A DNA stretch of 64,000 bases from contig NC_018017.1 in assembly GCF_000243155.2 (NCBI RefSeq), positions 3,286,001-3,350,000 of the forward strand. Reading direction: 5' to 3'. The translations under genes were made by a program, and so were the position numbers. The stretch's first letter is position 1. The number at the start of each line of letters is the position of its first letter. Below, piece by piece: positions 1-64,000 of the stretch. This stretch comes from Desulfitobacterium dehalogenans ATCC 51507 (lineage in GTDB: Bacteria > Bacillota > Desulfitobacteriia > Desulfitobacteriales > Desulfitobacteriaceae). The notes under the pieces were generated by a model. That model saw only the letters and a program-made list of their open reading frames with translations, searched no databases and was not told the DNA's origin.

Positions 1-327
1 ATATTCCAGGTTTACAGGTTTCAAGGAATCATAAACCGGAGGAGCTTGGCCTTGAGCCTCTAATTCCTCATGTTCTTCGATAAAGCGGCGAAGATGGGCT
101 AAAGCCTGACGGCGCTGTAAAGGGCTCCAGTCCTTATAGTGGTTGGTAATATCCTTAAGTACATTAAAATCTCCGTCCTTCTCCAATTGCTCCAAGCGAC
201 TGAGAATCCCTTTTAAAAAGAGATGAAATCCACCGATGACTCCCGTATTGCAGCAGCCTTGTTTTTCTTCTGCGGCAATCGCTCGTTGGAGATGATTCAG
301 GACTATTTTTCCTTGGTTTCCGATCAT
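1..327 (-). CDS. recG: ATP-dependent DNA helicase RecG, N-terminal part (cut by window edge)
   Basis: The first 109 codons of a minus-strand gene that runs off the left edge. Its ATG overlaps the sdaAA stop in an ATGA arrangement, so the two genes are probably translationally coupled. The visible part is helical and charged and shows no helicase motif. It resembles the N-terminal extension that precedes the wedge domain in clostridial RecG. The call rests mainly on synteny: fakA-sdaAB-sdaAA-recG is a common Firmicute order. RecG remodels stalled replication forks and branched DNA in the cytoplasm. The assignment is an inference because the diagnostic helicase core is outside the window. Confidence 0.72.
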   Translation of the reverse strand, partial: MIGNQGKIVLNHLQRAIAAEEKQGCCNTGVIGGFHLFLKGILSRLEQLEKDGDFNVLKDITNHYKDWSPLQRRQALAHLRRFIEEHEELEAQGQAPPVYDSLKPVNLEY

Positions 328-1187
328 AAGAATTCCGCCTGAATTCTTTGCCCGGTTGGGGTGATGGCTAATCCTCCCTGAGCCGTTTCCCGGAGAGAAC
401 AGGGCATACTTTTACCGATTTCGTTCATGGCATCAATGACTTCGTCTAAAGGAATCGCACTTTCTATTCCAGCCAAAGCCATCTCCGCTGCGGTAAGAGC
501 CACTGTGGCTGCGGTAGCATTGCGTTTGACACAGGGGACTTCCACAAGACCGGCTACAGGGTCACAAACCAGACCTAGGAAGGATTTGATAGCTATGGCT
601 GCAGCGTGGACACAAGCTTTGGGGCTCCCCCCTGCCAATTCTGCTGCTGCCGCTGCGGCCATTCCCGCAGCGGAGCCGATCTCGGCCTGGCACCCACCTT
701 CCGCTCCTGAGACATTGGCCCGGTCGGCAATGATCATGCCGATTCCGGCAGCACAAAAAAGGGCCGTCACCACTTCTTCCTCGGAAGATCCAAGGGCTTC
801 CTCAGCAGTTAGAAGTACTGCCGGAAGTACACCACAGGACCCGGCCGTAGGAGATGCCACGATTTTACCCATACTGGCATTGACCTCCACCACCGCTAAG
901 GCTCTGGCGATAGCTCCATTGACTCGCTCTCCGATTAAGCTCTTTCCTGATCGACGTAGAGTTTCTACTTTAAGGGCTTCCCCGCCCACCAATCCTGATA
1001 AGGACTTTCTTTCTCCCGTCAGTCCGCTTTGAACAGCTTCCCTCATAACCTGAAGATTGACGGCCATTCTTTTTCTTAACTCATCCTGACTTTTCTCTGC
1101 CTCTTCAGCTTGCTCCTTCAAGACGATTTCGCCAAGCGTCTTCCCTTCTTCTTCAGCCAGGGCTAGATAATCCATGGTGGAACGCAT
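324..1187 (-). CDS. sdaAA: L-serine dehydratase, iron-sulfur-dependent, alpha subunit
   Basis: 287 residues, the normal length for the alpha chain of the two-subunit Firmicute L-serine deaminase, which converts L-serine to pyruvate and ammonia using a 4Fe-4S cluster. Family segments are visible: SCGVLPAVL near residue 117, GGCQAEIGSAAGMAAA near 163, and CDPVAGLVEVPC near 209, which supply the conserved cysteines. The N-terminal 70 residues are a helical lead-in. The gene follows sdaAB by about 70 bases and overlaps recG by 4 bases. The beta subunit next door completes the enzyme. Cytoplasmic and oxygen-sensitive. Confidence 0.95.
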   Translation of the reverse strand: MRSTMDYLALAEEEGKTLGEIVLKEQAEEAEKSQDELRKRMAVNLQVMREAVQSGLTGERKSLSGLVGGEALKVETLRRSGKSLIGERVNGAIARALAVVEVNASMGKIVASPTAGSCGVLPAVLLTAEEALGSSEEEVVTALFCAAGIGMIIADRANVSGAEGGCQAEIGSAAGMAAAAAAELAGGSPKACVHAAAIAIKSFLGLVCDPVAGLVEVPCVKRNATAATVALTAAEMALAGIESAIPLDEVIDAMNEIGKSMPCSLRETAQGGLAITPTGQRIQAEFL

Positions 1188-1257
1188 GAACTTCCCTCCT
1201 AATACACCCTTCGGTAGTTAGTTATTTGTATAAAAACAAGGATTGATCTGAATACCA

Positions 1258-1929
1258 TTATTCCAGGGGTTCTATAGCCATGGCCTGGTTCACAGCCGGA
1301 AGCTTCTTGATCAGAGCCAAGGCTGCCGGATCGATGGCTTGATCCGTCTCAATAATCATCAGAGCGTGAGCCCCTTTTTTCTCCCTGGAAACTCGCATTT
1401 GGGCGATATTGATCTGAGTTGAGGCGATCAAGGAAGTGACCTGGGCTACCACACCGGGCAGATCCTTTTGCAGAACCACTAAGGTATGATAATCCCCCAT
1501 GATCTCTACCTTAAATTGATCAATTCCGCCAATGATTATCCGGCCGCCGCCTATGGAGGAACCCACGACTTCCACCTCTTGTCCCGCCTTGGCTTTTAAC
1601 CTGATCTTGACAGTATTGGGATGCACATCTCCCAAGTCTCCCGTATTAAAACTAACGGCGATTCCCTGCTCTTTAGCAATCTCTAAGGCTTGGGGGATCC
1701 TTTCGTCGTCCGTATGCATTCCTAAAAGTCCGGCAGCCAAAGCGAGATTTGTCCCGTGCCCCTTGCCGGTCTCCGCAAAGGAGCCATGAAGGGTTAACAC
1801 AGCTTCAATGATCTGACCGCCGCATATCTTTCTGGCCATGGCCCCCAGCCGTACCGCTCCTGCAGTATGTGAGCTGGAGGGACCGACCATAACCGGGCCG
1901 ATCAAATCAAAAACGGTACTCCGTCCCAT
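1258..1929 (-). CDS. sdaAB: L-serine dehydratase, iron-sulfur-dependent, beta subunit
   Basis: 223 residues. The N-terminal half carries the serine dehydratase beta signature GPSSSHTAGAVRLG at residues 16-29. The C-terminal 75 residues form an ACT domain (HTLVVLQKDLPGVVAQVTSL), a typical amino-acid-binding regulatory fold. It pairs with SdaAA just downstream to deaminate L-serine to pyruvate. It lies downstream of asp23-fakA, but a terminator-like hairpin separates it from fakA, so it may also have its own start of transcription. Confidence 0.95.
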   Translation of the reverse strand: MGRSTVFDLIGPVMVGPSSSHTAGAVRLGAMARKICGGQIIEAVLTLHGSFAETGKGHGTNLALAAGLLGMHTDDERIPQALEIAKEQGIAVSFNTGDLGDVHPNTVKIRLKAKAGQEVEVVGSSIGGGRIIIGGIDQFKVEIMGDYHTLVVLQKDLPGVVAQVTSLIASTQINIAQMRVSREKKGAHALMIIETDQAIDPAALALIKKLPAVNQAMAIEPLE

Positions 1930-1967
1930 AGCAATCTCTCCCTACTCATCGTCTTGGTCTTCATTGT

Positions 1968-1996
1968 AAAAACCCCTCCGGATGGCTCCGGAGGGT
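1968..1996 (-). terminator. Intrinsic terminator after fakA
   Basis: A 9-bp perfect stem, CCCTCCGGA / TCCGGAGGG (1974-1982 with 1987-1995), with a 4-base loop. Read on the minus strand it is followed by a run of five T (1968-1972). It sits between the fakA stop and the sdaAB start, so it would end or attenuate the asp23-fakA transcript. Confidence 0.75.
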
Positions 1997-2011
1997 ATTG
2001 TTCATTGCCTA

Positions 2012-3694
2012 TTATTCTACCCCGAAAATATAATAATACAGGGGTTGATGGCCGGGATAAAGCTCCAGCTCGATATGGGGAGCTTCAGCTTCAATCCATG
2101 CTCTAAGCTCTTCAGCTTGTTCTTCGGAAACGTCTTCACCGTAGAAAACCGTAAGCAAATCATGTTCTTTCCAATTCATTTTGCTCAAGGTCTCTTGGGC
2201 GACCTGAAGGCGTTCTTTTCCCGTAACTTGGATAATATCTTCAACCAGGCCCAGGATATCCCCTGCTTTGATCTCTAAGTCACCAAACTGAGAATCCCGG
2301 ACAGCATAAGTGACTTCTCCTGATTTGATCAGGGACAGCCCCTCTTCCATATTCCTGGCATTCTCATCAGCCTCACCATAAGGATTATAATTGACTAAGG
2401 CGGAAATACCCTGAGGGATGGATTTGGTCGGGATAATAAACACATTGCGATCTGTAACAATATCTTGAACTTGGCGGGCAGCCATCACGATATTGCCGTT
2501 GTTAGGCAAAATATAAACATTTTTAGCGGGAACCTTGCGAACCGCTTCCACTAAATTCTCCGTGCTGGGATTCATAGTTTGGCCGCCAAAAATGACTTCA
2601 TCCACACCTAAGCTTTTAAAGACCTCTGCAATCCCTTCACCCATGGCTACCGCCACGATACCGTGCTCTTTCTCTTCCCTGGAGCCAGGTTCTTGCTCTT
2701 GACCGGTTCTTTCCAGGTTTTCCTCCGGAATTTCTTCCATCTTTTGAGCATGGGCCATCGCTTCATTTTGGGCTAACATATTATGAATCGCTACCTCATG
2801 AAGGGATCCCCATCGGATGGCATAATCCAAAATCTGTCCAGGATTCTTGACATGAACGTGAATCTTTACCACTTCTTCTGTGCCTACAACCAAAAGGGAA
2901 TCTCCACGCGCCATTAAGTCTTCACGAATTTTTTCAACTTGGAGGTTCTTGCCTTTAACTAAGAATTCCGTACAATATGGGAACTCCAGATCCTCTACTG
3001 CAGTAATTCCCCGCATCATTTGGGGTTCAGCTTGTGGAGCGGAGCGAACTTCCTCCTCTTCAATCTCCTGGCCTTCCAGTGCTGCAATCCAACCACTCAA
3101 TATAATGAGAAACCCTTGCCCTCCAGCGTCCACCACCCCGGCTTGCTTCAAGGTGGGAAGCATATCCGGTGTTTTCTCCAGGGTAAGCTGTCCGCGCATA
3201 TAGGCATCCTTCAGAACCTTCAAAGGATCTGAGCCTTGTTTGGCGCTGCTTTGTGCCCCTTTCGCCACTTCCCGGGCTACCGTCAGAATAGTTCCCTCAA
3301 CAGGTTTCATTACGGCTTTATAGGCAGTGTCTACACCCATCTGTAATGCCTGGGCGATTTGCTGCCCGCCGGCTTGTTTATGCCCCTCAAGACCTTTAGC
3401 AATACCCCGCAGAAGCTGGGATAAAATAACCCCGGAGTTCCCACGAGCGCCCATCAGGGAACCCATAGAGACTGCAGCAGCGACTTCAGCTATGGTCGCC
3501 CCCGAAGTCTTATCGGCATCCTTCACAGCCGATTGAATCGTAAAATTCATATTCGTTCCGGTATCACCATCAGGTACGGGGAAAACATTCAATGCATCCA
3601 CATCATGCTTCTTACGTTCCAATGCTCTCGCACCGGAGCGCATCATTTGTTTCCACTGTTGTCCTGTAATCATATTGCCTATATCTCCATTCAA
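2012..3694 (-). CDS. fakA: DAK2-domain fatty acid kinase, catalytic subunit (FakA/YloV family)
   Basis: 560 residues, full family length. The N-terminal DAK2 domain (about residues 10-200) binds ATP and contains the metal-binding DGDTGTNM motif near residue 43. A middle domain and a C-terminal DegV-like FakA domain follow. In characterised Firmicutes FakA phosphorylates fatty acids held by a FakB (DegV) partner, giving acyl-phosphate for phospholipid synthesis. No fakB is present in this window. The gene follows asp23 by about 25 bases, the usual pairing. The ATG at 3694 has a G-rich ribosome binding site (AGGGGG) 10 bases upstream. Confidence 0.93.
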   Translation of the reverse strand: MNGDIGNMITGQQWKQMMRSGARALERKKHDVDALNVFPVPDGDTGTNMNFTIQSAVKDADKTSGATIAEVAAAVSMGSLMGARGNSGVILSQLLRGIAKGLEGHKQAGGQQIAQALQMGVDTAYKAVMKPVEGTILTVAREVAKGAQSSAKQGSDPLKVLKDAYMRGQLTLEKTPDMLPTLKQAGVVDAGGQGFLIILSGWIAALEGQEIEEEEVRSAPQAEPQMMRGITAVEDLEFPYCTEFLVKGKNLQVEKIREDLMARGDSLLVVGTEEVVKIHVHVKNPGQILDYAIRWGSLHEVAIHNMLAQNEAMAHAQKMEEIPEENLERTGQEQEPGSREEKEHGIVAVAMGEGIAEVFKSLGVDEVIFGGQTMNPSTENLVEAVRKVPAKNVYILPNNGNIVMAARQVQDIVTDRNVFIIPTKSIPQGISALVNYNPYGEADENARNMEEGLSLIKSGEVTYAVRDSQFGDLEIKAGDILGLVEDIIQVTGKERLQVAQETLSKMNWKEHDLLTVFYGEDVSEEQAEELRAWIEAEAPHIELELYPGHQPLYYYIFGVE

Positions 3695-3718
3695 AATAAT
3701 CCCCCTACTCTTCAGAAC

Positions 3719-4075
3719 CTATTCCAAGACACGGACACCTTGGACATTGACATTGACTTGCGCTACCTTTAGGCCGGTTAGATTTTCAGTGGTATAGCGA
3801 ACCCTTTCTATAACATTGGCAGCCACCTCAGAAATCTTAACTCCATAACCTACAATAATATACAAATCAATGACGACCTGATTATCATCGATGGATACGA
3901 CAACTCCACGGGCTAAATTTTCGCGGCCCAGGAGCTCGGAGAACTTATCCGAAGATTTTCGGGAAGCCATCCCCACAAGACCATAACATTCGACTGCAGC
4001 AGCGCCGGCTATCGTCGCAATAACCTCTTCAGAGATATCGATTTTCCCCAAATTATTATTAATCTCTTTACCCAT
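3719..4075 (-). CDS. Asp23/Gls24 family envelope stress protein
   Basis: 118 residues when begun at the ATG at 4075, which has a strong AAAGGGAGGTCC ribosome binding site. An upstream in-frame ATG at 4147 lacks one and would add an unlikely 24-residue tail. The Asp23 domain covers nearly the whole protein (ISEEVIATIAGAAAVECYG, then VVIDLYIIVGYG and VNVNVQGVRV). It is equivalent to YloU of Bacillus, next to fakA. Such proteins are abundant, stress- or alkali-responsive and often membrane-associated through partners. Their exact biochemical role is unsettled. Confidence 0.92.
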   Translation of the reverse strand: MGKEINNNLGKIDISEEVIATIAGAAAVECYGLVGMASRKSSDKFSELLGRENLARGVVVSIDDNQVVIDLYIIVGYGVKISEVAANVIERVRYTTENLTGLKVAQVNVNVQGVRVLE

Positions 4076-4354
4076 ATACAAGGACCTCCCTTTATCGGCA
4101 TGTGTCCATATCGTCACTATTTTACCAAGTATTAATGAAATGTTCAAAGAAAATTATGCTAATACGCAATTAATATTATATCTACGGTTTTATTATATTC
4201 AACTTGTACAGTTTTTGGATATATTTCAGGGAAATAAAGCCGGTAAAAAAGATTTAACTATCTTTCAACGAAAAGGTTCGGAAAAACCTTGCCAATCCAG
4301 TAAACATTTGATAGAATACATAGGTATCATTTCCGGTGTAAAGGAGGTAAGAGC

Positions 4355-4546
4355 ATGGCTAATGTATGTGCTATTTGCGGAAAAGGGGTTGCTTCAGGTA
4401 TTCAGGTCAGCCACTCCCATATCCGGACAAAGCGGACTTGGAAACCTAACCTGCAAAGGGTTCACGCCATCGTCAACGGCACTCCGACCCGGATCAGTGT
4501 TTGCACCAGATGCTTACGTTCCGGTAAAGTTCAACGTGCAGTATAA
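4355..4546 (+). CDS. rpmB: Ribosomal protein bL28, zinc-binding (C+) form
   Basis: 63 residues with a strong AAAGGAGGT ribosome binding site before the ATG. It has the L28 pattern (SHSHIRTKRTWKPNLQ) and a full zinc ribbon made of CAIC at residues 5-8 and CTRC near residue 52, so it is the cysteine-containing form. It is part of the large ribosomal subunit. It is transcribed divergently from asp23-fakA, as in other Firmicutes, and is followed by two terminator hairpins. Confidence 0.97.
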   Translation: MANVCAICGKGVASGIQVSHSHIRTKRTWKPNLQRVHAIVNGTPTRISVCTRCLRSGKVQRAV

Positions 4547-4579
4547 TGTCTCAATTCCATCACATATAATGTAAACTTG

Positions 4580-4616
4580 GCTGATATCGTTATAACGGTA
4601 TCAGCTTTAGTTTTTT
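4580..4616 (+). terminator. Intrinsic terminator of rpmB
   Basis: Stem GCTGATATCG / CGGTATCAGC around a TTATAA loop, followed by TTTAG and a run of six T (4611-4616). It lies 34 bases after the rpmB stop. Confidence 0.85.
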
Positions 4617-4617
4617 A

Positions 4618-4650
4618 GAGCCCGAGGAAACTCGAGCTCTTTTCCTTTTA
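4618..4650 (+). terminator. Second terminator-like hairpin after rpmB
   Basis: Stem GAGCCCGAG / CTCGAGCTC with a GAAA loop (4618-4639), followed by TTTTCCTTTT. It lies directly behind the first rpmB terminator and probably acts as a backup. Confidence 0.6.
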
Positions 4651-4684
4651 GCTTGCCCCCAAAAAGATCCTATAAGCTAATTCT

Positions 4685-4982
4685 CCAGGATTTTGCTTTA
4701 CACCGGTCGCTCCATAAGCTGCGCGGACAAAACTAACGCTCAAGCCCTCCGCTGCGTCGGGTGCACCTGCGCCGCTAAGTAATCTCCGTGGCGTGGCGGC
4801 TTGGGCGAAACCCTCACCCGGGTTTCGTGGCTAAATCGGCTCCTCGAAAGCACTGCTTTCGCACTTGTTCTCATAGCCGGTTGGAAACGTCCTGTTTCCA
4901 ACCTTTCTCCGCTGCATGCTTTTCGCGAAGTTTTGTTTCTGCTCGCTTAAATCCGCTCTCTTCTGTAAAGCAAAATCCTTGG
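4685..4982. repeat. Composite palindromic repeat, module 1, copy A
   Basis: A 298-bp segment bounded by inverted repeats: AGGATTTTGCTTTAC at 4687-4701 and its exact reverse complement at 4965-4979. Inside are further inverted segments and a perfect central hairpin, GGTTGGAAAC / GTTTCCAACC with loop GTCCT (about 4879-4903). The same module recurs at 18611-18822 with the same bounds, core hairpin and flanking arms, but copy A carries about 90 more bases in the middle. There is no convincing ribosome binding site or protein, so it is non-coding. Its function is unknown. Confidence 0.85.
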
Positions 4983-5189
4983 GCTGCTTTTCGGGTTTTT
5001 ACGTTCGTGCATGCGGGGCTTTGTAGGGTAAGTTACGCGACGAGCAGCTTTTTCCGTCTTTACCGACGCCGCTTGAGCGGCATGGTCGGCTATTCGCCCG
5101 GGAAGGCCTCCAAAGAGTGACCCAAAGAACCTTAAGTGTAGCTTACATCAAGCCCAAAACAGGGCTGAAAAGAGCCAAAAGACCCTCAA

Positions 5190-5371
5190 GTGTAGCTTTA
5201 CGCACAAAAGCGAACGAATTTAGCGGAGGGGCGTCCGGGTGAACAAGGCTTTCTTAACATAGGCGAGCCACCGGTTTACATGCAGAAAGCAGCGGGGTTT
5301 GGCTCGACTGTTAAGAAAGCGAGTGAACCAGCCCCGGAGCTATGGAGTGAGTGTTGTGCGTAAAGCTACAC
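5190..5371. repeat. Composite palindromic repeat, module 2, copy A (MITE-like)
   Basis: A 182-bp imperfect palindrome with an 18-bp perfect terminal inverted repeat: GTGTAGCTTTACGCACAA at 5190-5207 and its complement at 5354-5371. Inner arms also pair: GGCTTTCTTAAC with GTTAAGAAAGC, and CGAGCCA with TGGCTCG. The sequence could fold into one long cruciform or RNA hairpin. A near-identical module is at 18940-19122. GACCC occurs just outside both ends. A partial left-arm copy (AAGTGTAGCTTAC) lies near 5134. It fills the space between rpmB and hslO, and no gene is visible in it. Confidence 0.88.
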
Positions 5372-5419
5372 GACCCCAGCGGCTTCTTCACTTCACCGAT
5401 GACGCCATCGCATGAAGCT

Positions 5420-6304
5420 CTACTTCACCTGCTCATAAAGCTCACGCAGATCCTCTTCGTTGAAACGGTAATGCTCATTGCAGAAATGGCACACGAGCTC
5501 AGCCTGTTTGTCCTCGAGAAGTTCTTCAAAGCCTTCTTTCCCGATACTGATCAATGTCTCGCTTACCCGTTCTTTGGAGCAGGTGCATTTGTATTGCACC
5601 GGCCTTTTTTCCAGAACACGATAGTCCAGATCTCCTATGAGCTCCCGGACTAATTCTTCCATAGTGGTACTGTCTGCAGCAATTTGACTGATACCTTGAA
5701 TCCGAGCCAGCAGTGCTTCCAGAGCTTGGACACTCTCTTCAGAGGCATTCGGTAATAATTGGAACAGCATTCCGGCAGCTCCAGCCACATGGGAATCCTT
5801 CCCTACCATCACGCCCAGAAGGGCGGCGGATCGTACCTGCTCAGAATTAAGCAGATAATGAACCAAATCATCGGCAATTTCTCCACTGACCAAGGGAACC
5901 ATCCCTGTATAGCTTTCCCCATTGGCCAGGCTGCGGCTTACCACAAATTCTCCGGCACCTACGGCACCGGATACATCCAGTTTCCCTTTAGAGTTTAAAG
6001 GGAGCTCCACCTGAGGTTCCTGAACATAGCCTCGAACCTCTCCTTGAGGGTTGCCTACGGCAACCACCCCTCCCAAAGGGCCATCCCCAAGAAGCCGTAA
6101 GGTAATGGCCTCCTCTGCTTTCATCGAGCTGGCCAGGAGCAAGGATGCTCCCATAAGCCGTCCTAATGCCGCGGTGGCTACAGGTGTTGTGTGATGGCGG
6201 TTAGCCGCCTCTTCCACAGTGTTGGTCATCCCTACGGCAACCCAGCGAACCTCTCCATTTCCCAGGGTGCCCAGCCATAATTCATCTGAATATTTGTTGT
6301 TCAT
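5420..6304 (-). CDS. hslO: Hsp33 redox-regulated molecular chaperone
   Basis: 294 residues when begun at the ATG at 6304, which has GAGGTT about 10 bases upstream. An in-frame ATG at 6322 lacks a ribosome binding site. The N-terminal domain carries the family segment HHTTPVATAALGR. The C-terminal redox switch has all four zinc cysteines, CTC near residue 241 and CHFC near 273. Under oxidative stress the cysteines disulfide-bond and the holdase is activated in the cytoplasm. The gene lies about 100 bases after thiN, and its 3' side is the palindromic repeat copy A. Confidence 0.95.
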   Translation of the reverse strand: MNNKYSDELWLGTLGNGEVRWVAVGMTNTVEEAANRHHTTPVATAALGRLMGASLLLASSMKAEEAITLRLLGDGPLGGVVAVGNPQGEVRGYVQEPQVELPLNSKGKLDVSGAVGAGEFVVSRSLANGESYTGMVPLVSGEIADDLVHYLLNSEQVRSAALLGVMVGKDSHVAGAAGMLFQLLPNASEESVQALEALLARIQGISQIAADSTTMEELVRELIGDLDYRVLEKRPVQYKCTCSKERVSETLISIGKEGFEELLEDKQAELVCHFCNEHYRFNEEDLRELYEQVK

Positions 6305-6401
6305 CTTTTCTATCAACCTCATTCAACACAATTGCTTTATTCGTAAACACAAGTTCTTTGTCCATTGATCACTATGGATGGACCGAATTAAAACCCACGA
6401 A

Positions 6402-7079
6402 TCATCTTATGTTATCAGGGCTCAACATGACGATCAGAGCCGTTCCTTCCGAGACTTCTACTATTGCATCTTCCCCCAAAAAAACATTGCTTATCCCTCG
6501 GGGAGATTCTTGATACAAAATCTCTTGATAAAGAGGATAATAGAGGCCCTCGGTCCGCACGACGGCCTTTTCCGTCACAGGTATAACCGATACTTTTTGC
6601 CCTTTTTTCCCTATCAATTTTCCTTGCCCCTCCAAGAGCCAAAGCTCTTGATCAGGCCCTTTCATGCGAATCCGAAATCCTCTTTTTAAGAAGCCCCGCA
6701 AAAGAAAGAGATTCCCCAACAAATGATCGATTCGCCCTCCAATTGCCCCCAGCAAAAAGATCTCTTTGATCTCCTGGTCTTGCGATCCTGCCTTTTCCTC
6801 CTGCTCAATTAGTTTGGCAGCATACTCCAAAGCCAGCTCCAGGTCTGTCTCATCTTTTTCGGCGGGATAGCTAAGGATAGCAGTTCCCTTTTTACGACAG
6901 ATTTCCATGGTCTCAGGCTCAGTGGAATCGAGATCACCGACCAAAGCATCCGGAATATAGTCCGCTTGGACGATATGATTCCCCCCACCGTCCGCCGCGA
7001 TAAGCCGGTCATAAGAAGCCAGCTCCCGTTTACCCCATTCCTGATCCCATTCTCCATTGGCTACTACGGCAATTCTCAC
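6402..7079 (-). CDS. thiN: Thiamine pyrophosphokinase
   Basis: 225 residues. The catalytic core is visible as AADGGGNH (residues 29-36), DALVGDLDS (45-53) and PAEKDETDLELALEYA (71-86), the ATP- and metal-binding segments of the family. It transfers pyrophosphate from ATP to thiamine to give thiamine diphosphate. It follows rpe by 6 bases in the conserved rsgA-rpe-thiN string. No TPP riboswitch is seen, in line with a salvage enzyme expressed from a housekeeping operon. Confidence 0.93.
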   Translation of the reverse strand: MRIAVVANGEWDQEWGKRELASYDRLIAADGGGNHIVQADYIPDALVGDLDSTEPETMEICRKKGTAILSYPAEKDETDLELALEYAAKLIEQEEKAGSQDQEIKEIFLLGAIGGRIDHLLGNLFLLRGFLKRGFRIRMKGPDQELWLLEGQGKLIGKKGQKVSVIPVTEKAVVRTEGLYYPLYQEILYQESPRGISNVFLGEDAIVEVSEGTALIVMLSPDNIR

Positions 7080-7085
7080 CTTACG

Positions 7086-7751
7086 TCACCCCTTATAACC
7101 TTGGGCGGCTTCCCGGAGCTCTTGAACTGCTCGGGCTGGATCAGGATGGGCAAATACCGCCGCCCCGGCAACCAGGACATTGGCCCCGGCTTTGACCACA
7201 GCAGGAGCCGTGTCAAGATTGATTCCTCCATCTACCTCAATTGCGCAGGAAGATTGCATCTGATCGAGATGCCGATGAAGAATTTCGATCTTGGGAAGAA
7301 CCGCGGGGATAAACTTCTGCCCCCCAAAGCCCGGATTAACGCTCATAATCAAAACCATATCCAATTCATCGAGGATGTACTTAAGCCCATCCAGAGGTGT
7401 AGCCGGATTAATGGAAACCCCTGCGGTAAGACCCAATCCCTTAATCTGTTGGATAGCACGATGGATATGAGGCGTTGCTTCCAAATGTACAGTAATATGA
7501 TCCGCCCCGGCTTTAGCAAATTCCTCAATATAGCGTTCCGGATTCTCAATCATTAAATGAACATCGAAGCGCATCTTAGAATGAGGCCGCAGAGCTTTAA
7601 CCACTAAAGGACCAATCGTAATGTTGGGGACAAAATGCCCATCCATCACATCAATATGTAAGACCTCAGCCCCTGCTTTCTCTACTAAGGCGACTTGATC
7701 CCCTAAACGGGCAAAGTCTGCCGATAAAATGGATGGTGCAATTTTTATCAT
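7086..7751 (-). CDS. rpe: Ribulose-phosphate 3-epimerase
   Basis: 221 residues when begun at the ATG at 7751, preceded by AGGAGATATTAGG. A longer in-frame start at 7775 would overlap rsgA and has no such signal. The TIM barrel markers are clear: [13 protein letters not shown] at the start, [35 protein letters not shown] and EVDGGIN, which provide the metal-binding His and Asp residues. It interconverts ribulose 5-phosphate and xylulose 5-phosphate in the pentose phosphate pathway. It starts one base after the rsgA stop. Confidence 0.96.
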
Positions 7752-7752
7752 C

Positions 7753-8646
7753 CTAATATCTCCTCTCAGCTGCAATAACTTCCTCTAAAAACTGACAATA
7801 GTGTTCATAGCGGGATTGTTGAATTTCTCCTGCTTCCATCGCAGCTTTTACTGCGCAATTCGGCTCCTTATGATGCTGGCAATCCGCAAAGCGGCATTCT
7901 CCTGCATCCTGAAACTCCCTGAAATAATCCGTCAGTTCTTCCCGCTTCATATGGGGAAGATAGAGAGAAGAGAACCCAGGGGTATCGGCCAACAGCCCTT
8001 CCCCGCAAACCATAAGTTCCACATGGCGGGTCGTATGACGGCCGCGTTTCAGCTTGCGGCTGACATCCCCGGTTTTTAGTTCCAAGCCGGGGGATAAGGC
8101 ATTCACAAGGCTGGACTTCCCTACACCGGAAGGACCTGCCAGAACGTTCACCTTGCCGTTGATATGCTCTTGCAATTCAGCCAATCCTTCCCCGGTCTTT
8201 GTGGACACCTTGACCAGCTCATATCCCAGCTCCCGATAGAAATCCAACCCATCTGCCGGAAAGGTATTTCCCGCAGTGTTTTTTTCCTCCAGGCTCCCTA
8301 AGTCGATTTTATTTAATATGATAATGGGTTTAATCTGAGATGCTGCAACTTGAACGATGAGCCGATCGAGCAAGTTCAGATCAGGCGTAGGAGACACACA
8401 GGCAAAGACAAGAAAGGCCTGATCCACATTGGCTATGGTCGGCCTAACCAAGGAGTTACGGCGAGTCTCCACTTCTTCAATCGTTCCTTTATTCCCTGTT
8501 CCCGGTAAAATCTTCACCCGGTCTCCCGGCAGAAATTCTTGATTGCGAATGCGAAAGCGACCGCGCAGGGAACATTCCCATACCCGGCCTTCCGCAAACA
8601 CATAATAAAATCCACTGTATCCCTTGAGTAATATTCCAGAAATCAT
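7753..8646 (-). CDS. rsgA: Ribosome small-subunit-dependent GTPase A
   Basis: 297 residues. The order is an N-terminal OB fold (1-70), then a circularly permuted GTPase with NKID (G4) before [10 protein letters not shown] (G1) and DTPGF (G3), then a C-terminal zinc finger, C-X4-C-X-H-X5-C, near 250-262. It helps mature the 30S ribosomal subunit. Its place directly after a PASTA kinase and before rpe is the standard Firmicute arrangement. Confidence 0.96.
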
Positions 8647-8700
8647 GCGTTCATTTTTACCCCTTCTAAAAGAGTCCTGGCACTTTATTTTTTACTACAT

Positions 8701-10440
8701 CTATGGATTAAATTTATCCAGCTTGGCTACATGACCCAAAACGACTGGATTAAAGGCTATCGGCCCCGGGCCCCGGGAGATGATGATCTTGACGGTATCC
8801 CCTTTATTAACCAGTTCACCCGGTCTCGGAACAGTATCCATCACCACATCCGGGGGGTATTCGGTAGAATTCACACTATCTCCCAATACCACGACCAATT
8901 CATATTGCTTTAAAATCGCTTGAGCGTGATCCGATGATTGTCCAATAACGCTGGGCAAAGGCGTCGGTTTGTCCACTTTTCCAGCGCTGACGGTTAAGCT
9001 GACTAAACCATTTTTAAACCATTCTACACCGGGAGCAGGATCCTGCCCCACCACAATATCTTTCGGCTGGGAAGAGTTTTGATCCTCCTGGACAGAGATG
9101 TTTTCTTTTTTGAAACCCATACTTTCTAAAGTATTAAGGGCCGCTTCCCGAGTGGTGTTTCCGGTTTTAAAATTGGGGAATATCACCGGCTTAGAGCCTA
9201 AGCTCACCCAGACCTTGATGCCCCGTTCTTTTTTTACAACGGCACCCTCTTCAGGGTCAGTGCGCGTAATCTTCCCCTTCTCCACTTCATCATTGTATTC
9301 TTCCTGAGTGTTCGGGTCTAAGTATAAACCGTTTCGTTCAGCAAAATAAGCTGCATCCTGAATTGTTTTTCCCACCAACGGAGGAACTGTGGTGGTCCCT
9401 ACATTAAACCATTGCGAGAAAACAGCCCAGCCTCCCCCCATGATCAGGACAAAGGCAAGCAAAGCTACCCATGGCCAGCGTTTACGAAATAGTGGGACCT
9501 TGGTTTTTTTCCGGCCTGCTTCTTTTTCCTCGGAAGCTAAAGCGGAGTTCACCCCCGCGCTTAAGGAGCGATGAACCCGGGTGCTTTCCAAGTCCTGGTC
9601 CTCATCGACTGTCTTGTCCACAGGCAAGCCGGCCTGAACTTTGCGAAGATCCTGCAATAAATCTTTGGCCGTGGCATAACGCTGATCCGGAGATTTGGCA
9701 ATGGCTCTCATCACCAGATTCTCTAGAGCAGGGCTGACCCTGGCGTTCAGCTTGCTGGGAGGGACGGCTAATTCCTGCAAATGCTTGAGGGCAATGGAAA
9801 TCGGGGTCTCCCCATCATAAGGCACCTTGCCCGTCAAAAGTTCATAGAGAATAATCCCTAGGGAATAAACATCGGATTGCTCATTGGTCTGAACTCCCCT
9901 GGCCTGTTCCGGTGAAAGATAATGGACCGAACCTACAATATCTCCAGTATGGGTCATGGTTGCCGCTGAAACAGCCCGGGCAATTCCAAAATCCGTGACC
10001 TTAATCCGTCCATCCTCTGTAACAAGAATATTATGAGGTTTAATATCCCGATGAATGATATGATGCTCATGGGCATGACGAATGGCTTCAGCAATCTGCA
10101 TGCCCAGATCCAAAGTCTGTTCTGTGGATAAGGGCGCATAATTGCGAATAATATCCTTCAGGTTCTGCCCTTCAATATACTCCATGACGATGTATTCCGT
10201 CTCTCCATCCTTGCCTACATCATAGATGGATACGATATTGGTATGGGACAAACTGGCTGCCGACTGTGCCTCTCTCCGAAAACGGCGAACGAATTCCTCA
10301 TCTGCCGTAAATTGCTCACGGAGAATTTTAATGGTGACGATCCTGTTCAATAAAAGATCCTTAGCTTTGTAGACAATGGCCATGCCACCGGATCCTATTT
10401 TTTCGATTATTTCATAGCGATTACTCAAAATTTTGCTCAC
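8701..10440 (-). CDS. prkC: Ser/Thr protein kinase with PASTA domains (PrkC/PknB type)
   Basis: 579 residues. The cytoplasmic kinase domain occupies about 10-270 with GSGGMAIVYKAK (Gly loop), HRDIKPHNILV (catalytic loop), DFGIARA and the activation-loop threonines. A juxtamembrane stretch, one membrane helix near 325-345 (WPWVALLAFVLIMGGGWAVF) and three extracellular PASTA repeats follow (about 352-418, 419-487 and 488-558). PASTA kinases sense muropeptides or lipid II and adjust cell wall synthesis, growth and germination. The start is a GTG overlapping the PBP stop (GTGA), with AGGTGAT upstream. The cognate phosphatase is three genes upstream. Confidence 0.95.
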   Translation of the reverse strand: MSKILSNRYEIIEKIGSGGMAIVYKAKDLLLNRIVTIKILREQFTADEEFVRRFRREAQSAASLSHTNIVSIYDVGKDGETEYIVMEYIEGQNLKDIIRNYAPLSTEQTLDLGMQIAEAIRHAHEHHIIHRDIKPHNILVTEDGRIKVTDFGIARAVSAATMTHTGDIVGSVHYLSPEQARGVQTNEQSDVYSLGIILYELLTGKVPYDGETPISIALKHLQELAVPPSKLNARVSPALENLVMRAIAKSPDQRYATAKDLLQDLRKVQAGLPVDKTVDEDQDLESTRVHRSLSAGVNSALASEEKEAGRKKTKVPLFRKRWPWVALLAFVLIMGGGWAVFSQWFNVGTTTVPPLVGKTIQDAAYFAERNGLYLDPNTQEEYNDEVEKGKITRTDPEEGAVVKKERGIKVWVSLGSKPVIFPNFKTGNTTREAALNTLESMGFKKENISVQEDQNSSQPKDIVVGQDPAPGVEWFKNGLVSLTVSAGKVDKPTPLPSVIGQSSDHAQAILKQYELVVVLGDSVNSTEYPPDVVMDTVPRPGELVNKGDTVKIIISRGPGPIAFNPVVLGHVAKLDKFNP

Positions 10441-11855
10441 GAGTTATCACCTGCTTTCTGCCTTAATGCGGTCTCAATGATTGCTCGGGCAATAGGCGCT
10501 GAAGCCCCTCCCCCGGTACCCCCATTCTCGACAAGGACTGCTACAGCGATCTGGGGATGTTCCGCCGGAGCAAAAGCAATATACCAAGCATGGGTCCTAA
10601 CATTTCCTCCCGGTTCAGCCGAACCCGTTTTGGCGGCTACCTGAAACCCAACAATTCCGCCAGGAGCCGCTGTCCCCTCATTAACAGCCGTGATCATGGC
10701 ACTTTTAATCCTTTCCGCTTCTTGAGAAGAGAGAGGGGTTAACCAGGGCTCGGGTTTCTTCCTATAGAGTACATTCTGGTCCTCATCCATCACCTGTTCC
10801 ACAATGTGGGGTTTCATAATCACCCCTTCGTTGGCGATGCCTGCTGTAATCAGGGCCATATGGAAGGGTGAAACCAAGACTTCTCCCTGCCCGAAAGCAC
10901 TGGCCGCCAGCAGATTATCATCCATGCGGTGAGGCACCGCTTCTTCATTGGTCAAGGTACTGCGCTTCACCGGCAATTCGAAAGGTATCTCCTGGCCAAA
11001 CCCGAAGGATTTGGCCGCTTCCAGAAAAACCTTATCTCCCGCTTCCACACCAAAGGATGCAAAATAGGTATTGCAGGACTCAGCCAAAGCGAGGTTATAA
11101 TTCACCCAGCCATGGGCTTTGTCATTTTGTTCACGGATCACTTGTCCATTGATCACCGCTGTACCTGTACAATGATAGAGATCGCTTGTATCGATTCCTG
11201 CCCGCAGGAGTGCCGCAGAAGTCATGACCTTTAAAGTGGACCCTGGTGTATAAAGAGCAAAGGCATGATTTAAAAAGGGACTCCCCGGATTCTTACTGAT
11301 GTTCTCCCAGTTCTCATCTATTTTATTTCCGTCAAAACTCGGCTGACTGACTAGGGCCAGGACTTCCCCATTGCGAGGGTTGATGGCCACCGCCGAACCA
11401 ATCTTTCCTTTTAAGCCTTCATAGGCAATCTTTTGCAAACCATAATCCAAAGTAAGGACCACATCATTGCCCCGGCGGGGAAGCTGGAATACCTGCTCCA
11501 GGGTCTGTTGTGCCGTAGCATCTTTGATCCCTAAAAGCCAATCTCCGAGATAAGCCTCCAATCCGGCCGAACCACGGAGCAGAGTCGCATAACCTATAAG
11601 GGGCTCTAAAGCTTCACCTTTAGGGTAAATTCGAGTTTTTTTGTCTTCATTCACTTCAGTCTGAGCCAATACTTCGCCATTTCTGTCGAAAATTCCTCCC
11701 CTAACCACCCGCTGCTCCATAAGAATAAGCCGGCGATTGGCAGGGTTATCCATCAATTCCGTCGAACGTACCACTTGCCAATAGACAAGACCAAAGCTTA
11801 GGCCAATGATGCTTAAGGAGAATCCTATGGCTACATTTCTTAAGCCCTTTTTCAT
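10437..11855 (-). CDS. pbpA: Class B penicillin-binding protein, peptidoglycan transpeptidase (PbpA type)
   Basis: 472 residues with an N-terminal membrane helix (residues 8-27). The transpeptidase motifs are all present: STLK within TPGSTLKV near 208, SCN in AESCNTYFA near 265, and KTG in AAKTGSAEPGG near 410. It is short for a class B enzyme and lacks a large dimerisation domain, like actinobacterial PbpA. It overlaps the FtsW/RodA-type gene by 4 bases (ATGA) and the kinase gene by 4 bases, so the three are probably co-translated as a cell wall synthesis and signalling unit. Confidence 0.93.
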   Translation of the reverse strand: MKKGLRNVAIGFSLSIIGLSFGLVYWQVVRSTELMDNPANRRLILMEQRVVRGGIFDRNGEVLAQTEVNEDKKTRIYPKGEALEPLIGYATLLRGSAGLEAYLGDWLLGIKDATAQQTLEQVFQLPRRGNDVVLTLDYGLQKIAYEGLKGKIGSAVAINPRNGEVLALVSQPSFDGNKIDENWENISKNPGSPFLNHAFALYTPGSTLKVMTSAALLRAGIDTSDLYHCTGTAVINGQVIREQNDKAHGWVNYNLALAESCNTYFASFGVEAGDKVFLEAAKSFGFGQEIPFELPVKRSTLTNEEAVPHRMDDNLLAASAFGQGEVLVSPFHMALITAGIANEGVIMKPHIVEQVMDEDQNVLYRKKPEPWLTPLSSQEAERIKSAMITAVNEGTAAPGGIVGFQVAAKTGSAEPGGNVRTHAWYIAFAPAEHPQIAVAVLVENGGTGGGASAPIARAIIETALRQKAGDNS

Positions 11856-13138
11856 GCGGCATACTCCCTTCCCTTATTCTTGATATGCGAAGGACCTGTC
11901 GCTTCCGCATGAGAAATATTGGCTAAAATTCCGAGAAGCAAAAAATGAATAAGCAGGGAGCTCCCTCCATAACTAACCCAAGGCAGGGGGATTCCCGTTA
12001 AAGGCAAGAGCTTGGTGACTCCGGCCAGGATAATGATGGCTTCCGTCCCCACCAGAATTCCGATACCTGCCGCTAAAATCTGGCCAAAGCGGTCTGTCGC
12101 TTGAATACTAATATGAAATGCCCGCAAAACCACTACCAAAAAGAGCACCAATAAGGCCATAGCACCGGCAAATCCAAGTTCTTCCGCAATGATGGAAAAA
12201 ATAAAATCCGTGCTGGCAGCAGGCACCTGAGAAGCTCCGATACCATTGCCCAGGCCGGTCCCCAGAATCTTCCCTCCGGCAATGGCAAAGAGGGATTGAG
12301 CAATTTGATATCCTCCACCACTGGGATCACTCCAGGGATTGAGCCAGGTGGCAACACGAACTCGAACATGCCCAAAAAGAAAATATCCTAAAGTTCCTGT
12401 ACATAAGAAGACAGGCAGAGCAACACCGAGATAAAGGACCCGCTCTGTCACCACATAGAGAACCAACATATACAGGGAATAGAACACCAGGGCTGTACCT
12501 AAACTCTTTTGAGCGGCTAACAAGAGGAGAGAAAATCCTCCCATGACCAAAAAGGGTCCAAGGGTCCGCCAGTCCGGCAAAGAAAGCCGGCCGATTTGTA
12601 CTGTCCCAACCCGCAGAACCTCCTCATGCTCACTCAAATACGAAGCGAAGAAGATGAGCATAGCCACCTTAACTAATTCCTCTGATTCAAAGCTCATGCC
12701 CCCGATATGCAGCCAACTGGTTGCTCCCCCTTGGGTAATCCCAAAAAGCAGGGTGATCAGTAACAGGACCACAGCGCCTAAACCAGAAAGATAACGAAAA
12801 CGCCCTAAGGCTCGATAATCCCGCAGGGCATAGAGAACGCAATAAAAAATAAACAGCCCCAGACAAGCCCACCAGAATTGTTTCAAGGCAGAGGCCGGCC
12901 GTATTCGCGTTATAAAGACCAGTCCAATCACGAGAATAAGCTGAACTGTCGGCAACAGGTAGGGATCCCCTTTATAGGCCACAAGCTTTTCCAAAGCTGC
13001 ACCGATTAAGAGCAACAGTGAAAAAACCCCTGCCTGCCAAAGGATTTGCTCGTTGGTTTTACCATCTAAGGTCAAGACACCCAATCCGACCCAGAGGACA
13101 CTTAAGATTAATAAACGTAATATCCAGACCCTTTTCAT
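11852..13138 (-). CDS. FtsW/RodA/SpoVE-family peptidoglycan glycosyltransferase
   Basis: 428 residues from the ATG at 13138, which has GGAG 7 bases upstream. A longer in-frame start at 13186 would overlap the phosphatase gene. About ten membrane helices are evident. SEDS features include the LPxxxTDFIF-like segment VPAASTDFIFSIIAEELGF near 290 and GIPLPWVSYGGSSLL near 384. Such proteins polymerise lipid II together with a class B PBP, here the very next gene. By position it matches RodA of the actinobacterial pstP-rodA-pbpA-pknB cluster. Whether it acts in elongation, division or sporulation cannot be read from sequence. Confidence 0.92.
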   Translation of the reverse strand: MKRVWILRLLILSVLWVGLGVLTLDGKTNEQILWQAGVFSLLLLIGAALEKLVAYKGDPYLLPTVQLILVIGLVFITRIRPASALKQFWWACLGLFIFYCVLYALRDYRALGRFRYLSGLGAVVLLLITLLFGITQGGATSWLHIGGMSFESEELVKVAMLIFFASYLSEHEEVLRVGTVQIGRLSLPDWRTLGPFLVMGGFSLLLLAAQKSLGTALVFYSLYMLVLYVVTERVLYLGVALPVFLCTGTLGYFLFGHVRVRVATWLNPWSDPSGGGYQIAQSLFAIAGGKILGTGLGNGIGASQVPAASTDFIFSIIAEELGFAGAMALLVLFLVVVLRAFHISIQATDRFGQILAAGIGILVGTEAIIILAGVTKLLPLTGIPLPWVSYGGSSLLIHFLLLGILANISHAEATGPSHIKNKGREYAA

Positions 13139-13142
13139 TTTG

Positions 13143-13862
13143 TCACTCCGCAATACAGCATAGCGCTGTAAAATTATCGGGTGCACCTCGTTCTATGATC
13201 AGCTGATAAATGCGCTCCAGGTGCTCTTCCCACGAACATTTCTGCAAGAACTCCTCTTCTAACTCCCGATCACTCATCACATTGGATACCCCATCCGTAC
13301 AGAGAAAAAAGACATCTCCCGCCTGAAAGTCCAGGGATTGGGAGTCAACCTCTACGTCCCATCCGGCTCCCACCGCTCTTACCAGCATATGGCGCTTGGG
13401 ATGGCTATCCGCCTCTTCCGAAGAAATCTGTCCCAGACGGACCAGCTCACTCACTAAAGAGTGATCACGGGTCAGCTGAACCAATTGCTCATTGCGCCAT
13501 ACATAGGCTCTACTATCCCCTACATGGGCAAGGACGACCTTACTTTCTCTAAAGACCAGGACCGTCAAAGTCGTGCCCATTCCTTCAGTAGCAGGGTTCC
13601 GGGTAGAGCTCATATACACTTCCCGGTTGGCTCGAATCAAAATCTCCCTGACTTGATTCTCCAACTCGTCATCCCCTTGGTCCACTAAATGTGGAGCACT
13701 CTTGGTCAATTCATCAAGTGCTGTCCGTGCTGCTACTTCTCCCGCAAGATGCCCTCCCATACCGTCGGCTACTGCATACACGCCGTACTCCGGCAGAATC
13801 AGGTAGGCATCCTCGTTATTTTTGCGCACACAGCCTGTTTCACTAAAGCTTAGAACTCTCAT
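13143..13862 (-). CDS. prpC: PP2C-family protein phosphatase (PrpC/Stp)
   Basis: 239 residues from the ATG at 13862, which follows GAGGTGG. An upstream in-frame ATG at 13898 has no such signal. PP2C metal-binding motifs are visible: NNEDAY near 15, VADGMGGHLAGE near 32, AHVGDSRAY near 115, LCTDGVSN near 188, and a final APDNFTALCC. It reverses phosphorylation by the PASTA kinase in the same operon. The first codons overlap fhaB by 20 bases. Confidence 0.94.
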   Translation of the reverse strand: MRVLSFSETGCVRKNNEDAYLILPEYGVYAVADGMGGHLAGEVAARTALDELTKSAPHLVDQGDDELENQVREILIRANREVYMSSTRNPATEGMGTTLTVLVFRESKVVLAHVGDSRAYVWRNEQLVQLTRDHSLVSELVRLGQISSEEADSHPKRHMLVRAVGAGWDVEVDSQSLDFQAGDVFFLCTDGVSNVMSDRELEEEFLQKCSWEEHLERIYQLIIERGAPDNFTALCCIAE

Positions 13863-14292
13863 TTTGCCACCTCGAATATTGGAAGGTAATACTTCCAATT
13901 TTCACATAATCTCCAGCAACCAGTTGAACCGGGGAGTAGATCCGCTCTCCATTGACCCAGGTTCCGTTGGTGCTTCCTAAATCCTCCAGGGTCGTCACCC
14001 CTTTATGATGACGTACCAGGACATGGTCCATGGAAGCGAAGTGATCGGCTAAAACCACATCGTTATTCTTCCCACGGCCTATTTTCAGGCCTTTTTGGTC
14101 AATTCGAAACACACGGCCTTTAGGCAAGTGCTCTCCCCCTGAGAGCACTTCAAAGCGCCCAAAATCCTTTTCCCCCTTGCGAATTAACCCCTTAACCTGC
14201 AAATCCGCTAATAAGGCCGTAAGAATACGAAAAAGAAAGAGATAAATTAATCCAATGAAAAGTATCCTTCCCAGTACTAAAATTCCTTGCAT
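13843..14292 (-). CDS. FHA-domain protein with N-terminal membrane helix (FhaB-like)
   Basis: 149 residues. Residues 6-27 form one membrane helix (VLGRILFIGLIYLFLFRILTA, hydrophobic to about 27). Residues about 70-140 are an FHA domain with the usual GRGKNNDVVLAD, SMDHVLV and LEDLGSTNGTWVNG segments, which bind phosphothreonine. The order FhaA-FhaB-phosphatase-RodA-PbpA-kinase matches mycobacteria, where FhaB links kinase signalling to septal peptidoglycan synthesis. A similar role is likely here but is inferred from position. Confidence 0.88.
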   Translation of the reverse strand: MQGILVLGRILFIGLIYLFLFRILTALLADLQVKGLIRKGEKDFGRFEVLSGGEHLPKGRVFRIDQKGLKIGRGKNNDVVLADHFASMDHVLVRHHKGVTTLEDLGSTNGTWVNGERIYSPVQLVAGDYVKIGSITFQYSRWQNESSKL

Positions 14293-14337
14293 AGAAACCT
14301 CCGCGCTCTACTAACCTCTATTCCTAAAGCAGGCAGT

Positions 14338-15141
14338 TTATCGGTGGCGTAGGATGAAGACCGTTTGCCCTATTTCAACCCGGTCCCCTAAGCCTATTTT
14401 TTGCTTAGCAATCCTCTGCCCATTAAGCCAAGTTCCATTGGTACTGCCTAAGTCATCAATCACCCAGTCTTCTCCTCCGCCGCTGAGCTTGAGATGCCTC
14501 CGCGATACCTCAGGGTCCTGCAAGACGATTTCACATTGACCATGCCGTCCGATATGGATGTTCTCTTCCTCCAAAGGGAAAGTTTTTCCAGAGTCCGGTC
14601 CCTGAATTATTTCGAGGACATAACGAATTTTCCTGCTCTGTTCATAGGAATTTCGGAGATCATAAGGAAGCTCCCCTTGAAAGATATTGGTCTGATCCCG
14701 CCAATCCGAAGACTCGCTGGATTCCTGAGACTCTTCTTCGTACTCGTCATCGTCTTCCCAAAAGACCTCGATGGAATCGTCAAAATCCACTTCAATGAAC
14801 ATTTCATGGGGTTTCACTGTATCATCGGAGTGGAGTTCGATCGAGGGCTTACTTAAAAAAGTAAAGCCACTTTTCTTTCCCTCTGCATACAGATATTTGG
14901 AAAGCTCAATCAAAAAAGCATCCCCAAAATTAGCAAAAGGACTCCAATCATTGGAGTGGAGAAAAACCCGATAGACATTGGGCACATAGACTTGGGAAAT
15001 GCTCACCTGCTTGTTTTTCTGCATGATGCGAACCAGTTCTTTAGCCAATTCAACAGGTTGCAGTCGGGAATTATTATTCTTTTTAAACATACCCGTAAAC
15101 AAACTTTCAGCTACTTCTTCAAAACGGGCCAGTAGGTTCAT
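14338..15141 (-). CDS. DUF3662 and FHA domain protein (FhaA-like)
   Basis: 267 residues from the ATG at 15141, which has GGAG about 10 bases upstream. An in-frame GTG at 15150 is too close to that signal. Residues 1-115 match DUF3662 (FEEVAESLFTGMFKKN..., VPNVYRVFLHSNDW). An acidic, Glu/Asp/Ser-rich linker spans about 125-160. A C-terminal FHA domain has IHIGRHGQCEIVLQDPEVSRRH and DLGSTNGTWLNG. In Mycobacterium the FhaA protein docks with phosphorylated MviN and regulates lipid II supply. The 5' end overlaps rlmN by 23 bases. Confidence 0.9.
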   Translation of the reverse strand: MNLLARFEEVAESLFTGMFKKNNNSRLQPVELAKELVRIMQKNKQVSISQVYVPNVYRVFLHSNDWSPFANFGDAFLIELSKYLYAEGKKSGFTFLSKPSIELHSDDTVKPHEMFIEVDFDDSIEVFWEDDDEYEEESQESSESSDWRDQTNIFQGELPYDLRNSYEQSRKIRYVLEIIQGPDSGKTFPLEEENIHIGRHGQCEIVLQDPEVSRRHLKLSGGGEDWVIDDLGSTNGTWLNGQRIAKQKIGLGDRVEIGQTVFILRHR

Positions 15142-16210
15142 TTTGCTCACACTCCAATTGCCGTCTTAATTGGCCGCAGGCTGCATCGATATCCGTTCCT
15201 TTTTCTTCACGAACAGAAACGGGGATTCCCATACTCTCTAAAATCTGAGCAAACTTCTGAATCTCCTTGGGAGTAGGCCGGGCCATTCCAGTTCCTGCTA
15301 CAGGATTGACCGGAATGAGATTCACATGGGCTAATTGTCCTTTTAAGAGATGTCCTGCTTCTTCAGCGGCTTCCGGGGTCGCCTGACCGGAAATTAAGGC
15401 CATCTCGAAAGTGATGCGACGGTTCGTCAAATGAGTATATTCTTCACAGGCTTCCATAAGTTCTGCTAAAGGATACCTGCGATTCATAGGAATGAGTTGA
15501 TCCCGAGTCTTGTCATAGGCACTATGCAGAGAAACCGCCAACCCTACTTGAGGGTTATCTTTGGCCAGTTGCCGGATTTTTGGTGCTACCCCGCTGGTGG
15601 AGATGGTCATTCGTCTCATCCCAATCCCTTGACCCGACCGATCATTTAGCAGTTCGATGGCTTTGAGGACCGCATCATAATTTAATAAAGGCTCTCCCAT
15701 GCCCATAAAGACAATATTCGTGACCTGAAAATCCGGATCCTCTTGACGCATGATGTAGGTGATGTCCAAAACCTGACCCAAGATCTCCCCAGGGCTTAAG
15801 TTTCTCCGCAATCCCCCTAGTCCGGTAGCACAGAAGGCACAGCCCACAGCGCAACCGATCTGGGTAGAAACGCAGACCGTGTGGCGATCTCTGTTCTTCC
15901 GACGATCATAGTCCATCAACACACACTCGATAGTTTCGCCATCAGTACAACGGAAGAGGAATTTTCGAGTACCATCTTGAGAGATCTGTTCCTTGACTTT
16001 CCTCAAAGGTTGTAGGAAGAGGCCTTCTTGCAGCTTTTGCCGATCCCCTGCTCCGATGTTCCTGATCTCTTCCCAGTCTTGAACAGCTTTCTGCTGGACC
16101 CATTGAAACACTTGGCGTCCCCGGAATTCCGGCAGTCCCAGCTCTACACAATGCCGGGTTAATTCCCTTTGATTCAAATCTCGGCAATCCATTCTCTTCA
16201 TAGTATTCAC
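15119..16210 (-). CDS. rlmN: Dual-specificity 23S rRNA/tRNA adenine-C2 methyltransferase
   Basis: 363 residues. A radical SAM enzyme with the cluster motif CAVGCAFC at about 120-127, an N-terminal HhH-like region (ELGLPEFRGRQVFQW), and the catalytic C-terminal cysteine in DIDAACGQLRRQ. It methylates C2 of A2503 in 23S rRNA and A37 in some tRNAs. It lies between rsmB and the FHA genes in the conserved priA-def-fmt-rsmB-rlmN order. Confidence 0.97.
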   Translation of the reverse strand: MNTMKRMDCRDLNQRELTRHCVELGLPEFRGRQVFQWVQQKAVQDWEEIRNIGAGDRQKLQEGLFLQPLRKVKEQISQDGTRKFLFRCTDGETIECVLMDYDRRKNRDRHTVCVSTQIGCAVGCAFCATGLGGLRRNLSPGEILGQVLDITYIMRQEDPDFQVTNIVFMGMGEPLLNYDAVLKAIELLNDRSGQGIGMRRMTISTSGVAPKIRQLAKDNPQVGLAVSLHSAYDKTRDQLIPMNRRYPLAELMEACEEYTHLTNRRITFEMALISGQATPEAAEEAGHLLKGQLAHVNLIPVNPVAGTGMARPTPKEIQKFAQILESMGIPVSVREEKGTDIDAACGQLRRQLECEQNEPTGPF

Positions 16211-16224
16211 CCAAATCTTTCCAC

Positions 16225-17586
16225 CTAAACTTCACCTCGGCGAAATTTCGCTAAGAAAAAGCCATCCATACCCTGTTTATGGGGCAAAATCTGCAGAAAC
16301 CCCTTGGCGGCTTGTTTAATATCTTGTTCAGATTTTAAGGAATAAGGAAAATCCTCGGCGAGATTAACGGGAGTAAACTCGGGGTATTTGGCACGAAAAG
16401 CCTTAACCACTTCGAAATTTTCCTCAGGCTCAATAGTACAGGTAGAATAGACTAGCTCTCCACCTAGAGCAACGCATTGAGCCGCCCTCTCCAATAGTGC
16501 TAATTGCAACTCAGGTAAGGCCTTAATTTCTTCCTCTTCCTTATTCCAGCGCATATCTGCCCGGCGACGAATTACCCCAAGCCCTGAACAAGGCGCATCC
16601 ACCAACACTTTATGGTAGGAAGAATCCTCTACCCCTGCCAGTTCCCGGGCATCCCCTGCCTGGGGGTGAATGATAGTAATTCCCAGGCGTGCGGACAGAT
16701 CCTCGATAAGTTTCACCTTATGGGGATGGATATCAAAAGCGAGAATTTCGCCCCTATTCTCCATCCTTTGGGCCAGGTGGGTGGTTTTCCCTCCCGGGGC
16801 ACCGCAGGCATCCAAAACCTTTTGCCCGGCTTGGGGATTCAAAACATGGGCAATCAATTGAGAGCTTTCATCCTGAACGGTAAAGAGCCCTTCTTGAAAG
16901 CTGGGCAGTTTATCCAGGGATCCGAATTCTTCTATTACCAGGCTTTCCGGAACCCGTTCCCCAAGGGTCACCTTTACGCCTTCTCTCTCCAGCCTTTCTT
17001 GTAAGCCTTCTCGAGAAATCTTCAGGGTATTGGTACGGATCCAAACAGGTGCGGGCTCATTATTGGCTTGGCATAAGGCTTCAGTATCTGTCATCCCATA
17101 TCGTTTCAACCAGCGCTTCACCATCCACTCGGGATGAGAATAGCGCAGGGAGAGATAACGTATGGGCTCCCTCTCCTTGCTAGGCCAGGAAATATCCCAA
17201 CTGCTTTCGAAAACTCTCCGTAATACACTGTTCACTAAGGATGTGTACTTGCCCTGATGCTTTTTGGTCAATTCTACTCCTTCGTTGATGGCCACAGCTT
17301 CGGGAATCCTAGAAAGGTAGAGAATTTGAAAGGTACTGATTCTGAGAATCCAACGTACCTCATGGGGTAATTGAGATAAAGGTTTGCGAAGGTGACGCCT
17401 TAAAGCATAATCCAGGGTGAGGCGATTTTTTAAAGTCCCATTGACCAGGAGAGTGGTCAATTGACGTTCTCGAGGATCGTTTAAATCGTGAAGAGACTTT
17501 TGCATTACCAGATTGGCATAAGCTTTTTCTTCCTCTATACGCTGGAGAATCTGTACAGCCAAGGCTCTCGCGGTCATTTTATTCAT
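16225..17586 (-). CDS. rsmB: 16S rRNA (cytosine-967-C5)-methyltransferase
   Basis: 453 residues from the ATG at 17586, preceded by AAAGGATG. A longer start at 17640 would overlap fmt by 29 bases. The N-terminal 130 residues form a NusB-like RNA-binding domain (ARALAVQILQRIEEEKAYAN). The C-terminal Rossmann methyltransferase has LDACGAPGGKTTHLA (SAM site), DAPCSGLG and YSTCTIEPEEN, the two catalytic cysteines of m5C enzymes. It follows fmt by 25 bases. Confidence 0.94.
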   Translation of the reverse strand: MNKMTARALAVQILQRIEEEKAYANLVMQKSLHDLNDPRERQLTTLLVNGTLKNRLTLDYALRRHLRKPLSQLPHEVRWILRISTFQILYLSRIPEAVAINEGVELTKKHQGKYTSLVNSVLRRVFESSWDISWPSKEREPIRYLSLRYSHPEWMVKRWLKRYGMTDTEALCQANNEPAPVWIRTNTLKISREGLQERLEREGVKVTLGERVPESLVIEEFGSLDKLPSFQEGLFTVQDESSQLIAHVLNPQAGQKVLDACGAPGGKTTHLAQRMENRGEILAFDIHPHKVKLIEDLSARLGITIIHPQAGDARELAGVEDSSYHKVLVDAPCSGLGVIRRRADMRWNKEEEEIKALPELQLALLERAAQCVALGGELVYSTCTIEPEENFEVVKAFRAKYPEFTPVNLAEDFPYSLKSEQDIKQAAKGFLQILPHKQGMDGFFLAKFRRGEV

Positions 17587-17611
17587 TCTTTGTTCATCCT
17601 TTGTCCATCCT

Positions 17612-18544
17612 TCACGAGAAACCCTCTCCCACCTGTCCATGACGACCTAAGAAAAAATCCCGGGCCGGCATGGGCTTCTTCCCTGCAGGCTGCACCTCAG
17701 TAATCCGGATCAACCCTTCCCCGGTCTGAACGAGCAGGCCCTGAGAGTTACATTCTATAATTTCACCCAGTTTAAAATCATATCCTTTTTCTTCTGCAGA
17801 GACGGTTGACTTCCATACTTTGACCGTTTCTCCTCTAAAGGTAGTATAGGAACCGGGCCAAGGATTCAGTCCGCGAATTTGATTATGAATAGCTTGAGCA
17901 CCGCGCGCCCAGTTGATCTTCTCGTGCTCCCGGGTGAGCAGGGAGGCATAACGTACGGGCCCCTTTTGAGGTGTTCTGGGCAATTCTCCCTTTTGGAGCT
18001 GCTCCAAAGTAGTGATTAAAAGCTGAGCGCCGGCTTGAGCCAGAGCGTCATGAAGTTCCCCGGTGGTGGTATCCTCTCCAATCGGATGCTCGGCCTTTAG
18101 GAGCATATCCCCCGTGTCCAGCCCTTCATCCATCTGCATAGTCGTAACGCCGGTCTTTTGATCTCCCTCAAGGACAGACCAATGAATGGGTGCGGCACCG
18201 CGCCAATCCGGCAAAAGGGAGGCATGGACATTGATGCAGCCGTAAAGGGGCAATTCTAAAATTTCTTTGGATAATATTTGTCCATAGGCCACCACGATGA
18301 TGACCTCCGGGGCCAGTTCCTTCAAGGATTCCAGGCCCTCGGGGCTTTTTACTTTGTGAGGCTGATAAACAGCAAGCCCCAGGCTTTGGGCGGCTACTTT
18401 AACCGGGCTGGGCTTCAGGTTCTTTCCCCGGCCGGAAGGACGATCCGGCTGGGTAAAAACTCCCACCACGTCGTGACCGTGAGCCGCCAGGGCTTGGAGG
18501 GTTGGAACGGCGAAGTCCGGCGTTCCCATGAAAACGAGTCGCAT
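17612..18544 (-). CDS. fmt: Methionyl-tRNA formyltransferase
   Basis: 310 residues. The N-terminal formyltransferase domain has MGTPDFAVPTLQAL, the formate-binding INVHASLLPDWRGAAPI near 112 and a catalytic Asp in DEGLDTGDML. The C-terminal domain binds tRNA. It formylates initiator Met-tRNA. In most Firmicutes it is directly next to def. Here 646 bases holding palindromic repeat copy B separate them. Confidence 0.96.
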   Translation of the reverse strand: MRLVFMGTPDFAVPTLQALAAHGHDVVGVFTQPDRPSGRGKNLKPSPVKVAAQSLGLAVYQPHKVKSPEGLESLKELAPEVIIVVAYGQILSKEILELPLYGCINVHASLLPDWRGAAPIHWSVLEGDQKTGVTTMQMDEGLDTGDMLLKAEHPIGEDTTTGELHDALAQAGAQLLITTLEQLQKGELPRTPQKGPVRYASLLTREHEKINWARGAQAIHNQIRGLNPWPGSYTTFRGETVKVWKSTVSAEEKGYDFKLGEIIECNSQGLLVQTGEGLIRITEVQPAGKKPMPARDFFLGRHGQVGEGFS

Positions 18545-18610
18545 AGTGATTGCTCCTAACTATGTATTGAAAGTTCGAAGGTTTTTTTAAGCTTATTATT
18601 GAAAGAGTCT

Positions 18611-18822
18611 CCAGGATTTTGCTTTACACCGTTCGCTGAATAAGCTGCGCGGACAAAACTAACGCTCAAGCTCTCCGCTCCGTCGCGTCCCCGCCCAAAT
18701 CGCTCCTGCTCAATGGGCGGTTGGAAACGTCCTGTTTCCAACTCGACTCCGCTGCGTGCTTTTCGCGAAGTTTTGTTTCCGCTCGCTTAAATTCGCTCAC
18801 TCTTGTAAGACAAAATCCTTGG
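18611..18822. repeat. Composite palindromic repeat, module 1, copy B
   Basis: A 212-bp segment bounded by AGGATTTTGCTTTAC (18613-18627) and GTAAGACAAAATCCT (18805-18819, one mismatch to the complement). The perfect inner hairpin TTGGAAAC-GTCCT-GTTTCCAA is at 18721-18741. It shares its arms and core with 4685-4982 but lacks about 90 middle bases present there. Short open frames through it have no ribosome binding site and are not conserved between the copies. Confidence 0.85.
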
Positions 18823-18939
18823 GTGGTCTTTCAAGCATCTCTTTTGGCATCTTTTCAGGATGTTTTCAGGAAGTTTTTCGAAGGCTATTTTAATAAAGGC
18901 CTGAAAAAAGACTAAAATAGTAACCCCAATGACCCGCAA

Positions 18940-19122
18940 GTGTAGCTTTACGCACAAGAGCGAACGGTTTTAGCGGAGGGGCGGTCAGGTTAACGAGGCT
19001 TTCTTAACTTAGTCGAGCCACCGGTTCACATCAGGTATTACCCAGAGGTTTGGCTCGGCTGTTAAGAAAGTGAGTTGACCAGCCCAGGAGCTATTGAGTA
19101 AGCGATGTGCGTAAAGCTACAC
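18940..19122. repeat. Composite palindromic repeat, module 2, copy B (MITE-like)
   Basis: A 183-bp imperfect palindrome with a 17-bp perfect terminal inverted repeat, GTGTAGCTTTACGCACA at 18940-18956 and its complement at 19106-19122. It matches 5190-5371 along its whole length, with the same inner pairs (GGCTTTCTTAAC / GTTAAGAAAG and CGAGCCA / TGGCTCG). GACCC flanks both ends. The region 18823-18939 between modules is A/T-richer and not shared with copy A. The element lies inside the def-fmt operon, so it is probably transcribed with it. Confidence 0.88.
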
Positions 19123-19190
19123 GACCCGAGCAAGCTTTTCATTCACTATCAGCAGCGTGAAAGGCTCCTCCAGTATCCTCCAAGGAGTAT

Positions 19191-19643
19191 TTACCTGCGA
19201 TAGGTTTTCTTCGCTTTATCAACGAAGAGTACCCCTTCCAAATGGTCGATTTCATGCTGCAGGCAGCGGGCCAAGAGCCCTTCCCCTTCAATGACCTGGA
19301 GTTCTCCCTTGCGATTGAGAGCTTCTACTTTGACTTTGGCTGCCCGGGCTACCTGACCGGTTACACCGGGGATGCTTAAGCATCCTTCATCATCAAGGTC
19401 TTCTCCCTCTTTTTCGATGATGACAGGATTGATTAATTCCATGGGGCCTTCTCCTACATCGATGACGACGACACGTTTTGAGACTCCCACTTGGGGGGCT
19501 GCCAGGCCCACCCCATTGGCATCATAGAGTGTCTCCAACATATTATCTAAAAGCTTTTCAATATTGGGTGTTATCTCTTTTACAGGAACAGCTTTCTCCC
19601 GCAACACTTCAGAACCGATTTCTACAACCTGATAAATCGCCAT
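19191..19643 (-). CDS. def: Peptide deformylase
   Basis: 150 residues with all three deformylase motifs: [10 protein letters not shown] (45-54), EGCLSIPG (88-95) and HEIDHLEG (131-138), which supply the Cys and two His metal ligands and the catalytic Glu. It removes the formyl group from nascent proteins. It lies between priA and fmt, in line with the conserved order, though the repeat element separates it from fmt. Confidence 0.97.
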
Positions 19644-19710
19644 TTCACGATTTCCCCTTTCTTCTCGCTTATCATCATTATATTACATGTCCATAGTATT
19701 CGACAGTGTC

Positions 19711-22044
19711 TTACATACTTAATGGATCCACTTCGATATTCAGTTGAATTCCCGAACTGATGGAATCTCGTGCAAAACGTTGGACACCTTCATGCAAGAA
19801 TTCACGTAATGTATCCATCGATTTTCCTTTGACCGAGACCTGCCAGCGAAAGTGATTTTTAAGGCGAGGCATCACAGCCGGAGCAGGGCCGAGAATATCT
19901 AGGGAAGTATTCCCATTTTCGTCGGATACCATTCCTAGTTTTAAACAGCTTGCTAAGCTATGAGCTCCTTTTACCACTCTTTCTTCCTTTTCATGAATAA
20001 GGGTCACCCGAATGACATGAGTAAAGGGAGGGTAATTTCTCGCCTTCCGATAGCCGATCTCTTCCCAAAAGAATCCCTTAAAATTATGCTGCGAGGCTTG
20101 AATAATCGCCCTATCTTCGGGGGCGTAGGTCTGAATTACAACCTGCCCGGGCTTTTGACTGCGGCCGGCCCGACCGGCCACTTGGGTTAGGAGCTGGAAG
20201 GTTCTCTCCCTGGCCCGAAAATCCGGCATATTCAGCATTTGATCAGCTGCCACAACTCCCACTAAAGTGACATTAGGAAAATCAAGCCCCTTGGCCATCA
20301 TTTGCGTACCCACAAGAATATCCGCCTCCTGCCGGCGGAATTTTCCCAGGATGTCCTCATAGGCATCTTTGGATCGGGTGGTATCAAAATCCAAACGGAG
20401 GATTCGTGCTGCAGGGTAAAGCCCTTTAATCTCATCTTCCACCCGCTGAGTCCCTTGCCCAAAAAAACGAATATAGCGACTGCCGCATTCGGGGCAAGTA
20501 CGGGGAGGAATCTCTTCATGATTGCAATAATGACAACGCATAATATTGCCTTGACTGTGGTAAGTCAGAGCTATATCACAGTCATGACAGCGAATCACAT
20601 AACCACATTCCCGACACACCACAAAGGTAGAGTAACCGCGGCGGTTTAAGAACAACATGCACTGTTCTCCCCGCTCCAAAGTCCTTTTTAATTTGTCCTG
20701 AAGGGCGAAGGAAAACATACTGCGATTCCCTTTAATCAATTCCTCCCGCATATCCACTACTTCTACAGGAGGAAGGGGACGTTGGTTGACCCGATTTTCC
20801 ATCACAAGCAAAGGAACTTTACCGGTCTGAGCTGCGGCATAGGCTTCCAGGGAAGGGGTAGCGCTTCCCAAGAGTACCACTCCCTGAAGTTGTTCCATCC
20901 GTTTACGGGCCACATTGCGCGCATGGTATTTGGGATTTTCCTCTTGGCGGTAAGCGCCCTCATGCTCTTCATCCAATATGATCAGGCGCAAATTAGGCAA
21001 AGGAGCAAAAACCGCTGAACGGGCCCCAATAACAACCCTGATTTTACCCTGGAGAATATCCTGCCAGGCCTTGGCCTTTTCCCCGACTTGTAATCCTGAG
21101 TGGAGTACAATTAACTGCTCTCCGAATTGCTCTTGGAAATAGCGGGCGATCTGAGAAGTTAAAGAAATCTCAGGAACCAGTAAAATGGCTGAACCACCTT
21201 TTGCCAATACTTCCCCAATCAGCCTCTGATAGACCTCTGTCTTTCCGCTGCCGGTTACCCCATGCAAAAGAAGGGTTTCATATCGCTGTTTTTCTAGTGC
21301 CCGGGTAACTTTTTCACACACTTTCGCTTGTTCCGGAGTGAGTTCCCAGCGGCAATCCGACGCTTTGTGAGCATCAAATTTGACATAGGCCTCATGAGGA
21401 GTACCGTTCATTGATTCTATATCCTCTACCCCATTAAAAACCCTCTCTTTGGAAGTAAGAGCAGTCTGAACGCTTCGGGGAACACCCGATGTAAAGCGGG
21501 ACTCCAGTTTGATCCAGCCTTGCTTGGCCAGTTGTTCTACTTGAGTCTTGGATAATCCGGAACGCTTAAGATAAGTACTTAAGGGCAAGGCCTTATTCCG
21601 CGACCGAAAGAGAACCGCTAAAGCTTGATAGGTCTCAGAATCCAGAATTTTTAAAGTCTTAACATCTTCATCCTCTTGCGAGGCAAGGGGAAGGACATAC
21701 TCTTCCACCTTACCCTTAAGAAGGGGCCAAACGGTATGAAGGCTTTGGGCGATGGAGCAGATCGTCGTCTCCGCCAGCCACAGAGCCAAATCCATAAGGT
21801 CTTCAGGCACTACATTCGTCGTGTCAACAATCCCCAAAATAGGTTTTAGGGTTGGGTTGACCATATCCTGGGGTAACTGCTCCGTTAGTCGGACCACTAC
21901 TCCTTGGACTTGACGATATTGCAAAGGCACAAGGACCCTCATCCCTCTTTTGAGAGATATCCCCTCAGGAATCTGATAGTGAAACACTTGATCGAGGCGA
22001 CGATTGGCCACATCCACAAGTACTTCTGCATAATGCACTTTCAT
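19711..22044 (-). CDS. priA: Primosomal protein N' (replication restart helicase)
   Basis: 777 residues. An N-terminal DNA-binding region (1-200) is followed by a superfamily 2 helicase with LLHGVTGSGKTEVYQ (Walker A), LDEEHEG (Walker B) and GSATPSLEA. A zinc-binding insert has eight cysteines (CRECGYVIRCHDCD, CHYC, CPECG). The C-terminal helicase lobe has GTQMMAKGLDFPNV and QVAGRAGR. It restarts stalled replication forks. It is the first gene of the leftward priA-def-(repeat)-fmt series. Confidence 0.97.
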   Translation of the reverse strand: MKVHYAEVLVDVANRRLDQVFHYQIPEGISLKRGMRVLVPLQYRQVQGVVVRLTEQLPQDMVNPTLKPILGIVDTTNVVPEDLMDLALWLAETTICSIAQSLHTVWPLLKGKVEEYVLPLASQEDEDVKTLKILDSETYQALAVLFRSRNKALPLSTYLKRSGLSKTQVEQLAKQGWIKLESRFTSGVPRSVQTALTSKERVFNGVEDIESMNGTPHEAYVKFDAHKASDCRWELTPEQAKVCEKVTRALEKQRYETLLLHGVTGSGKTEVYQRLIGEVLAKGGSAILLVPEISLTSQIARYFQEQFGEQLIVLHSGLQVGEKAKAWQDILQGKIRVVIGARSAVFAPLPNLRLIILDEEHEGAYRQEENPKYHARNVARKRMEQLQGVVLLGSATPSLEAYAAAQTGKVPLLVMENRVNQRPLPPVEVVDMREELIKGNRSMFSFALQDKLKRTLERGEQCMLFLNRRGYSTFVVCRECGYVIRCHDCDIALTYHSQGNIMRCHYCNHEEIPPRTCPECGSRYIRFFGQGTQRVEDEIKGLYPAARILRLDFDTTRSKDAYEDILGKFRRQEADILVGTQMMAKGLDFPNVTLVGVVAADQMLNMPDFRARERTFQLLTQVAGRAGRSQKPGQVVIQTYAPEDRAIIQASQHNFKGFFWEEIGYRKARNYPPFTHVIRVTLIHEKEERVVKGAHSLASCLKLGMVSDENGNTSLDILGPAPAVMPRLKNHFRWQVSVKGKSMDTLREFLHEGVQRFARDSISSGIQLNIEVDPLSM

Positions 22045-22181
22045 CGCCTCCTTAATTCTTTCTTAAGTCTTAATTTTATCATAAAAGCTGATAAATACCT
22101 AAAACCTTACTCAATGAACACAATCCAAAAAGGGATGCCGGCTTTTCCAACATCCCTCAAAATCCCAAACTATAGCTTCGT

Positions 22182-22502
22182 TCACACCACGGTAACAGCT
22201 GTTCCTGAGACGCTCACCATAAGCATGCTTCCACTTTGACCTACCACTTCATAGTCGATATCCACACCGACCACAGCGTTGGCTCCCATACGCGCAGCAT
22301 TTTGTTCCATTTCCTTTAGGGCTATTTCACGAGCATCATGAAGTTTTTCTTCATAGGCTCCTGAACGGCCGCCAATAATATCAGTGATGCTTGCAAACAC
22401 ATCCCGCACTATGTTAGCACCCATAATAGCTTCGCCCGTGACAATTCCATGATAGCTTTGAATCTTGCGACCATCAATATTAGGGGTTGTTGTGACAATC
22501 AT
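22182..22502 (-). CDS. YbjQ/UPF0145 family protein
   Basis: 106 residues covering one YbjQ (DUF74) domain: [28 protein letters not shown] at the start (given here in part), [16 protein letters not shown] in the middle and [14 protein letters not shown] near the end. Related proteins form pentamers and have been linked to metal binding, but no function is established. It has a good AGGAGG ribosome binding site. It sits alone between priA and the divergent uraA leader. Confidence 0.9.
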
Positions 22503-22682
22503 AAAACCATACCTCCTAGTTTATATCAGCTCAATTAGAAATTAATTCTCTGAAAAGAAAAAGAGTCCTGCTTTTTTATGGACTAATATTCTCTTCGTTT
22601 CGCTATTTTACGTCTGTAAATTTACAGAATAGACGAAATAATAACTTAATCTTCTTTCTAAGAACATCATCCCAAAAAACTC

Positions 22683-22712
22683 TTGCCAAACTAATTTTAC
22701 TTATGCTATGCT
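22683..22712 (+). promoter_or_regulatory. Likely sigma-A promoter of uraA
   Basis: TTGCCA (22683-22688) and TATGCT (22707-22712) with an 18-base spacer, about 30 bases before the PyrR-binding hairpin. This fits the start of the attenuated uraA leader transcript. Confidence 0.5.
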
Positions 22713-22743
22713 CTAAACAAGGTAAATATTCCGTGACCTTTAA

Positions 22744-22838
22744 ATTAGTCCCGTGAGGCTAAGAAGGAAATGGCGTACCATGAACTATGTGCATGGACAC
22801 CTCTTTCTTGCTTGCGGGCAAGGAAGAGGTTTTTTGTT
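22744..22838 (+). promoter_or_regulatory. PyrR-binding RNA and attenuator upstream of uraA
   Basis: The sequence AGTCCCGTGAGGCT (about 22747-22760) matches the conserved PyrR anti-antiterminator loop, closed by TTAG / CTAA arms. It is followed by a strong terminator: stem CCTCTTTCTTGC / GCAAGGAAGAGG (22800-22811 with 22818-22829) and a run of seven T. In Bacillus-type control PyrR bound to UMP stabilises the first hairpin and lets the terminator form. Uridine nucleotides would therefore switch off the permease. No pyrR gene is in this window. Confidence 0.9.
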
Positions 22839-22861
22839 TTCAACTAAAAGGAGGATGATCC

Positions 22862-24091
22862 ATGATTAGAGAAGTTCAGATTCATGAAAGACTCTCTCTT
22901 GCCCAAACGATACCCCTCGGATTACAACATGTTTTTGCTATGTTCGGAGCCACAGTACTGGTCCCCTTCCTCACCGGATTAAGTCCGGCGATCGCACTTC
23001 TCTCCTCAGGGATTGGAACCATCGTCTTTCTTCTTTTGACCAAAAGTCAAGTCCCTGCTTATCTCGGCTCATCCTTTGCTTACATTGCCTCCTTAACTTA
23101 TTTCGTTAAGGATCAAAACAATTTAGCCGCTGCTATGGGCGGCGCCCTTACCATCGGAATTATTTATGTCCTTTTGTTTGCACTTATGAGTTACTTTGGA
23201 AGTTCCTGGGTTCATAAAATCGTTCCCCCGGTGGTCGCCGGTCCTGTCGTCGCTATTATCGGCTTAAGCTTAACCCCGGTAGCTGCTGATATGTCCGCCA
23301 ATAACTGGTATATTGCTATCTTTACTCTAGCAGTTACCGCTTTTCTGAGTATCTACGCCAAAGGTTTCTTAAAGATTATTCCGATTCTCACCGGAATCGT
23401 CGTCGGCTATATTGTCGCTGCCTTTGCCGGTTTAGTAGACTTCACCGGAGTGACGGCTTCTCTTAATGACATCATTGCCTCCCCGGTTAACTTCGACACC
23501 TGGCAGGCTCCTGCCTTAGATAAAGCCGCACTTCTTATGTTTGCTCCCCTGGCTTTTGTCACCATTATTGAAGATTTAGGTCATATGATTGTCCTGGGAA
23601 ATATCACCCATTCGGATCCCATCGAGAAGCCAGGATTCAACCGAGTCTTACTGGGTAATGGTCTTGCCACCGGAATCGCCAGCTTCTTAGGCGGCCCTCC
23701 GGTGACCACTTACGGTGAAAACATCGGTGTACTGGCGGTCACCCGTGTCTATAGCACTTTCAATATCTGGGTAGCAGCCTTTATCGCTATTATCCTGAGT
23801 TTTGTCAATCCTCTTCAGGCTTTGATTATGTCCATCCCCACAGCGGTTATGGGTGGCGTATCCCTTTATCTCTTTGGTATGATCGGAGTCACCGGTCTTC
23901 GCACCCTGATTGAAGCTCGAGTGGATTTCTCTAAGAACAAGAACTTAATTATCGCTTCTGTCATCTTTGCCGTGGGAATCGGAGTCTCCAGCCATGGTGT
24001 AGCTTATGCCACTTTAGCAGGGATTATCCTCAATCTGGTTCTCCGTGAAGAGAAGGATGAAGCGCCCGAAAATAAAAAAGAAATCGCTTAA
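22862..24091 (+). CDS. uraA: Uracil permease (NAT/NCS2 family)
   Basis: 409 residues with about 14 membrane helices. NAT markers include QHVFAMFGATVLVPFLTGL near residue 22 (given in part), FAYIASLTY, the signature GENIGVLAVTRVYS near 281 and the GALxxGI-like helix that follows. It imports uracil with protons across the cytoplasmic membrane. It stands alone behind a PyrR attenuator, which supports a pyrimidine substrate rather than xanthine. A terminator follows. Confidence 0.95.
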   Translation: MIREVQIHERLSLAQTIPLGLQHVFAMFGATVLVPFLTGLSPAIALLSSGIGTIVFLLLTKSQVPAYLGSSFAYIASLTYFVKDQNNLAAAMGGALTIGIIYVLLFALMSYFGSSWVHKIVPPVVAGPVVAIIGLSLTPVAADMSANNWYIAIFTLAVTAFLSIYAKGFLKIIPILTGIVVGYIVAAFAGLVDFTGVTASLNDIIASPVNFDTWQAPALDKAALLMFAPLAFVTIIEDLGHMIVLGNITHSDPIEKPGFNRVLLGNGLATGIASFLGGPPVTTYGENIGVLAVTRVYSTFNIWVAAFIAIILSFVNPLQALIMSIPTAVMGGVSLYLFGMIGVTGLRTLIEARVDFSKNKNLIIASVIFAVGIGVSSHGVAYATLAGIILNLVLREEKDEAPENKKEIA

Positions 24092-24117
24092 GGAATTTAC
24101 GATTAAGCACTAAGACG

Positions 24118-24149
24118 AAAGCGCGTTGGTTTGAGCCGGCGTGCTTTTT
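24118..24149 (+). terminator. Intrinsic terminator of uraA
   Basis: Stem AAAGCGCGTTGG / CCGGCGTGCTTT, with G-U pairs, around a TTTGAG loop and followed by T residues. Confidence 0.8.
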
Positions 24150-24348
24150 CTCATCTTTCAGAATTTCATGCTGCTGACGGCACCAGCAGATGATAAGAAA
24201 CTCAGGGGATTTCCTTAGCTCCTAATCAATGATATGATGGGGCTATAACTTGCTGTAAGCAACAATCCCCTATATAAGCTCCTTTTCACTAAGAATAACG
24301 AGCTTAGACTTTACCCTGTAATAATCATAGTAGAAATAGGAGGTTATC

Positions 24349-25956
24349 ATGCTTTACGATCCCTTGTATCATCCTTATCCTTCAAAGCGATCCTTAAGTT
24401 ATGCGAACCGGGGAATGGTAGCGACTTCCCAAGCACTGGCCGCTCAGGCCGGTCTGGACATCCTTAAAAAGGGCGGAAATGCCATTGATGCGGCCATTGC
24501 TACTGCTGCTTGTTTAACAGTGGTTGAGCCCACATCCAACGGCATCGGCGGCGATGCTTTTGCTCTCGTCTGGACCAAAGGCCAGCTTCATGGACTGAAT
24601 GCCAGCGGGACAGCCGCTGCTTCCCTCTCCGGTCACGATCTCATTAAAGCCGGGCATAAGGAAATGCCCCAATACGGTTGGATTCCCGTGACGGTTCCGG
24701 GAGCACCTGCGGCTTGGGCTGCCTTATCGGAACGCTTTGGCCGGCTGCCTCTGAGTGAAGTTCTCAAACCGGCCATAGATTATGCGGAGAAGGGCTATCC
24801 TGTCTCTCCTGTGCTTGGTCAGAATTGGCAAATAGTTTACGAGAAATATTCCAAAGATCTCAAGGGGGAAGAGTATGAATCCTGGTTTAAGACCTTTGCT
24901 CCCCAAGGACGTGCCCCCTTCATCGGCGAGGTGTGGCGTTCCCCTGACCATGCTCGTACTCTAGCCCAGATTGCTGAAAGTAAGGCCCAAGCCTTTTATA
25001 AGGGAGACCTAGCGGATCAGATGGTTGCCTTCTCCCAAAAATACGGCGGCTATCTCCGCAAAAGGGATCTGGAAGAGTATCAACCCCTCTGGGTGTATCC
25101 CATTAATGTAAATTACAGAGGCTATGATGTCTGGGAAATTCCCCCTAATGGTCATGGCTTAGTAGCCCTCATGGCTCTTAACATTCTTAAAGGATTTGAA
25201 TTTTCCGCTAAGGACACCCTGGACACTTATCATAAGCAGATCGAAGCCATTAAACTGGCTTATATGGATGGACGAAAATATATAGCAGATCCTCGGAGCA
25301 TGGAAGTTAAAATCAGCGATCTTCTTTCAGAAGGATATGCCATGGAACGCCGCAAGCTTATCGGCAAGACTGCCCTTCTCCCAGAGCCGGGCACCCCACC
25401 TAAAGGGGGAACAGTTTATTTAGCTACAGCCGATGATGAAGGCAACATGGTTTCCATGATTCAGAGCAATTATATGGATTTCGGATCAGGACTCGTAGTT
25501 CCCGGAACAGGCATTAGCTTGCATAATAGAGGAAATAATTTTTCTCTTGATCCACACCATGTTAATTTCTTAGAACCAGGTAAACGCCCCTATCATACGA
25601 TTATCCCCGGATTCCTCACCAAAGATGGAAAAGCAGTGGGACCCTTTGGCGTCATGGGAGGATTCATGCAACCCCAAGGACATGTACAAGTTCTTATGAA
25701 TACCATCGACTTTAATTTGAATCCCCAAGCCGCTTTAGATGCCCCACGTTTCCTTTGGGTCAAAGACCGCCATGTTCAGGTCGAGCGTTCCCTCCCCTTT
25801 CATATCGGAGATGGCCTCAGCCGTATGGGCCATGAGATCGAGTGGAGCGCGAATACCGGGCTCTTTGGACGAGGACAGATCATTTGGCGTCATGAAAACA
25901 ATGTATTATTCGGCGCCACTGAACCGCGAACTGATGGCATTGTTGCCGCTTGGTAA
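24349..25956 (+). CDS. Gamma-glutamyltransferase family protein (YwrD-like)
   Basis: 535 residues with no signal peptide, so probably cytoplasmic. It is an Ntn-hydrolase made as one chain: the large subunit has GGNAIDAAIATAACLTVVEP near 44-63 and GIGGDAF, and the candidate autoprocessing and catalytic Thr is in PKGGTVYLATADDEGN near 361. The small subunit has SGLVVPGTGISLHNR and PYHTIIPG. Family members cleave or transfer gamma-glutamyl groups, for example from glutathione; the true substrate is unknown. It has an AGGAGG ribosome binding site and a terminator right after. A short copy of its 3' part occurs at 31714-31750. Confidence 0.9.
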   Translation: MLYDPLYHPYPSKRSLSYANRGMVATSQALAAQAGLDILKKGGNAIDAAIATAACLTVVEPTSNGIGGDAFALVWTKGQLHGLNASGTAAASLSGHDLIKAGHKEMPQYGWIPVTVPGAPAAWAALSERFGRLPLSEVLKPAIDYAEKGYPVSPVLGQNWQIVYEKYSKDLKGEEYESWFKTFAPQGRAPFIGEVWRSPDHARTLAQIAESKAQAFYKGDLADQMVAFSQKYGGYLRKRDLEEYQPLWVYPINVNYRGYDVWEIPPNGHGLVALMALNILKGFEFSAKDTLDTYHKQIEAIKLAYMDGRKYIADPRSMEVKISDLLSEGYAMERRKLIGKTALLPEPGTPPKGGTVYLATADDEGNMVSMIQSNYMDFGSGLVVPGTGISLHNRGNNFSLDPHHVNFLEPGKRPYHTIIPGFLTKDGKAVGPFGVMGGFMQPQGHVQVLMNTIDFNLNPQAALDAPRFLWVKDRHVQVERSLPFHIGDGLSRMGHEIEWSANTGLFGRGQIIWRHENNVLFGATEPRTDGIVAAW

Positions 25957-25967
25957 GTCTAAGATAG

Positions 25968-25993
25968 AAAGCACGGGTACACCGTGCTTTTTT
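25968..25993 (+). terminator. Intrinsic terminator of the gamma-glutamyltransferase gene
   Basis: Perfect 9-bp stem AAAGCACGG / CCGTGCTTT with loop GTACA, followed by more T. It marks the left edge of the G+C-rich block. Confidence 0.9.
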
Positions 25994-26062
25994 GCGTCTT
26001 TGCGTGATGTCACTCTTATTTATAGAAAAATACCTATGGCAACATATCCAGGTTAGTGATTC

Positions 26063-26725
26063 TTATCGACCGGCCTTCCATGCCTGCAGCCAATCCATAA
26101 CCCGTCCTTTTGCCTGTGGATTGGCGGCCTTCACCGCCTGGAGCCATGCCAGATCCTCCGGCGTATCCAAATCCCGCCGGACCGGCCCCAATCCTACACG
26201 TAAGCCGTGCGCAGCGCAGCAGGCCATAGCGTCGGTCAGAACGCTGCCGGTGCCGTACCGCTGCCCCTGGAAGACGGGGCGGAAGGGCGTGTGCATCCCC
26301 ACCAGCCAGTACCCTCCATCGGTTGAGGGACAAAATACAATATCGTTTTCCCCCAGCATTCGGCCCGCTTTTTCCACGTCCTCAGCGTCGAGGAGGGGCA
26401 GATCGGAGCCCAGAAGCAGGCAATTTTTATAACCGAGGGCCAGTACAGTGTCCAGGGCATTGTACATCCGTTCTCCCAAATCCGCCCCGTCCTGAGGATA
26501 CAGGTGCGCCTTCTCCGGCAGTCCATCCAGTAGCCCAACCGGCCCCTCATCCGAGTAAAAGATGAAAAGTTCCCGGTCCAGGGTGGAAAGGGTATGGGCC
26601 GTGTCCAGGGTCATGGCCTTCTGCAGGGCGGCACATTCCGCTCCGCTTAAAAAGGGCATCAGCCTGGTCTTCACCCTGCCCGGCACGGTAATCCTTGTAA
26701 ACAAAATCAGCGCACCTTTACTCAT
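26063..26725 (-). CDS. TIGR04282-type arsenosugar biosynthesis glycosyltransferase (DUF2064)
   Basis: 220 residues with the DUF2064 nucleotidyl/glycosyltransferase-like fold: LILFTRITVPGRVKTRL at the start, GADLGERMYNAL near 80, LLLGSDLPLLDAEDVEKA near 101 and FCPSTDGGYWLVG near 130. This family occurs beside ArsS and a GT2 enzyme in arsenosugar-type clusters. It is the last gene of the G+C-rich block and overlaps the GT2 gene by 8 bases. Its biochemical activity has not been shown to my knowledge; sugar or nucleotide transfer is inferred. Confidence 0.88.
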   Translation of the reverse strand: MSKGALILFTRITVPGRVKTRLMPFLSGAECAALQKAMTLDTAHTLSTLDRELFIFYSDEGPVGLLDGLPEKAHLYPQDGADLGERMYNALDTVLALGYKNCLLLGSDLPLLDAEDVEKAGRMLGENDIVFCPSTDGGYWLVGMHTPFRPVFQGQRYGTGSVLTDAMACCAAHGLRVGLGPVRRDLDTPEDLAWLQAVKAANPQAKGRVMDWLQAWKAGR

Positions 26726-27401
26726 TGCTTTTCCTCACATCGCGATACGCCTGGCTGATGGTCCCGATGTCCACGCCCCGGCGGTACATAGCCCGCAACC
26801 GCTGCATGTCCCAAGTCACCCGGAAAACCCCTCCCTCATGGAAACGCCGGGATGAGGTTATTATCCGGCTCTTTACCTGCACCGGAAATACCTTCATTCC
26901 CTTCAGCCGCAGGGAGAGCTCATAATCTTCCATAATAGGTAGCTCCGGAAAGCCCTCTACTTGCTCAAAAAGGGCGCGGGTCATAAAGATCCCCTGATCT
27001 CCGAAGGCGATGTGCCCCCAGCGCACCCGCAGGTTGGACATGTACCCCCCGAACCGGTAGGCAAAACCGGTGTCGTCAAACCGAAGGGTGAGACAGCCCC
27101 ACCTCGCTCCCCTGTCCACAGCAGCCCGAATGTGGAAGAGAGCGTCGGAAGGGATGGTGCTGTCACAGTGGAGAAAGAAAAACACATCCCCCTGGGCCTC
27201 GGCTGCAGCCCGATTACACTGGGCCCCCCGCCCTTTGGCCCCGGTTATCATTCGGCGGCCCGCCAGCAGCTCCAAAGTACCGTCGGTGCTCCCCCCGTCG
27301 GAAAACAACACCTCATACTCCCCCTCCAGTCTATCCAAGGAGGATAAAAGGTTGGGCAGGGCATGTACCTCGTTATAAACCGGGATGATAACGGAGATCA
27401 T
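26718..27401 (-). CDS. TIGR04283-type arsenosugar biosynthesis glycosyltransferase (GT2)
   Basis: 227 residues of a GT-A family 2 fold: ISVIIPVYNEVHALPNLL at the start, FSDGGSTDGTLELL at 34-47, KGRGAQCNRAAAEAQGDVFF (60-79) and a DST in place of the DxD motif in LHCDSTIPSDAL near 83. It overlaps arsS by 4 bases (ATGA). In known clusters this protein is thought to add or transfer a glycan to the arsenic-ribose product of ArsS. No acceptor can be deduced here. Confidence 0.9.
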   Translation of the reverse strand: MISVIIPVYNEVHALPNLLSSLDRLEGEYEVLFSDGGSTDGTLELLAGRRMITGAKGRGAQCNRAAAEAQGDVFFFLHCDSTIPSDALFHIRAAVDRGARWGCLTLRFDDTGFAYRFGGYMSNLRVRWGHIAFGDQGIFMTRALFEQVEGFPELPIMEDYELSLRLKGMKVFPVQVKSRIITSSRRFHEGGVFRVTWDMQRLRAMYRRGVDIGTISQAYRDVRKSNE

Positions 27402-28381
27402 ACCCTCTCCGTAGCTCCACCGCAGCTGGAGCCCTGTCCCGCCGTACAGGCGTAGCAGTGTTTTCCAAAGCGAATTTTGTGCTTCGCGATGGGCTTGCCC
27501 GTCCAGTCGAAGATCGTGGCGCCGCCTGCCGCAGGAACATCCGCCGCCTGGTTAAAGTCGCAATTGTAGAGCCTGCCGTCCCACCCCACTGACACCTGGA
27601 AGCGGCACATCATGCCCTCCAGGGTTACGGCGTTAAAGGCTCCGTGGAGCTTGTGCATGTAGTCCTCCAGGTTGCCGGAGCGCTCCAGGAAGGCCCCGAA
27701 GCGACCGATGGGGTTATTGGTAATGGTGAACAGATGGTTGAAGACCACCCCGTACTCCCGCAGCAGGTGTTCCTTGTATTCCGCCTCCATAGCGGTCTGG
27801 GACGGGGGTAGAAAGGCCCCGCCCGGGTTATGGACCAGGTCAAGGACCAACCCCGGGTCTTTGCCGAAGCCCACCGCATTCAGCCGTTTTATGGCCTCGA
27901 TGGATCGTCGGAAGACCTGATCTCCCCGCATACGGTCGGTGCTCTTGGCGGTGTAATGGGGTAGGGAGCAGACCACGTTCACGCGGTGATCCCTGTAGAA
28001 TCCCGGCAGGTCGGTATACCCTTCTTCCAATAGGATGGCCAGGTTAGTGCGCACGATAACATGAGAGCACCGCTTGGCGCACTCACCCACAAACCAGCGG
28101 AAGTGGGGATTGAGTTCGGGGGCCCCGCCGGTGATGTCCACCGTCTCGAAGGAATTCTCATCCAAGAGGCGCAGGCAGGCTTCCATCACCTCCCGGCTCA
28201 TCACCTCGGTCCGGTTGGGTCCGGCCTCCACGTGGCAATGCTTGCAGGCCAGGTTACACCTCTTTCCTACGTTGATTTGCAGCACCGAAAGCTGCTCGGC
28301 GGTATCCATCAGAGCTTTGTCCTCAAATTTGGTCTCAAAAGCCGGGATGCAGTCCAGCCTTTCCAGTCTCGCATCACCCAT
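27398..28381 (-). CDS. arsS: Radical SAM protein ArsS (arsenosugar biosynthesis)
   Basis: 327 residues. The radical SAM cluster motif CNLACKHCH is at about 38-46 and is followed by VDITGGAPELNPHF, the family form of the glycine motif. The C-terminus has the ArsS-specific cysteine pattern HCYACTAGQGSSCGGA near 308-323. ArsS joins a 5'-deoxyadenosyl group to dimethylarsinate-type substrates to give arsenosugar precursors. Some relatives use selenocysteine; here all positions are cysteine. No arsM methyltransferase is present in the window, so the substrate in this host is uncertain. Confidence 0.93.
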   Translation of the reverse strand: MGDARLERLDCIPAFETKFEDKALMDTAEQLSVLQINVGKRCNLACKHCHVEAGPNRTEVMSREVMEACLRLLDENSFETVDITGGAPELNPHFRWFVGECAKRCSHVIVRTNLAILLEEGYTDLPGFYRDHRVNVVCSLPHYTAKSTDRMRGDQVFRRSIEAIKRLNAVGFGKDPGLVLDLVHNPGGAFLPPSQTAMEAEYKEHLLREYGVVFNHLFTITNNPIGRFGAFLERSGNLEDYMHKLHGAFNAVTLEGMMCRFQVSVGWDGRLYNCDFNQAADVPAAGGATIFDWTGKPIAKHKIRFGKHCYACTAGQGSSCGGATERV

Positions 28382-28384
28382 GGC

Positions 28385-28717
28385 TTACAGTTCCAATTTC
28401 TTCACGATATTTTTCATCTGTACTCCATGGACCAGGCTGGCTCCGCCCCGAATAGCGCAGGCCACATGGATAGCCTCGGTCATCTGTTCCTCTGTGACCC
28501 CCTTGGACAGGCAGTCCTGAGTATAGGAGTCGATGCAGTAGGGGCACTGGACAGCTGTGGCCACGGCCAAGGCGATGAGAGACTTCTCCCTGGCTGTCAG
28601 GTTCCCCTCGGCAAAGACCGCACTATAATAGCCCATGAATTTCTCCCATAGCTCGGGGACACACTCCCCCATAGTGCCGAATTTCTCCAGATCCTTTGCC
28701 TCATAATAGGTTGCCAT
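28385..28717 (-). CDS. Arsenosugar-cluster AhpD/carboxymuconolactone decarboxylase-like protein
   Basis: 110 residues from the ATG at 28717, preceded by AGGAGAAATGCACT. An upstream extension with low-complexity Pro/Arg content is read-through of the preceding gene in another frame. It is an AhpD-like fold with the redox motif CPYCIDSYTQDCL near 52-64, of the type called a peroxidase-like protein in arsenosugar clusters. A thiol-disulfide role is likely. It ends 3 bases before arsS. Confidence 0.88.
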   Translation of the reverse strand: MATYYEAKDLEKFGTMGECVPELWEKFMGYYSAVFAEGNLTAREKSLIALAVATAVQCPYCIDSYTQDCLSKGVTEEQMTEAIHVACAIRGGASLVHGVQMKNIVKKLEL

Positions 28718-28731
28718 AGTGCATTTCTCCT

Positions 28732-29475
28732 TTATTTCCTGAATTTTCTTCGCGCCCGGTTTAAAAGGGCGCGGGCGGCATCCGGCTCCTCCTCTACTCC
28801 CAGCAAGGGGGAGAGGAGATGGCGCACTTGGCCGCAGCCGTGGCGCTGGAACTGTCCGGAGCAAGAAGCACAGTAGGTATAAATAGTCTCCCCCGCCGCT
28901 TGCTCCTTCGCTAAGGCACACAGCTTGTCTCCCGCCGCCGGGCCATGGATGGCGATATCCCCCCGCAGGCCGCAGCAGGGAACTCTCTCCATGGTACGCA
29001 GGCCCTCCAGAGGCAACAGTTCACTGATCTCCTCCAGAATACGCCCCTCCTTCCGATCGGGACAGGGGCGAAAGACGACCCCAGACGGGGGCAGACCTTG
29101 GCAGGCGTAACCCCAGCGGGAAAGCAGAGCGTAGACACTAATCACCGGCAAATCCAGAGTTTCACCGAGATATTCCATGCAGTTGGGACACAGGCAGACT
29201 ACCTCACCTACGCCCAGCCGCTCCAGCCGCTTAGTCATGCCTTGCGTGATCCGCACCGCGTCCCGCTTCAGCTCCGCCACCGGCTTGCCGCAGCAATCGT
29301 AGGCCACGCCCACCCCATGCTCCCGGCACAACACCGCCAGTGCATCCATAGTCCTGGGGAACTGGGAAGGGAAGCTGCACCCTGAAAAGAGCAGGGTGGT
29401 ACAGGACTCTTGAGGGTAATTGCGGAAGGGATAATGGCTCTTTTCCAACAGAGTCATGAGCAGTCCCGTATTCAC
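28732..29475 (-). CDS. Cysteine-rich CCG-domain protein (heterodisulfide reductase B-like)
   Basis: 247 residues. Two CCG-type half-sites are visible: CSFP ... YDCCGKP ... CLCPNC near 33-98, and CPDRK ... VPCCGLRG ... YCASC near 139-205. This is the pattern of HdrB, LutA and GlpC cysteine-rich domains that bind special Fe-S clusters or handle thiol redox. Associated genes suggest a redox step for arsenic- or sulfur-containing intermediates, but that is inference. It overlaps the TVP38 gene upstream by 4 bases. Confidence 0.75.
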   Translation of the reverse strand: MNTGLLMTLLEKSHYPFRNYPQESCTTLLFSGCSFPSQFPRTMDALAVLCREHGVGVAYDCCGKPVAELKRDAVRITQGMTKRLERLGVGEVVCLCPNCMEYLGETLDLPVISVYALLSRWGYACQGLPPSGVVFRPCPDRKEGRILEEISELLPLEGLRTMERVPCCGLRGDIAIHGPAAGDKLCALAKEQAAGETIYTYCASCSGQFQRHGCGQVRHLLSPLLGVEEEPDAARALLNRARRKFRK

Positions 29476-30161
29476 TCCTTCAGCCCCTTCTTTTTTAATA
29501 TGAAAGATGTGGCCAGCACAACGGCCAGCAATGCCCCAGCGAGTATTAGATAGGGGCCCCGCCTCTCCGGACTGGCCATCCCCGCCGCCCCTACGGTATA
29601 GGCCGCAGTGCCCGGCAGCATGAAAAGCGCCGAGTATAGGGCGTAGGGCAGAAATCTAATGTCGGTGATGCCATAGGCAAAATTTTGCAGATTGTAGGGA
29701 AAGACCGGTACCAGCCGGGTGATCGCCAGCAAAAATACATCGCTCCTCCCCGCCCCCGTAAAGAGCAGGTGGTTGAAATATCTGTTCTTTGCCAGCTTAG
29801 GCTTCAGGGCATCCTTAAGGAAGTAGCGCCCTACCAGAAAAGACAGGCAGGCGCCCAAGGTCACGGCCAACCAGCAGGCCAAGGTGCCCCACACAGGACC
29901 AAAGAGCAACCCTGCCGCAATAGCAAAGGTCACCCCTGGCAGAGCCAGCAGCACACAACCGGCCACGGTGAGGGCCCCGTAGATCAAAAGGGCCAAGGCT
30001 AAGTTATCCTCCAGAGCGCGCCGCATAACGGGCAGATCCTCCTGGTTAGCCAGATACTCCGACCAGCCGAAGATAGAGTTGCCGATTAACACCAACGCTA
30101 CCAAACCCAGGAAGGCCCAAGGTTTCCTACTTCCCATCCGCGGCTTTCTTCTTCCGGTCAT
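29472..30161 (-). CDS. TVP38/TMEM64 (DedA-like) membrane protein
   Basis: 229 residues with about six membrane segments. The SNARE-associated domain is visible as LPGVTFAIAAGLLFGPVWG near 74 (given in part), CLSFLVGRYFLKDAL near 105 and TRLVPVFPYNLQNFAYG near 146. Such proteins act as lipid scramblases or flippases, or as transport-related proteins. A family member beside a rhodanese and a redox protein recurs in arsenic and mercury gene islands. It overlaps the second TVP38 gene by 35 bases. Confidence 0.85.
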   Translation of the reverse strand: MTGRRKPRMGSRKPWAFLGLVALVLIGNSIFGWSEYLANQEDLPVMRRALEDNLALALLIYGALTVAGCVLLALPGVTFAIAAGLLFGPVWGTLACWLAVTLGACLSFLVGRYFLKDALKPKLAKNRYFNHLLFTGAGRSDVFLLAITRLVPVFPYNLQNFAYGITDIRFLPYALYSALFMLPGTAAYTVGAAGMASPERRGPYLILAGALLAVVLATSFILKKKGLKE

Positions 30162-30840
30162 GATAGATTTTCCTGAACAGGTAGACTAAGACCGTGAGGG
30201 CGAAGAGGATCATAAGGGCGGTGACGAAGAGTTTGGCCCCTCCGGTGAGCATGCCCCCCACATAGGAGTACACAATAGTGGCTGGAAGCTGCCCGATGCC
30301 CGTAGCCAGGAAAAAGCCCCAAAAGTTCATGCCTGTCAGCCCCGCAGCATAGCTCACCAAATCGAAAGAGACGAAGGGGAGCAGGCGGCAGATAAGAATA
30401 GTATGCTTTCCGTACTGCTCGAAAAATACATCCACGCTGCTCAGCGCCGTCCTGGAGGCCAGCTTTTCCACCGCATCCCGTCCCAGAAGTCGGGCAAGCC
30501 AAAAGCAGATTGCCGCTCCGGCCATAGCGCTGGACCAGGAGAGTATGGCCCCCTGCCACCAGCCGAAGATGATGGCGTTGGCAAAGGTAATCAGGAAGGC
30601 AGGAATAGGGGCAGCAACGGACTGGAGGATCATCAGGCAGAAGGAAATGGCGGCAGCCCAGAGACCGAAGGAGCGGATGTACTCTACTACCCGGTTGACA
30701 TCCATTGAGGAAAGCAAGGCGAAGACTGAGCCAAGCCCGGTCCTAAGGGAAGGCACAATAAGGCAGACAATTACCGCCAGGACAATGGCTGCCAAAACAA
30801 TCCACTTCGTATATTTTTTCGGCCGTCTTTGTTTGTTCAT
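30127..30840 (-). CDS. TVP38/TMEM64 (DedA-like) membrane protein, second copy
   Basis: 237 residues from the ATG at 30840, which has GAGGTG 6 bases upstream. Longer in-frame starts to 30915 lack a signal. It has an N-terminal basic stretch, a first helix near 15-34, and the domain core ITFANAIIFGWWQGAILSW and CFWLARLLGRDAVEKL, then CRLLPFVSFDLVSYAAGLTG near 150. It is divergent from its neighbour, so not a recent duplication. The two may form one hetero-oligomer. Confidence 0.85.
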   Translation of the reverse strand: MNKQRRPKKYTKWIVLAAIVLAVIVCLIVPSLRTGLGSVFALLSSMDVNRVVEYIRSFGLWAAAISFCLMILQSVAAPIPAFLITFANAIIFGWWQGAILSWSSAMAGAAICFWLARLLGRDAVEKLASRTALSSVDVFFEQYGKHTILICRLLPFVSFDLVSYAAGLTGMNFWGFFLATGIGQLPATIVYSYVGGMLTGGAKLFVTALMILFALTVLVYLFRKIYHDRKKKAADGK

Positions 30841-31062
30841 TGACATCACCTCATTTCTATGGTGGGCAAGAACCTCCGCCGGGCACAATGTGCTAAAGGC
30901 TGCCAGGGGGAGCAATAGCCCCCTGGCAGCCCTTCTTTAGCCGCATCGAATTCTCTCTCCGGACATCTGCAAAAATCACATCTTCACTGCCCATTCTGTC
31001 TTTATCTACTGAAGATCGACGATGTACCAGCCGGTGAATAGTGTGGTCACCACAGAGGCGAC

Positions 31063-31575
31063 CTACTTGGGAACGACAGAATCGTTGACGGTGGACGTAT
31101 ACTCAGGGAATTTCCACCCCTCACCACCGCCCTCCAGAATAAATAGACGCTCGGCCGCAATGCCCTCGTCCTGTAACACGGAAATAGCCCGTTTAGCCCC
31201 CTTATTGCCGGTCTTGCAGACTATCACGATGGGGTCATCACCCTGGAGATTGGGCACCGCGTCTTTCAACACCTTTTCAAGCTCCTGAGTATCCACGGGA
31301 TAGCTGGGCACATGGTAGGCGCCGGGAATATGGCCTTTCGTATACATGTCATCCGGGCGGCTGTCCAGAATGATGACGCTCTCCTTTGTATCCAGCATGG
31401 CCTTAGTCTCGTCGGCAGTCTTGTACTGCCAATTGATCGCTGCGTCTGCACGGTCAGAAGCAACGGAACCGCCGCCTGCAGCAGAACCACCAACGGGAGC
31501 TGAAGCCTGGCTACAGCCTGCCAGCAGGGAGATTGCCATGATCAGGCACATTGTTAGGGATAGCAATTTTCTCAT
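31063..31575 (-). CDS. Rhodanese-domain lipoprotein
   Basis: 170 residues from the ATG at 31575. It has a lipoprotein signal peptide ending in the lipobox LLAGC (residues 17-21), then a Gly/Ser/Ala-rich linker, then a rhodanese domain from about 55 with VIILDSRPDDMYTKGHIPGAYHVPS and the active-site loop CKTGNKGAKRA near 135. It would be anchored outside the cytoplasmic membrane and handle sulfane sulfur or a related anion. It is the first gene of the leftward block, directly behind a good promoter. Confidence 0.9.
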   Translation of the reverse strand: MRKLLSLTMCLIMAISLLAGCSQASAPVGGSAAGGGSVASDRADAAINWQYKTADETKAMLDTKESVIILDSRPDDMYTKGHIPGAYHVPSYPVDTQELEKVLKDAVPNLQGDDPIVIVCKTGNKGAKRAISVLQDEGIAAERLFILEGGGEGWKFPEYTSTVNDSVVPK

Positions 31576-31623
31576 AGTTGGGTAGTTTCCTCCTCTTTCA
31601 TTCTCTTTAATTTTCACAATTAT

Positions 31624-31656
31624 CACACATTCGATTATAATCGCACACATTTCGAT
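31624..31656. promoter_or_regulatory. Candidate operator: direct repeats over the block promoter
   Basis: Plus-strand CACACATTCGAT at 31624-31635 and CACACATTTCGAT at 31644-31656 start 20 bases apart, two helical turns. The perfect palindrome CGATTATAATCG (31632-31643) spans the -10 box between them. The layout suits a dimeric regulator. No regulator gene is adjacent within the block. Confidence 0.45.
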
Positions 31657-31663
31657 GCGTCAA
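31634..31663 (-). promoter_or_regulatory. Promoter of the rhodanese-arsS block
   Basis: On the minus strand TTGACG (31658-31663) and a perfect TATAAT (31634-31639) are 18 bases apart, about 60 bases before the rhodanese lipoprotein start. Direct repeats overlap it; they are listed separately. Confidence 0.8.
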
Positions 31664-31713
31664 ATTGAAAATTGCTATCAGATACTAATGCACTATAGGT
31701 TTTTTATATAGAT

Positions 31714-31755
31714 CCAAGACCGCCATGTTCAAGTGGAGCGTTCCCTCCCCCATCA
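31714..31755 (+). pseudogene. Remnant of a gamma-glutamyltransferase gene
   Basis: Bases 31714-31750 match 25761-25797 inside the intact gene at 34 of 37 positions. In the same frame both encode DRHVQVERSLP, and the remnant then reaches a stop (HHL and TAG). Nothing else of the gene is present upstream or downstream. It is a scar of a lost paralogue or of the event that placed the G+C-rich block here. Confidence 0.75.
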
Positions 31756-31869
31756 TCTTTAGCTAAAAACAAAAGAAACGGGAATAGAAATACCCGGAAC
31801 AGCGGATGATACCTTTGAAAAACTAAAATTTATTGAAAAACTCGGGGTATTTTGAAAGGAGTTTGAAAC

Positions 31870-32235
31870 ATGGCGGAAAGAAACATTCTGGCTTATTTCA
31901 ATACGGTAGAACAGGCTGAAGTTATTGCCAACCACATTAAACGCATGGGTATTAAAGATGTTCAAATCGATAGAATCCATAAATTCCCTGAGGGTGCTGC
32001 AGATCATCTGATGAATCCGGTCACAGGCCAAATCGGAAGCTTATCCGATTTGACTCTGGGGGATATAAGCGGCGATGTAGGTCCTCTGACCGCAGCAGAT
32101 ACTTCAGCCAGCGGTATGAGTGACGGGGGCGGTACAGCCGTTTCCGGCCGAGATATCTTACTGGCGGCTATTGTAGATGAATCGCAGTTTGAACAGCTGC
32201 GTCAAGAAATTGGCGAACAAGGCGGCCTCATCTAG
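31870..32235 (+). CDS. Conserved hypothetical protein, 121 residues
   Basis: I do not recognise a named family with certainty. The protein has an N-terminal ILAYFNTVEQAEVIANHIKR segment and a C-terminal LLAAIVDESQFEQLRQEIGEQGG segment (each given in part), which look like the two halves of one alpha/beta ferredoxin-like domain of the type seen in stress-related heat-induced YflT-like proteins. Between them is a Gly/Ser/Asp-rich linker (about 55-95). No signal peptide or membrane helix. A clear AAAGGAG ribosome binding site and a terminator mark it as a real single gene. Confidence 0.8.
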   Translation: MAERNILAYFNTVEQAEVIANHIKRMGIKDVQIDRIHKFPEGAADHLMNPVTGQIGSLSDLTLGDISGDVGPLTAADTSASGMSDGGGTAVSGRDILLAAIVDESQFEQLRQEIGEQGGLI

Positions 32236-32255
32236 TTAAACCTGGCCAGAATGAA

Positions 32256-32288
32256 GAACCCTGACCACTTATTAAGCGACCAGGGTTC
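32256..32288 (+). terminator. Intrinsic terminator after the 121-residue protein
   Basis: Stem GAACCCTG / CAGGGTTC (32256-32263 with 32281-32288) with additional GACC / GACC region in the loop, followed by TCTTT. It may work on both strands, since the corrinoid operon ends from the other side at 32348. Confidence 0.7.
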
Positions 32289-32347
32289 TCTTTACGAGTA
32301 AAAAGAAACAGCTCTCAGCGAACCGGTTCTCATAAACACGACTGCAA

Positions 32348-33058
32348 TCAGCAATTATTGGAACCTAGTTCCCTCATAGTACAATTTCCCTTAAGATGGC
32401 AAAAATCGCAATGGATTTTACCCTTGAAGTCCGGTAAATTGCTTCCTACTCCCATAACCATAGCTATGGATTTTTTGGGAAGCATGAGGTTGGAGTCTGT
32501 AAGGCTGATACCAATCCGCTCCCCTTTCAGGTAATCGATAATGGACCTTACATCTTCGAGTCCTTTCCAGTAGGAATGTCCCGGCCCTAAGGAAAACGTC
32601 GTGTCAAGCTGTTTTTCCTTATAGAGCCTCTCGATTTCGGAGATCGAATGATAGGCCGCTTTGGCCATGATCGCCGATCCGGCTGCATCCAGGATAAAGG
32701 CTTCCAAGGTTTTACCTCGATGGGTATAGTCCTTTACTCTTTCATCAATAGTCTCACCGATGGTCATAGCAAACAAAACCACACCATCTGCCGAGCCTAG
32801 CACTTTAGGTAATAGACTCCCCTTAAAAGTAAGTCCGTCCTCTAGATAGAGTTCCTGCTTCCCCGAACCGATCACTTTGACTTCCTGCCAGATGATTCTT
32901 ACCCTTGCAAATCCCTTAGCTTCCTCCAATAGTTTCCTATTTAAATCGACCATTTCCTGTTTGGGTGAGCGTTTGCTCAGGTCTGCTCCCTGGGCAGCAA
33001 ATAGTTCTTCTATAGTTACCTCCGGCATCAGAGCCTCAAAGGGTCCTGTTTCTGCCAT
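32348..33058 (-). CDS. MetH activation-domain-like protein of the corrinoid operon
   Basis: 236 residues. It resembles the vitamin B12-dependent methionine synthase activation domain (SAM-binding) standing alone: VLFAMTIGETIDERVKDY near 98, AAGSAIMAKAAYHSISEIE near 128 and FSLGPGHSYWKGLEDVRSI near 157 (motif RxxxGY-like SAM region). The C-terminus has a cysteine cluster, CDFCHLKGNC near 221. Such proteins accompany corrinoid methyltransferases and may assist reactivation or bind the corrinoid protein. It is the last gene of the operon, 15 bases after the RACo-like gene. Confidence 0.8.
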   Translation of the reverse strand: MAETGPFEALMPEVTIEELFAAQGADLSKRSPKQEMVDLNRKLLEEAKGFARVRIIWQEVKVIGSGKQELYLEDGLTFKGSLLPKVLGSADGVVLFAMTIGETIDERVKDYTHRGKTLEAFILDAAGSAIMAKAAYHSISEIERLYKEKQLDTTFSLGPGHSYWKGLEDVRSIIDYLKGERIGISLTDSNLMLPKKSIAMVMGVGSNLPDFKGKIHCDFCHLKGNCTMRELGSNNC

Positions 33059-33073
33059 ATCATCCTCCGCCCC

Positions 33074-34924
33074 TCAATCCAACTTAAAGTAGGTATTCTC
33101 CGCAAAAATAGTATTAAATCCTGGATAACTGCCCAGTTCAACAAAGGAAACCGCCCCGGCAAGATCTTCAGCCCGGGAAAATTCCTGTGCAGAAAGCAAG
33201 GCGATTTTCGCTCCATTCCCTGCCGCGTTGCCGATCGTCTTGATCCTGTTCTCCAGCTCGCGGGGAATCAAGCCTATGACACACGCACTATGGGGATTTA
33301 GATAATTTCCGAAAGCCCCGGCCAGCAGAACTTCTTGAATATCATTACACTCAATGCCCATGGCCTCCTGCAAAATCCTCACACCAGCTGCAATGGCCCC
33401 TTTAGCCAGCTGAAGCTCGCGAATATCGTTTTGAGTAATCATAATCGGTCTGCCATGTCGGGTTTGCCCTGCTTCAACCAGTTGAAAAGCTAAGGCTCCT
33501 TCATATTTAACGAGTCTATCCATTAATTTAAGGGCTCTGGGATCTGTGAGCTTTTCAGGCTCTAAGAACTTACCCCGTTTATTGATCATGCCCAATTCTA
33601 CAAATCCTGCTACTCCGTCGAGGAGAGCAGAACCACAGATTCCTATAGGGCGCCCGTTGCCGATGACGGTATATTCCAAACCGTCCCCAAATGAGATATG
33701 ATCAATAGCTCCATCGGCGCCCCTCATTCCGTTTGTTATCTGGGCCCCTTCAAAAGCCGGACCGGCCGCTGCTGAACAAGCAACCATCCGGTTCTTTGAA
33801 CCTAAGACAATCTCTCCATTCGTACCAATATCTAGCACGAGGGTAACGTGATCACTTTTTTCCAGCTCTGTAGCTAATAAAACAGCGGTAGTGTCTGCAC
33901 CCACAAATCCTGCAATATTGGGTAGGACGAAAACCCGACCGGCGCCATTGATTTCCAGTCCCAAGTCCGCAGGATCCACTACCAGTCCCTGGTTAATGGC
34001 CGAAACATAGGGTGACATCCCAATGGTTCGAGGATTTATACCCAGGAAAAGGTGATGTATTGTTGTATTGGCTGCAACAGAAACTCCATAAATTTGATTT
34101 CTGCCGGCCCCTACCTTGTCAGCAGCTTCTCCGATAAGCCTGTTCATAGCCTCTGTTACCGCCTTATGCAGGGCATCCAGACCCTTCTCTTCTTTCCCTG
34201 CAAAGGTTATTCGGGATATGACATCCCCACCATATTGAGCCTGAGGATTAAGGGTAGATACGACTTCAAGCTCTTTGCCTGAATTTAAATCCATCAAATA
34301 TCCTACAATCGTCGTCGTCCCGATATCGAAAGCCATCCCCAACATGGTCAACCCTGTATCGCCCGGTTCTATCCCCAATAGTTGAGAACCATAAACTACG
34401 CTCGTCACCCGGTTATCCGACTCCCTGATCCTCTCCGGCAACTGACGGAGCAGGGGGAGAGGAGCCTGCAAATCTTGCACACTGCAGCCATGCCCTGCCA
34501 GGCTTTCCTTTAATCGCTGCCAATCCGACTTATGCTCACTGAGAGAGGGTTGGGCGATTTCCGAAAACACTTTCGATAGATGGGGATGAATATGAAACTG
34601 TTTGTCCGCAGAATGACTCAAAATATTGTGTTGCAACTGTTTGGGACTTTGAATTTCTACCATCATATCCCTATTTATTTTTGTAATACAAGCCAGCCGA
34701 ATGCCTTCGTCTAACTCCTGGCTTGTCAGGCGGTCTTTATCGATGGCAGTGAAATCCTCCAGGCCCTCTATAACCTTTACCCGGCACTTTCCGCATTTTC
34801 CCCTTCCTCCGCAAGGGAAATCCTCTCCCAGCCCCGACTGGTTCATGGCTTCCATGATGGTGGTGCCGGCTGTCACCGGTACGCTGATTGCTCCAGGTTG
34901 GAATATGATCCTAAGGTTTTTCAA
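33074..34924 (-). CDS. Corrinoid-activating ATPase with 2Fe-2S domain (RACo-like, DUF4445/ASKHA)
   Basis: 616 residues from a TTG at 34924 that sits 8 bases after GGAGGAGG. The longer in-frame ATG start at 35029 has no such signal. The N-terminal ferredoxin domain has the 2Fe-2S cysteines in CGGRGKCGKC (about 31-40) and LAC near 75. A linker and an ASKHA ATPase core follow with FDIGTTTIVGYLMDL near 205, VLDIGTNGEIVLG near 365 and GAFGNYLNP near 545. RACo-type proteins use ATP to drive reduction of inactive Co(II) corrinoid to Co(I). It serves the two corrinoid proteins upstream. Confidence 0.92.
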   Translation of the reverse strand: MKNLRIIFQPGAISVPVTAGTTIMEAMNQSGLGEDFPCGGRGKCGKCRVKVIEGLEDFTAIDKDRLTSQELDEGIRLACITKINRDMMVEIQSPKQLQHNILSHSADKQFHIHPHLSKVFSEIAQPSLSEHKSDWQRLKESLAGHGCSVQDLQAPLPLLRQLPERIRESDNRVTSVVYGSQLLGIEPGDTGLTMLGMAFDIGTTTIVGYLMDLNSGKELEVVSTLNPQAQYGGDVISRITFAGKEEKGLDALHKAVTEAMNRLIGEAADKVGAGRNQIYGVSVAANTTIHHLFLGINPRTIGMSPYVSAINQGLVVDPADLGLEINGAGRVFVLPNIAGFVGADTTAVLLATELEKSDHVTLVLDIGTNGEIVLGSKNRMVACSAAAGPAFEGAQITNGMRGADGAIDHISFGDGLEYTVIGNGRPIGICGSALLDGVAGFVELGMINKRGKFLEPEKLTDPRALKLMDRLVKYEGALAFQLVEAGQTRHGRPIMITQNDIRELQLAKGAIAAGVRILQEAMGIECNDIQEVLLAGAFGNYLNPHSACVIGLIPRELENRIKTIGNAAGNGAKIALLSAQEFSRAEDLAGAVSFVELGSYPGFNTIFAENTYFKLD

Positions 34925-35031
34925 GAACAATGCCTCCTCCCTATGCACCCACAGATAAAAACTTATACATTCAGATAGTGTAAAGATAAAACTGCATCGT
35001 AGATTGATGCAGCTTATCAGGTTTACCAAGT

Positions 35032-35730
35032 CTACTCACTTCTGCCCATTAATTTAATATAATCTCCGCGAAAATAGGTCACGCAAAAGCCAATAGGCTT
35101 ATTCTCTTCATTATGGATTCGTTGTTCAATAACCAACAGCGCCAAATCATTATGAATATTCAAGTAGTTCTTAATTTCTTCATCAGGCGTCCGGGCATAA
35201 ATGGTCAGTTCTTTTTTTAGAGAAAAAGAGGACACATTACCCGAAACCATTTCCGGAAAAGTAGCTTGTTCAATCTCCTCTTCCACAATAGGCATCCCTT
35301 TAGAGTAGGGCAGATATTTAATATCATAGGCGACGGGTTTACCCTCGGTAAAAAACAATCTGCGAATCACAATCACATTTTTATTGCGGGTTATCTGCAG
35401 TTCCCCTGCCAGCTTTTCATCGGGCATGATAATATTGACTTCCAGCAGACGGGATCGGTCTACCGTGTTGATGGAGTTTTTCATCTCGTCATAGTAAATG
35501 GTGTATTTATTCAACTCTGGCTTTTGCACAAAGCTGCCCTTGCCGGGAATGGAATAAATATATCCATCCTTCGCCAAAATCGCCAGCCCTTTTCTGACTG
35601 TCATCCTGCTGGCCCCGTATTCTTTGCCGAGAGCGTTTTCTGAAGCGACAGCATCCCCCGGTTTCAAATATCCGCTATTTATTTTCTGTTTGATTTCTTC
35701 CACAATATGAAGATAGACGGGATTAATCAT
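35032..35730 (-). CDS. GntR-family regulator, HutC subfamily (UTRA domain)
   Basis: 232 residues. The N-terminal winged helix spans about 1-70 (VHL-like IVEEIKQKINSGYLKPGDAV, ASENALGKEYGASRMTVRKGL). The UTRA effector domain spans about 85-225 (NVIVIRRLFFTEGKPVAYDIKYL, given in part). It overlaps the corrinoid protein gene by 8 bases, so it is part of the operon it likely controls. A HutC-type palindrome lies at the operon promoter (40096-40107). The ligand is unknown and is probably the methyl donor or a related metabolite. Confidence 0.92.
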   Translation of the reverse strand: MINPVYLHIVEEIKQKINSGYLKPGDAVASENALGKEYGASRMTVRKGLAILAKDGYIYSIPGKGSFVQKPELNKYTIYYDEMKNSINTVDRSRLLEVNIIMPDEKLAGELQITRNKNVIVIRRLFFTEGKPVAYDIKYLPYSKGMPIVEEEIEQATFPEMVSGNVSSFSLKKELTIYARTPDEEIKNYLNIHNDLALLVIEQRIHNEENKPIGFCVTYFRGDYIKLMGRSE

Positions 35731-36403
35731 CTTCCGGTTCTCCCACCTGATTGGAATCTTTCATCCATTCCAAACATATTTCAATCCCTTTTGATGCATC
35801 GGTGGCAAAAGCGTCAGCACCTATATAACTGCAGCCATCGGCGTTGAGGTAATTTGCTCCGGCAATAATCTTGACTTTATCTTTAAGCCCTGCACTGGCT
35901 AAAATGTCAACGACCTGTTTCATCTGACCAAGGGTACTGGTTAAGACTCCGCTCAGTCCAATAATATCAGGCTTAAACTCCTGAGCTTTTTTTACGAAAG
36001 TTTCGCCAGATACATCCACACCAAGATCCAAGACTTCAAAACCATGAGTCTCTAACAAAGCCCTGAAAATTTCTTTCCCAATATCATGGATATCGTCTTT
36101 GACAGTACCAATCAGAACTTTGCCGCTTTTCTTTTTGTGATGGCTGCTGAAGTATGATGTCATTGGCTTCAGTCCCAAAACTTCCCGAAAAATAATGCCT
36201 GCCATGATCAAGTCAGCGATATAATAATCCTTATCTTCGTAACGCTTTCCTACCCGGCCCATACCTTCAATGATTAAGTTGACCAAGTCCAAAGGATTCA
36301 TCCCTTGTTCTAATGCATGGTTGGCAAGCTCAAAGACTTTCTTTTCTTCGAGTTGTTCCACATAATCGATCAAGAGTTCTTCAGTATTGCCAAAATCTTT
36401 CAT
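35723..36403 (-). CDS. Corrinoid (methyl-accepting) protein, MtbC/MttC type
   Basis: 226 residues. A helical cap (1-85) is followed by a B12-binding Rossmann domain with the cobalt-ligand motif DDIHDIGKEIF (DxHxxG, near 102), LSGVLTSTL near 151 and AGANYL near 181. It carries the methyl group between the two methyltransferases in the cytoplasm. It is the second of two corrinoid proteins in the operon; the other is at 39410-40048. Confidence 0.93.
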   Translation of the reverse strand: MKDFGNTEELLIDYVEQLEEKKVFELANHALEQGMNPLDLVNLIIEGMGRVGKRYEDKDYYIADLIMAGIIFREVLGLKPMTSYFSSHHKKKSGKVLIGTVKDDIHDIGKEIFRALLETHGFEVLDLGVDVSGETFVKKAQEFKPDIIGLSGVLTSTLGQMKQVVDILASAGLKDKVKIIAGANYLNADGCSYIGADAFATDASKGIEICLEWMKDSNQVGEPEDD

Positions 36404-36514
36404 TACACCCTCCCTGACAGGTATATCACAGAAGTATTCTCAGTAATTATCTTATTTCTCACTCAATTGTTTGTCAATTCATAGGCAACTTCGTCTTCCA
36501 TAAATACCTTCAGA

Positions 36515-37216
36515 TCAAAAGGGCTGTCGAGGGAGATCTTGGTCACAGCAAGCAAAATCCTGTTGACTTACTGTCTCACCTTTGGGAATGACGCAAAAAT
36601 CCTGATCAATATTCCCCGAAAGCAGTCTTCTTAAAAACCATATATCCCCTTGGGCAAAAGTCAGTTCTAAATTAAGCCTTTCGGCCAACACTTTGACTTC
36701 ATCCAAACATTCTTCAATAGTATAGGATTTCGTATCGATAAGCATTAAATACTTATAGTGCCTGAACATCTGCTCAAAGATCTTTTTGGCCCGTTCCGGC
36801 CCATAGCGTTTGACGGCGTGCTCTATTTCTTGTGCCATGCTGTGGGTCCCTTCCAACCAACCCTTTGTCATAAAATAGGTGGCTTTGGGTCTCAAATAAG
36901 ATTGGCCGCATTGACTCATCAGCATTGAAATACAATCTTCAGTCCGTGGAATGATCAACTCCCCGGTGGTAGCCTTCAATCCTACGGTACCATTGCCGCA
37001 GCAGCCATAGGCTAAGAGAATGGTGGTGGTATTGTCTTTAAGCTTGTCGATTTCCTCCTGGAGCTTAGTTCTTAAACCATTAGGGTCTGTATGATATTCG
37101 GAATCCATCCAGATGATGGGATATTGGCAGCCGACCTCTTCTATGGCTTTCATTATTTCGTACTGAAGCATTTTACAGGCAATCAGCACCGTGCCTCCTT
37201 CGATATCCTTAACCAT
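36515..37216 (-). CDS. DUF1638 protein of the corrinoid operon
   Basis: 233 residues from the ATG at 37216, preceded by GGGGAGGG. An earlier in-frame ATG at 37270 lies inside the upstream methyltransferase gene. DUF1638 features: VLIACKMLQYEIMKAIE at the start, TILLAYGCCGNGTVGLKA near 66, PRTEDCISMLMSQ near 91 and YFMTKGWLEGTHSM near 112. The seven or so cysteines suggest a metal or thiol site. DUF1638 proteins often accompany corrinoid methyltransferases, but I know of no proven function. Confidence 0.82.
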   Translation of the reverse strand: MVKDIEGGTVLIACKMLQYEIMKAIEEVGCQYPIIWMDSEYHTDPNGLRTKLQEEIDKLKDNTTTILLAYGCCGNGTVGLKATTGELIIPRTEDCISMLMSQCGQSYLRPKATYFMTKGWLEGTHSMAQEIEHAVKRYGPERAKKIFEQMFRHYKYLMLIDTKSYTIEECLDEVKVLAERLNLELTFAQGDIWFLRRLLSGNIDQDFCVIPKGETVSQQDFACCDQDLPRQPF

Positions 37217-37229
37217 ACACCCTCCCCAT

Positions 37230-38036
37230 TTATTCTTTGATTGGGCCAATTTTATTCTTTCTGAAAGCATTGGCGAAGTTTCTGCAGAGGCGGTCCTGAC
37301 CCAGCAGGGCTTCAGTTGCCATAAGAGTAGCCATCATATCCCGGTTGGTGGGATCGAGAATGGCAGAATCCATTCCTGCATAAAGAGCGATGGTTAAAAA
37401 GCCTTGATTGACCACTTTCCGCAGGGGCATGCCGAAGGAAATATTGCTTAATCCGGAAGTTACTTTAATCGTAGGATACAACTCTTTAACTAATTTTAGA
37501 GTCTCGGTAAAGTTCAATAAAGATTTATTGTCAGCGGACAAGGCCAATACCAGTGGATCAAGGTGGATCCGGTCAGGAGTAATGCCATGCTTTTGGGCCT
37601 TTTCCACAATCTTTTTCGTAATGTCCACCCGTGTCTCAATATCGGAAGGAATTCCTTTGTTATCACAGGTCAGGGCTACAACCTGCCACTCTGTACCTTC
37701 AATTAAAGGGAAAATAACCTCGCATTTATCCCCTTCCTCTGAGACGGAGTTAATCAATCCGGGACGCCGGGCGTACTTGAAGACTTCTTTAATCACTGCG
37801 GCATTGGGGCTATCTATACACAAGGGAGTATCGACCGTATCCTGAACGATATTCATCAGCCAGATCAAGGTTTCGACTTCGTATTCCGGCGCTGTGCTGG
37901 CACATACATCCAGAAAATGTGCCCCTGCTTCTGTTTGTTTGATGGCCAGGTTACGAATGAATTCTTCATCCCGCTCGGCAATCGCATTTTTTACACTGGG
38001 AATGGTACCGTTAATTTTTTCTCCGATAATTATCAT
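37230..38036 (-). CDS. Tetrahydrofolate:corrinoid methyltransferase (MtrH/AcsE-like)
   Basis: 268 residues forming a pterin-binding TIM barrel: IIIGEKINGTIPSVKNAI at the start, GAHFLDVCASTAP near 38, PLCIDSPNAAVIKEVFKYA near 72, LTCDNKG near 125, and the SGLSNISFGMPLRKVVNQGF segment near 196 typical of dihydropteroate-like methyltransferases. It most likely moves the methyl group from the corrinoid protein to tetrahydrofolate, feeding the Wood-Ljungdahl pathway. It is 14 bases before the DUF1638 gene. Confidence 0.9.
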   Translation of the reverse strand: MIIIGEKINGTIPSVKNAIAERDEEFIRNLAIKQTEAGAHFLDVCASTAPEYEVETLIWLMNIVQDTVDTPLCIDSPNAAVIKEVFKYARRPGLINSVSEEGDKCEVIFPLIEGTEWQVVALTCDNKGIPSDIETRVDITKKIVEKAQKHGITPDRIHLDPLVLALSADNKSLLNFTETLKLVKELYPTIKVTSGLSNISFGMPLRKVVNQGFLTIALYAGMDSAILDPTNRDMMATLMATEALLGQDRLCRNFANAFRKNKIGPIKE

Positions 38037-38104
38037 AGCTAAGTCTCCTTTTGTTACAAAAGGGGCTGTTTCGCGACAGCCCCTTTGTCTTTTATAGTAA
38101 TACT

Positions 38105-38248
38105 TTAAGCGCAGAGGAACATAATAAAGCCGAACATCATATCCTCGTAACTCTGCATTTTAGGTGCCATCACCTGAGCTTCTTGCTCATCGATTTCCGG
38201 ATGACCGGCCAGATATTCTTCCCATGTTTTATAGTAATTGGTGTCCAT
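38105..38248 (-). CDS. Small ORF of the corrinoid operon, 47 residues
   Basis: Unrecognised. The ATG at 38248 has a near-perfect AAGGAGGAGG ribosome binding site. The protein starts MDTNYYKTWEEYLAGHPEID, has an acidic, methionine-rich middle, and ends in a hydrophobic MMFGFIMFLCA stretch. It fits exactly in the gap between the UroD-family methyltransferase and the MtrH-like gene on the operon strand. The hydrophobic tail is too short for a sure membrane helix. It may be a small accessory subunit. Confidence 0.72.
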   Translation of the reverse strand: MDTNYYKTWEEYLAGHPEIDEQEAQVMAPKMQSYEDMMFGFIMFLCA

Positions 38249-38262
38249 AAAGTGCCTCCTCC

Positions 38263-39408
38263 TTAATAATTGGCATTATTGGCTACATAATCCAAAACAG
38301 CTCTGGTATTATCAATATTTACGCTGTCAGCGGTGATGATTACTTTGTCAAAGGCAAAGTAATATCCGCCGCCTGGGGCTAAGATGTCGATAAGTTCTTT
38401 CGCTTTATCGATGCATTCCTGCTTTGTCCCTGTTTTTAGAAGGGTAAGGGGATAGAAACCACCGATAATATGCTTTTTGCCTAACTTTTCCTTAACAAGC
38501 TTCGGATCGCCATACTCAAAGGTCATAACGGTTCCTTCGGGAAGCTCGGCCAAATAGTCAATGTAGCGCATCCAATCCTGCTCAACAAACAAATAGGATC
38601 TCATACCTTTTTCGGCCAGACCTTCCACCAATTTCTTGAAGCTAGGCCAGTAGAATCTGTCAAAATCTTTCCCTCTAAGATAGGGAGCCATGTGTAAGGG
38701 AATGAAGGTAGCGTTGTACTTATTTGGGACAGCATGAGTTCCCATTTTGATCATCAAAGGAGTGGCAGCATTGACAGCAGCCTCAACCTTATCGGGAATC
38801 CGCCTTACATCCAATGAAATATTTTTAAAACCTCTTAACTGGTCGGTCAGAATATCAAAAGGAGCTTCGCAAAAACCGGCAAAAAAGGATACCGTACCGT
38901 AATTAAATTTACCGATCAAATTCCCATAAATCCTAAACAGATTGTTATTTTCGTCGGTATAGGCTTTAAAGGCCTTCGCCATGACAAGGGAGCGGGTGAC
39001 AGGATCCGTATCCAGCTCAGAATACAAATTGGGCAATACTTTTTCCAGGATACAATTATAGGGGGAAGCAATAAAATCATCATAATCTTCTACTTTAAGC
39101 CCTTCTACATCCGGATGCTGCAGAAAACCATTGGAACCCATGACAAAGTTTCTTGAGCCTAATATTTTGTAAAATGAGGGCATTCTGAAAGCTGAAACAG
39201 GCAAGAGGTCGGAATAGAAGTCTTCACACACTTTCTCAAAGCTAGCTTCTAAATTGGTCGTATCCCATTGGACCTCTTTTAAATCCATACCGGCATATTG
39301 AATAGCAAACTCATGAGCAAAGGATCCCATGATCGGAACCCGCTTAGGAATTTTTCCATCGATCAGATCGGTAAATAATTGTGTTCTTTCAGCCATTCTA
39401 TCAGACAT
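38263..39408 (-). CDS. UroD-family corrinoid methyltransferase (MtaA/MtbA relative)
   Basis: 381 residues of a uroporphyrinogen decarboxylase-like barrel: KIPKRVPIMGSFAHEFAI near 19, SFFAGFCEAPFDILTDQLRG near 173, FIPLHMAPYLRGKDFDRFYWP near 235 (given in part) and GGYYFAFDKVIITADSVNIDNT near 345 (given in part). MtaA-type enzymes carry a zinc site made of HxC and a later Cys. Here the equivalent places read FEYGD and FDK, and no HxC occurs. It is therefore more likely the substrate-specific methyltransferase of an O-, N- or S-methyl compound than a CoM-type enzyme. It starts 2 bases before the corrinoid protein stop region. Confidence 0.85.
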   Translation of the reverse strand: MSDRMAERTQLFTDLIDGKIPKRVPIMGSFAHEFAIQYAGMDLKEVQWDTTNLEASFEKVCEDFYSDLLPVSAFRMPSFYKILGSRNFVMGSNGFLQHPDVEGLKVEDYDDFIASPYNCILEKVLPNLYSELDTDPVTRSLVMAKAFKAYTDENNNLFRIYGNLIGKFNYGTVSFFAGFCEAPFDILTDQLRGFKNISLDVRRIPDKVEAAVNAATPLMIKMGTHAVPNKYNATFIPLHMAPYLRGKDFDRFYWPSFKKLVEGLAEKGMRSYLFVEQDWMRYIDYLAELPEGTVMTFEYGDPKLVKEKLGKKHIIGGFYPLTLLKTGTKQECIDKAKELIDILAPGGGYYFAFDKVIITADSVNIDNTRAVLDYVANNANY

Positions 39409-39409
39409 G

Positions 39410-40048
39410 TTATTCCACCCACCTCTGACATATTTTTACTCCCTCGGCGGCATTGGTAGTAAACATATCGGCTCCGATTTGTTTGCATGCCTCCTCAGTG
39501 ACAGGGTTGCCGCCGATGATAACCTTCACCTGGTCCCGTATTCCTGCTGCTTCCAAGGCTTCGACTGTTGCTTTCATAGAGTCAATGGCCAGGGTAAGCA
39601 CCCCGCTCATGCCCAATACTTCTGCTTTCAACTCTTTTACCTTTTCCACAAAAACGGCAGGTTCTACATCGATGCCAAGATCATAGACATCAAAGCCTGC
39701 TGCCTCGACCATGCTTGCAAAAATGTTTTTGCCAATATCGTGCATATCTCCCTGAACTGTACCCACGACGATGCTGCCAACCTTCTGGGTATTGTCTCCG
39801 CCAATCACAGGTTTCAAAATGTCAAATGCCTGGCTTAAAAGCTCACCGGCGAAAATAAGGTCACCAACGTAGTATTCCTTCTTTTCATAAAAATCTCCTA
39901 CGATGCTCATCCCTTTTTGACAGGCCGCAACGACTTGGTTTGCATCAGCCATACTGGGCTTGGATTCAACAAACTCCTCTAATAAGCTTACCACTTGTCC
40001 TTCATCCAGATCCCCAATGGCTTGTGTCAATGCATTTAAATCCAGCAT
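39410..40048 (-). CDS. Corrinoid (methyl-accepting) protein, first in operon
   Basis: 212 residues from the ATG at 40048, which has GGGAG upstream; a longer start at 40117 is in the leader. A helical cap (1-85) precedes a B12 domain with QGDMHDIGKNIF (DxHxxG near 99), MSGVLTLAI near 146 and IIGGNPVTEEAC near 179. It is the promoter-proximal gene, next to the UroD-family methyltransferase, and is the natural partner of that enzyme. The other corrinoid protein at 35723 differs enough not to be a recent copy. Confidence 0.93.
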   Translation of the reverse strand: MLDLNALTQAIGDLDEGQVVSLLEEFVESKPSMADANQVVAACQKGMSIVGDFYEKKEYYVGDLIFAGELLSQAFDILKPVIGGDNTQKVGSIVVGTVQGDMHDIGKNIFASMVEAAGFDVYDLGIDVEPAVFVEKVKELKAEVLGMSGVLTLAIDSMKATVEALEAAGIRDQVKVIIGGNPVTEEACKQIGADMFTTNAAEGVKICQRWVE

Positions 40049-40095
40049 CCTTTTCACTCCCTTAATATTTTTAATCATCCGCAAGCTACATATAC

Positions 40096-40107
40096 CTGTA
40101 TATACAG
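40096..40107. promoter_or_regulatory. Candidate HutC-type operator of the corrinoid operon
   Basis: Perfect 12-bp palindrome CTGTATATACAG with core GTATATAC, which fits the GT-N-TA-N-AC pattern of HutC/UTRA regulators. It lies downstream of the predicted promoter and 48 bases before the first start codon. A regulator of this class is encoded in the same operon. Confidence 0.6.
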
Positions 40108-40140
40108 CTTGGGGCAAAATAAAAAGATGTTTTCTGCCTT

Positions 40141-40169
40141 TATATTAACACGTCAAAAATATTTGTCAA
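40141..40169 (-). promoter_or_regulatory. Promoter of the corrinoid methyltransferase operon
   Basis: Minus-strand TTGACA (40164-40169) and AATATA (40141-40146) with a 17-base spacer. The leader to the first ATG is about 90 bases and contains the palindrome at 40096-40107. Confidence 0.65.
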
Positions 40170-40250
40170 TATGAAATATTCAATCAATTTTTACTATTTT
40201 TGCACTTGTTTTTACTTAGGATTTGACTACGATTCAGGGAAAATCGTGCC

Positions 40251-40760
40251 TTACACAGTTACATCAAGCACGGCACCACCGCACTGTACCAGGACATCCT
40301 TTAACCCTTGGTAGCTTGCATTCCCGTCTAAACTGCCGATTTGCAGCTCGTCCCGGCACCCACTATCCTCAGAAAGCTGTTTATACTCATGAGGATTGTG
40401 CTTGGGAAAACGCATCAAAATTGACCTGGCATAAAGGGCCGAATCATGTTTCATTAAATACTGATGATCTGCCTGCGGGACTTTGTCTCCCCCTGCTAGC
40501 CGTCTTGAAATCTCCAAGCAGGTCAGCAAAATTTTCAGCTTTTCTTTTTCTCCTTTCATCTGCTCCCCAGAAATTTTCATTTGCTGATTCATTGCCTCCA
40601 GATAGGCTTCTTGCTGATTTTTCTGTTCTGCCATGGCTTCTTCGGCTGATTGTTGTTGTTTTACAGCTGAGAGAATACGCTCTCTTTTTGTTTCTTCAGA
40701 GTGCCGAGTCAAATTCTGGTCAACAACATTACGACAAAGATTTCCGTGCGCAATACGCAT
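40251..40760 (-). CDS. Hypothetical coiled-coil protein, 169 residues
   Basis: Unrecognised. A strong GGAGGAGA ribosome binding site precedes the ATG at 40760. Residues about 20-95 are a Lys/Glu/Gln-rich helix with heptad-like spacing (ETKRERILSAVKQQQSAEEA and following), probably a coiled coil. The C-terminal third is mixed and ends QCGGAVLDVTV. No signal peptide or membrane helix. An opposite-strand frame overlaps it but has no start signal. It stands alone between the corrinoid promoter and the IS110 element. Confidence 0.65.
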   Translation of the reverse strand: MRIAHGNLCRNVVDQNLTRHSEETKRERILSAVKQQQSAEEAMAEQKNQQEAYLEAMNQQMKISGEQMKGEKEKLKILLTCLEISRRLAGGDKVPQADHQYLMKHDSALYARSILMRFPKHNPHEYKQLSEDSGCRDELQIGSLDGNASYQGLKDVLVQCGGAVLDVTV

Positions 40761-40829
40761 TTGCTTTCTCCTCCCTATAATATCTTGTGATTTCTTTGAA
40801 TATCTCGCTTTTTCATAGAATTTCTAACG

Positions 40830-41186
40830 AACCAAATTAACTCACCACGGATAGAATTCGCATAGAATGCCTCATTCAGAGAATTCGGGTATGGCAAAGC
40901 CAACGTCTGCTATTGATATGTTGGCCGTTGTAAACCCATAATTCTCACGGTGGTAAACCTCCCATGTCTAACAGGGTCAAGGTTATAAAACCTGCCCTAA
41001 ATTCCTTCGTTCCACCTATCCATGATTGGGTGTCAGTTATGCTCCTCAACCGAGTCATTGCTCTAATGGTGATTTATTCGACTGACTACCAGCTCTTGTG
41101 TCTTGTTAGGTTACCTGGATGACTCGCTTCTGTGGTGACGCTTTACCCACAGACCGTTTACTTTTTATGGTTTCTCTGCTATTCTG
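40830..41186. other. Non-coding region after the IS110 transposase
   Basis: About 350 bases without a credible gene. It probably belongs to the insertion sequence: IS110-family elements, especially IS1111-type, carry a long non-coding end that encodes a bridge RNA. Short inverted pairs are visible, such as CTACCAGCT and repeated GGTTAC/GTTTAC arms, but I cannot fold it reliably or fix the element end. Confidence 0.4.
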
Positions 41187-42470
41187 TTACGCTGCTAAAT
41201 ACTCAACTGGACGATGAATATCTTGAATCAGCTTTTTCGGGTCATAGTCTATACCCTTTGTTAATAGGGCATAGAACACCCGAATCAGTTTACAGCTTAA
41301 GGCTATTAACGATTGCTTCTTCTTCAGTGGATTCTTGGGCCTTGTCGTATAGTAGGTGTGTATCTCTGCAAACTCTGCGTTTTTGGCGACGAGCGGCATC
41401 ACTGCTTGAAATAGAATCGCCCTCAACCGCGCTCGACCTCGCTTACTTATGGTAGTCTGTCCCTTGTGCTTGCCCGAGCTACTTTCTCGCAAGGCTAGGC
41501 CCGCTAGCTTTTGAATTTGCTTTGGAGAATTAAAGCGTCTAATATCTCCAACTTCGGAGAGAAAACCTGCCACGGTAACGAGGCCAACACCTTTAATTTC
41601 AAGCAACTTGGCTACTTCGGGTATCTGACGGCACAACCCATCGATGGTTTCAGTGACTGCCTCATATTGTGCTGTTTTAGTATGATAGTCTTGCAGTAAT
41701 AGCTGGATTTCCATTCGGGAACAAGACTCTCCTTCGGTGCAACCAATGCTCTTCTGAGCAGCTTCATACAGGCTCTTAGCCCTTTTCATTCCCACTGCTC
41801 TCAACTTGTTGTCTCTCCAAATTCGGTTTATTCCTTCTACTCCCAGCCTTTCAATGTCCTTAGGTAGCGGAGCAACTTGCAATACCAGCATGCTACTTGT
41901 GGCATCAAACTTTCCAAATACCGTTTCATGCTCGGGAAAGTAGATTTTCAGCCACCGCTGAATGCGATTTTTTATACTGTTCAATTCCTTTTGGATGCGC
42001 ATTCTGCAAACCATCGCTATTCGCAGTTCTGCATAGATCCCTTCCGGTATATAGGGTTCATTGTATCTACCCTCAATGACCAGCTTAGCGATGGTTTTGG
42101 GATCCTTAGCATCCGTTTTGCTGGGGTGGTTGTCATCAAGCTCCTTACTACGCTTTACATGGAATGGGTTGACGAGGACTAACTTTATGCTTTGCTCTTT
42201 TAGGTAGGATGCCAGGCCAAACCAGTAATGGCCGGTTGGCTCTGCGCCTACCACTGTACAGTCCTTTTGTGCTTGCCTTTTTAAATGTTCAATCCATGCG
42301 TAGAAATCCTTGAATCCTTCAGCACTGTTTTCAAACTTGAATACTTTGCCTAGCTCGACTCCTCGCCAGTCGAAAGCCCTGGCGTAATGAAGCTCGCTGG
42401 CGATGTCCACTCCGATCACAATACTTCTTTCGGATAGTTGCTTTAGTTTCTCATTTTGTGTAAAATTCAT
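41187..42470 (-). mobile_element. IS110-family transposase (DEDD, Transposase_20)
   Basis: 427 residues. The N-terminal DEDD RuvC-like domain has IVIGVDIASELHYARAFDW near 16, VVGAEPTGHYWFGLASYL near 72 and DDNHPSKTDAKDPKTIAKL near 111. A coiled middle follows. The C-terminal Transposase_20 domain has LLEIKGVGLVTVAGFLSEVG near 284, SPKQIQKLAGLAL near 310 and the RGRARLRAILFQAV segment with the catalytic-serine region. The frame is complete, so the element may still be active. It lies between the corrinoid and B12-salvage operons. Confidence 0.93.
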
Positions 42471-42820
42471 TTGGGATGACCTCCGTTATTTTGATTGGAT
42501 TCTGTTGGCCAACAGTCCTTTCAAATTGTAACGTGAGGTCTTCTTTTTGACAAAGATCATTTTTGACTACTACAGGAATGCTCCTCATATTTCCTAAATT
42601 ACATTCCATGGATTTACGATTGTGGTCGGAGTGCAATATCTTTAAACGTCGTTTTAAAGAGCCTTAAAGCTGCTTTAAGGGAGGTCCAACCAGTTATCTG
42701 CAAATAGTTGCTACTAAAAGTCGCTCGTTTATAATAGTTAATTTAACTATATCACAAATCAAGTTTTCTGTCTTATATAAGATAGCCGAGTTGCCCATTA
42801 TTTAGATACTTCGTTCTTAT
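42471..42820. other. Intergenic region before the IS110 transposase
   Basis: About 350 bases without a supported gene. It holds a perfect hairpin, CCTTAAAG-CTG-CTTTAAGG (42662-42680), and an A/T-rich stretch toward the ecfT stop. The transposase-proximal part is probably the other end of the insertion sequence; the exact boundary is not clear. Confidence 0.4.
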
Positions 42821-43633
42821 TCATAGTACCCCTGAGTTTAAGCCGATCCGCATGTACAGTCCGCCACCTAAGAATAACAGAAGAGCCCATAGAACCCAGT
42901 AATCCTTTGCTGTCAAAGGGCATTCACGTATTGGGGTCATAAAGGATCTATATCCATAACCACGGTTTAGCATACCTTTTGCCAGATCCTCGGCAATCAA
43001 AATGGAATTTACAAATAAGGGGACCATAATCAAAAGATAAGTTTTTATCCGTCCCATACTGCTTTTATCATTGATCCTTGCGCCCCGGGCCCTTTGAGCT
43101 TCGATAATAAACAATCTTTTTTTATCCAGAGTGGGAATAAACCGCAAGGCCGTCGTGATCATAAAGGTTATTTCCGCCGGAACTCTAAGCTGATTCAAAA
43201 ACTGCATAAATTCATCCAGCGGCGTCGTTAAGGTCAGAATTGAAGACCCCAGCACCATAATAAGCAGGCGGCAGATGTAATTAACTCCCGTTAAAAACCC
43301 TCCCACGGACAATGCAACCTGCCCCTCATTGGCTATGGAGAAAAGAATGACTTGACTTATTTCTCTTTGAAATCTTTCCGGAGGATATGTTATTCCTGTA
43401 AAAAGAAGCAGAAAGAGACAGATGGGCATTAAAGGCCGAATCATCTGCCAAACTTTCTTATAGGAGATTTTGCTTTGAAGCGCAAATACGAGGATACCAA
43501 GCAAAAAGCACAAGTTGTAGAGAGGATTTTGAAAGAGAAAGCACCAGATAATAACCACTAGAAAACCAAATACTTTGGTACGAATATGGAGACGGTGAAG
43601 CAGAGAGTCCCCTGGCAAATAGTCTATCAACAA
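42821..43633 (-). CDS. ecfT: ECF transporter transmembrane protein EcfT
   Basis: 270 residues with five or six membrane helices. The cytoplasmic coupling helix carries the Ala-Arg-Gly motif in EAQRARGARIND near 178, which docks on the ATPase. The N-terminus (YLPGDSLLHRLHIRTKV) is typical. It links the fused ATPase to the substrate-binding S subunit. Its start overlaps the ecfA stop by 7 bases. Confidence 0.92.
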   Translation of the reverse strand: MLIDYLPGDSLLHRLHIRTKVFGFLVVIIWCFLFQNPLYNLCFLLGILVFALQSKISYKKVWQMIRPLMPICLFLLLFTGITYPPERFQREISQVILFSIANEGQVALSVGGFLTGVNYICRLLIMVLGSSILTLTTPLDEFMQFLNQLRVPAEITFMITTALRFIPTLDKKRLFIIEAQRARGARINDKSSMGRIKTYLLIMVPLFVNSILIAEDLAKGMLNRGYGYRSFMTPIRECPLTAKDYWVLWALLLFLGGGLYMRIGLNSGVL

Positions 43634-45405
43634 GGTTTCCTCTCCCCCTCCTCAATACTATGAAACACTATCCGCCTGAATTCTTCAGCCGATTTCGCCT
43701 GATAGCCTAAATCTTTCAGTCTTTGATTTAAGACACATAATTGGGGAGGAAGAACTGCCGCCTGCCGGAGGATAGACTCATCTGCAAAGGCCTCCCAAGG
43801 AGGGGCATCAATTATAACCTGACCCTCCTGCAAAAGGACAACCCGTTCTGCATAGTCTGCAACACTGTCCATATCATGACTGATCATAAGAATGGTTGTC
43901 CCCTTTCTGTGGAGTTGCTGAAGTAATTTCATGATTTTCTCCACCCCCACCCAATCAAGACCTGTCGTCGGTTCATCAATCACGAGAATTTCCGGGGTAA
44001 GGGCTAAAACGGAAGCCACAGCGATGAACTGCCGTTCCCCTTTACCTAGGGTATAAGGATGAACCTGACGGTACTTTTCCAGGCCGGTTAATTCCAAAGC
44101 CTGAGCGATCCGCTTTTCCATCTCCGTCCCGGTAAAACCGGCGTTCTTCAGCCCAAACTCTATCTCTTTCTCCACTGAGACGGAAAAGATCTGGTGATCC
44201 GGGTTCTGAAACACATAGCCAATGGTTTGGGCTAACTGAGCCGTGTCATAGTCTTTCGTATTCAGGCCCTTGACGAGAACTTCTCCCTCTGTGGGTTTAA
44301 GCAAGCCATTGATATGTTTTGCTAAAGTGGTTTTTCCGGCTCCGTTGGAACCAACCAGTGCTACAAATTCTCCCTTTTGAATAGTGAGATCAATTCCCCG
44401 CACACCCAGTTGTCCTGATGTAAATTGGTGAACAAGCTGTTTAACCTGAATCAACGGTGAACTCCGGGGACCCTCCTCCACCCTTCCCTCTTGATGAACT
44501 TCTTTTCTCTCTATGGGCTTAACCAAGGAGGCTATTCTGCCCTGGGCATTTTTCTTCCTTACCAAATTGCGGATCAAGGATTCCGCCCCGGCCACATCTA
44601 AAGGAACATCTTCGAATTCAATCCATCCTCTCTCCAAAAAGTTCCAGCCTAATAAGCTGACGGGAAGAGGTTTTATCCCGAATTCCCGCAAAAGGGGTAT
44701 ATTGCGAAAAAGCTCTTCCGGTGCCCCTTGCCATGCAATTTTCCCGCGATTAAGTACAATGACTTCATCGGCTCTTTGCAGGATTTCTTCACTGGAATGT
44801 TCAATGACAAGAATCGTCCGCTCACCCTCACGACAGAGATCATCCAAGGTCCGATAGATCTCGAACCGTCCTTCCGGATCCAGCTCGGAGGCCGGTTCAT
44901 CCATTACCAGTATTTCCGGCTCCAGGGCCAGCACCCCGGCGATCACCAGCCTTTGTTTTTCTCCACCCGATAACTCCGCCGTAGAGCGCTCATCATAGCC
45001 GTTCAGCCGAACTTGGGCCAGGGCTTGGGCAACCCTTTGCTGAATCTCCTGCATAGAGATACCGAAATTGCGGGGGCCAAAGGCCACGTCTTCCCCGACG
45101 GTTCGCCCGACGATCTGACTTTCTGCATCCTGCAGTACAAGCCCTACCTGCTTGGCCAATTCCTGCACCCGAATCTTATCAGTCTCTTTACCCCCAACGA
45201 TTACCTCTCCCCGCATCTCACCTTGCAGAAATTGGGGAATCAATCCATTCAGACACAAGCTTAAGGTTGTTTTCCCCGCTCCCGTGGGACCCATCAAAGC
45301 AATGAATTTTCCTTTTTTCACTGCCAGGCTGACTTGTTTTAAACTCTCGACTTCTGACCGTGGATAGCGATAAGAGACATCCCTTAATTCAATTACTGGC
45401 TTCAC
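43627..45405 (-). CDS. ECF transporter ATPase, fused two-domain EcfA
   Basis: 592 residues with two complete ABC domains. The first has GPTGAGKTTL (Walker A near 39), LSGGEKQRLVIAG (signature) and LVMDEPASELDP. The second, from about 320, has GSNGAGKTTL, the variant signature LGKGERQFIAVAS and LVIDEPTTGLDW. A linker of about 60 residues joins them. In most ECF systems two separate ATPases form this heterodimer; here one protein provides both. The second domain has LGKG in place of LSGG, a frequent asymmetry. Confidence 0.93.
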   Translation of the reverse strand: MKPVIELRDVSYRYPRSEVESLKQVSLAVKKGKFIALMGPTGAGKTTLSLCLNGLIPQFLQGEMRGEVIVGGKETDKIRVQELAKQVGLVLQDAESQIVGRTVGEDVAFGPRNFGISMQEIQQRVAQALAQVRLNGYDERSTAELSGGEKQRLVIAGVLALEPEILVMDEPASELDPEGRFEIYRTLDDLCREGERTILVIEHSSEEILQRADEVIVLNRGKIAWQGAPEELFRNIPLLREFGIKPLPVSLLGWNFLERGWIEFEDVPLDVAGAESLIRNLVRKKNAQGRIASLVKPIERKEVHQEGRVEEGPRSSPLIQVKQLVHQFTSGQLGVRGIDLTIQKGEFVALVGSNGAGKTTLAKHINGLLKPTEGEVLVKGLNTKDYDTAQLAQTIGYVFQNPDHQIFSVSVEKEIEFGLKNAGFTGTEMEKRIAQALELTGLEKYRQVHPYTLGKGERQFIAVASVLALTPEILVIDEPTTGLDWVGVEKIMKLLQQLHRKGTTILMISHDMDSVADYAERVVLLQEGQVIIDAPPWEAFADESILRQAAVLPPQLCVLNQRLKDLGYQAKSAEEFRRIVFHSIEEGERKPC

Positions 45406-45417
45406 CCTAACACCCCT

Positions 45418-45930
45418 TTAGATCAGTCGGCTTCCTTTAAGTGCCTTATAGGCTAAAGCAGATACCGCAACATTCAATACCGATCCCAATAAAAGAAAAG
45501 GCATTAACCCTAAAACAGCACCCATACCGCCTATGGGGAAGACCGAAAAGGCAGCCACCACACCATTGAGGAGGGAGGTTATGATAACAGCGGGAATCAA
45601 ACCGATTTTCTTATTGACAAGGCGATAAATCAACGCAAAGACAGCCATTTCTATGGCGATGACCAAATGCATAGGAATTCCCAGCGGAAAACCGACCACC
45701 GCTGAGGTCAGCAGATGGCCTATGGCAATAACGATACTGCCTTCGAGACCGCCAAAGGCTAAAGCGCTGAAAAAACCCGGAGCAGAATCTAAGGCCACTG
45801 TCCCCAGTGGGCTGGGAATTTTAATCAAGGCTCCTACCGCACTCAAGGCGATAAAGACCGCCATGATCGCAATTCGTCTGATATTTTGAGCTGATTTTTG
45901 GACCGTTGTTTTCTTTGCCGGCTCAATCAT
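45418..45930 (-). CDS. cblT: ECF transporter S component, probably alpha-ribazole-specific (CblT)
   Basis: 170 residues from the ATG at 45930, which has AAGGAG 9 bases upstream; longer starts lie inside that signal. Six hydrophobic helices. The N-terminal RRIAIMAVFIALSAVGALIK is typical of the S fold. CblT is the alpha-ribazole S component described beside the kinase CblS. The adjacent PurM-like gene and the cobalamin riboswitch in front favour this substrate, but the specificity is inferred from context. Confidence 0.78.
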   Translation of the reverse strand: MIEPAKKTTVQKSAQNIRRIAIMAVFIALSAVGALIKIPSPLGTVALDSAPGFFSALAFGGLEGSIVIAIGHLLTSAVVGFPLGIPMHLVIAIEMAVFALIYRLVNKKIGLIPAVIITSLLNGVVAAFSVFPIGGMGAVLGLMPFLLLGSVLNVAVSALAYKALKGSRLI

Positions 45931-45993
45931 TGTTATTCTCTCCTTCATTTCTTTCATTAATTTGAATCTTTCCGCTAACATTTCTCTTGGATT

Positions 45994-46776
45994 TTAGTCT
46001 TCATTTCCTGTTTGGAGACCTCCACCTCCATCCTCTTCCAATCTGCCAATTTTATGGTTGGGTATCTTGCCAAAATCCCCTAATTCAATATCCTCTGATG
46101 CCGTATAAATGAGACAGGTTGAAGGTCCTGCTGATTTATGGATATCAAGTTCACATCGGGAATTTTTAATAAACCGGGCACCAATAGACCTGGCAAGGGC
46201 TTCGGCTTCACCCCTTATCCCCTGGGAGCCTACCGGAATAATGTCGTACACTCCAGGGACACTAAGCAATTTAACGACATGTACCCCCTGCAGAATGTCC
46301 GGATCTTCCGGGTTAGCCGCCTCAGTTCCCACTTTAGGAAGTCCCAGGCAAAACAGGCTATTGCCCGGCTTGGATCTACCAATGCGAAGTTTATCTTGAT
46401 CGCAAAGCCCGATGGCCGTGATTCCTAAGCCCGTTTGTTTTGTAGGCATATTCTTTTCTGTGCTGATAGCCGTAGGCAGGGACATCAGGTTCAAAGCCCT
46501 TAGCTCTTCTCTCACCCCCTTCATTATTTCTTCCCCTGCGGGTATGGGGTCATTGGCAATGGCAATGCTCATCATCTGGGGAACCGCTCCAACTGCGAGT
46601 ACTTCCATTAAGGCTACCCGGGCCGTCAACCTGCCGGTAATCCTCCAGGGAACTTTGACCACATCCAGCTCTTTCTCACCAATAGCACCGCATGAGTCGC
46701 AAGCTGCGACAAGGTATTGCGTATCATTCAAAGAAACCACCTCAACATCTCTTCCCTGATACCCCAATCCATTCAA
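45994..46776 (-). CDS. cblS: PurM/AIR-synthase-like kinase, probably alpha-ribazole kinase (CblS)
   Basis: 260 residues if the TTG at 46776 is used, next to GGAGAGGAG; the frame is open further to 46872 without a start signal. The PurM-like fold shows DSCGAIGEKELDVVK near 27, VALMEVLAVGAVPQMMSIAIA near 52 (given in part) and LGITAIGLCDQDKLRIG near 115. CblS phosphorylates alpha-ribazole, letting cells build the lower ligand of cobamides without CobT. It is directly behind a cobalamin riboswitch. Substrate assignment is from family and context. Confidence 0.78.
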   Translation of the reverse strand: MNGLGYQGRDVEVVSLNDTQYLVAACDSCGAIGEKELDVVKVPWRITGRLTARVALMEVLAVGAVPQMMSIAIANDPIPAGEEIMKGVREELRALNLMSLPTAISTEKNMPTKQTGLGITAIGLCDQDKLRIGRSKPGNSLFCLGLPKVGTEAANPEDPDILQGVHVVKLLSVPGVYDIIPVGSQGIRGEAEALARSIGARFIKNSRCELDIHKSAGPSTCLIYTASEDIELGDFGKIPNHKIGRLEEDGGGGLQTGNED

Positions 46777-46879
46777 CTCTCCTCTCCAAATAGTTTTTCT
46801 GCAAAAATAAAAAGTCCATAGCCACCTCGCTTTTCCTTTCAGACAAAGCAAAATGACCATGAACTTTACCAAACTTCAT

Positions 46880-47045
46880 GTGTTCCCGGCTCCAGGCAGG
46901 TCTCCTGACTTCGAGTCATTGTCTCATTGCTGCCTTCCCAGTTACCCAGTGGCATCCAACGCTGAGACTCCTCTTTACAGTGGCGGGTCCGTCCGGGAAT
47001 TGCACCCGGTTCCCTATTCTCCCTTCTTGGCGAAGGGCACCTGAA
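46880..47045 (-). promoter_or_regulatory. Cobalamin riboswitch
   Basis: Read on the minus strand it has the conserved parts in order: GGTGCCCTTCG at the 5' end, GGGAACCGGGTGCAATTCCC, GCCACTGTAA, GCCACTGGGTAACTGGGAAGG and the B12 box GTCAGGAGACCTGCC near 46895-46910. It lies about 100 bases before the cblS start. Adenosylcobalamin binding should reduce expression of cblS, cblT and the ECF genes. I do not see an unmistakable terminator between it and cblS, so translational control is possible. Confidence 0.95.
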
Positions 47046-47075
47046 ATCCTTAAATTGTTAAAACCTACTAAATTC

Positions 47076-47103
47076 AGTTTAGCCGAAAATGTTATAATGT
47101 CAA
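47076..47103 (-). promoter_or_regulatory. Likely promoter of the cobalamin riboswitch operon
   Basis: Minus-strand TTGACA (47098-47103) and TAAACT (47076-47081) with a 16-base spacer, about 30 bases before the riboswitch. Confidence 0.55.
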
Positions 47104-47182
47104 GTCAAAATCTTTTCTATTCCAAAAAGCTGGATGCATTAAGTTTTACAGCATGATAATCTATTAAGAAGGAGGGATTTTG

Positions 47183-47911
47183 GTGAAAGCGAAAATTTCA
47201 ATTCTGGCTTTACTATTTATATTGATTTTTAGTTCCCCCACACTGGCCATGGAGAATTTACCTGATGACGTTCTAAATGCTTTTGAATTCGATGTAAAGA
47301 GTTTTCAAAAGCAGATGATAGAAGAAAGTGATGTTTCACACCATTTGACAGCGTCCGAAGCTATGAAAGTAAGCGATAAGGGGTATAGGGTGCACAGAAT
47401 TAATGTTCATAAAATCCGAAAGGCTCAAACTATCGATTTATATGATGCTTTAACAGAATCGAATACCTGGCACATACCTGTTTCGGATAGAATTACCTAC
47501 ATTGTGGAGAAAGCAGGCGGAGCTTACAAGTTGATAGGTTCTGGCGTAAGAGAAGAAAAGTATGCTATCGATTATGTGCGCTTTGAGCACATTGCCTCAT
47601 TAAATGGATTGAAGGATCTGAAGTATATCGATGAACCGGTTCTCCATCTTAGCGGTTTGATCGGCAAAACTTCCAACGGCAGCCAATTCTTATCTTTTAG
47701 CGACAACGACGCTTATAAGCTGGAAAAAGGTCAACTCAAAGACACTAAAGAATTGATGGATGAAATCAAATTAAAGGCAAATGAAGCAAAAACTTTTGGT
47801 TTTGGCGGATCTGGCGGACTCGGCACTCAAGCAGGACCTCTCTTTCTTATGGGAAGCATTGGCTTAATCATAGGAATCTTTTTATTCAGAAGATTAAGAT
47901 TCCAAAAATAA
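47183..47911 (+). CDS. Hypothetical exported, C-terminally anchored protein
   Basis: Unrecognised, 242 residues. The GTG at 47183 has GGAGGG 7 bases upstream. A signal peptide (KISILALLFILIFSSPTLA) is followed by a soluble extracellular part of about 190 residues, a Gly-rich linker (FGFGGSGGLGTQAG) and a C-terminal helix with RRLRFQK outside it. This looks like a sorting layout without an LPXTG motif: an exported domain tethered at the membrane. It is divergent from the riboswitch operon. Confidence 0.75.
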   Translation: MKAKISILALLFILIFSSPTLAMENLPDDVLNAFEFDVKSFQKQMIEESDVSHHLTASEAMKVSDKGYRVHRINVHKIRKAQTIDLYDALTESNTWHIPVSDRITYIVEKAGGAYKLIGSGVREEKYAIDYVRFEHIASLNGLKDLKYIDEPVLHLSGLIGKTSNGSQFLSFSDNDAYKLEKGQLKDTKELMDEIKLKANEAKTFGFGGSGGLGTQAGPLFLMGSIGLIIGIFLFRRLRFQK

Positions 47912-47939
47912 AGAGTTTATTCTATCTTCTAAACTAATC

Positions 47940-47981
47940 AAGGCCGAAGGATTGTTCCTATTGAAACAATCCTCCGGCCTT
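47940..47981. terminator. Bidirectional terminator between the exported protein and metK
   Basis: A long hairpin, AAGGCCGAAGGATTGTT with AACAATCCTCCGGCCTT, one mismatch, around a 7-base loop. It lies between two convergent genes. Confidence 0.8.
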
Positions 47982-48007
47982 ATCCATCTGCTTCTGAACT
48001 TTATACT

Positions 48008-49198
48008 CTATAAGCCGGCTTGCTCCCGCAGCGCATCTACCTTATCGGTCTTTTCCCAAGGCAGGTCCAGATCGGTACGGCCAAAATGGCCATAGGCAGC
48101 CGTTTGATGATAGATAGGACGGCGCAGATCCAAGGTCTTAATGATCCCAGCGGGACGGAGGTCAAAATTAGCTTTGACCAATTCCCCGATTTTTTCTTCA
48201 TCAATCTTAGCTGTCCCGAAGGTTTCCACCTGAACAGATACGGGATGAGCTACCCCGATGGCATAAGCCAACTGGATTTCGCAGCGATCAGCCAGACCGG
48301 CCGCCACCACGTTTTTCGCTACATACCGGGCTGCGTAAGCCGCAGAGCGGTCAACTTTTGTGGGGTCCTTGCCTGAGAAAGCTCCGCCCCCATGGCGAGC
48401 CATACCGCCATAAGTATCAACGATGATCTTGCGACCGGTCAAGCCGGCATCCCCTTGGGGACCACCGATGACAAAACGGCCTGTGGGGTTAATAAAATAG
48501 CGTGTGTTTTCGTCCAGCAACTCTGCCGGAACCACGGGAAATACCACATGCTCCAGCAGATCCCGGCGAATCCGCTCCTGGGTGGCTTCCGGGTGATGCT
48601 GGGTGGAGATCACGATGGTATCGATACGGACGGGACGATTGTCCTCATACTCTACCGTCACCTGAGTCTTGCCGTCAGGACGCAGATAATCCAGGATATC
48701 CGACTTGCGTACTTCGCTCAAGCGGCGGGCCAGGCGGTGAGCCAGGTCAATAGGAAGAGGCATATAGCTTTCCGTTTCATTGGTAGCGTAGCCAAACATC
48801 ATCCCTTGGTCTCCGGCACCAATGGCTTCGATTTCTTCTTCACTCATCTCTCCGTTTTTCGCTTCCAGAGCCTTGTCCACTCCTAAAGCGATGTCGGCGG
48901 ACTGCTCCCCGATAGAAGTGAGAACGGCACAGGTATCCGCATCAAAGCCATATTTGGCCCGGGTATAACCGATTTCACGGATGGCTTGTCTTACCGTACT
49001 AGGGATATCCACATAGCAATTGGTCGTGATTTCGCCACTGACCAAAACCAGGCCGGTGGTAACCGAAGTCTCACAAGCGACCCGGGCATTGGGGTCTTTA
49101 GCAAAGATGGCATCCAAGATGGCATCGGAAATCTGGTCGCAGATCTTATCAGGATGTCCTTCCGTGACCGATTCGGAGGTAAATAATTTTCTTACCAA
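48008..49198 (-). CDS. metK: S-adenosylmethionine synthase
   Basis: 396 residues from a TTG at 49198, which has AAGGAG 8 bases upstream; the in-frame GTG at 49207 overlaps that signal. All motifs are present: [33 protein letters not shown] near 116, [20 protein letters not shown] near 265 and [10 protein letters not shown]. It makes SAM from methionine and ATP. Its place behind coaBC departs from the usual coaBC-priA order. Confidence 0.97.
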
Positions 49199-49203
49199 TG
49201 AAG

Positions 49204-50406
49204 TCACTCCTTTTCACTAAGGCGCTCAGCAATCTCCTGAACCAGCCGCCGAGCTACGTCTAATTTATTCATTTGGGGCAGATCGATTTTTTTTCCATTC
49301 GGAAAAAGCAAGCTCACGATATTCGTAGGGCTGCCAAATCCAGCTCCAGGTTTGGTTACGTCATTTGCTACCAGCATGTCCACATTTTTGCGCTGCATTT
49401 TGGCTTGAGCGTGCTCGTAAAGCTTTTCCGTCTCAGCGGCAAAGCCCACAAGAAATTGGCGTTCTTTCTTCTTGCCGCATTCCGCCAAAATGTCGGGAGT
49501 GGGTACAAGTTCCAGAGTAAGACTTGACCCGTCTTTTTTAATTTTTTGCTCGGCATTGGCTAGGGGTCGATAATCGGCAACGGCCGCCGCTTTGACGACA
49601 ATATCCATATGAGCAAATTCGTCCATGACGGCTGCATGCATTTCTTCAGCTGTCATCACGGCGATTCGCCTCACTCCCGGTGGGGTCGGCAATTCGTTAG
49701 GAGCGGATACGAGGATGGTTTCCGCACCGGCCTCCCTTAAGGCTTCAGCCACAGCAAAACCCATCCTACCTGAAGAACGATTGCCCAGATAGCGAACCGG
49801 GTCAAGGGGTTCCTGGGTTCCACCGGCTGTGACCAGAGCTTTTTTGCCCGCCAATAATCCTGATGTGGCAAAAAAGCTCTGCAAAGCCTCCACAAGATCT
49901 TGGGGCTCACTCATACGGCCATCTCCATCCGTACCGCAGGCCTGAAAGCCTGTTGCCGGTCCAAGAATCCGCACGGAACGTTCCTGCAACCGCTTCAGGT
50001 TTTCTTGGGTAGTGGGATGATGATACATATTATGATTCATAGCTGGAGCCACAAAGATAGGGGCCTTAGTTGCCAGCAGGACAGTAGAGAGAAAATCATC
50101 GGCGAGTCCCACAGTCATTTTAGCCAATAGATTAGCCGTGGCCGGGGCAACCAATACGGCATCGACGGCTTCCGCCAAAGCGATATGCTCAACGTTCCAC
50201 ACCTTGGGCTCTTCGAACATCTCCACATAGACCGGATGACCGGAAAGGGTCCTCAGGGTTAAGGGGGCAATAAATTCAGTCGCCCCCTTAGTCATCGCCA
50301 CATACACTGTTGCGCCCTGCTTACGGAGACGGCTCACCACATCCGCTGCTTTATAAGATGCAATACCACCCGTAATCCCCACAAGGATTTTCTTGCCCCG
50401 CAACAT
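49204..50406 (-). CDS. coaBC: Bifunctional phosphopantothenoylcysteine decarboxylase/ligase
   Basis: 400 residues. The N-terminal CoaC flavoprotein domain (1-185) has [15 protein letters not shown], the [11 protein letters not shown] motif near 121 and [12 protein letters not shown] near 156. The C-terminal CoaB domain has [21 protein letters not shown] near 194 (given in part) and AAVADYRP near 275. It carries out two steps of coenzyme A synthesis. Its ATG overlaps the rpoZ stop by one base (TAATG). Confidence 0.96.
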
Positions 50407-50612
50407 TATTTTATTCCCTCACGGGTCAATTCGAAATGATATTTGCCTTTGGCAATCTCATCAAAAGCAAGACTTACCGGCTTAGCTCCACGGTAATTCA
50501 CTTCAAACTCCGGATCTTCCATTAGGGTACGGGCTCTTTTTGCTGCTGCCAGCACCAAGGTATATTTACTATCCACTTTGCTCAACAAAATATCGAGAGA
50601 AGGCTGTTTCAT
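50406..50612 (-). CDS. rpoZ: RNA polymerase omega subunit
   Basis: 68 residues from the ATG at 50612, preceded by GGGGGTG; the longer in-frame start at 50657 lies inside gmk. It has the omega pattern: LDILLSKVDSKYTLVLAAAKRAR (given in part), PVSLAFDEIAKGKYHFELT. It assists assembly of RNA polymerase. Operon order gmk-rpoZ-coaBC is conserved. Confidence 0.94.
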   Translation of the reverse strand: MKQPSLDILLSKVDSKYTLVLAAAKRARTLMEDPEFEVNYRGAKPVSLAFDEIAKGKYHFELTREGIK

Positions 50613-50614
50613 AG

Positions 50615-51217
50615 TTACACCCCCTGAAATACATAAGGTTTTCTTTTGACACGACATTTCTCAGCAAGAAGAATGCTCTTCAGTTTATCTACTGCCAGAG
50701 GAATCTCATCATTCACGACCACATAATCATACTCGCTCACATATTCCAGTTCCCGAGCAGCAGTCTGCAGTCGTTTTTGGATAACTTCCTCGGATTCGGT
50801 ACCGCGTTTATGGATGCGCTGAGAAAGTTCATCCATGGACGGCGGCACAACGAAAATAAACACCCCTTGTGGAAAGCGTTTCTTAACTTGTAAGGCCCCT
50901 TGAATTTCAATCTCCAGAATGACATCATTCCCAGCTTGAATGGCTTGTTCCACGGCGAATTGCGGGGTTCCATAATAATTACCGCAAAACTCAGCCCATT
51001 CCAAAAGTTGATCCTGTTCGATCATGGTTTGAAATTCTTCCCGGCTTCGAAAATAATAATGCAATCCATCCACTTCACCAGGACGAGGCTGGCGTGTCGT
51101 AGCCGACACGGAATACTTCACCTGAGGTATCTGTCTTAACAGCTCCTGGCAAAGGGTTCCTTTTCCTGCCCCGGAAGGACCGGATAGAACAATCAATAAT
51201 CCATGATTCTGTTCCAC
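50615..51217 (-). CDS. gmk: Guanylate kinase
   Basis: 200 residues. P-loop GPSGAGKGTL near 14-23, SATTRQPRPGEVDGLHYYF near 40, and the lid RIHKRGTESEEVIQKRL near 132. It makes GDP from GMP and ATP. It is followed 2 bases later by rpoZ and preceded by remA. Confidence 0.97.
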   Translation of the reverse strand: MEQNHGLLIVLSGPSGAGKGTLCQELLRQIPQVKYSVSATTRQPRPGEVDGLHYYFRSREEFQTMIEQDQLLEWAEFCGNYYGTPQFAVEQAIQAGNDVILEIEIQGALQVKKRFPQGVFIFVVPPSMDELSQRIHKRGTESEEVIQKRLQTAARELEYVSEYDYVVVNDEIPLAVDKLKSILLAEKCRVKRKPYVFQGV

Positions 51218-51228
51218 GATGCTCCCCC

Positions 51229-51504
51229 TTAATCAGCTGGGTCTTCGGCAGTGTTGCTGGCTTCTTTCGCGGAGAGGCGATGGGCTACGGTTTCCGGTTG
51301 AACTGCTGATAGAATCACGTGATGGCTGTCACAGATAATCACGGCCCGGGTTCTGCGGCCATAAGTGGCATCGATCAGCATTCCCGCATCCCGTGCTTCC
51401 TGAATAATCCGTTTGATAGGAGCCGACTCTGGGCTGACAATGGAGATAATGCGATTGGCGGATACGATATTGCCAAACCCAATGTTAATCAATTTAATGT
51501 CCAA
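51229..51504 (-). CDS. remA: RemA-family regulator (DUF370)
   Basis: 91 residues: [20 protein letters not shown] at the start, [20 protein letters not shown] and [21 protein letters not shown] (given in part). In Bacillus RemA is a DNA-binding activator of biofilm matrix and osmoprotection genes. Its place between yicC and gmk is the standard one. Confidence 0.94.
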
Positions 51505-51519
51505 AACTTAACCCTCCAA

Positions 51520-52401
51520 TTATTCTAGATTTTGAACTTGTTCCCTGATCTTCTCTAATTCACTTTTCATCTGAACAACATGCTGAGTAATGTTTAAATT
51601 ATTAGCCTTCGAGCCAATGGTATTGATCTCCCGATTCATTTCTTGAACCAGAAAATCCAGTTTACGCCCGACGGGTTCAGAACTTTTCAGAGCTTCCCGG
51701 CATTGGTCAATATGGCTCTGCAGACGAACCAACTCTTCGGTAATGGATACTCTATCTGCAAAAAAAGCCACTTCATTAGCCAGGCGAGCTTCATCAAGGA
51801 TCACTTTATCCCCTAGAAGGACCTCAATCCTTTCCTGTAAGCGGGTTTGATAATCTATGACAATGGTGTCGGAATATCCTGCTATGTCATCTTTAGCCAG
51901 CATGATGGTATGTAAACGACTCAAAAGATCTTCCGCCAGCCCTTCCCCTTCTACCTTCCTCATGGCTACGAATCCATCCAAGGCTTCTGTAACAGCACGG
52001 CCTAAAGGTTCCCAAATGAGTTCAAGGTCAATATCCGTATCCTCTACGGAAAAAACCTCGGGCAAGGCGGCTAAACGATAAATATCCGTCTCATAGGTTG
52101 TACTTAGAGCTAAAGCGAGTTCCTTCAGTGTCTTATCATACGACAGGGCTAAATCTTTGTCAACCTTCACCAATCTCTTTTTTTCTTCTGTTTCCTTCAC
52201 ATTAACAAAGACATCAATTCGTCCGCGGTTAATTTTGCTTTGGAGGATTTTCCGTATTCTATCTTCCAAACTATTCAGATGGCGGGGCATTCGTACCGAC
52301 GTCTCGAAAAAGCGATGATTGACCGCTTTTAACTCAATAGTAAATTGGTAACCGTAACCGGAAGCTTCCCCGCGTCCAAAGCCTGTCATGCTGTTTGCCA
52401 T
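51520..52401 (-). CDS. YicC-family endoribonuclease-like protein
   Basis: 293 residues from the ATG at 52401, giving MANSMTGFGRGEA, the family start. The upstream GTG at 52425 is also in frame; neither has a strong ribosome binding site. YicC N-domain: MTGFGRGEASGYGYQFTIE; C-terminal DUF1732: RKLDFLVQEMNREINTIGSKA (given in part) and VQMKSELEKIREQVQN. YicC family members are endoribonucleases that affect small RNA stability and stress response. Confidence 0.93.
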   Translation of the reverse strand: MANSMTGFGRGEASGYGYQFTIELKAVNHRFFETSVRMPRHLNSLEDRIRKILQSKINRGRIDVFVNVKETEEKKRLVKVDKDLALSYDKTLKELALALSTTYETDIYRLAALPEVFSVEDTDIDLELIWEPLGRAVTEALDGFVAMRKVEGEGLAEDLLSRLHTIMLAKDDIAGYSDTIVIDYQTRLQERIEVLLGDKVILDEARLANEVAFFADRVSITEELVRLQSHIDQCREALKSSEPVGRKLDFLVQEMNREINTIGSKANNLNITQHVVQMKSELEKIREQVQNLE

Positions 52402-52568
52402 TTCCAGACCAACTTTCTTTTTCACATTTTAAATTTATTATAGCTATTAAAGTTCAGAAAAACAATTTAAGGTACTTTTTTGATAGTGAATTGTAATGTA
52501 GCTTTCCTTATATAATGTGCAGCAAAAGAAGCCGGAATCAACACTGGGGACAAAATCATCCGCAACTT

Positions 52569-52608
52569 AAAGATGGACCGCCTCATCTCAAGGAAGCAGT
52601 CCATCTTT
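52569..52608. terminator. Hairpin terminator between dapF and yicC
   Basis: Stem AAAGATGGAC / GTCCATCTTT (52569-52578 with 52599-52608) with a 20-base loop. It lies downstream of dapF on the minus strand and before the yicC leader. Confidence 0.65.
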
Positions 52609-52639
52609 TGCTATCATTCAATGACAAACGTCTTTGTTC

Positions 52640-53491
52640 TTAATTAAGGGTATCCTCAAGCAGGACCCCTTTAAATACATAGGCCGCCGGTCCGGTCATA
52701 TACACCCGGTTATCTTCTCCCCATTCGATCTGCAGGTCTCCTCCCGGCAAATGAACCGTCACACTCCGCTCGGTCTTACCATTGAGGACGGCGGCTACGG
52801 CAGAAGCACAGGCTCCCGTTCCACAGGCCAGGGTCGGGCCCGATCCCCGCTCCCATACCTTCATGGTTAATTCCTTGGTGCTGTTAACTATGATAAATTC
52901 CACGTTGGTTTTGCGAGGAAAGAGAGGATGTTTTTCAATAGCTGGACCCATACGCTCAAAATCAAGGGTTTCGTAATCTTCGACAAAAATGACGCAATGG
53001 GGGTTTCCCATGGACACCGCTGTAAACTCGAATTCCTGCCCATCCATACTGAGCTTGGCCCCCACCACAGACTCACCCAGGATGAGTACCGGAACCTGTT
53101 CCGGCTTTAGGATCGGCTCGCCCATATCCACCCGAACCCCAGTGACTTTATCTCCTTCGACGGTAAGATGCAGCGTTAGAATCCCGGCTAAGGTCTCCAC
53201 CTGGAGGGGGTTCTTGGTCACATGACCTTGATCATAGATATAACGGGCAAAACACCGAATGCCATTGCCGCACATCTCCGGCTCTGAGCCATCCGAATTA
53301 AAGATACGCATTCTGGCGTCAGCCTTTTCCGAAGGGAGGACGACAATGAGCCCATCCCCGCCTACCCCGAACTGACGGTGACAAAGCTTACGGGACAGCT
53401 CCGGATAATCAAGGGTTTCTGCAGGGGCGCTCACAAAGTGATCTATAAACACAAAATCATTGCCCAGGCCATGCATTTTTACGATTTCCAT
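52640..53491 (-). CDS. dapF: Diaminopimelate epimerase
   Basis: 283 residues. Both catalytic cysteines are visible: EMCGNGIRC near 73 and LACGTGACASA near 222. MHGLGNDFVFID is the family start. It converts LL- to meso-diaminopimelate for peptidoglycan and lysine. It is a single gene, with a small membrane protein gene upstream. Confidence 0.97.
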   Translation of the reverse strand: MEIVKMHGLGNDFVFIDHFVSAPAETLDYPELSRKLCHRQFGVGGDGLIVVLPSEKADARMRIFNSDGSEPEMCGNGIRCFARYIYDQGHVTKNPLQVETLAGILTLHLTVEGDKVTGVRVDMGEPILKPEQVPVLILGESVVGAKLSMDGQEFEFTAVSMGNPHCVIFVEDYETLDFERMGPAIEKHPLFPRKTNVEFIIVNSTKELTMKVWERGSGPTLACGTGACASAVAAVLNGKTERSVTVHLPGGDLQIEWGEDNRVYMTGPAAYVFKGVLLEDTLN

Positions 53492-53534
53492 AGCTAAACA
53501 TCAACTCCTTATCCCTTATCCTTGGTCCTCTTGC

Positions 53535-53732
53535 TTAGGGAAGGACAAAGGAAGCAAATAGATCCGGTACCATATAATAAGCCATAATCGTAATTAAAGT
53601 AAAGATGAGGGCTAATTTGAAGACCTTTTTTATGATTAAGGACACCGTGAAAATCGCCAATAACCCCACTACGATATAGGATAGTGCATCAATATGATCT
53701 GCCCAAACAGTTCCTACCAATACTTCAAACAT
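53535..53732 (-). CDS. Small membrane protein, 65 residues
   Basis: Unrecognised. Two hydrophobic helices, about 17-34 (LSYIVVGLLAIFTVSLII) and 39-60 (LALIFTLITIMAYYMVPDLF). GAGGAGGACC before the ATG at 53732 is a good ribosome binding site. It lies upstream of dapF on the same strand. No domain can be named. Confidence 0.7.
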   Translation of the reverse strand: MFEVLVGTVWADHIDALSYIVVGLLAIFTVSLIIKKVFKLALIFTLITIMAYYMVPDLFASFVLP

Positions 53733-53922
53733 GATGGTCCTCCTCTTGCCTTGAATAGTCCACTGAAAATAGTTAATATTCGTGGTTTCTTTTAGGTATT
53801 CTGCACTCTGGATAAAAACCCTTTTTTAAGAAAAGCACGCCTGCATAACTGTGAAGCCCTTAAACCAATGTAGTGATGCCAAAGAAATTAACTGTCTTTT
53901 CGAAAGGGATATAAAATCATGA

Positions 53923-54640
53923 CCACCCGCTCAGCGGGTGGTTTGCTCTAGCCCTATAAGGGCAGGGTACAGGCTGAGCCTTAAGGCTCACTGAAAGTTC
54001 CGCCAACCGCACTCTGCCCCGTGCTACCCCTAAAGGGGTTGGGGGGCTATTTTTTCTTCTTCTCTATAGCCTCCCCTGTAAATGGATCTACAAATTCCTT
54101 GATACTTAGTTGATCTGCTGCAATGTCCTCCTGCAACTGCTTTCGGATATACTGTTCTATCGCTTTCTTATTTCTCCCTACTATGTCAACGTAATAGCCT
54201 CTGCACCAGAAATGCCGGTTACCATACTTATACTTTAAATTGGCATGTCGATCGAAAATCATCAATGAGCTCTTCCCTTTCAGGTATCCCATAAATGCCG
54301 ATACACTTAATTTCGGAGGGATCGACACCAACATATGGATGTGATCCGCACAGGCATTGGCTTCGATGATTTCTACTTTCTTATAATCGCACAATGTTCT
54401 TATTATCTTTCCTATATCCTTTTTGATTTTTCCATAAATGATTTGTCTTCGATATTTTGGGGCAAATACGATATGATATTTACAGTTCTATCGAGTATGT
54501 GCTAAACTTTCTGTATCCATTGGGATATCTACCTCCTCTTTGTCTAGTGCGGTTGGCGAAACCTGCACTATTCTATCAAAGGGGGGTAGGTTTTTCTACT
54601 CATAGCTAAAGCTTCTTGGAACCACCTGCATAGCAGGTGG
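53923..54640 (-). mobile_element. IS200/IS605-type element
   Basis: Bounded by end hairpins CCACCCGC-TCA-GCGGGTGG (53923-53941) and CCACCTGC-ATA-GCAGGTGG (54622-54640), the subterminal structures expected for TnpA. CGCCAACCGCACT at 54001-54013 and its perfect complement at 54546-54558 also flank the transposase. No TnpB/IscB gene accompanies it, so it is IS200-like. The single transposase gene is interrupted. Confidence 0.8.
54047..54520 (-). pseudogene. tnpA: IS200/IS605 TnpA transposase with a nonsense mutation
   Basis: From the ATG at 54520 (AGAGGAGGT upstream) the frame reads MDTESLAHTR, then TAG at 54488-54490, then NCKYHIVFAPKYRRQ and on to the end. Tryptophan is expected at the stop, so this is a single TGG to TAG change. 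Downstream the HUH motif in ADHIHMLVSIPP and the catalytic Tyr in AIEQYIRKQ are intact. Re-initiation at 54394 would give 115 residues lacking the N-terminal strand. Probably inactive unless complemented. Confidence 0.85.
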
Positions 54641-54724
54641 TTTTCGTTTATACAAAAACAGACAGGCCCTTTAGGCCTGTCAAAAACTCAAAATCGGTCA
54701 TCATGGAACAGGATATTCAGCACA

Positions 54725-54988
54725 TTATCGGTCGGTGACTTCGCCGTAGCTATAGCCACGATCCTTCTCAACCCTTGTATAAAGACCTACGTCCTCAACC
54801 TCTTTAGCCGAGAGGATATCCAAAGCGGTCTGAATTTCCGTCGCAGGTATCCGCAGGCAGATTCCGCAGCCGGCGCTGATTTGGGTCGGCAGCGGCATCA
54901 CTTTCACCTGCAGGTTTTCTTCCAGCAGATAGTGTTCCGATTTTATCGCCCAGTTGGTGTTTTTGAAGGTAATGATATATTCCATATT
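54725..54988 (-). CDS. DUF3343 protein
   Basis: 87 residues from the ATG at 54988; an ATG at 54997 is also possible. The frame starts next to the stop of the desulfurase-like gene (TGA at 54990-54992). It reads MEYIITFKNTNWAIKSEHYL, then QISAGCGICLRIPATE, a conserved Cys pair of DUF3343. The family is often fused or adjacent to cysteine desulfurase-like and activase genes and may carry sulfur or selenium. Function not established. Confidence 0.88.
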   Translation of the reverse strand, partial: NMEYIITFKNTNWAIKSEHYLLEENLQVKVMPLPTQISAGCGICLRIPATEIQTALDILSAKEVEDVGLYTRVEKDRGYSYGEVTDR

Positions 54989-54989
54989 G

Positions 54990-56126
54990 TCAACCATACA
55001 CTTCCGCAATAGTTTTCAGGGCCCTGCACCCGATTTCAATTTCTTCCTCGGTATTGAAGTAAGAAAAGGAAAAGCGGACCATCCCCGTTTCCATGGTTCC
55101 AAACCTTTGGTGGAGTAGGGGAGCGCAATGGCTTCCGGCCCGAGTGGCGATCCCGTATTTTTCCCAAAGTAATCCGGCCAGATGGTCAGCCGGAATCCTG
55201 CCCATATTCAGGGAAACAACCGGCAACCTGTCCCTTCCGGAAAAGTCCCCGTAAAGCCTGAGGTCTTTAATCTCCTTGATACCATCGACAAACAATTGAG
55301 TTAAGCGATTTTCCCTGCTTTGAATCCCATCTATCCCTATACTGAGAATAAACTCCACCCCTTTTTGCAGGCCGTAAAGGCTATGACTGTTCAGGGTACC
55401 GGCCTCAAACAGATCGGGCATGTCTTTGTCCTGGAACATCTCAAAGCTGTGCACCCCCGCTCCCCCGGTCTTGACAATCTCAAAAGGGAGCCGGCCGTTG
55501 ACAATGATCCCCCCCGTGCCCTGAGGTCCGAACAGACCCTTGTGGCCTGTAAAGCACAGCACATCGGCCATCTCCCCGGTGACCGGGATCAGTCCCATAG
55601 TCTGGGAAACATCCAGAATCATGATCAAGTCATGAGCCTGGCAGAGGTCATACAGCTTTTTAACCTCTGTAATATTGCCCGTAACATTGGACCCGTGGGT
55701 GCAGATCAGAAAGCGGGTTTCCGGCCGGATCAGCTCCGCAAAGGCATCCAGCTGTAAAACCCCGTCCTCATCACAATCGATGAAATCCAGCCGACACCCT
55801 TTGAGATAGAGGGGCCTTAAGACGGAATTATGCTCCGTTACGGTGGTAATGACGGCATCCTCCTGTTTCACGAGGCCGCCGATCACCAGATTAAGGCTCT
55901 CGGTGGAGGAAGAGGTAAAGGCTATATTCAGGGGCTCCTCAGAACCGACCAAATCCGCGATGGCCACTCTGGTCCTGTAGATTTCCCGGCTGGCTGTCAT
56001 AGCGGCATCGTAAAAGGAGCGGCTGGCATTGCCAAAATGATGGATGGCGTAAGCTACTGCTTCACCCACTTCCGGCGGCTTGATGAGGGTTGTCGCACTA
56101 TTGTCAAAATATATCAAGCCGGTCAC
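54990..56126 (-). CDS. Cysteine desulfurase-like class V aminotransferase
   Basis: 378 residues. PLP-binding Lys in FTGHKGLFGPQGTGG near 193-207; catalytic Cys in RAGSHCAPLLHQ near 332, the group II desulfurase pattern. The first residues YFDNSATTLIKP are typical. It may deliver sulfur for Fe-S assembly of the reductase made next door or for a selenium/sulfur step with DUF3343. It overlaps the activase gene by 4 bases. Confidence 0.9.
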   Translation of the reverse strand: MTGLIYFDNSATTLIKPPEVGEAVAYAIHHFGNASRSFYDAAMTASREIYRTRVAIADLVGSEEPLNIAFTSSSTESLNLVIGGLVKQEDAVITTVTEHNSVLRPLYLKGCRLDFIDCDEDGVLQLDAFAELIRPETRFLICTHGSNVTGNITEVKKLYDLCQAHDLIMILDVSQTMGLIPVTGEMADVLCFTGHKGLFGPQGTGGIIVNGRLPFEIVKTGGAGVHSFEMFQDKDMPDLFEAGTLNSHSLYGLQKGVEFILSIGIDGIQSRENRLTQLFVDGIKEIKDLRLYGDFSGRDRLPVVSLNMGRIPADHLAGLLWEKYGIATRAGSHCAPLLHQRFGTMETGMVRFSFSYFNTEEEIEIGCRALKTIAEVYG

Positions 56127-56920
56127 CCTCCCCTTGTTTTAGAATTTTGGGATTTTTGGGCGGCAGAGAGGCAGGCCCCGATAGCACCAGCATACACAGC
56201 ATGAGGACAGGATTTAACCTCATAGCCAATATGCCGGGCTATAGTGTCCATGAGCAGCCCGGAGCGGGACAGCCCGCCGGTCATCAGAATGGGCTGATCC
56301 GCTGTGAACTCGATTCTCCCTGCCTGCTGCTGTATTTTCCGGGCAATGGATTGGAGAACCCCAGCCATGATTTGGGCCCGGTCTTTCTGCATGGCCAGCA
56401 GCCCGATAATCTCCGACTCCGCAAAAACCGTACACATGCTGTTAATGGGAACCGCCTGGTGGGGATCGGTAAATTCATCGATCTGTTCCAGGGGAATCTC
56501 CAGGATATCACAAGCCATTTTTAAAAAGCGGCCCGTCCCGGCGGCGCATTTATCGTTCATCAGAAAGTTGACCGGTTTCCCGCCCTGAATCTGAATGACC
56601 TTGCTGTCCTGGCCGCCGATATCGATGATGCCCTGAATATCCGGCATAAGATAAACACCGCCGAATGCGTGGCAGGTGATTTCCGTCATGGTATAGTCCG
56701 CAAAATCAATCGCTTCCCGGCCATACCCTGTCGCCGCAACAGAGATTTCCTGGCTGTCCAGACCATTTCTTTCCCGTAAGATGGCTAAGCTTTCCTCAGC
56801 GGAAGTTTGGGGGTTCCATCCGGTTTTTACCGCGAGAGTATCGATGATCCGCTCCCCGCTCATGACAACGGATTTACACATGGTGGAGCCGGAATCAATA
56901 CCTACAAAGATCTTTTTCAC
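56123..56920 (-). CDS. ATP-dependent activase of a double-cubane-cluster reductase
   Basis: 265 residues of an ASKHA ATPase: FVGIDSGSTMCKSVVM at the start and GIIDIGGQDSKVIQI near 97. Cluster-binding cysteines are in DKCAAGTGRFLK near 123 and INSMCTVFAESEII near 158, which bridge the dimer with one 4Fe-4S cluster. It couples ATP hydrolysis to low-potential electron transfer to its partner, the 2-hydroxyacyl-CoA dehydratase-like protein upstream (56917-58071). It overlaps it by 4 bases. Confidence 0.93.
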   Translation of the reverse strand: MKKIFVGIDSGSTMCKSVVMSGERIIDTLAVKTGWNPQTSAEESLAILRERNGLDSQEISVAATGYGREAIDFADYTMTEITCHAFGGVYLMPDIQGIIDIGGQDSKVIQIQGGKPVNFLMNDKCAAGTGRFLKMACDILEIPLEQIDEFTDPHQAVPINSMCTVFAESEIIGLLAMQKDRAQIMAGVLQSIARKIQQQAGRIEFTADQPILMTGGLSRSGLLMDTIARHIGYEVKSCPHAVYAGAIGACLSAAQKSQNSKTRGG

Positions 56921-58071
56921 GAGAGCATCTCGATAAACGCAGCCAGCCGGGTTTTAAGCTGGGCGGCGTCTGAAGTGGAATAGTCGGTCTCGACGCTGAT
57001 AAAGGGCATCTCTTCTTTTTGCATGTGCTTTCGGATCTGAGCGGTTTCCAGGTTGTAGGTATGGCAGGCCTGGAGGGTCATTTCCACAACCCCGTCCACC
57101 TTGAATTCTTTGACCAGCCGGCTTAGCATCTCCAAGCGGTTGTTGTTGGGGGTCATGACGGAGCACCCGATCTGCAGATAGCGGTCGGCAATGGCTTGGT
57201 AAGGATCGATGGTTTCGTCAACCAGGCGCTCAACGGGCTTGATCCCGATACAGTTTTCATAGCCTACCACAACGCCGCCGGATTCCTCGATGGCTTTAAC
57301 CACTTTCTCGGTGACCCCGGCCAGAGGACAGCCTGTGATCAGGATTCTTTTCGCAGAGGGGGAAACATTCTCCACACCCTGTTCCTGATCCGCCTTGACT
57401 TTGTCGATGGCTTCCCTGATCTCCCGGTTTTTGGTTTCCGGATCGAACTTGAACTGGGAGCCGTAGAGCACTTTAAGCTGCTCAGCCCCCGTGATCGGAG
57501 GAGGGCAGGCTTTGCTGAGCTCATAGAATTCCTTTAAGAGCTTGCGCTCCTCATTTTTTATCTTAATGGCCTTTCTGATATCCTCATCGGTTATGGTCAC
57601 TCCAAAATCCTGCTCAATTCTTTCCTTCAGGCGCAGAACTTCCTTATGCCACAGTTCTTGGGACGCCTCGTCATTTTGCGTCTGAGGGAGCTGCATGACA
57701 TGGAGGTTTTTGATTTCCCCCAAAAGCTCATACATTTTTTTCTTACCGTCGCAGGTAGTTTCACCGATCATCAGATCGGAAAAATACATATAGGGACATT
57801 TGTCGGTGATGGCAAAGCCATAGCTGGACTTGACCAGAGGACAGAGGTTTCTGGGCAGTACTTTCTCAGCTTCGGGGATGGTTTCATCACTGAACGCGCA
57901 AAGCCCGACGGGCACGGCCCCCGCAGCCAGGACAATTTCCACCGGCGCATAGGTACAGAACACTCCCGCTACTTTTTTCCCCTGCTCTTTTAAATTCTTG
58001 ACCGCAATGAAACCTTGCTTCCGCGCTTCAGCAAAGCTTTCAAATTGGCTAGGCAGCTGAATTTCACTCAT
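56917..58071 (-). CDS. Double-cubane-cluster-containing anaerobic reductase
   Basis: 384 residues of the 2-hydroxyacyl-CoA dehydratase fold. Candidate ligands are GVFCTYAPVE near 37, LCAFSDE near 58, NLCPLVKSSYG near 76 and DKCPYMYFSDLMIGETTC near 91, then QACHTYNLE near 335. This single-chain form holds a double-cubane [8Fe-9S] cluster and reduces small substrates such as acetylene in known cases. The physiological substrate is unknown. It heads a four-gene operon with activase, desulfurase-like and DUF3343 proteins. Confidence 0.92.
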   Translation of the reverse strand: MSEIQLPSQFESFAEARKQGFIAVKNLKEQGKKVAGVFCTYAPVEIVLAAGAVPVGLCAFSDETIPEAEKVLPRNLCPLVKSSYGFAITDKCPYMYFSDLMIGETTCDGKKKMYELLGEIKNLHVMQLPQTQNDEASQELWHKEVLRLKERIEQDFGVTITDEDIRKAIKIKNEERKLLKEFYELSKACPPPITGAEQLKVLYGSQFKFDPETKNREIREAIDKVKADQEQGVENVSPSAKRILITGCPLAGVTEKVVKAIEESGGVVVGYENCIGIKPVERLVDETIDPYQAIADRYLQIGCSVMTPNNNRLEMLSRLVKEFKVDGVVEMTLQACHTYNLETAQIRKHMQKEEMPFISVETDYSTSDAAQLKTRLAAFIEMLS

Positions 58072-58325
58072 GTTTAAACCGCCTTTCTCTTACATTTTCT
58101 GATACTTTTTAAATACTTTATCTTCTTATATCATAAAGACGAGCTTTTACCTACGCAATACTTATTAACATGGCGCTATAAAATCTATAGTAGGGTGAAT
58201 ATGTATAGAAAATATCAATAGATGATAAAAATTGATGAAAGTATAGTATTTAGAGAAAAAAAGAGGCCGGATAGGAGAATGCTCCACCCGGACTCAAAAA
58301 ACTATTGCCCATATCTATTTCGCAC

Positions 58326-61067
58326 CTATTTTCCGCTCACCATGATCTCTTTGCCCCGCCACGCATTGCGTATTAAGCGATACAAGCCGATCAAAATCGA
58401 GGGGCCGCCGGCTACCAGCAAGATCAATGCCCATTGCCAACCCGTTAAGGCCGTGGTTTTAAAAATGGCCTGCAGAGGGGCGATGTAGATGACACTGAGC
58501 TGCATAAGGGTCGAGCCGATCACTGCCGCCACCAGATAAGGATTGGAGAAGATTCCCACCTCAAAAATACCCCGGGTCTCGGATTTGCAATCGAAGACGT
58601 GGAAGAGCTGGGAGAAGACCAGAGTGGTAAAAGCCATGGTTCGGGCCGCCAGCATAGTCACACCCATAAAGAGAGCGATGACAAAGACAAGCAGTGTTCC
58701 TAAGCCAATGATTGTACCGCGGATCAATATCTTCCGGGCTAAACCCCGGGCAAAGATGCTCTCTCCCGGATCTCTTGGTCGGCGATTCATAATATCTTTG
58801 TCCATGCCGTCCACTCCCAAAGCCATGGCCGGCAACCCATCGGTGACCAGATTGACCCAGAGAATCTGGATGGCCAGCAAAGGTAAAGGCAACCCCACTA
58901 AAGCCGCTAAGAACATCACCAGGACTTCCCCGATATTGCAGGAGAGCAAATAGCGGATAAACTTGCGGATATTATCGTAGATGGCCCGGCCTTCTTCCAC
59001 AGCGGCCACAATGGTAGCGAAATTATCGTCTGCCAGGACCATAGCCGAGGCTTCCTTGGTCACGTCGGTCCCCGTCTTGCCCATGGAGACCCCGATATCC
59101 GCCTCTTTGACGGCGGGAGCATCATTCACCCCATCCCCTGTCATGGCCACCACTTGATCGTTCTTTTTAAGAGCCCGGACAATCCTCAGCTTATCCTTGG
59201 GGGTGACACGGGCGTAGACGGAGACATTCATGACTTCCTTTTCCAGCTCTTCATCGGACATCCGGTCCAGATCGGAGCCGGTGAGTATTACATCAGCATT
59301 TCCTTTGAGAATTCCCAGTTCCCTGGCCACAGCCTCCGCTGTAAGACGGTGATCCCCGGTAATCATGACCGGCTTAATTCCGGCTTTGCGGCATACTTTG
59401 ATGGCTTTGGCCGCACTTGCCCGCGGAGGATCAATCATCCCCATCAATCCCACGAAAATCAGATCTTCCTCTACCCGCTCATCGATCCGTTCGTTTTCCT
59501 GCAAGGGCTTCTCGGCTAAGGCCAGTACTCTTAAGGCTTTTTTGGCCATCTCATCATTGGCTTTGAGGATAGCCCTTCTTCTGATCTCATTTAATTCCAC
59601 AATGCCCTCGGAAGTCAGCTCACTCCGGCAGCGCCTCAGGATCTCATCGGGAGCGCCCTTGACATAGGCCTTCTTTTCCCGTTTCCCCTTATAGATGACG
59701 CTCATGCGCTTGCGATCCGAGTCAAAGGGAATCTCCCCAACCCGTTCTTCCTTACGTTCCAGGGTTTCCCTCCAGATCCCCGCCTTGGCTGCGGCAACCA
59801 GCAGAGCGCCTTCCGTAGGGTCTCCTTCAATTCCCCAGGGGGACTCCTTGCCCGCTGCCCGGAACATTCCTGCCACCTGAACCCCCTTACGGTTCAGGGA
59901 GGAATTATTGCATAAGGAGGCGATCTTCAGGGCGACCTGCAGGGGGCTTTTTTCCTTGGCGGGATCCGCCCCATGAAAGTCCCCTTTGGGATCATAGCCC
60001 TGTCCGGTTACCGAGATCATTTTCCGATCCGTATAGATTTGGCGGACGGTCATCTCATTTTGAGTGAGGGTCCCGGTTTTATCGGAACAGATGACCGTAG
60101 CACAACCCAGAGTCTCCACGGCAGGCAGCTTGCGGATAATGGCCTTGCGTTTAACCATCCTTTGTACCCCAATGGCCAGGGCCACGGTTACAATAGCAGG
60201 CAACCCTTCCGGGATGGCTGCTACAGCCAGGGAGACTCCGGCCAAAAACATCTTATAGAAGCCTTCCCCCCGCAGGACTCCGGTCAGAACCACAATACCA
60301 CAGACGATAATACTGATGACGACTAAATATTTGCCCAGCTGAGCCAGACGTTTTTGCAGAGGAGTTTCTTCCTCTTCTACACTCTGGATCATCCCGGCGA
60401 TGACGCCCATTTCCGTCTCCATTCCTGTGGCGACCACGACGCCGGCCCCCCGGCCGCTGACTAAGGAGGTACCCATATAACCCATATTCACCCGATCAGC
60501 CATGGGGGTCAGTTCATCGGTCAAGGGAGCCACCCGCTTGGCCACCGGATGGGATTCTCCGGTTAGGGCGGACTCTTCTACTTCCACATTCACTGCCTGA
60601 ATCCAGCGGATATCGGCGGGAATCCGATCCCCAGCCTCCAAGAGAACGATATCCCCGGGAACAAGATCCGCCGCAGGAATCCTGCTTTCCAGGCCATCCC
60701 GCAAGACCCGGGCTTCCGGAGCCGTTAAGGATTTTAAGGATTCAATAGAGCGCTCTGCCCGAAATTCCTGGATAAATCCCAGAACTGCATTGAGTACCAG
60801 GATGGCCATAATCGTCACTGCATCGGCGATTTCCCCTAAGAGAGCGGAGACAATGGTCGCAGCCAAAAGAACCAGCACCATAAAATCCTTGAATTGTCCG
60901 AGAAAGAGAAAGACAGGATGAACCCCTTTTTTGGTCTCCAGAATATTCCTTCCCACTTCGCCCAGCCGCCGGTTAACCTCCTTAAGGTTCAATCCTTTCC
61001 CAGGATGCACCTCCAAGGCCTTAACCACATCCAGCCAGGGCAAAACATGCCATGCTTGCTGCCGCAT
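58326..61067 (-). CDS. Calcium-type P-type ATPase (PMR1/SERCA-like)
   Basis: 913 residues from the ATG at 61067, which has AAAGGAGG 11 bases upstream; the in-frame TTG at 61100 has no such signal. Phosphorylation site [11 protein letters not shown] near 330, TGES actuator loop near 165, [20 protein letters not shown] near 630, and [15 protein letters not shown] in helix 4. About ten membrane helices. It expels Ca2+ (or Mn2+) from the cell. Single-gene unit, divergent from rqcH. Confidence 0.93.
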
Positions 61068-61206
61068 TTCTCTATCGTCCTCCTTTGGACTGTTGTCCAA
61101 CCTTTTTGTACATGCTTATTCAGGAGGAGAAGGAAAAATACCCAAGATTTGTGTTATACTATGGACAACTTTAAATAGAACTTTTCGCTATAGAGAGGAG
61201 ACAACT

Positions 61207-63120
61207 ATGGCCTTAGATGGCATTACCTTACATCATTTAGTTCATGAATTAGCTCCCAAACTGGAGGGGGCCCGAATAGATAAAATCACCCAACCGGAGA
61301 AAGAGGAAATCCATCTTCAACTGCGCAGCCAGGGCCAGTCCTACCGACTCCTGCTGAACATCTCAGCCACAGGAGCCCGGCTTCATCTTTCCCAAAAAAA
61401 CAAGAAAAACCCTCCTTCTCCCCCCATGTTCTGCATGATCCTGCGCAAACACATCGAGGGGGGTAAAATCCTTGCTCTGGAGCAGTTGGGGTTGGAACGG
61501 ATCGTACTCCTCACTGTGCAAAACTATAACGAGTATGGAGATTTAGCAACCTTTTATCTTTATCTCGAGATCATGGGCAAGCATAGCAATCTTATTTTAG
61601 TGGATCCTCAAAGCGGGGCTATCCTCGACGGGCTAAAACGCTATTCCCATGCCCTAAGCCGTCATCGCGAGGTTCTGCCCGGGCGCCTATATATTGCTCC
61701 TCCTTCTCAAGGAAAGGCGGATCCCCTGGGGACAGAAGAAGATTGGCGAAATATCCTCTTCCAGGATGGTCTTGGCGAAAAGGTTATAGATTTGCTGGTC
61801 AGGTACTATGCAGGGATCAGCCCGGAACTGGCCCGGGAAATCTTAACTCGGACCGGATTGGAACAGACGATTTCCCTTGATCAATGTGGTGATATTGATC
61901 TATCCCGGATTTTCCAGGCCTATACCCTTTTAGCTAACCCAGCTCATACTCCTCCCTTAGAACCCACCCTCTATTATCAGAGGGGAGTTAATCCAACCCG
62001 CCCCAACTCTCTCCCTACAGCTTTTACGATTCTGCCTTTCCAGCAGTATCAGGGCCTTCCTACTCAGTGCTTCACCTCTCTGGCTGAGGCCGTGGAGAGC
62101 TTTTATCAGAGCAAAGCCTCCAACAATTCTTTAGAGGCCAAAAGGGGTTCCCTGCGGAAAATCCTTCAAGAGCAGCTCCAGCATCTGAACAAGAAAAAGG
62201 GCATCTATGAGGATACCCTGGCCACGGCAGCCAAGGGGTTGAGATACCAACGCTGGGGGGAGCTGCTCACAGCGAACCTCTACCGTCTTGAACTGGGGAT
62301 GAGGGAAATTGTGGCGGAGGATTATAATGAGGAATCTCTGCCCCAAGTGACGATTCCACTGGACCCTCAGCTCACGGGCATTGAAAACTCCCAACGTTAT
62401 TACCGGCTTTACAATAAGGCGAAAGCCACCATTCAAAAAACAACTCCTCTGAAAGACGCCGTCGAGGAGGAGATCACTTATCTTCATTCCGTTCTTTTAA
62501 GCCTGGAGCAAGCCTCTGCACCCTCCGAGCTGGATGAGGTTCATAAGGAACTGATCGATGAGAATTACTTGTCCGGCAAACACCATGGCAAATCCTTGGC
62601 CGGGGAAGAAAAAAATAATCCCGGCAAAAACAAGAAGAACGGCAAGAATTCTAAACATAGTAAGGGACAAAGCAGCAAGAATGCCAAGAGGAATAAACAG
62701 GACCCTAAAGCAGAATCCCCTCAGCCCAAAATCTATCTATCCAGTCAAAACCGCCCCATCCTTGTGGGTAAAAATAATCGTCAAAATGATTGGCTGACCC
62801 TTAAAAAAGGCCGCCCCCAAGACCTCTGGCTCCATACCAAAAACATCCCTGGCTCTCATGTGCTGATTCCCCTTGAGGAGGGTGAAGAGTTCCCCGATGA
62901 TGCTACTTTAGAGGAAGCGGCCGCCCTGGCCATCCATTTCAGTCAGGCCAAGGGCTCCACTTTGGTTCCGGTGGATTATACTCATGTTAAGAACATAAAA
63001 AAACCCAATGCCGCTAAACCCGGTATGGTCATCTATGATAAGAATTGGACTCTTTATTTGACTCCGCAAGAGGAGATTGTGGAACGTTTGCTGCCCCGCG
63101 AAGGGGAGGAAATGCCTTAA
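61207..63120 (+). CDS. rqcH: RqcH (NFACT protein), ribosome quality control
   Basis: 637 residues from the ATG at 61207, which has GAGAGGAG upstream; a longer frame to 60931 lies inside the ATPase gene on the other strand. NFACT-N: LVHELAPKLEGARIDKITQ near 9 (given in part). Coiled-coil region near 310-450. A Lys/Asn/Ser-rich insert lies at about 465-505. NFACT-R: LTLKKGRPQDLWLHTKNIPG near 527 and VDYTHVKNIKKP near 585. RqcH adds C-terminal alanine tails to stalled nascent chains on the 50S subunit. Confidence 0.95.
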   Translation: MALDGITLHHLVHELAPKLEGARIDKITQPEKEEIHLQLRSQGQSYRLLLNISATGARLHLSQKNKKNPPSPPMFCMILRKHIEGGKILALEQLGLERIVLLTVQNYNEYGDLATFYLYLEIMGKHSNLILVDPQSGAILDGLKRYSHALSRHREVLPGRLYIAPPSQGKADPLGTEEDWRNILFQDGLGEKVIDLLVRYYAGISPELAREILTRTGLEQTISLDQCGDIDLSRIFQAYTLLANPAHTPPLEPTLYYQRGVNPTRPNSLPTAFTILPFQQYQGLPTQCFTSLAEAVESFYQSKASNNSLEAKRGSLRKILQEQLQHLNKKKGIYEDTLATAAKGLRYQRWGELLTANLYRLELGMREIVAEDYNEESLPQVTIPLDPQLTGIENSQRYYRLYNKAKATIQKTTPLKDAVEEEITYLHSVLLSLEQASAPSELDEVHKELIDENYLSGKHHGKSLAGEEKNNPGKNKKNGKNSKHSKGQSSKNAKRNKQDPKAESPQPKIYLSSQNRPILVGKNNRQNDWLTLKKGRPQDLWLHTKNIPGSHVLIPLEEGEEFPDDATLEEAAALAIHFSQAKGSTLVPVDYTHVKNIKKPNAAKPGMVIYDKNWTLYLTPQEEIVERLLPREGEEMP

Positions 63121-63151
63121 GCTACCTTCAACAAGAACGAGTAAGAACGTA

Positions 63152-63190
63152 AAAGCCCGCAGGATCCAAATGGAACCTGCGGGCTTTTTG
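63152..63190 (+). terminator. Intrinsic terminator of rqcH
   Basis: Stem AAAGCCCGCAGG / CCTGCGGGCTTT with a 12-base loop, followed by TT. It is the only signal between rqcH and the convergent cytochrome operon. Confidence 0.9.
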
Positions 63191-63200
63191 CCATACCTTG

Positions 63201-63311
63201 CTAAATAGCGGAATGAAATGCCCAATTAAGAATCACGGCAAGGGCCGCCGCATAAACAATCATTTCAACAACTATCAAGGTAATGCTGTTTTTAAATTTT
63301 GACTCTCCCAC
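63201..63311 (-). CDS. Small membrane ORF after cytochrome b, 36 residues
   Basis: Unrecognised. A GTG at 63311 has AAGGAG 8 bases upstream, overlapping the cytochrome b stop. The protein is one membrane helix (ITLIVVEMIVYAAALAVIL) with a basic N-terminus (GESKFKNS) and ends NWAFHSAI. A location directly behind a membrane cytochrome subunit suggests a small accessory subunit of the same complex. Confidence 0.62.
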   Translation of the reverse strand: MGESKFKNSITLIVVEMIVYAAALAVILNWAFHSAI

Positions 63312-63316
63312 TGCAT

Positions 63317-64000
63317 TCACTCCTTAGATTGACCCTTATCCAGTACATCCCGTTCTCTTTCAATTCTTTCCAGCTCCACAGGATGATCCTCCTCCATCTC
63401 CTCCCGGGTGAGATTGCCTACATACCAGACCTTGCTCATGGGGAAGGATCTATTGTTAAAATGGACATTGTAAAAATGCCAGATGAAAATAGCACTAATG
63501 GCTAAGATGGCTTCATCCGTATGGGCATAACGTGATGAATCAATGACCCAACGAGGCAAAAATAAAGTGAAGAATTGAGGGTACCACATCATCAAACCGG
63601 ATCCTCCCATGATGAGCATCCCCCAAAATACTGCCCAGTAGTCGAATTTTTCTTTATAGGAATAGCGGTCAAAGCGGGCGGGGTTCTTTCTGAACCCTAA
63701 GAAATAGGAAAGATTATGGGCCAAATCCCTGAAGTCTTTCCAGTTGGGCATAATAGCCCAGGATTTCTTTTTCCCGCCTAATGGTACTAATACAAGGTAA
63801 ATCAAGTGGTAAATGCTTACCACGATCATCAGCGCTCCTCCCAGCAGATGGACATAAAACATCGTGTCAAAGCCGCCAAATAAGGAGACTACTCCCTGAG
63901 ATAGTTTGCTTTGTTCGAATTTTATAGGCAAGCCGGTTATAGTGAGGATCATAAAACTGGTGAACATTCCTATATGCTGGATGCGCTGGTGAATATCAAA
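63317..64000 (-). CDS. Cytochrome b-type subunit (formate dehydrogenase gamma-like), partial
   Basis: The last 227 residues of a gene that continues past the right edge (217 from an internal Met, plus upstream codons reading FDIHQRIQHIG). Several membrane helices, with heme-ligand candidates HQRIQH near the window edge, MFYVHLLGGALMIVVSIYHL (given in part), and WHFYNVHFNN near the C-terminus. This is the cytochrome b/b6 domain of Fdh/NrfD-adjacent quinone-linked oxidoreductases. The catalytic partner genes lie outside the window. Confidence 0.82.
   Translation of the reverse strand, partial: FDIHQRIQHIGMFTSFMILTITGLPIKFEQSKLSQGVVSLFGGFDTMFYVHLLGGALMIVVSIYHLIYLVLVPLGGKKKSWAIMPNWKDFRDLAHNLSYFLGFRKNPARFDRYSYKEKFDYWAVFWGMLIMGGSGLMMWYPQFFTLFLPRWVIDSSRYAHTDEAILAISAIFIWHFYNVHFNNRSFPMSKVWYVGNLTREEMEEDHPVELERIERERDVLDKGQSKE

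Follow-up and report, generated by a model that had tools for sequence, protein, structure and literature searches.

Unit B, a rod-like hairpin of about 180 nt, belongs to a dispersed intergenic repeat family that extends across a bacterial class and is restricted to it, and the paired fold of one of its strands is kept by selection, also in resident copies and irrespective of how the flanking genes are oriented. The selected single strand is most likely RNA. Taken as a whole, the results are best explained, at a probability of about 50%, by an element that forms a folded strand and spreads as a non-autonomous passenger of a trans-acting factor.

The window, a stretch of 64,000 nucleotides from Desulfitobacterium dehalogenans ATCC 51507 (NC_018017.1, positions 3,286,001 to 3,350,000, forward strand), contains two copies of unit B (Table 1). 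A sequence-only reading had described them as a MITE-like palindrome present twice, and their positions and arms were confirmed. The terminal inverted repeats are perfect and span 18 bp in copy 1 (GTGTAGCTTTACGCACAA / TTGTGCGTAAAGCTACAC) and 17 bp in copy 2; both sets of inner arms, GGCTTTCTTAAC/GTTAAGAAAGC and CGAGCCA/TGGCTCG, exist and are paired in the predicted fold; the copies are similar over their whole length (85% identity), and no long open reading frame (ORF) lies over the palindrome. The predicted RNA folding energy of each copy was −87.6 kcal/mol (z = −8.1 and −7.3 against dinucleotide shuffles), and 0 of 200 shuffles folded as well. Copy 1 sits just beyond the 3′ end of hslO, on the opposite strand, and copy 2 lies between the fmt-like and def genes, antisense to both. 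The count of two applies within the window only. GACCC does flank both ends of both copies, but it is a linker that is near-constant in the copies and genera of the bacterial family, and was thus rejected as a target-site duplication. The palindrome is a real unit but not the whole one, as conserved sequence continues for approximately 200–500 bp upstream of it in 32 of 40 copies.

Table 1. Units of the repeat element and neighboring genes in the window
Feature	Position	Strand	Description
Unit B, copy 1	5190..5371	+	182-nt rod-like hairpin; R2 model 154 bits, E 2.6e-33
Unit B, copy 2	18940..19122	+	183-nt hairpin with alternative apical loop CATCAGGTATTACCCAGAGG; R2 model 176.9 bits, E 1.8e-38
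Unit A, copy 1	4685..4981	-	Branched hairpin, larger than B and carrying two additional hairpin inserts; orientation opposite to B
Unit A, copy 2	18611..18821	-	Without insert hairpins; weak minus-strand match to the B model at 18612-18820 (35 bits, E 1.5e-6)
Hairpin C	5062..5092	+	Short, imperfect REP-like palindrome ACCGACGCCGCTTGAGCGGCATGGTCGGCTA; lies between units A and B and recurs in other copies
Left GACCC linker of B, copy 1	5181..5185	+	Part of the repeat, near-constant in copies
Right GACCC linker of B, copy 1	5372..5376	+	Part of the repeat, near-constant in copies
Left GACCC linker of B, copy 2	18931..18935	+	Near-constant part of the repeat
Right GACCC linker of B, copy 2	19123..19127	+	Near-constant part of the repeat
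Hsp33 chaperone (hslO)	5420..6322	-	Neighbor gene of copy 1; PF01430, E 1e-90
Asp23 family protein	3719..4147	-	Neighbor of copy 1 on the other side; PF03780, E 4.5e-36
Formyltransferase (fmt-like)	17612..18544	-	Neighbor gene of copy 2; PF00551 and PF02911
Peptide deformylase (def)	19191..19643	-	Neighbor gene of copy 2; PF01327, E 2.8e-51

The whole element is oriented and 600–750 bp long, comprising unit A, hairpin C, and then unit B. Unit B is unbranched and has a conserved apical core, most often GGTTCACATCAGGTATTACCCnGAGGTTTGGC, with two alternative apical loops among its copies. Purine internal loops occur at regular places along the rod (e.g., GUGAAC facing GUGAAC) and would give tandem G-A pairs. 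Unit A (CCAGGATTTTGCTTT...AAAGCAAAATCCTTGG) was found upstream of B on the same element strand, at a gap of 30–235 bp, for about three quarters of the 40 scored A copies; in copy 1 of the window, its arms are CCAGGATTTTGCTTT at 4685-4699 and the complement at 4967-4981. Hairpin C (GCCGGTGCCGCYTGCGGCATGGCCGGCTAC) lies between A and B, and its other strand is a GTAG-tagged, REP-like palindrome. In the bacterial family of D. dehalogenans, the units often form divergent pairs around a small REP-like hairpin. An extra hairpin of approximately 60 nt was present on one or the other side of the rod in 8 of 40 B copies, and two different modules were distinguished (on the 3′ side in L024, L027, L036, and L038 and on the 5′ side in L033, L035, L037, and L040). 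Unit A also gains whole hairpins, its lengths ranging from 212 to 301, in a modular growth that leaves the rod intact.

For the 4.32-Mb chromosome of D. dehalogenans, a DNA search returned 40 scored copies, and the covariance model R1 found approximately 70 B copies (72 places when partial ones are included). These numbers ruled out a local duplication, the reading to which only two copies and no covariation would have pointed. All 40 inspected copies were intergenic and outside large reading frames in an ORF screen, and the few overlapping frames were weak or repeat-derived. R1 matched 40 of the 45 genomes of the bacterial family, representing all nine genera, often with tens of copies each. 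A second model built from 39 divergent copies (R2) matched 59 of 82 genomes of the class (19 of 27 genera); in a sample of 398 genomes of the phylum, it matched 12 class members and one outsider, the latter weakly (E 5e-8). A degenerate pattern of the core, searched in 84,980 named species, was found in Desulfosporosinus, Heliobacterium mobile and chlorum, Heliorestis, Paradesulfitobacterium, and two MAGs with other labels, while the exact core pattern gave no match across genome contigs.

Differences in occupancy were identified between related species, and the description of the palindrome as part of a non-autonomous mobile element was upheld to the extent that its copies are dispersed, intergenic, and variably present. 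Among the own copies compared with 800 kb of a sister species, many sites were shared and three were clean empty sites (inserts of 712, 684, and 604 bp). One insertion in Desulfosporosinus-like genomes was present in G035 and absent from G013 and G017. No target-site duplication was observed at the three empty sites of the sister species or at three g4 sites, where ragged ends could hide a very short one, and the insertion ends compared, being ragged, yielded no target-site rule. Copies at shared sites were 0.79–0.90 alike, compared with 0.85 (within) and 0.85 (between) for random copies; a similarity no higher than random is as expected if the species split came after most of the dispersal or if sequence is exchanged among copies.

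A small size, perfectly inverted ends, numerous intergenic copies, and empty sites in relatives are features of a classical MITE, in which a DDE transposase would read the 18-bp terminal inverted repeat. This reading is already contradicted by the variability of the arms. In heliobacterial and f3 genomes, the outer stem sequence differs among copies, including those of a single genome, but the rod, internal loops, and apical core are retained. Copies of one genome in other families have unrelated outer arms, with three different ones in G074 and two in G077, for example; the outer arms are constant only within the genus of D. dehalogenans. The inverted repeats are therefore not a fixed transposase site, as only their pairing is kept. 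Neither terminal inverted repeats shared by all copies nor a target-site duplication was found, and the repeat sequence runs past the inverted repeat. A MITE-like mechanism is thus very improbable.

Selection on the fold was evaluated using A3, a MAFFT alignment of the 39 divergent copies made without structure, in which 47 base pairs were scored. Paired cells amounted to 96.3%, compared with 81.9 ± 0.5 in shuffles, and compensatory double changes were found in 38 of the 47 pairs, compared with 21.0 in shuffles. The covariation score was 0.446 (0.175 when shuffled and 0.06–0.08 in slid-partner controls), and all 11 pairs of the inner stem co-varied. By parsimony on FastTree trees of these short sequences, 78 double changes from one Watson–Crick (WC) pair to another, 44 changes from WC to GU, and 7 from WC to AC were counted. 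The equivalent transitions in unpaired columns numbered 85:86, which indicates that there is no mutational strand bias. As the structures were partly derived from the alignments tested, a control was added using only those pairs predicted on both strands, and GU:AC was 33:6. The terminal branches within the own genus gave 58:10 (63:17 when both strands' pairs are used). Seven sites, judged by the flanks only to be shared, are occupied in both sister species, and the changes there occurred in place; they numbered 21 GU, 3 AC, and 7 other.

The GU:AC ratio was 18:7 in copies antisense to both neighbors and 16:7 in sense copies. A strand-specific bias that includes antisense copies identifies the kept fold as that of the strand reading B from 5′ to 3′ in the A-to-B direction, and the likeness of sense and antisense copies means that the selection does not arise from being part of the mRNA of a neighbor. 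An mRNA leader or terminator was rejected for this reason and because the copies showed no orientation preference. The G-U excess, the neutral control, and the persistence of the bias in place and in antisense copies together indicate that the selected form is one single strand. A cruciform, also proposed from the palindrome, is disfavored by this strand-specific constraint.

The matching of the arms could also be attributed to DNA processes, such as quasi-palindrome template switching or cruciform repair, rather than to selection. The many double changes (78 from WC to WC) are what templated arm correction would give, and hairpin modules are indeed swapped or inserted between copies. However, the copying of one arm from the other should not prefer G-U over A-C, in contrast to the observed 44:7 beside the neutral ratio, and the mismatched internal loops occupy constant positions and have similar sequences. 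Quasi-palindrome repair could therefore be a source of extra double changes but not of the G-U excess, and we consider it improbable as an explanation of the fold.

Of the possibilities raised from the palindrome, a large folded RNA was the best supported, given the compensatory changes and the strand-specific tolerance of G-U. As judged from the evolutionary evidence, the selected strand is probably RNA rather than single-stranded DNA, although G-T wobble is also tolerated in single-stranded DNA, which counts against the RNA reading. Promoter scans of the two window copies gave no signal above chance.

A gene that might mobilize the element was searched for in the genomes and around the loci. 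The REP-like hairpin C, whose other strand is GTAG followed by an imperfect palindrome, and the capacity of the units to form REPIN-like inverted doublets would suit a giant element of the REPIN/BIME type that a RAYT (Y1) transposase mobilizes via hairpin C. Y1/RAYT transposases were, however, absent from the complete genomes G006 and G017, which have 21 and 38 matches to the B model, and the own genome has only two IS200-like copies, broken or interrupted. One of these lies in the window (54137-54490, minus strand), carries one in-frame TAG, and is flanked by small hairpins; the only other Y1 match of this genome, near 3415479-3415831, is split. No B unit was found within the 1.5-kb flanks of seven Y1 loci tested, and the heliobacterial and f3 copies inspected showed no adjacent hairpin C. 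Single RAYT-like Y1 genes of approximately 260–280 aa occur in G001 (L172, 964-1979) and G013 (L171, 2630-2679), where the surroundings contain GGGAC-type palindromes (GGGACAAGGGGACAG / GGGGACGGTCC) instead, forming a separate candidate RAYT-repeat pair. Movement by a RAYT is very improbable. A resident reverse transcriptase was rejected as the common mobilizer because none was present in G077, which has 22 matches. ORF clustering around 115 loci retrieved only repeat-derived frames, general paralogues, and orthologous sites, and no RAYT, reverse transcriptase, or linked gene consistently accompanied the element among the genomes and loci examined.

The relationship of unit A to unit B was assessed separately. 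Sequence comparison is suggestive of, but does not prove, unit A being an inverted and diverged relative of B. The case for homology rests on Desulfosporosinus-like genomes, in which some elements have an opposite-orientation left unit that plainly matches B at 55–87 bits, the two units being arranged divergently (L140, L145, L166, L182, and L192), whereas the Desulfitobacterium unit A at the corresponding place is too diverged for proof. R2 matched unit A on the minus strand in window copy 2 (Table 1), a score to be read beside the 22–48 bits that B itself reaches on the wrong strand, and it gave no match in copy 1 or in a sample of ten A loci. In plain alignment, the end segments of A aligned with inverted B (z of approximately 3 each; 1.3 over the whole length), and A read forward had no similarity to B (z = −0.2). 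Unit A folds better in the inverted orientation (−63.7 vs. −51.3), in which it also has a G-U excess of 44:20 overall and 16:9 on the pairs common to both strands (p = 0.23); its strand preference is weaker than that of B.

In the explanation that we favor, each unit would give rise, in its own direction, to a folded strand, RNA or less likely single-stranded DNA, whose shape and core loops would be recognized by a trans-acting factor not encoded beside the copies. Carried by that factor as a non-autonomous passenger, the element would insert between genes and need no fixed recognition sequence at its ends. Continued production and binding of this folded strand would keep resident copies under selection. 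The passenger is favored over a host RNA because copy numbers (0 to over 30 in related genomes) and positions (between species) turn over. Also against a host RNA, no recurring neighbor gene family, orientation preference, or conserved promoter was seen. In-place selection on resident copies nevertheless keeps alive the reading of a host-functional RNA family, in which each unit would be a small RNA gene (a platform, decoy, or regulator) duplicated only incidentally, and fits it at least as well as a mobile passenger. The class-wide conservation of the core loops also agrees with a host function, as does a sense-oriented copy separating leuD from leuB, which three genomes of g24, a heliobacteria-like genus, have retained (L204, L208, and L212) and in which compensatory stem changes occurred in situ. 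We regard a host-functional family as possible rather than probable.

Rfam contained no family matching unit B, HEARO and the group II intron included, and none at the gathering threshold over it, and a permissive search (E up to 5) returned only weak and implausible matches below the gathering scores, with no HEARO among them. HEARO, the IsrB-associated RNA, is a multi-copy structured RNA-like element in intergenic DNA. Both HEARO and unit B are multi-copy and intergenic, but unit B is an unbranched rod with neither a HEARO match in Rfam nor a recurring gene. No description of this repeat was found in literature searches.

Among known repeat systems, the element belongs in kind with ERIC, BOX, and REPIN-like intergenic repeats, and it corresponds to the descriptive class of ERIC/BOX-like repeats in being a multi-copy, intergenic stem-loop with no ORF of its own. 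The BOX element of Streptococcus pneumoniae is modular and intergenic, occurs in many copies with extensive predicted RNA structure, and is regarded as a non-autonomous element that spread in a burst (PMC3049150). Modularity, intergenic location, multiple copies, and predicted RNA structure are common to BOX and the B family; BOX is described for streptococci and defined by its sequence modules, whereas the B family is class-wide, keeps its structure while the stems change completely, and is under strand-specific selection. ERIC/NEMIS is a long single stem-loop of 100–180 nt, found between genes in tens to hundreds of copies, and ERIC transcripts of Yersinia were reported to act as RNA hairpins (PMC2267715). 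It resembles the B family as a long intergenic multi-copy stem-loop, but it is recognized by conserved sequence and end repeats in a few genera, whereas in the B family the core loops are conserved across bacterial families, the terminal arms are not, and divergent pairs are possible. The separation from ERIC and BOX is based on their descriptions. REPINs/BIMEs, which are associated with RAYT, are inverted doublets of palindromes, with REPs of 20–40 bp (PMC3116915, PMC3733652). The element shares with them the inverted doublets and a GTAG-tagged small palindrome; only hairpin C, and not unit B, is a GTAG/CGTC-tagged palindrome of 20–40 bp. Unit B is approximately 180 nt long, several copy-rich genomes lack a RAYT, and no RAYT gene flanked by the repeat, as in REPIN/BIME systems, was found at the seven Y1 loci tested. 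Class-wide depth, the keeping of shape and loops rather than terminal sequence, and divergent pairing set the element apart from ERIC, BOX, and REPIN-like repeats. Its compensatory changes and strand-specific G-U tolerance are as in a structured RNA.

Bacterial intergenic hairpin repeats are mostly treated as decaying mobile DNA. The B family may be a bacterial SINE-like, class-old non-coding RNA rod, transcribed from the copies themselves and spread by its shape via a machine acting in trans, or else a multi-copy RNA family of the same age that serves the host; we consider this broader proposal doubtful. If true, either reading would describe a kind of dispersed functional RNA of which no bacterial description is known to us. 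The family offers a test that is usually lacking, with hundreds of copies across the class, empty and filled sites, and strong covariation with a strand signal. As selection sees one folded strand in place, what keeps intergenic repeats becomes directly testable. It also adds a new candidate structured RNA in heliobacteria, Desulfosporosinus, and dehalogenating Desulfitobacterium, and the g24 leuD-leuB unit is a good single-copy target for knock-out.

Several minor observations were made at individual loci. The hslO and carB neighborhoods recur across genera with the copy at different places, and they were not counted as deep positional conservation. B units lie beside the Hsp33 gene in two genera (L151 and L001) on opposite sides, which indicates repeated insertion and not a retained copy. 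Two tandem B doublets, each with a spacing of approximately 340–350 bp, lie within 8 kb at L159 of G007 (1501-2033 and 8799-9320). In the window, a cobalamin riboswitch (46878-47059, minus strand) and a PyrR-binding leader (22733-22837, plus strand) exceeded the Rfam gathering score.
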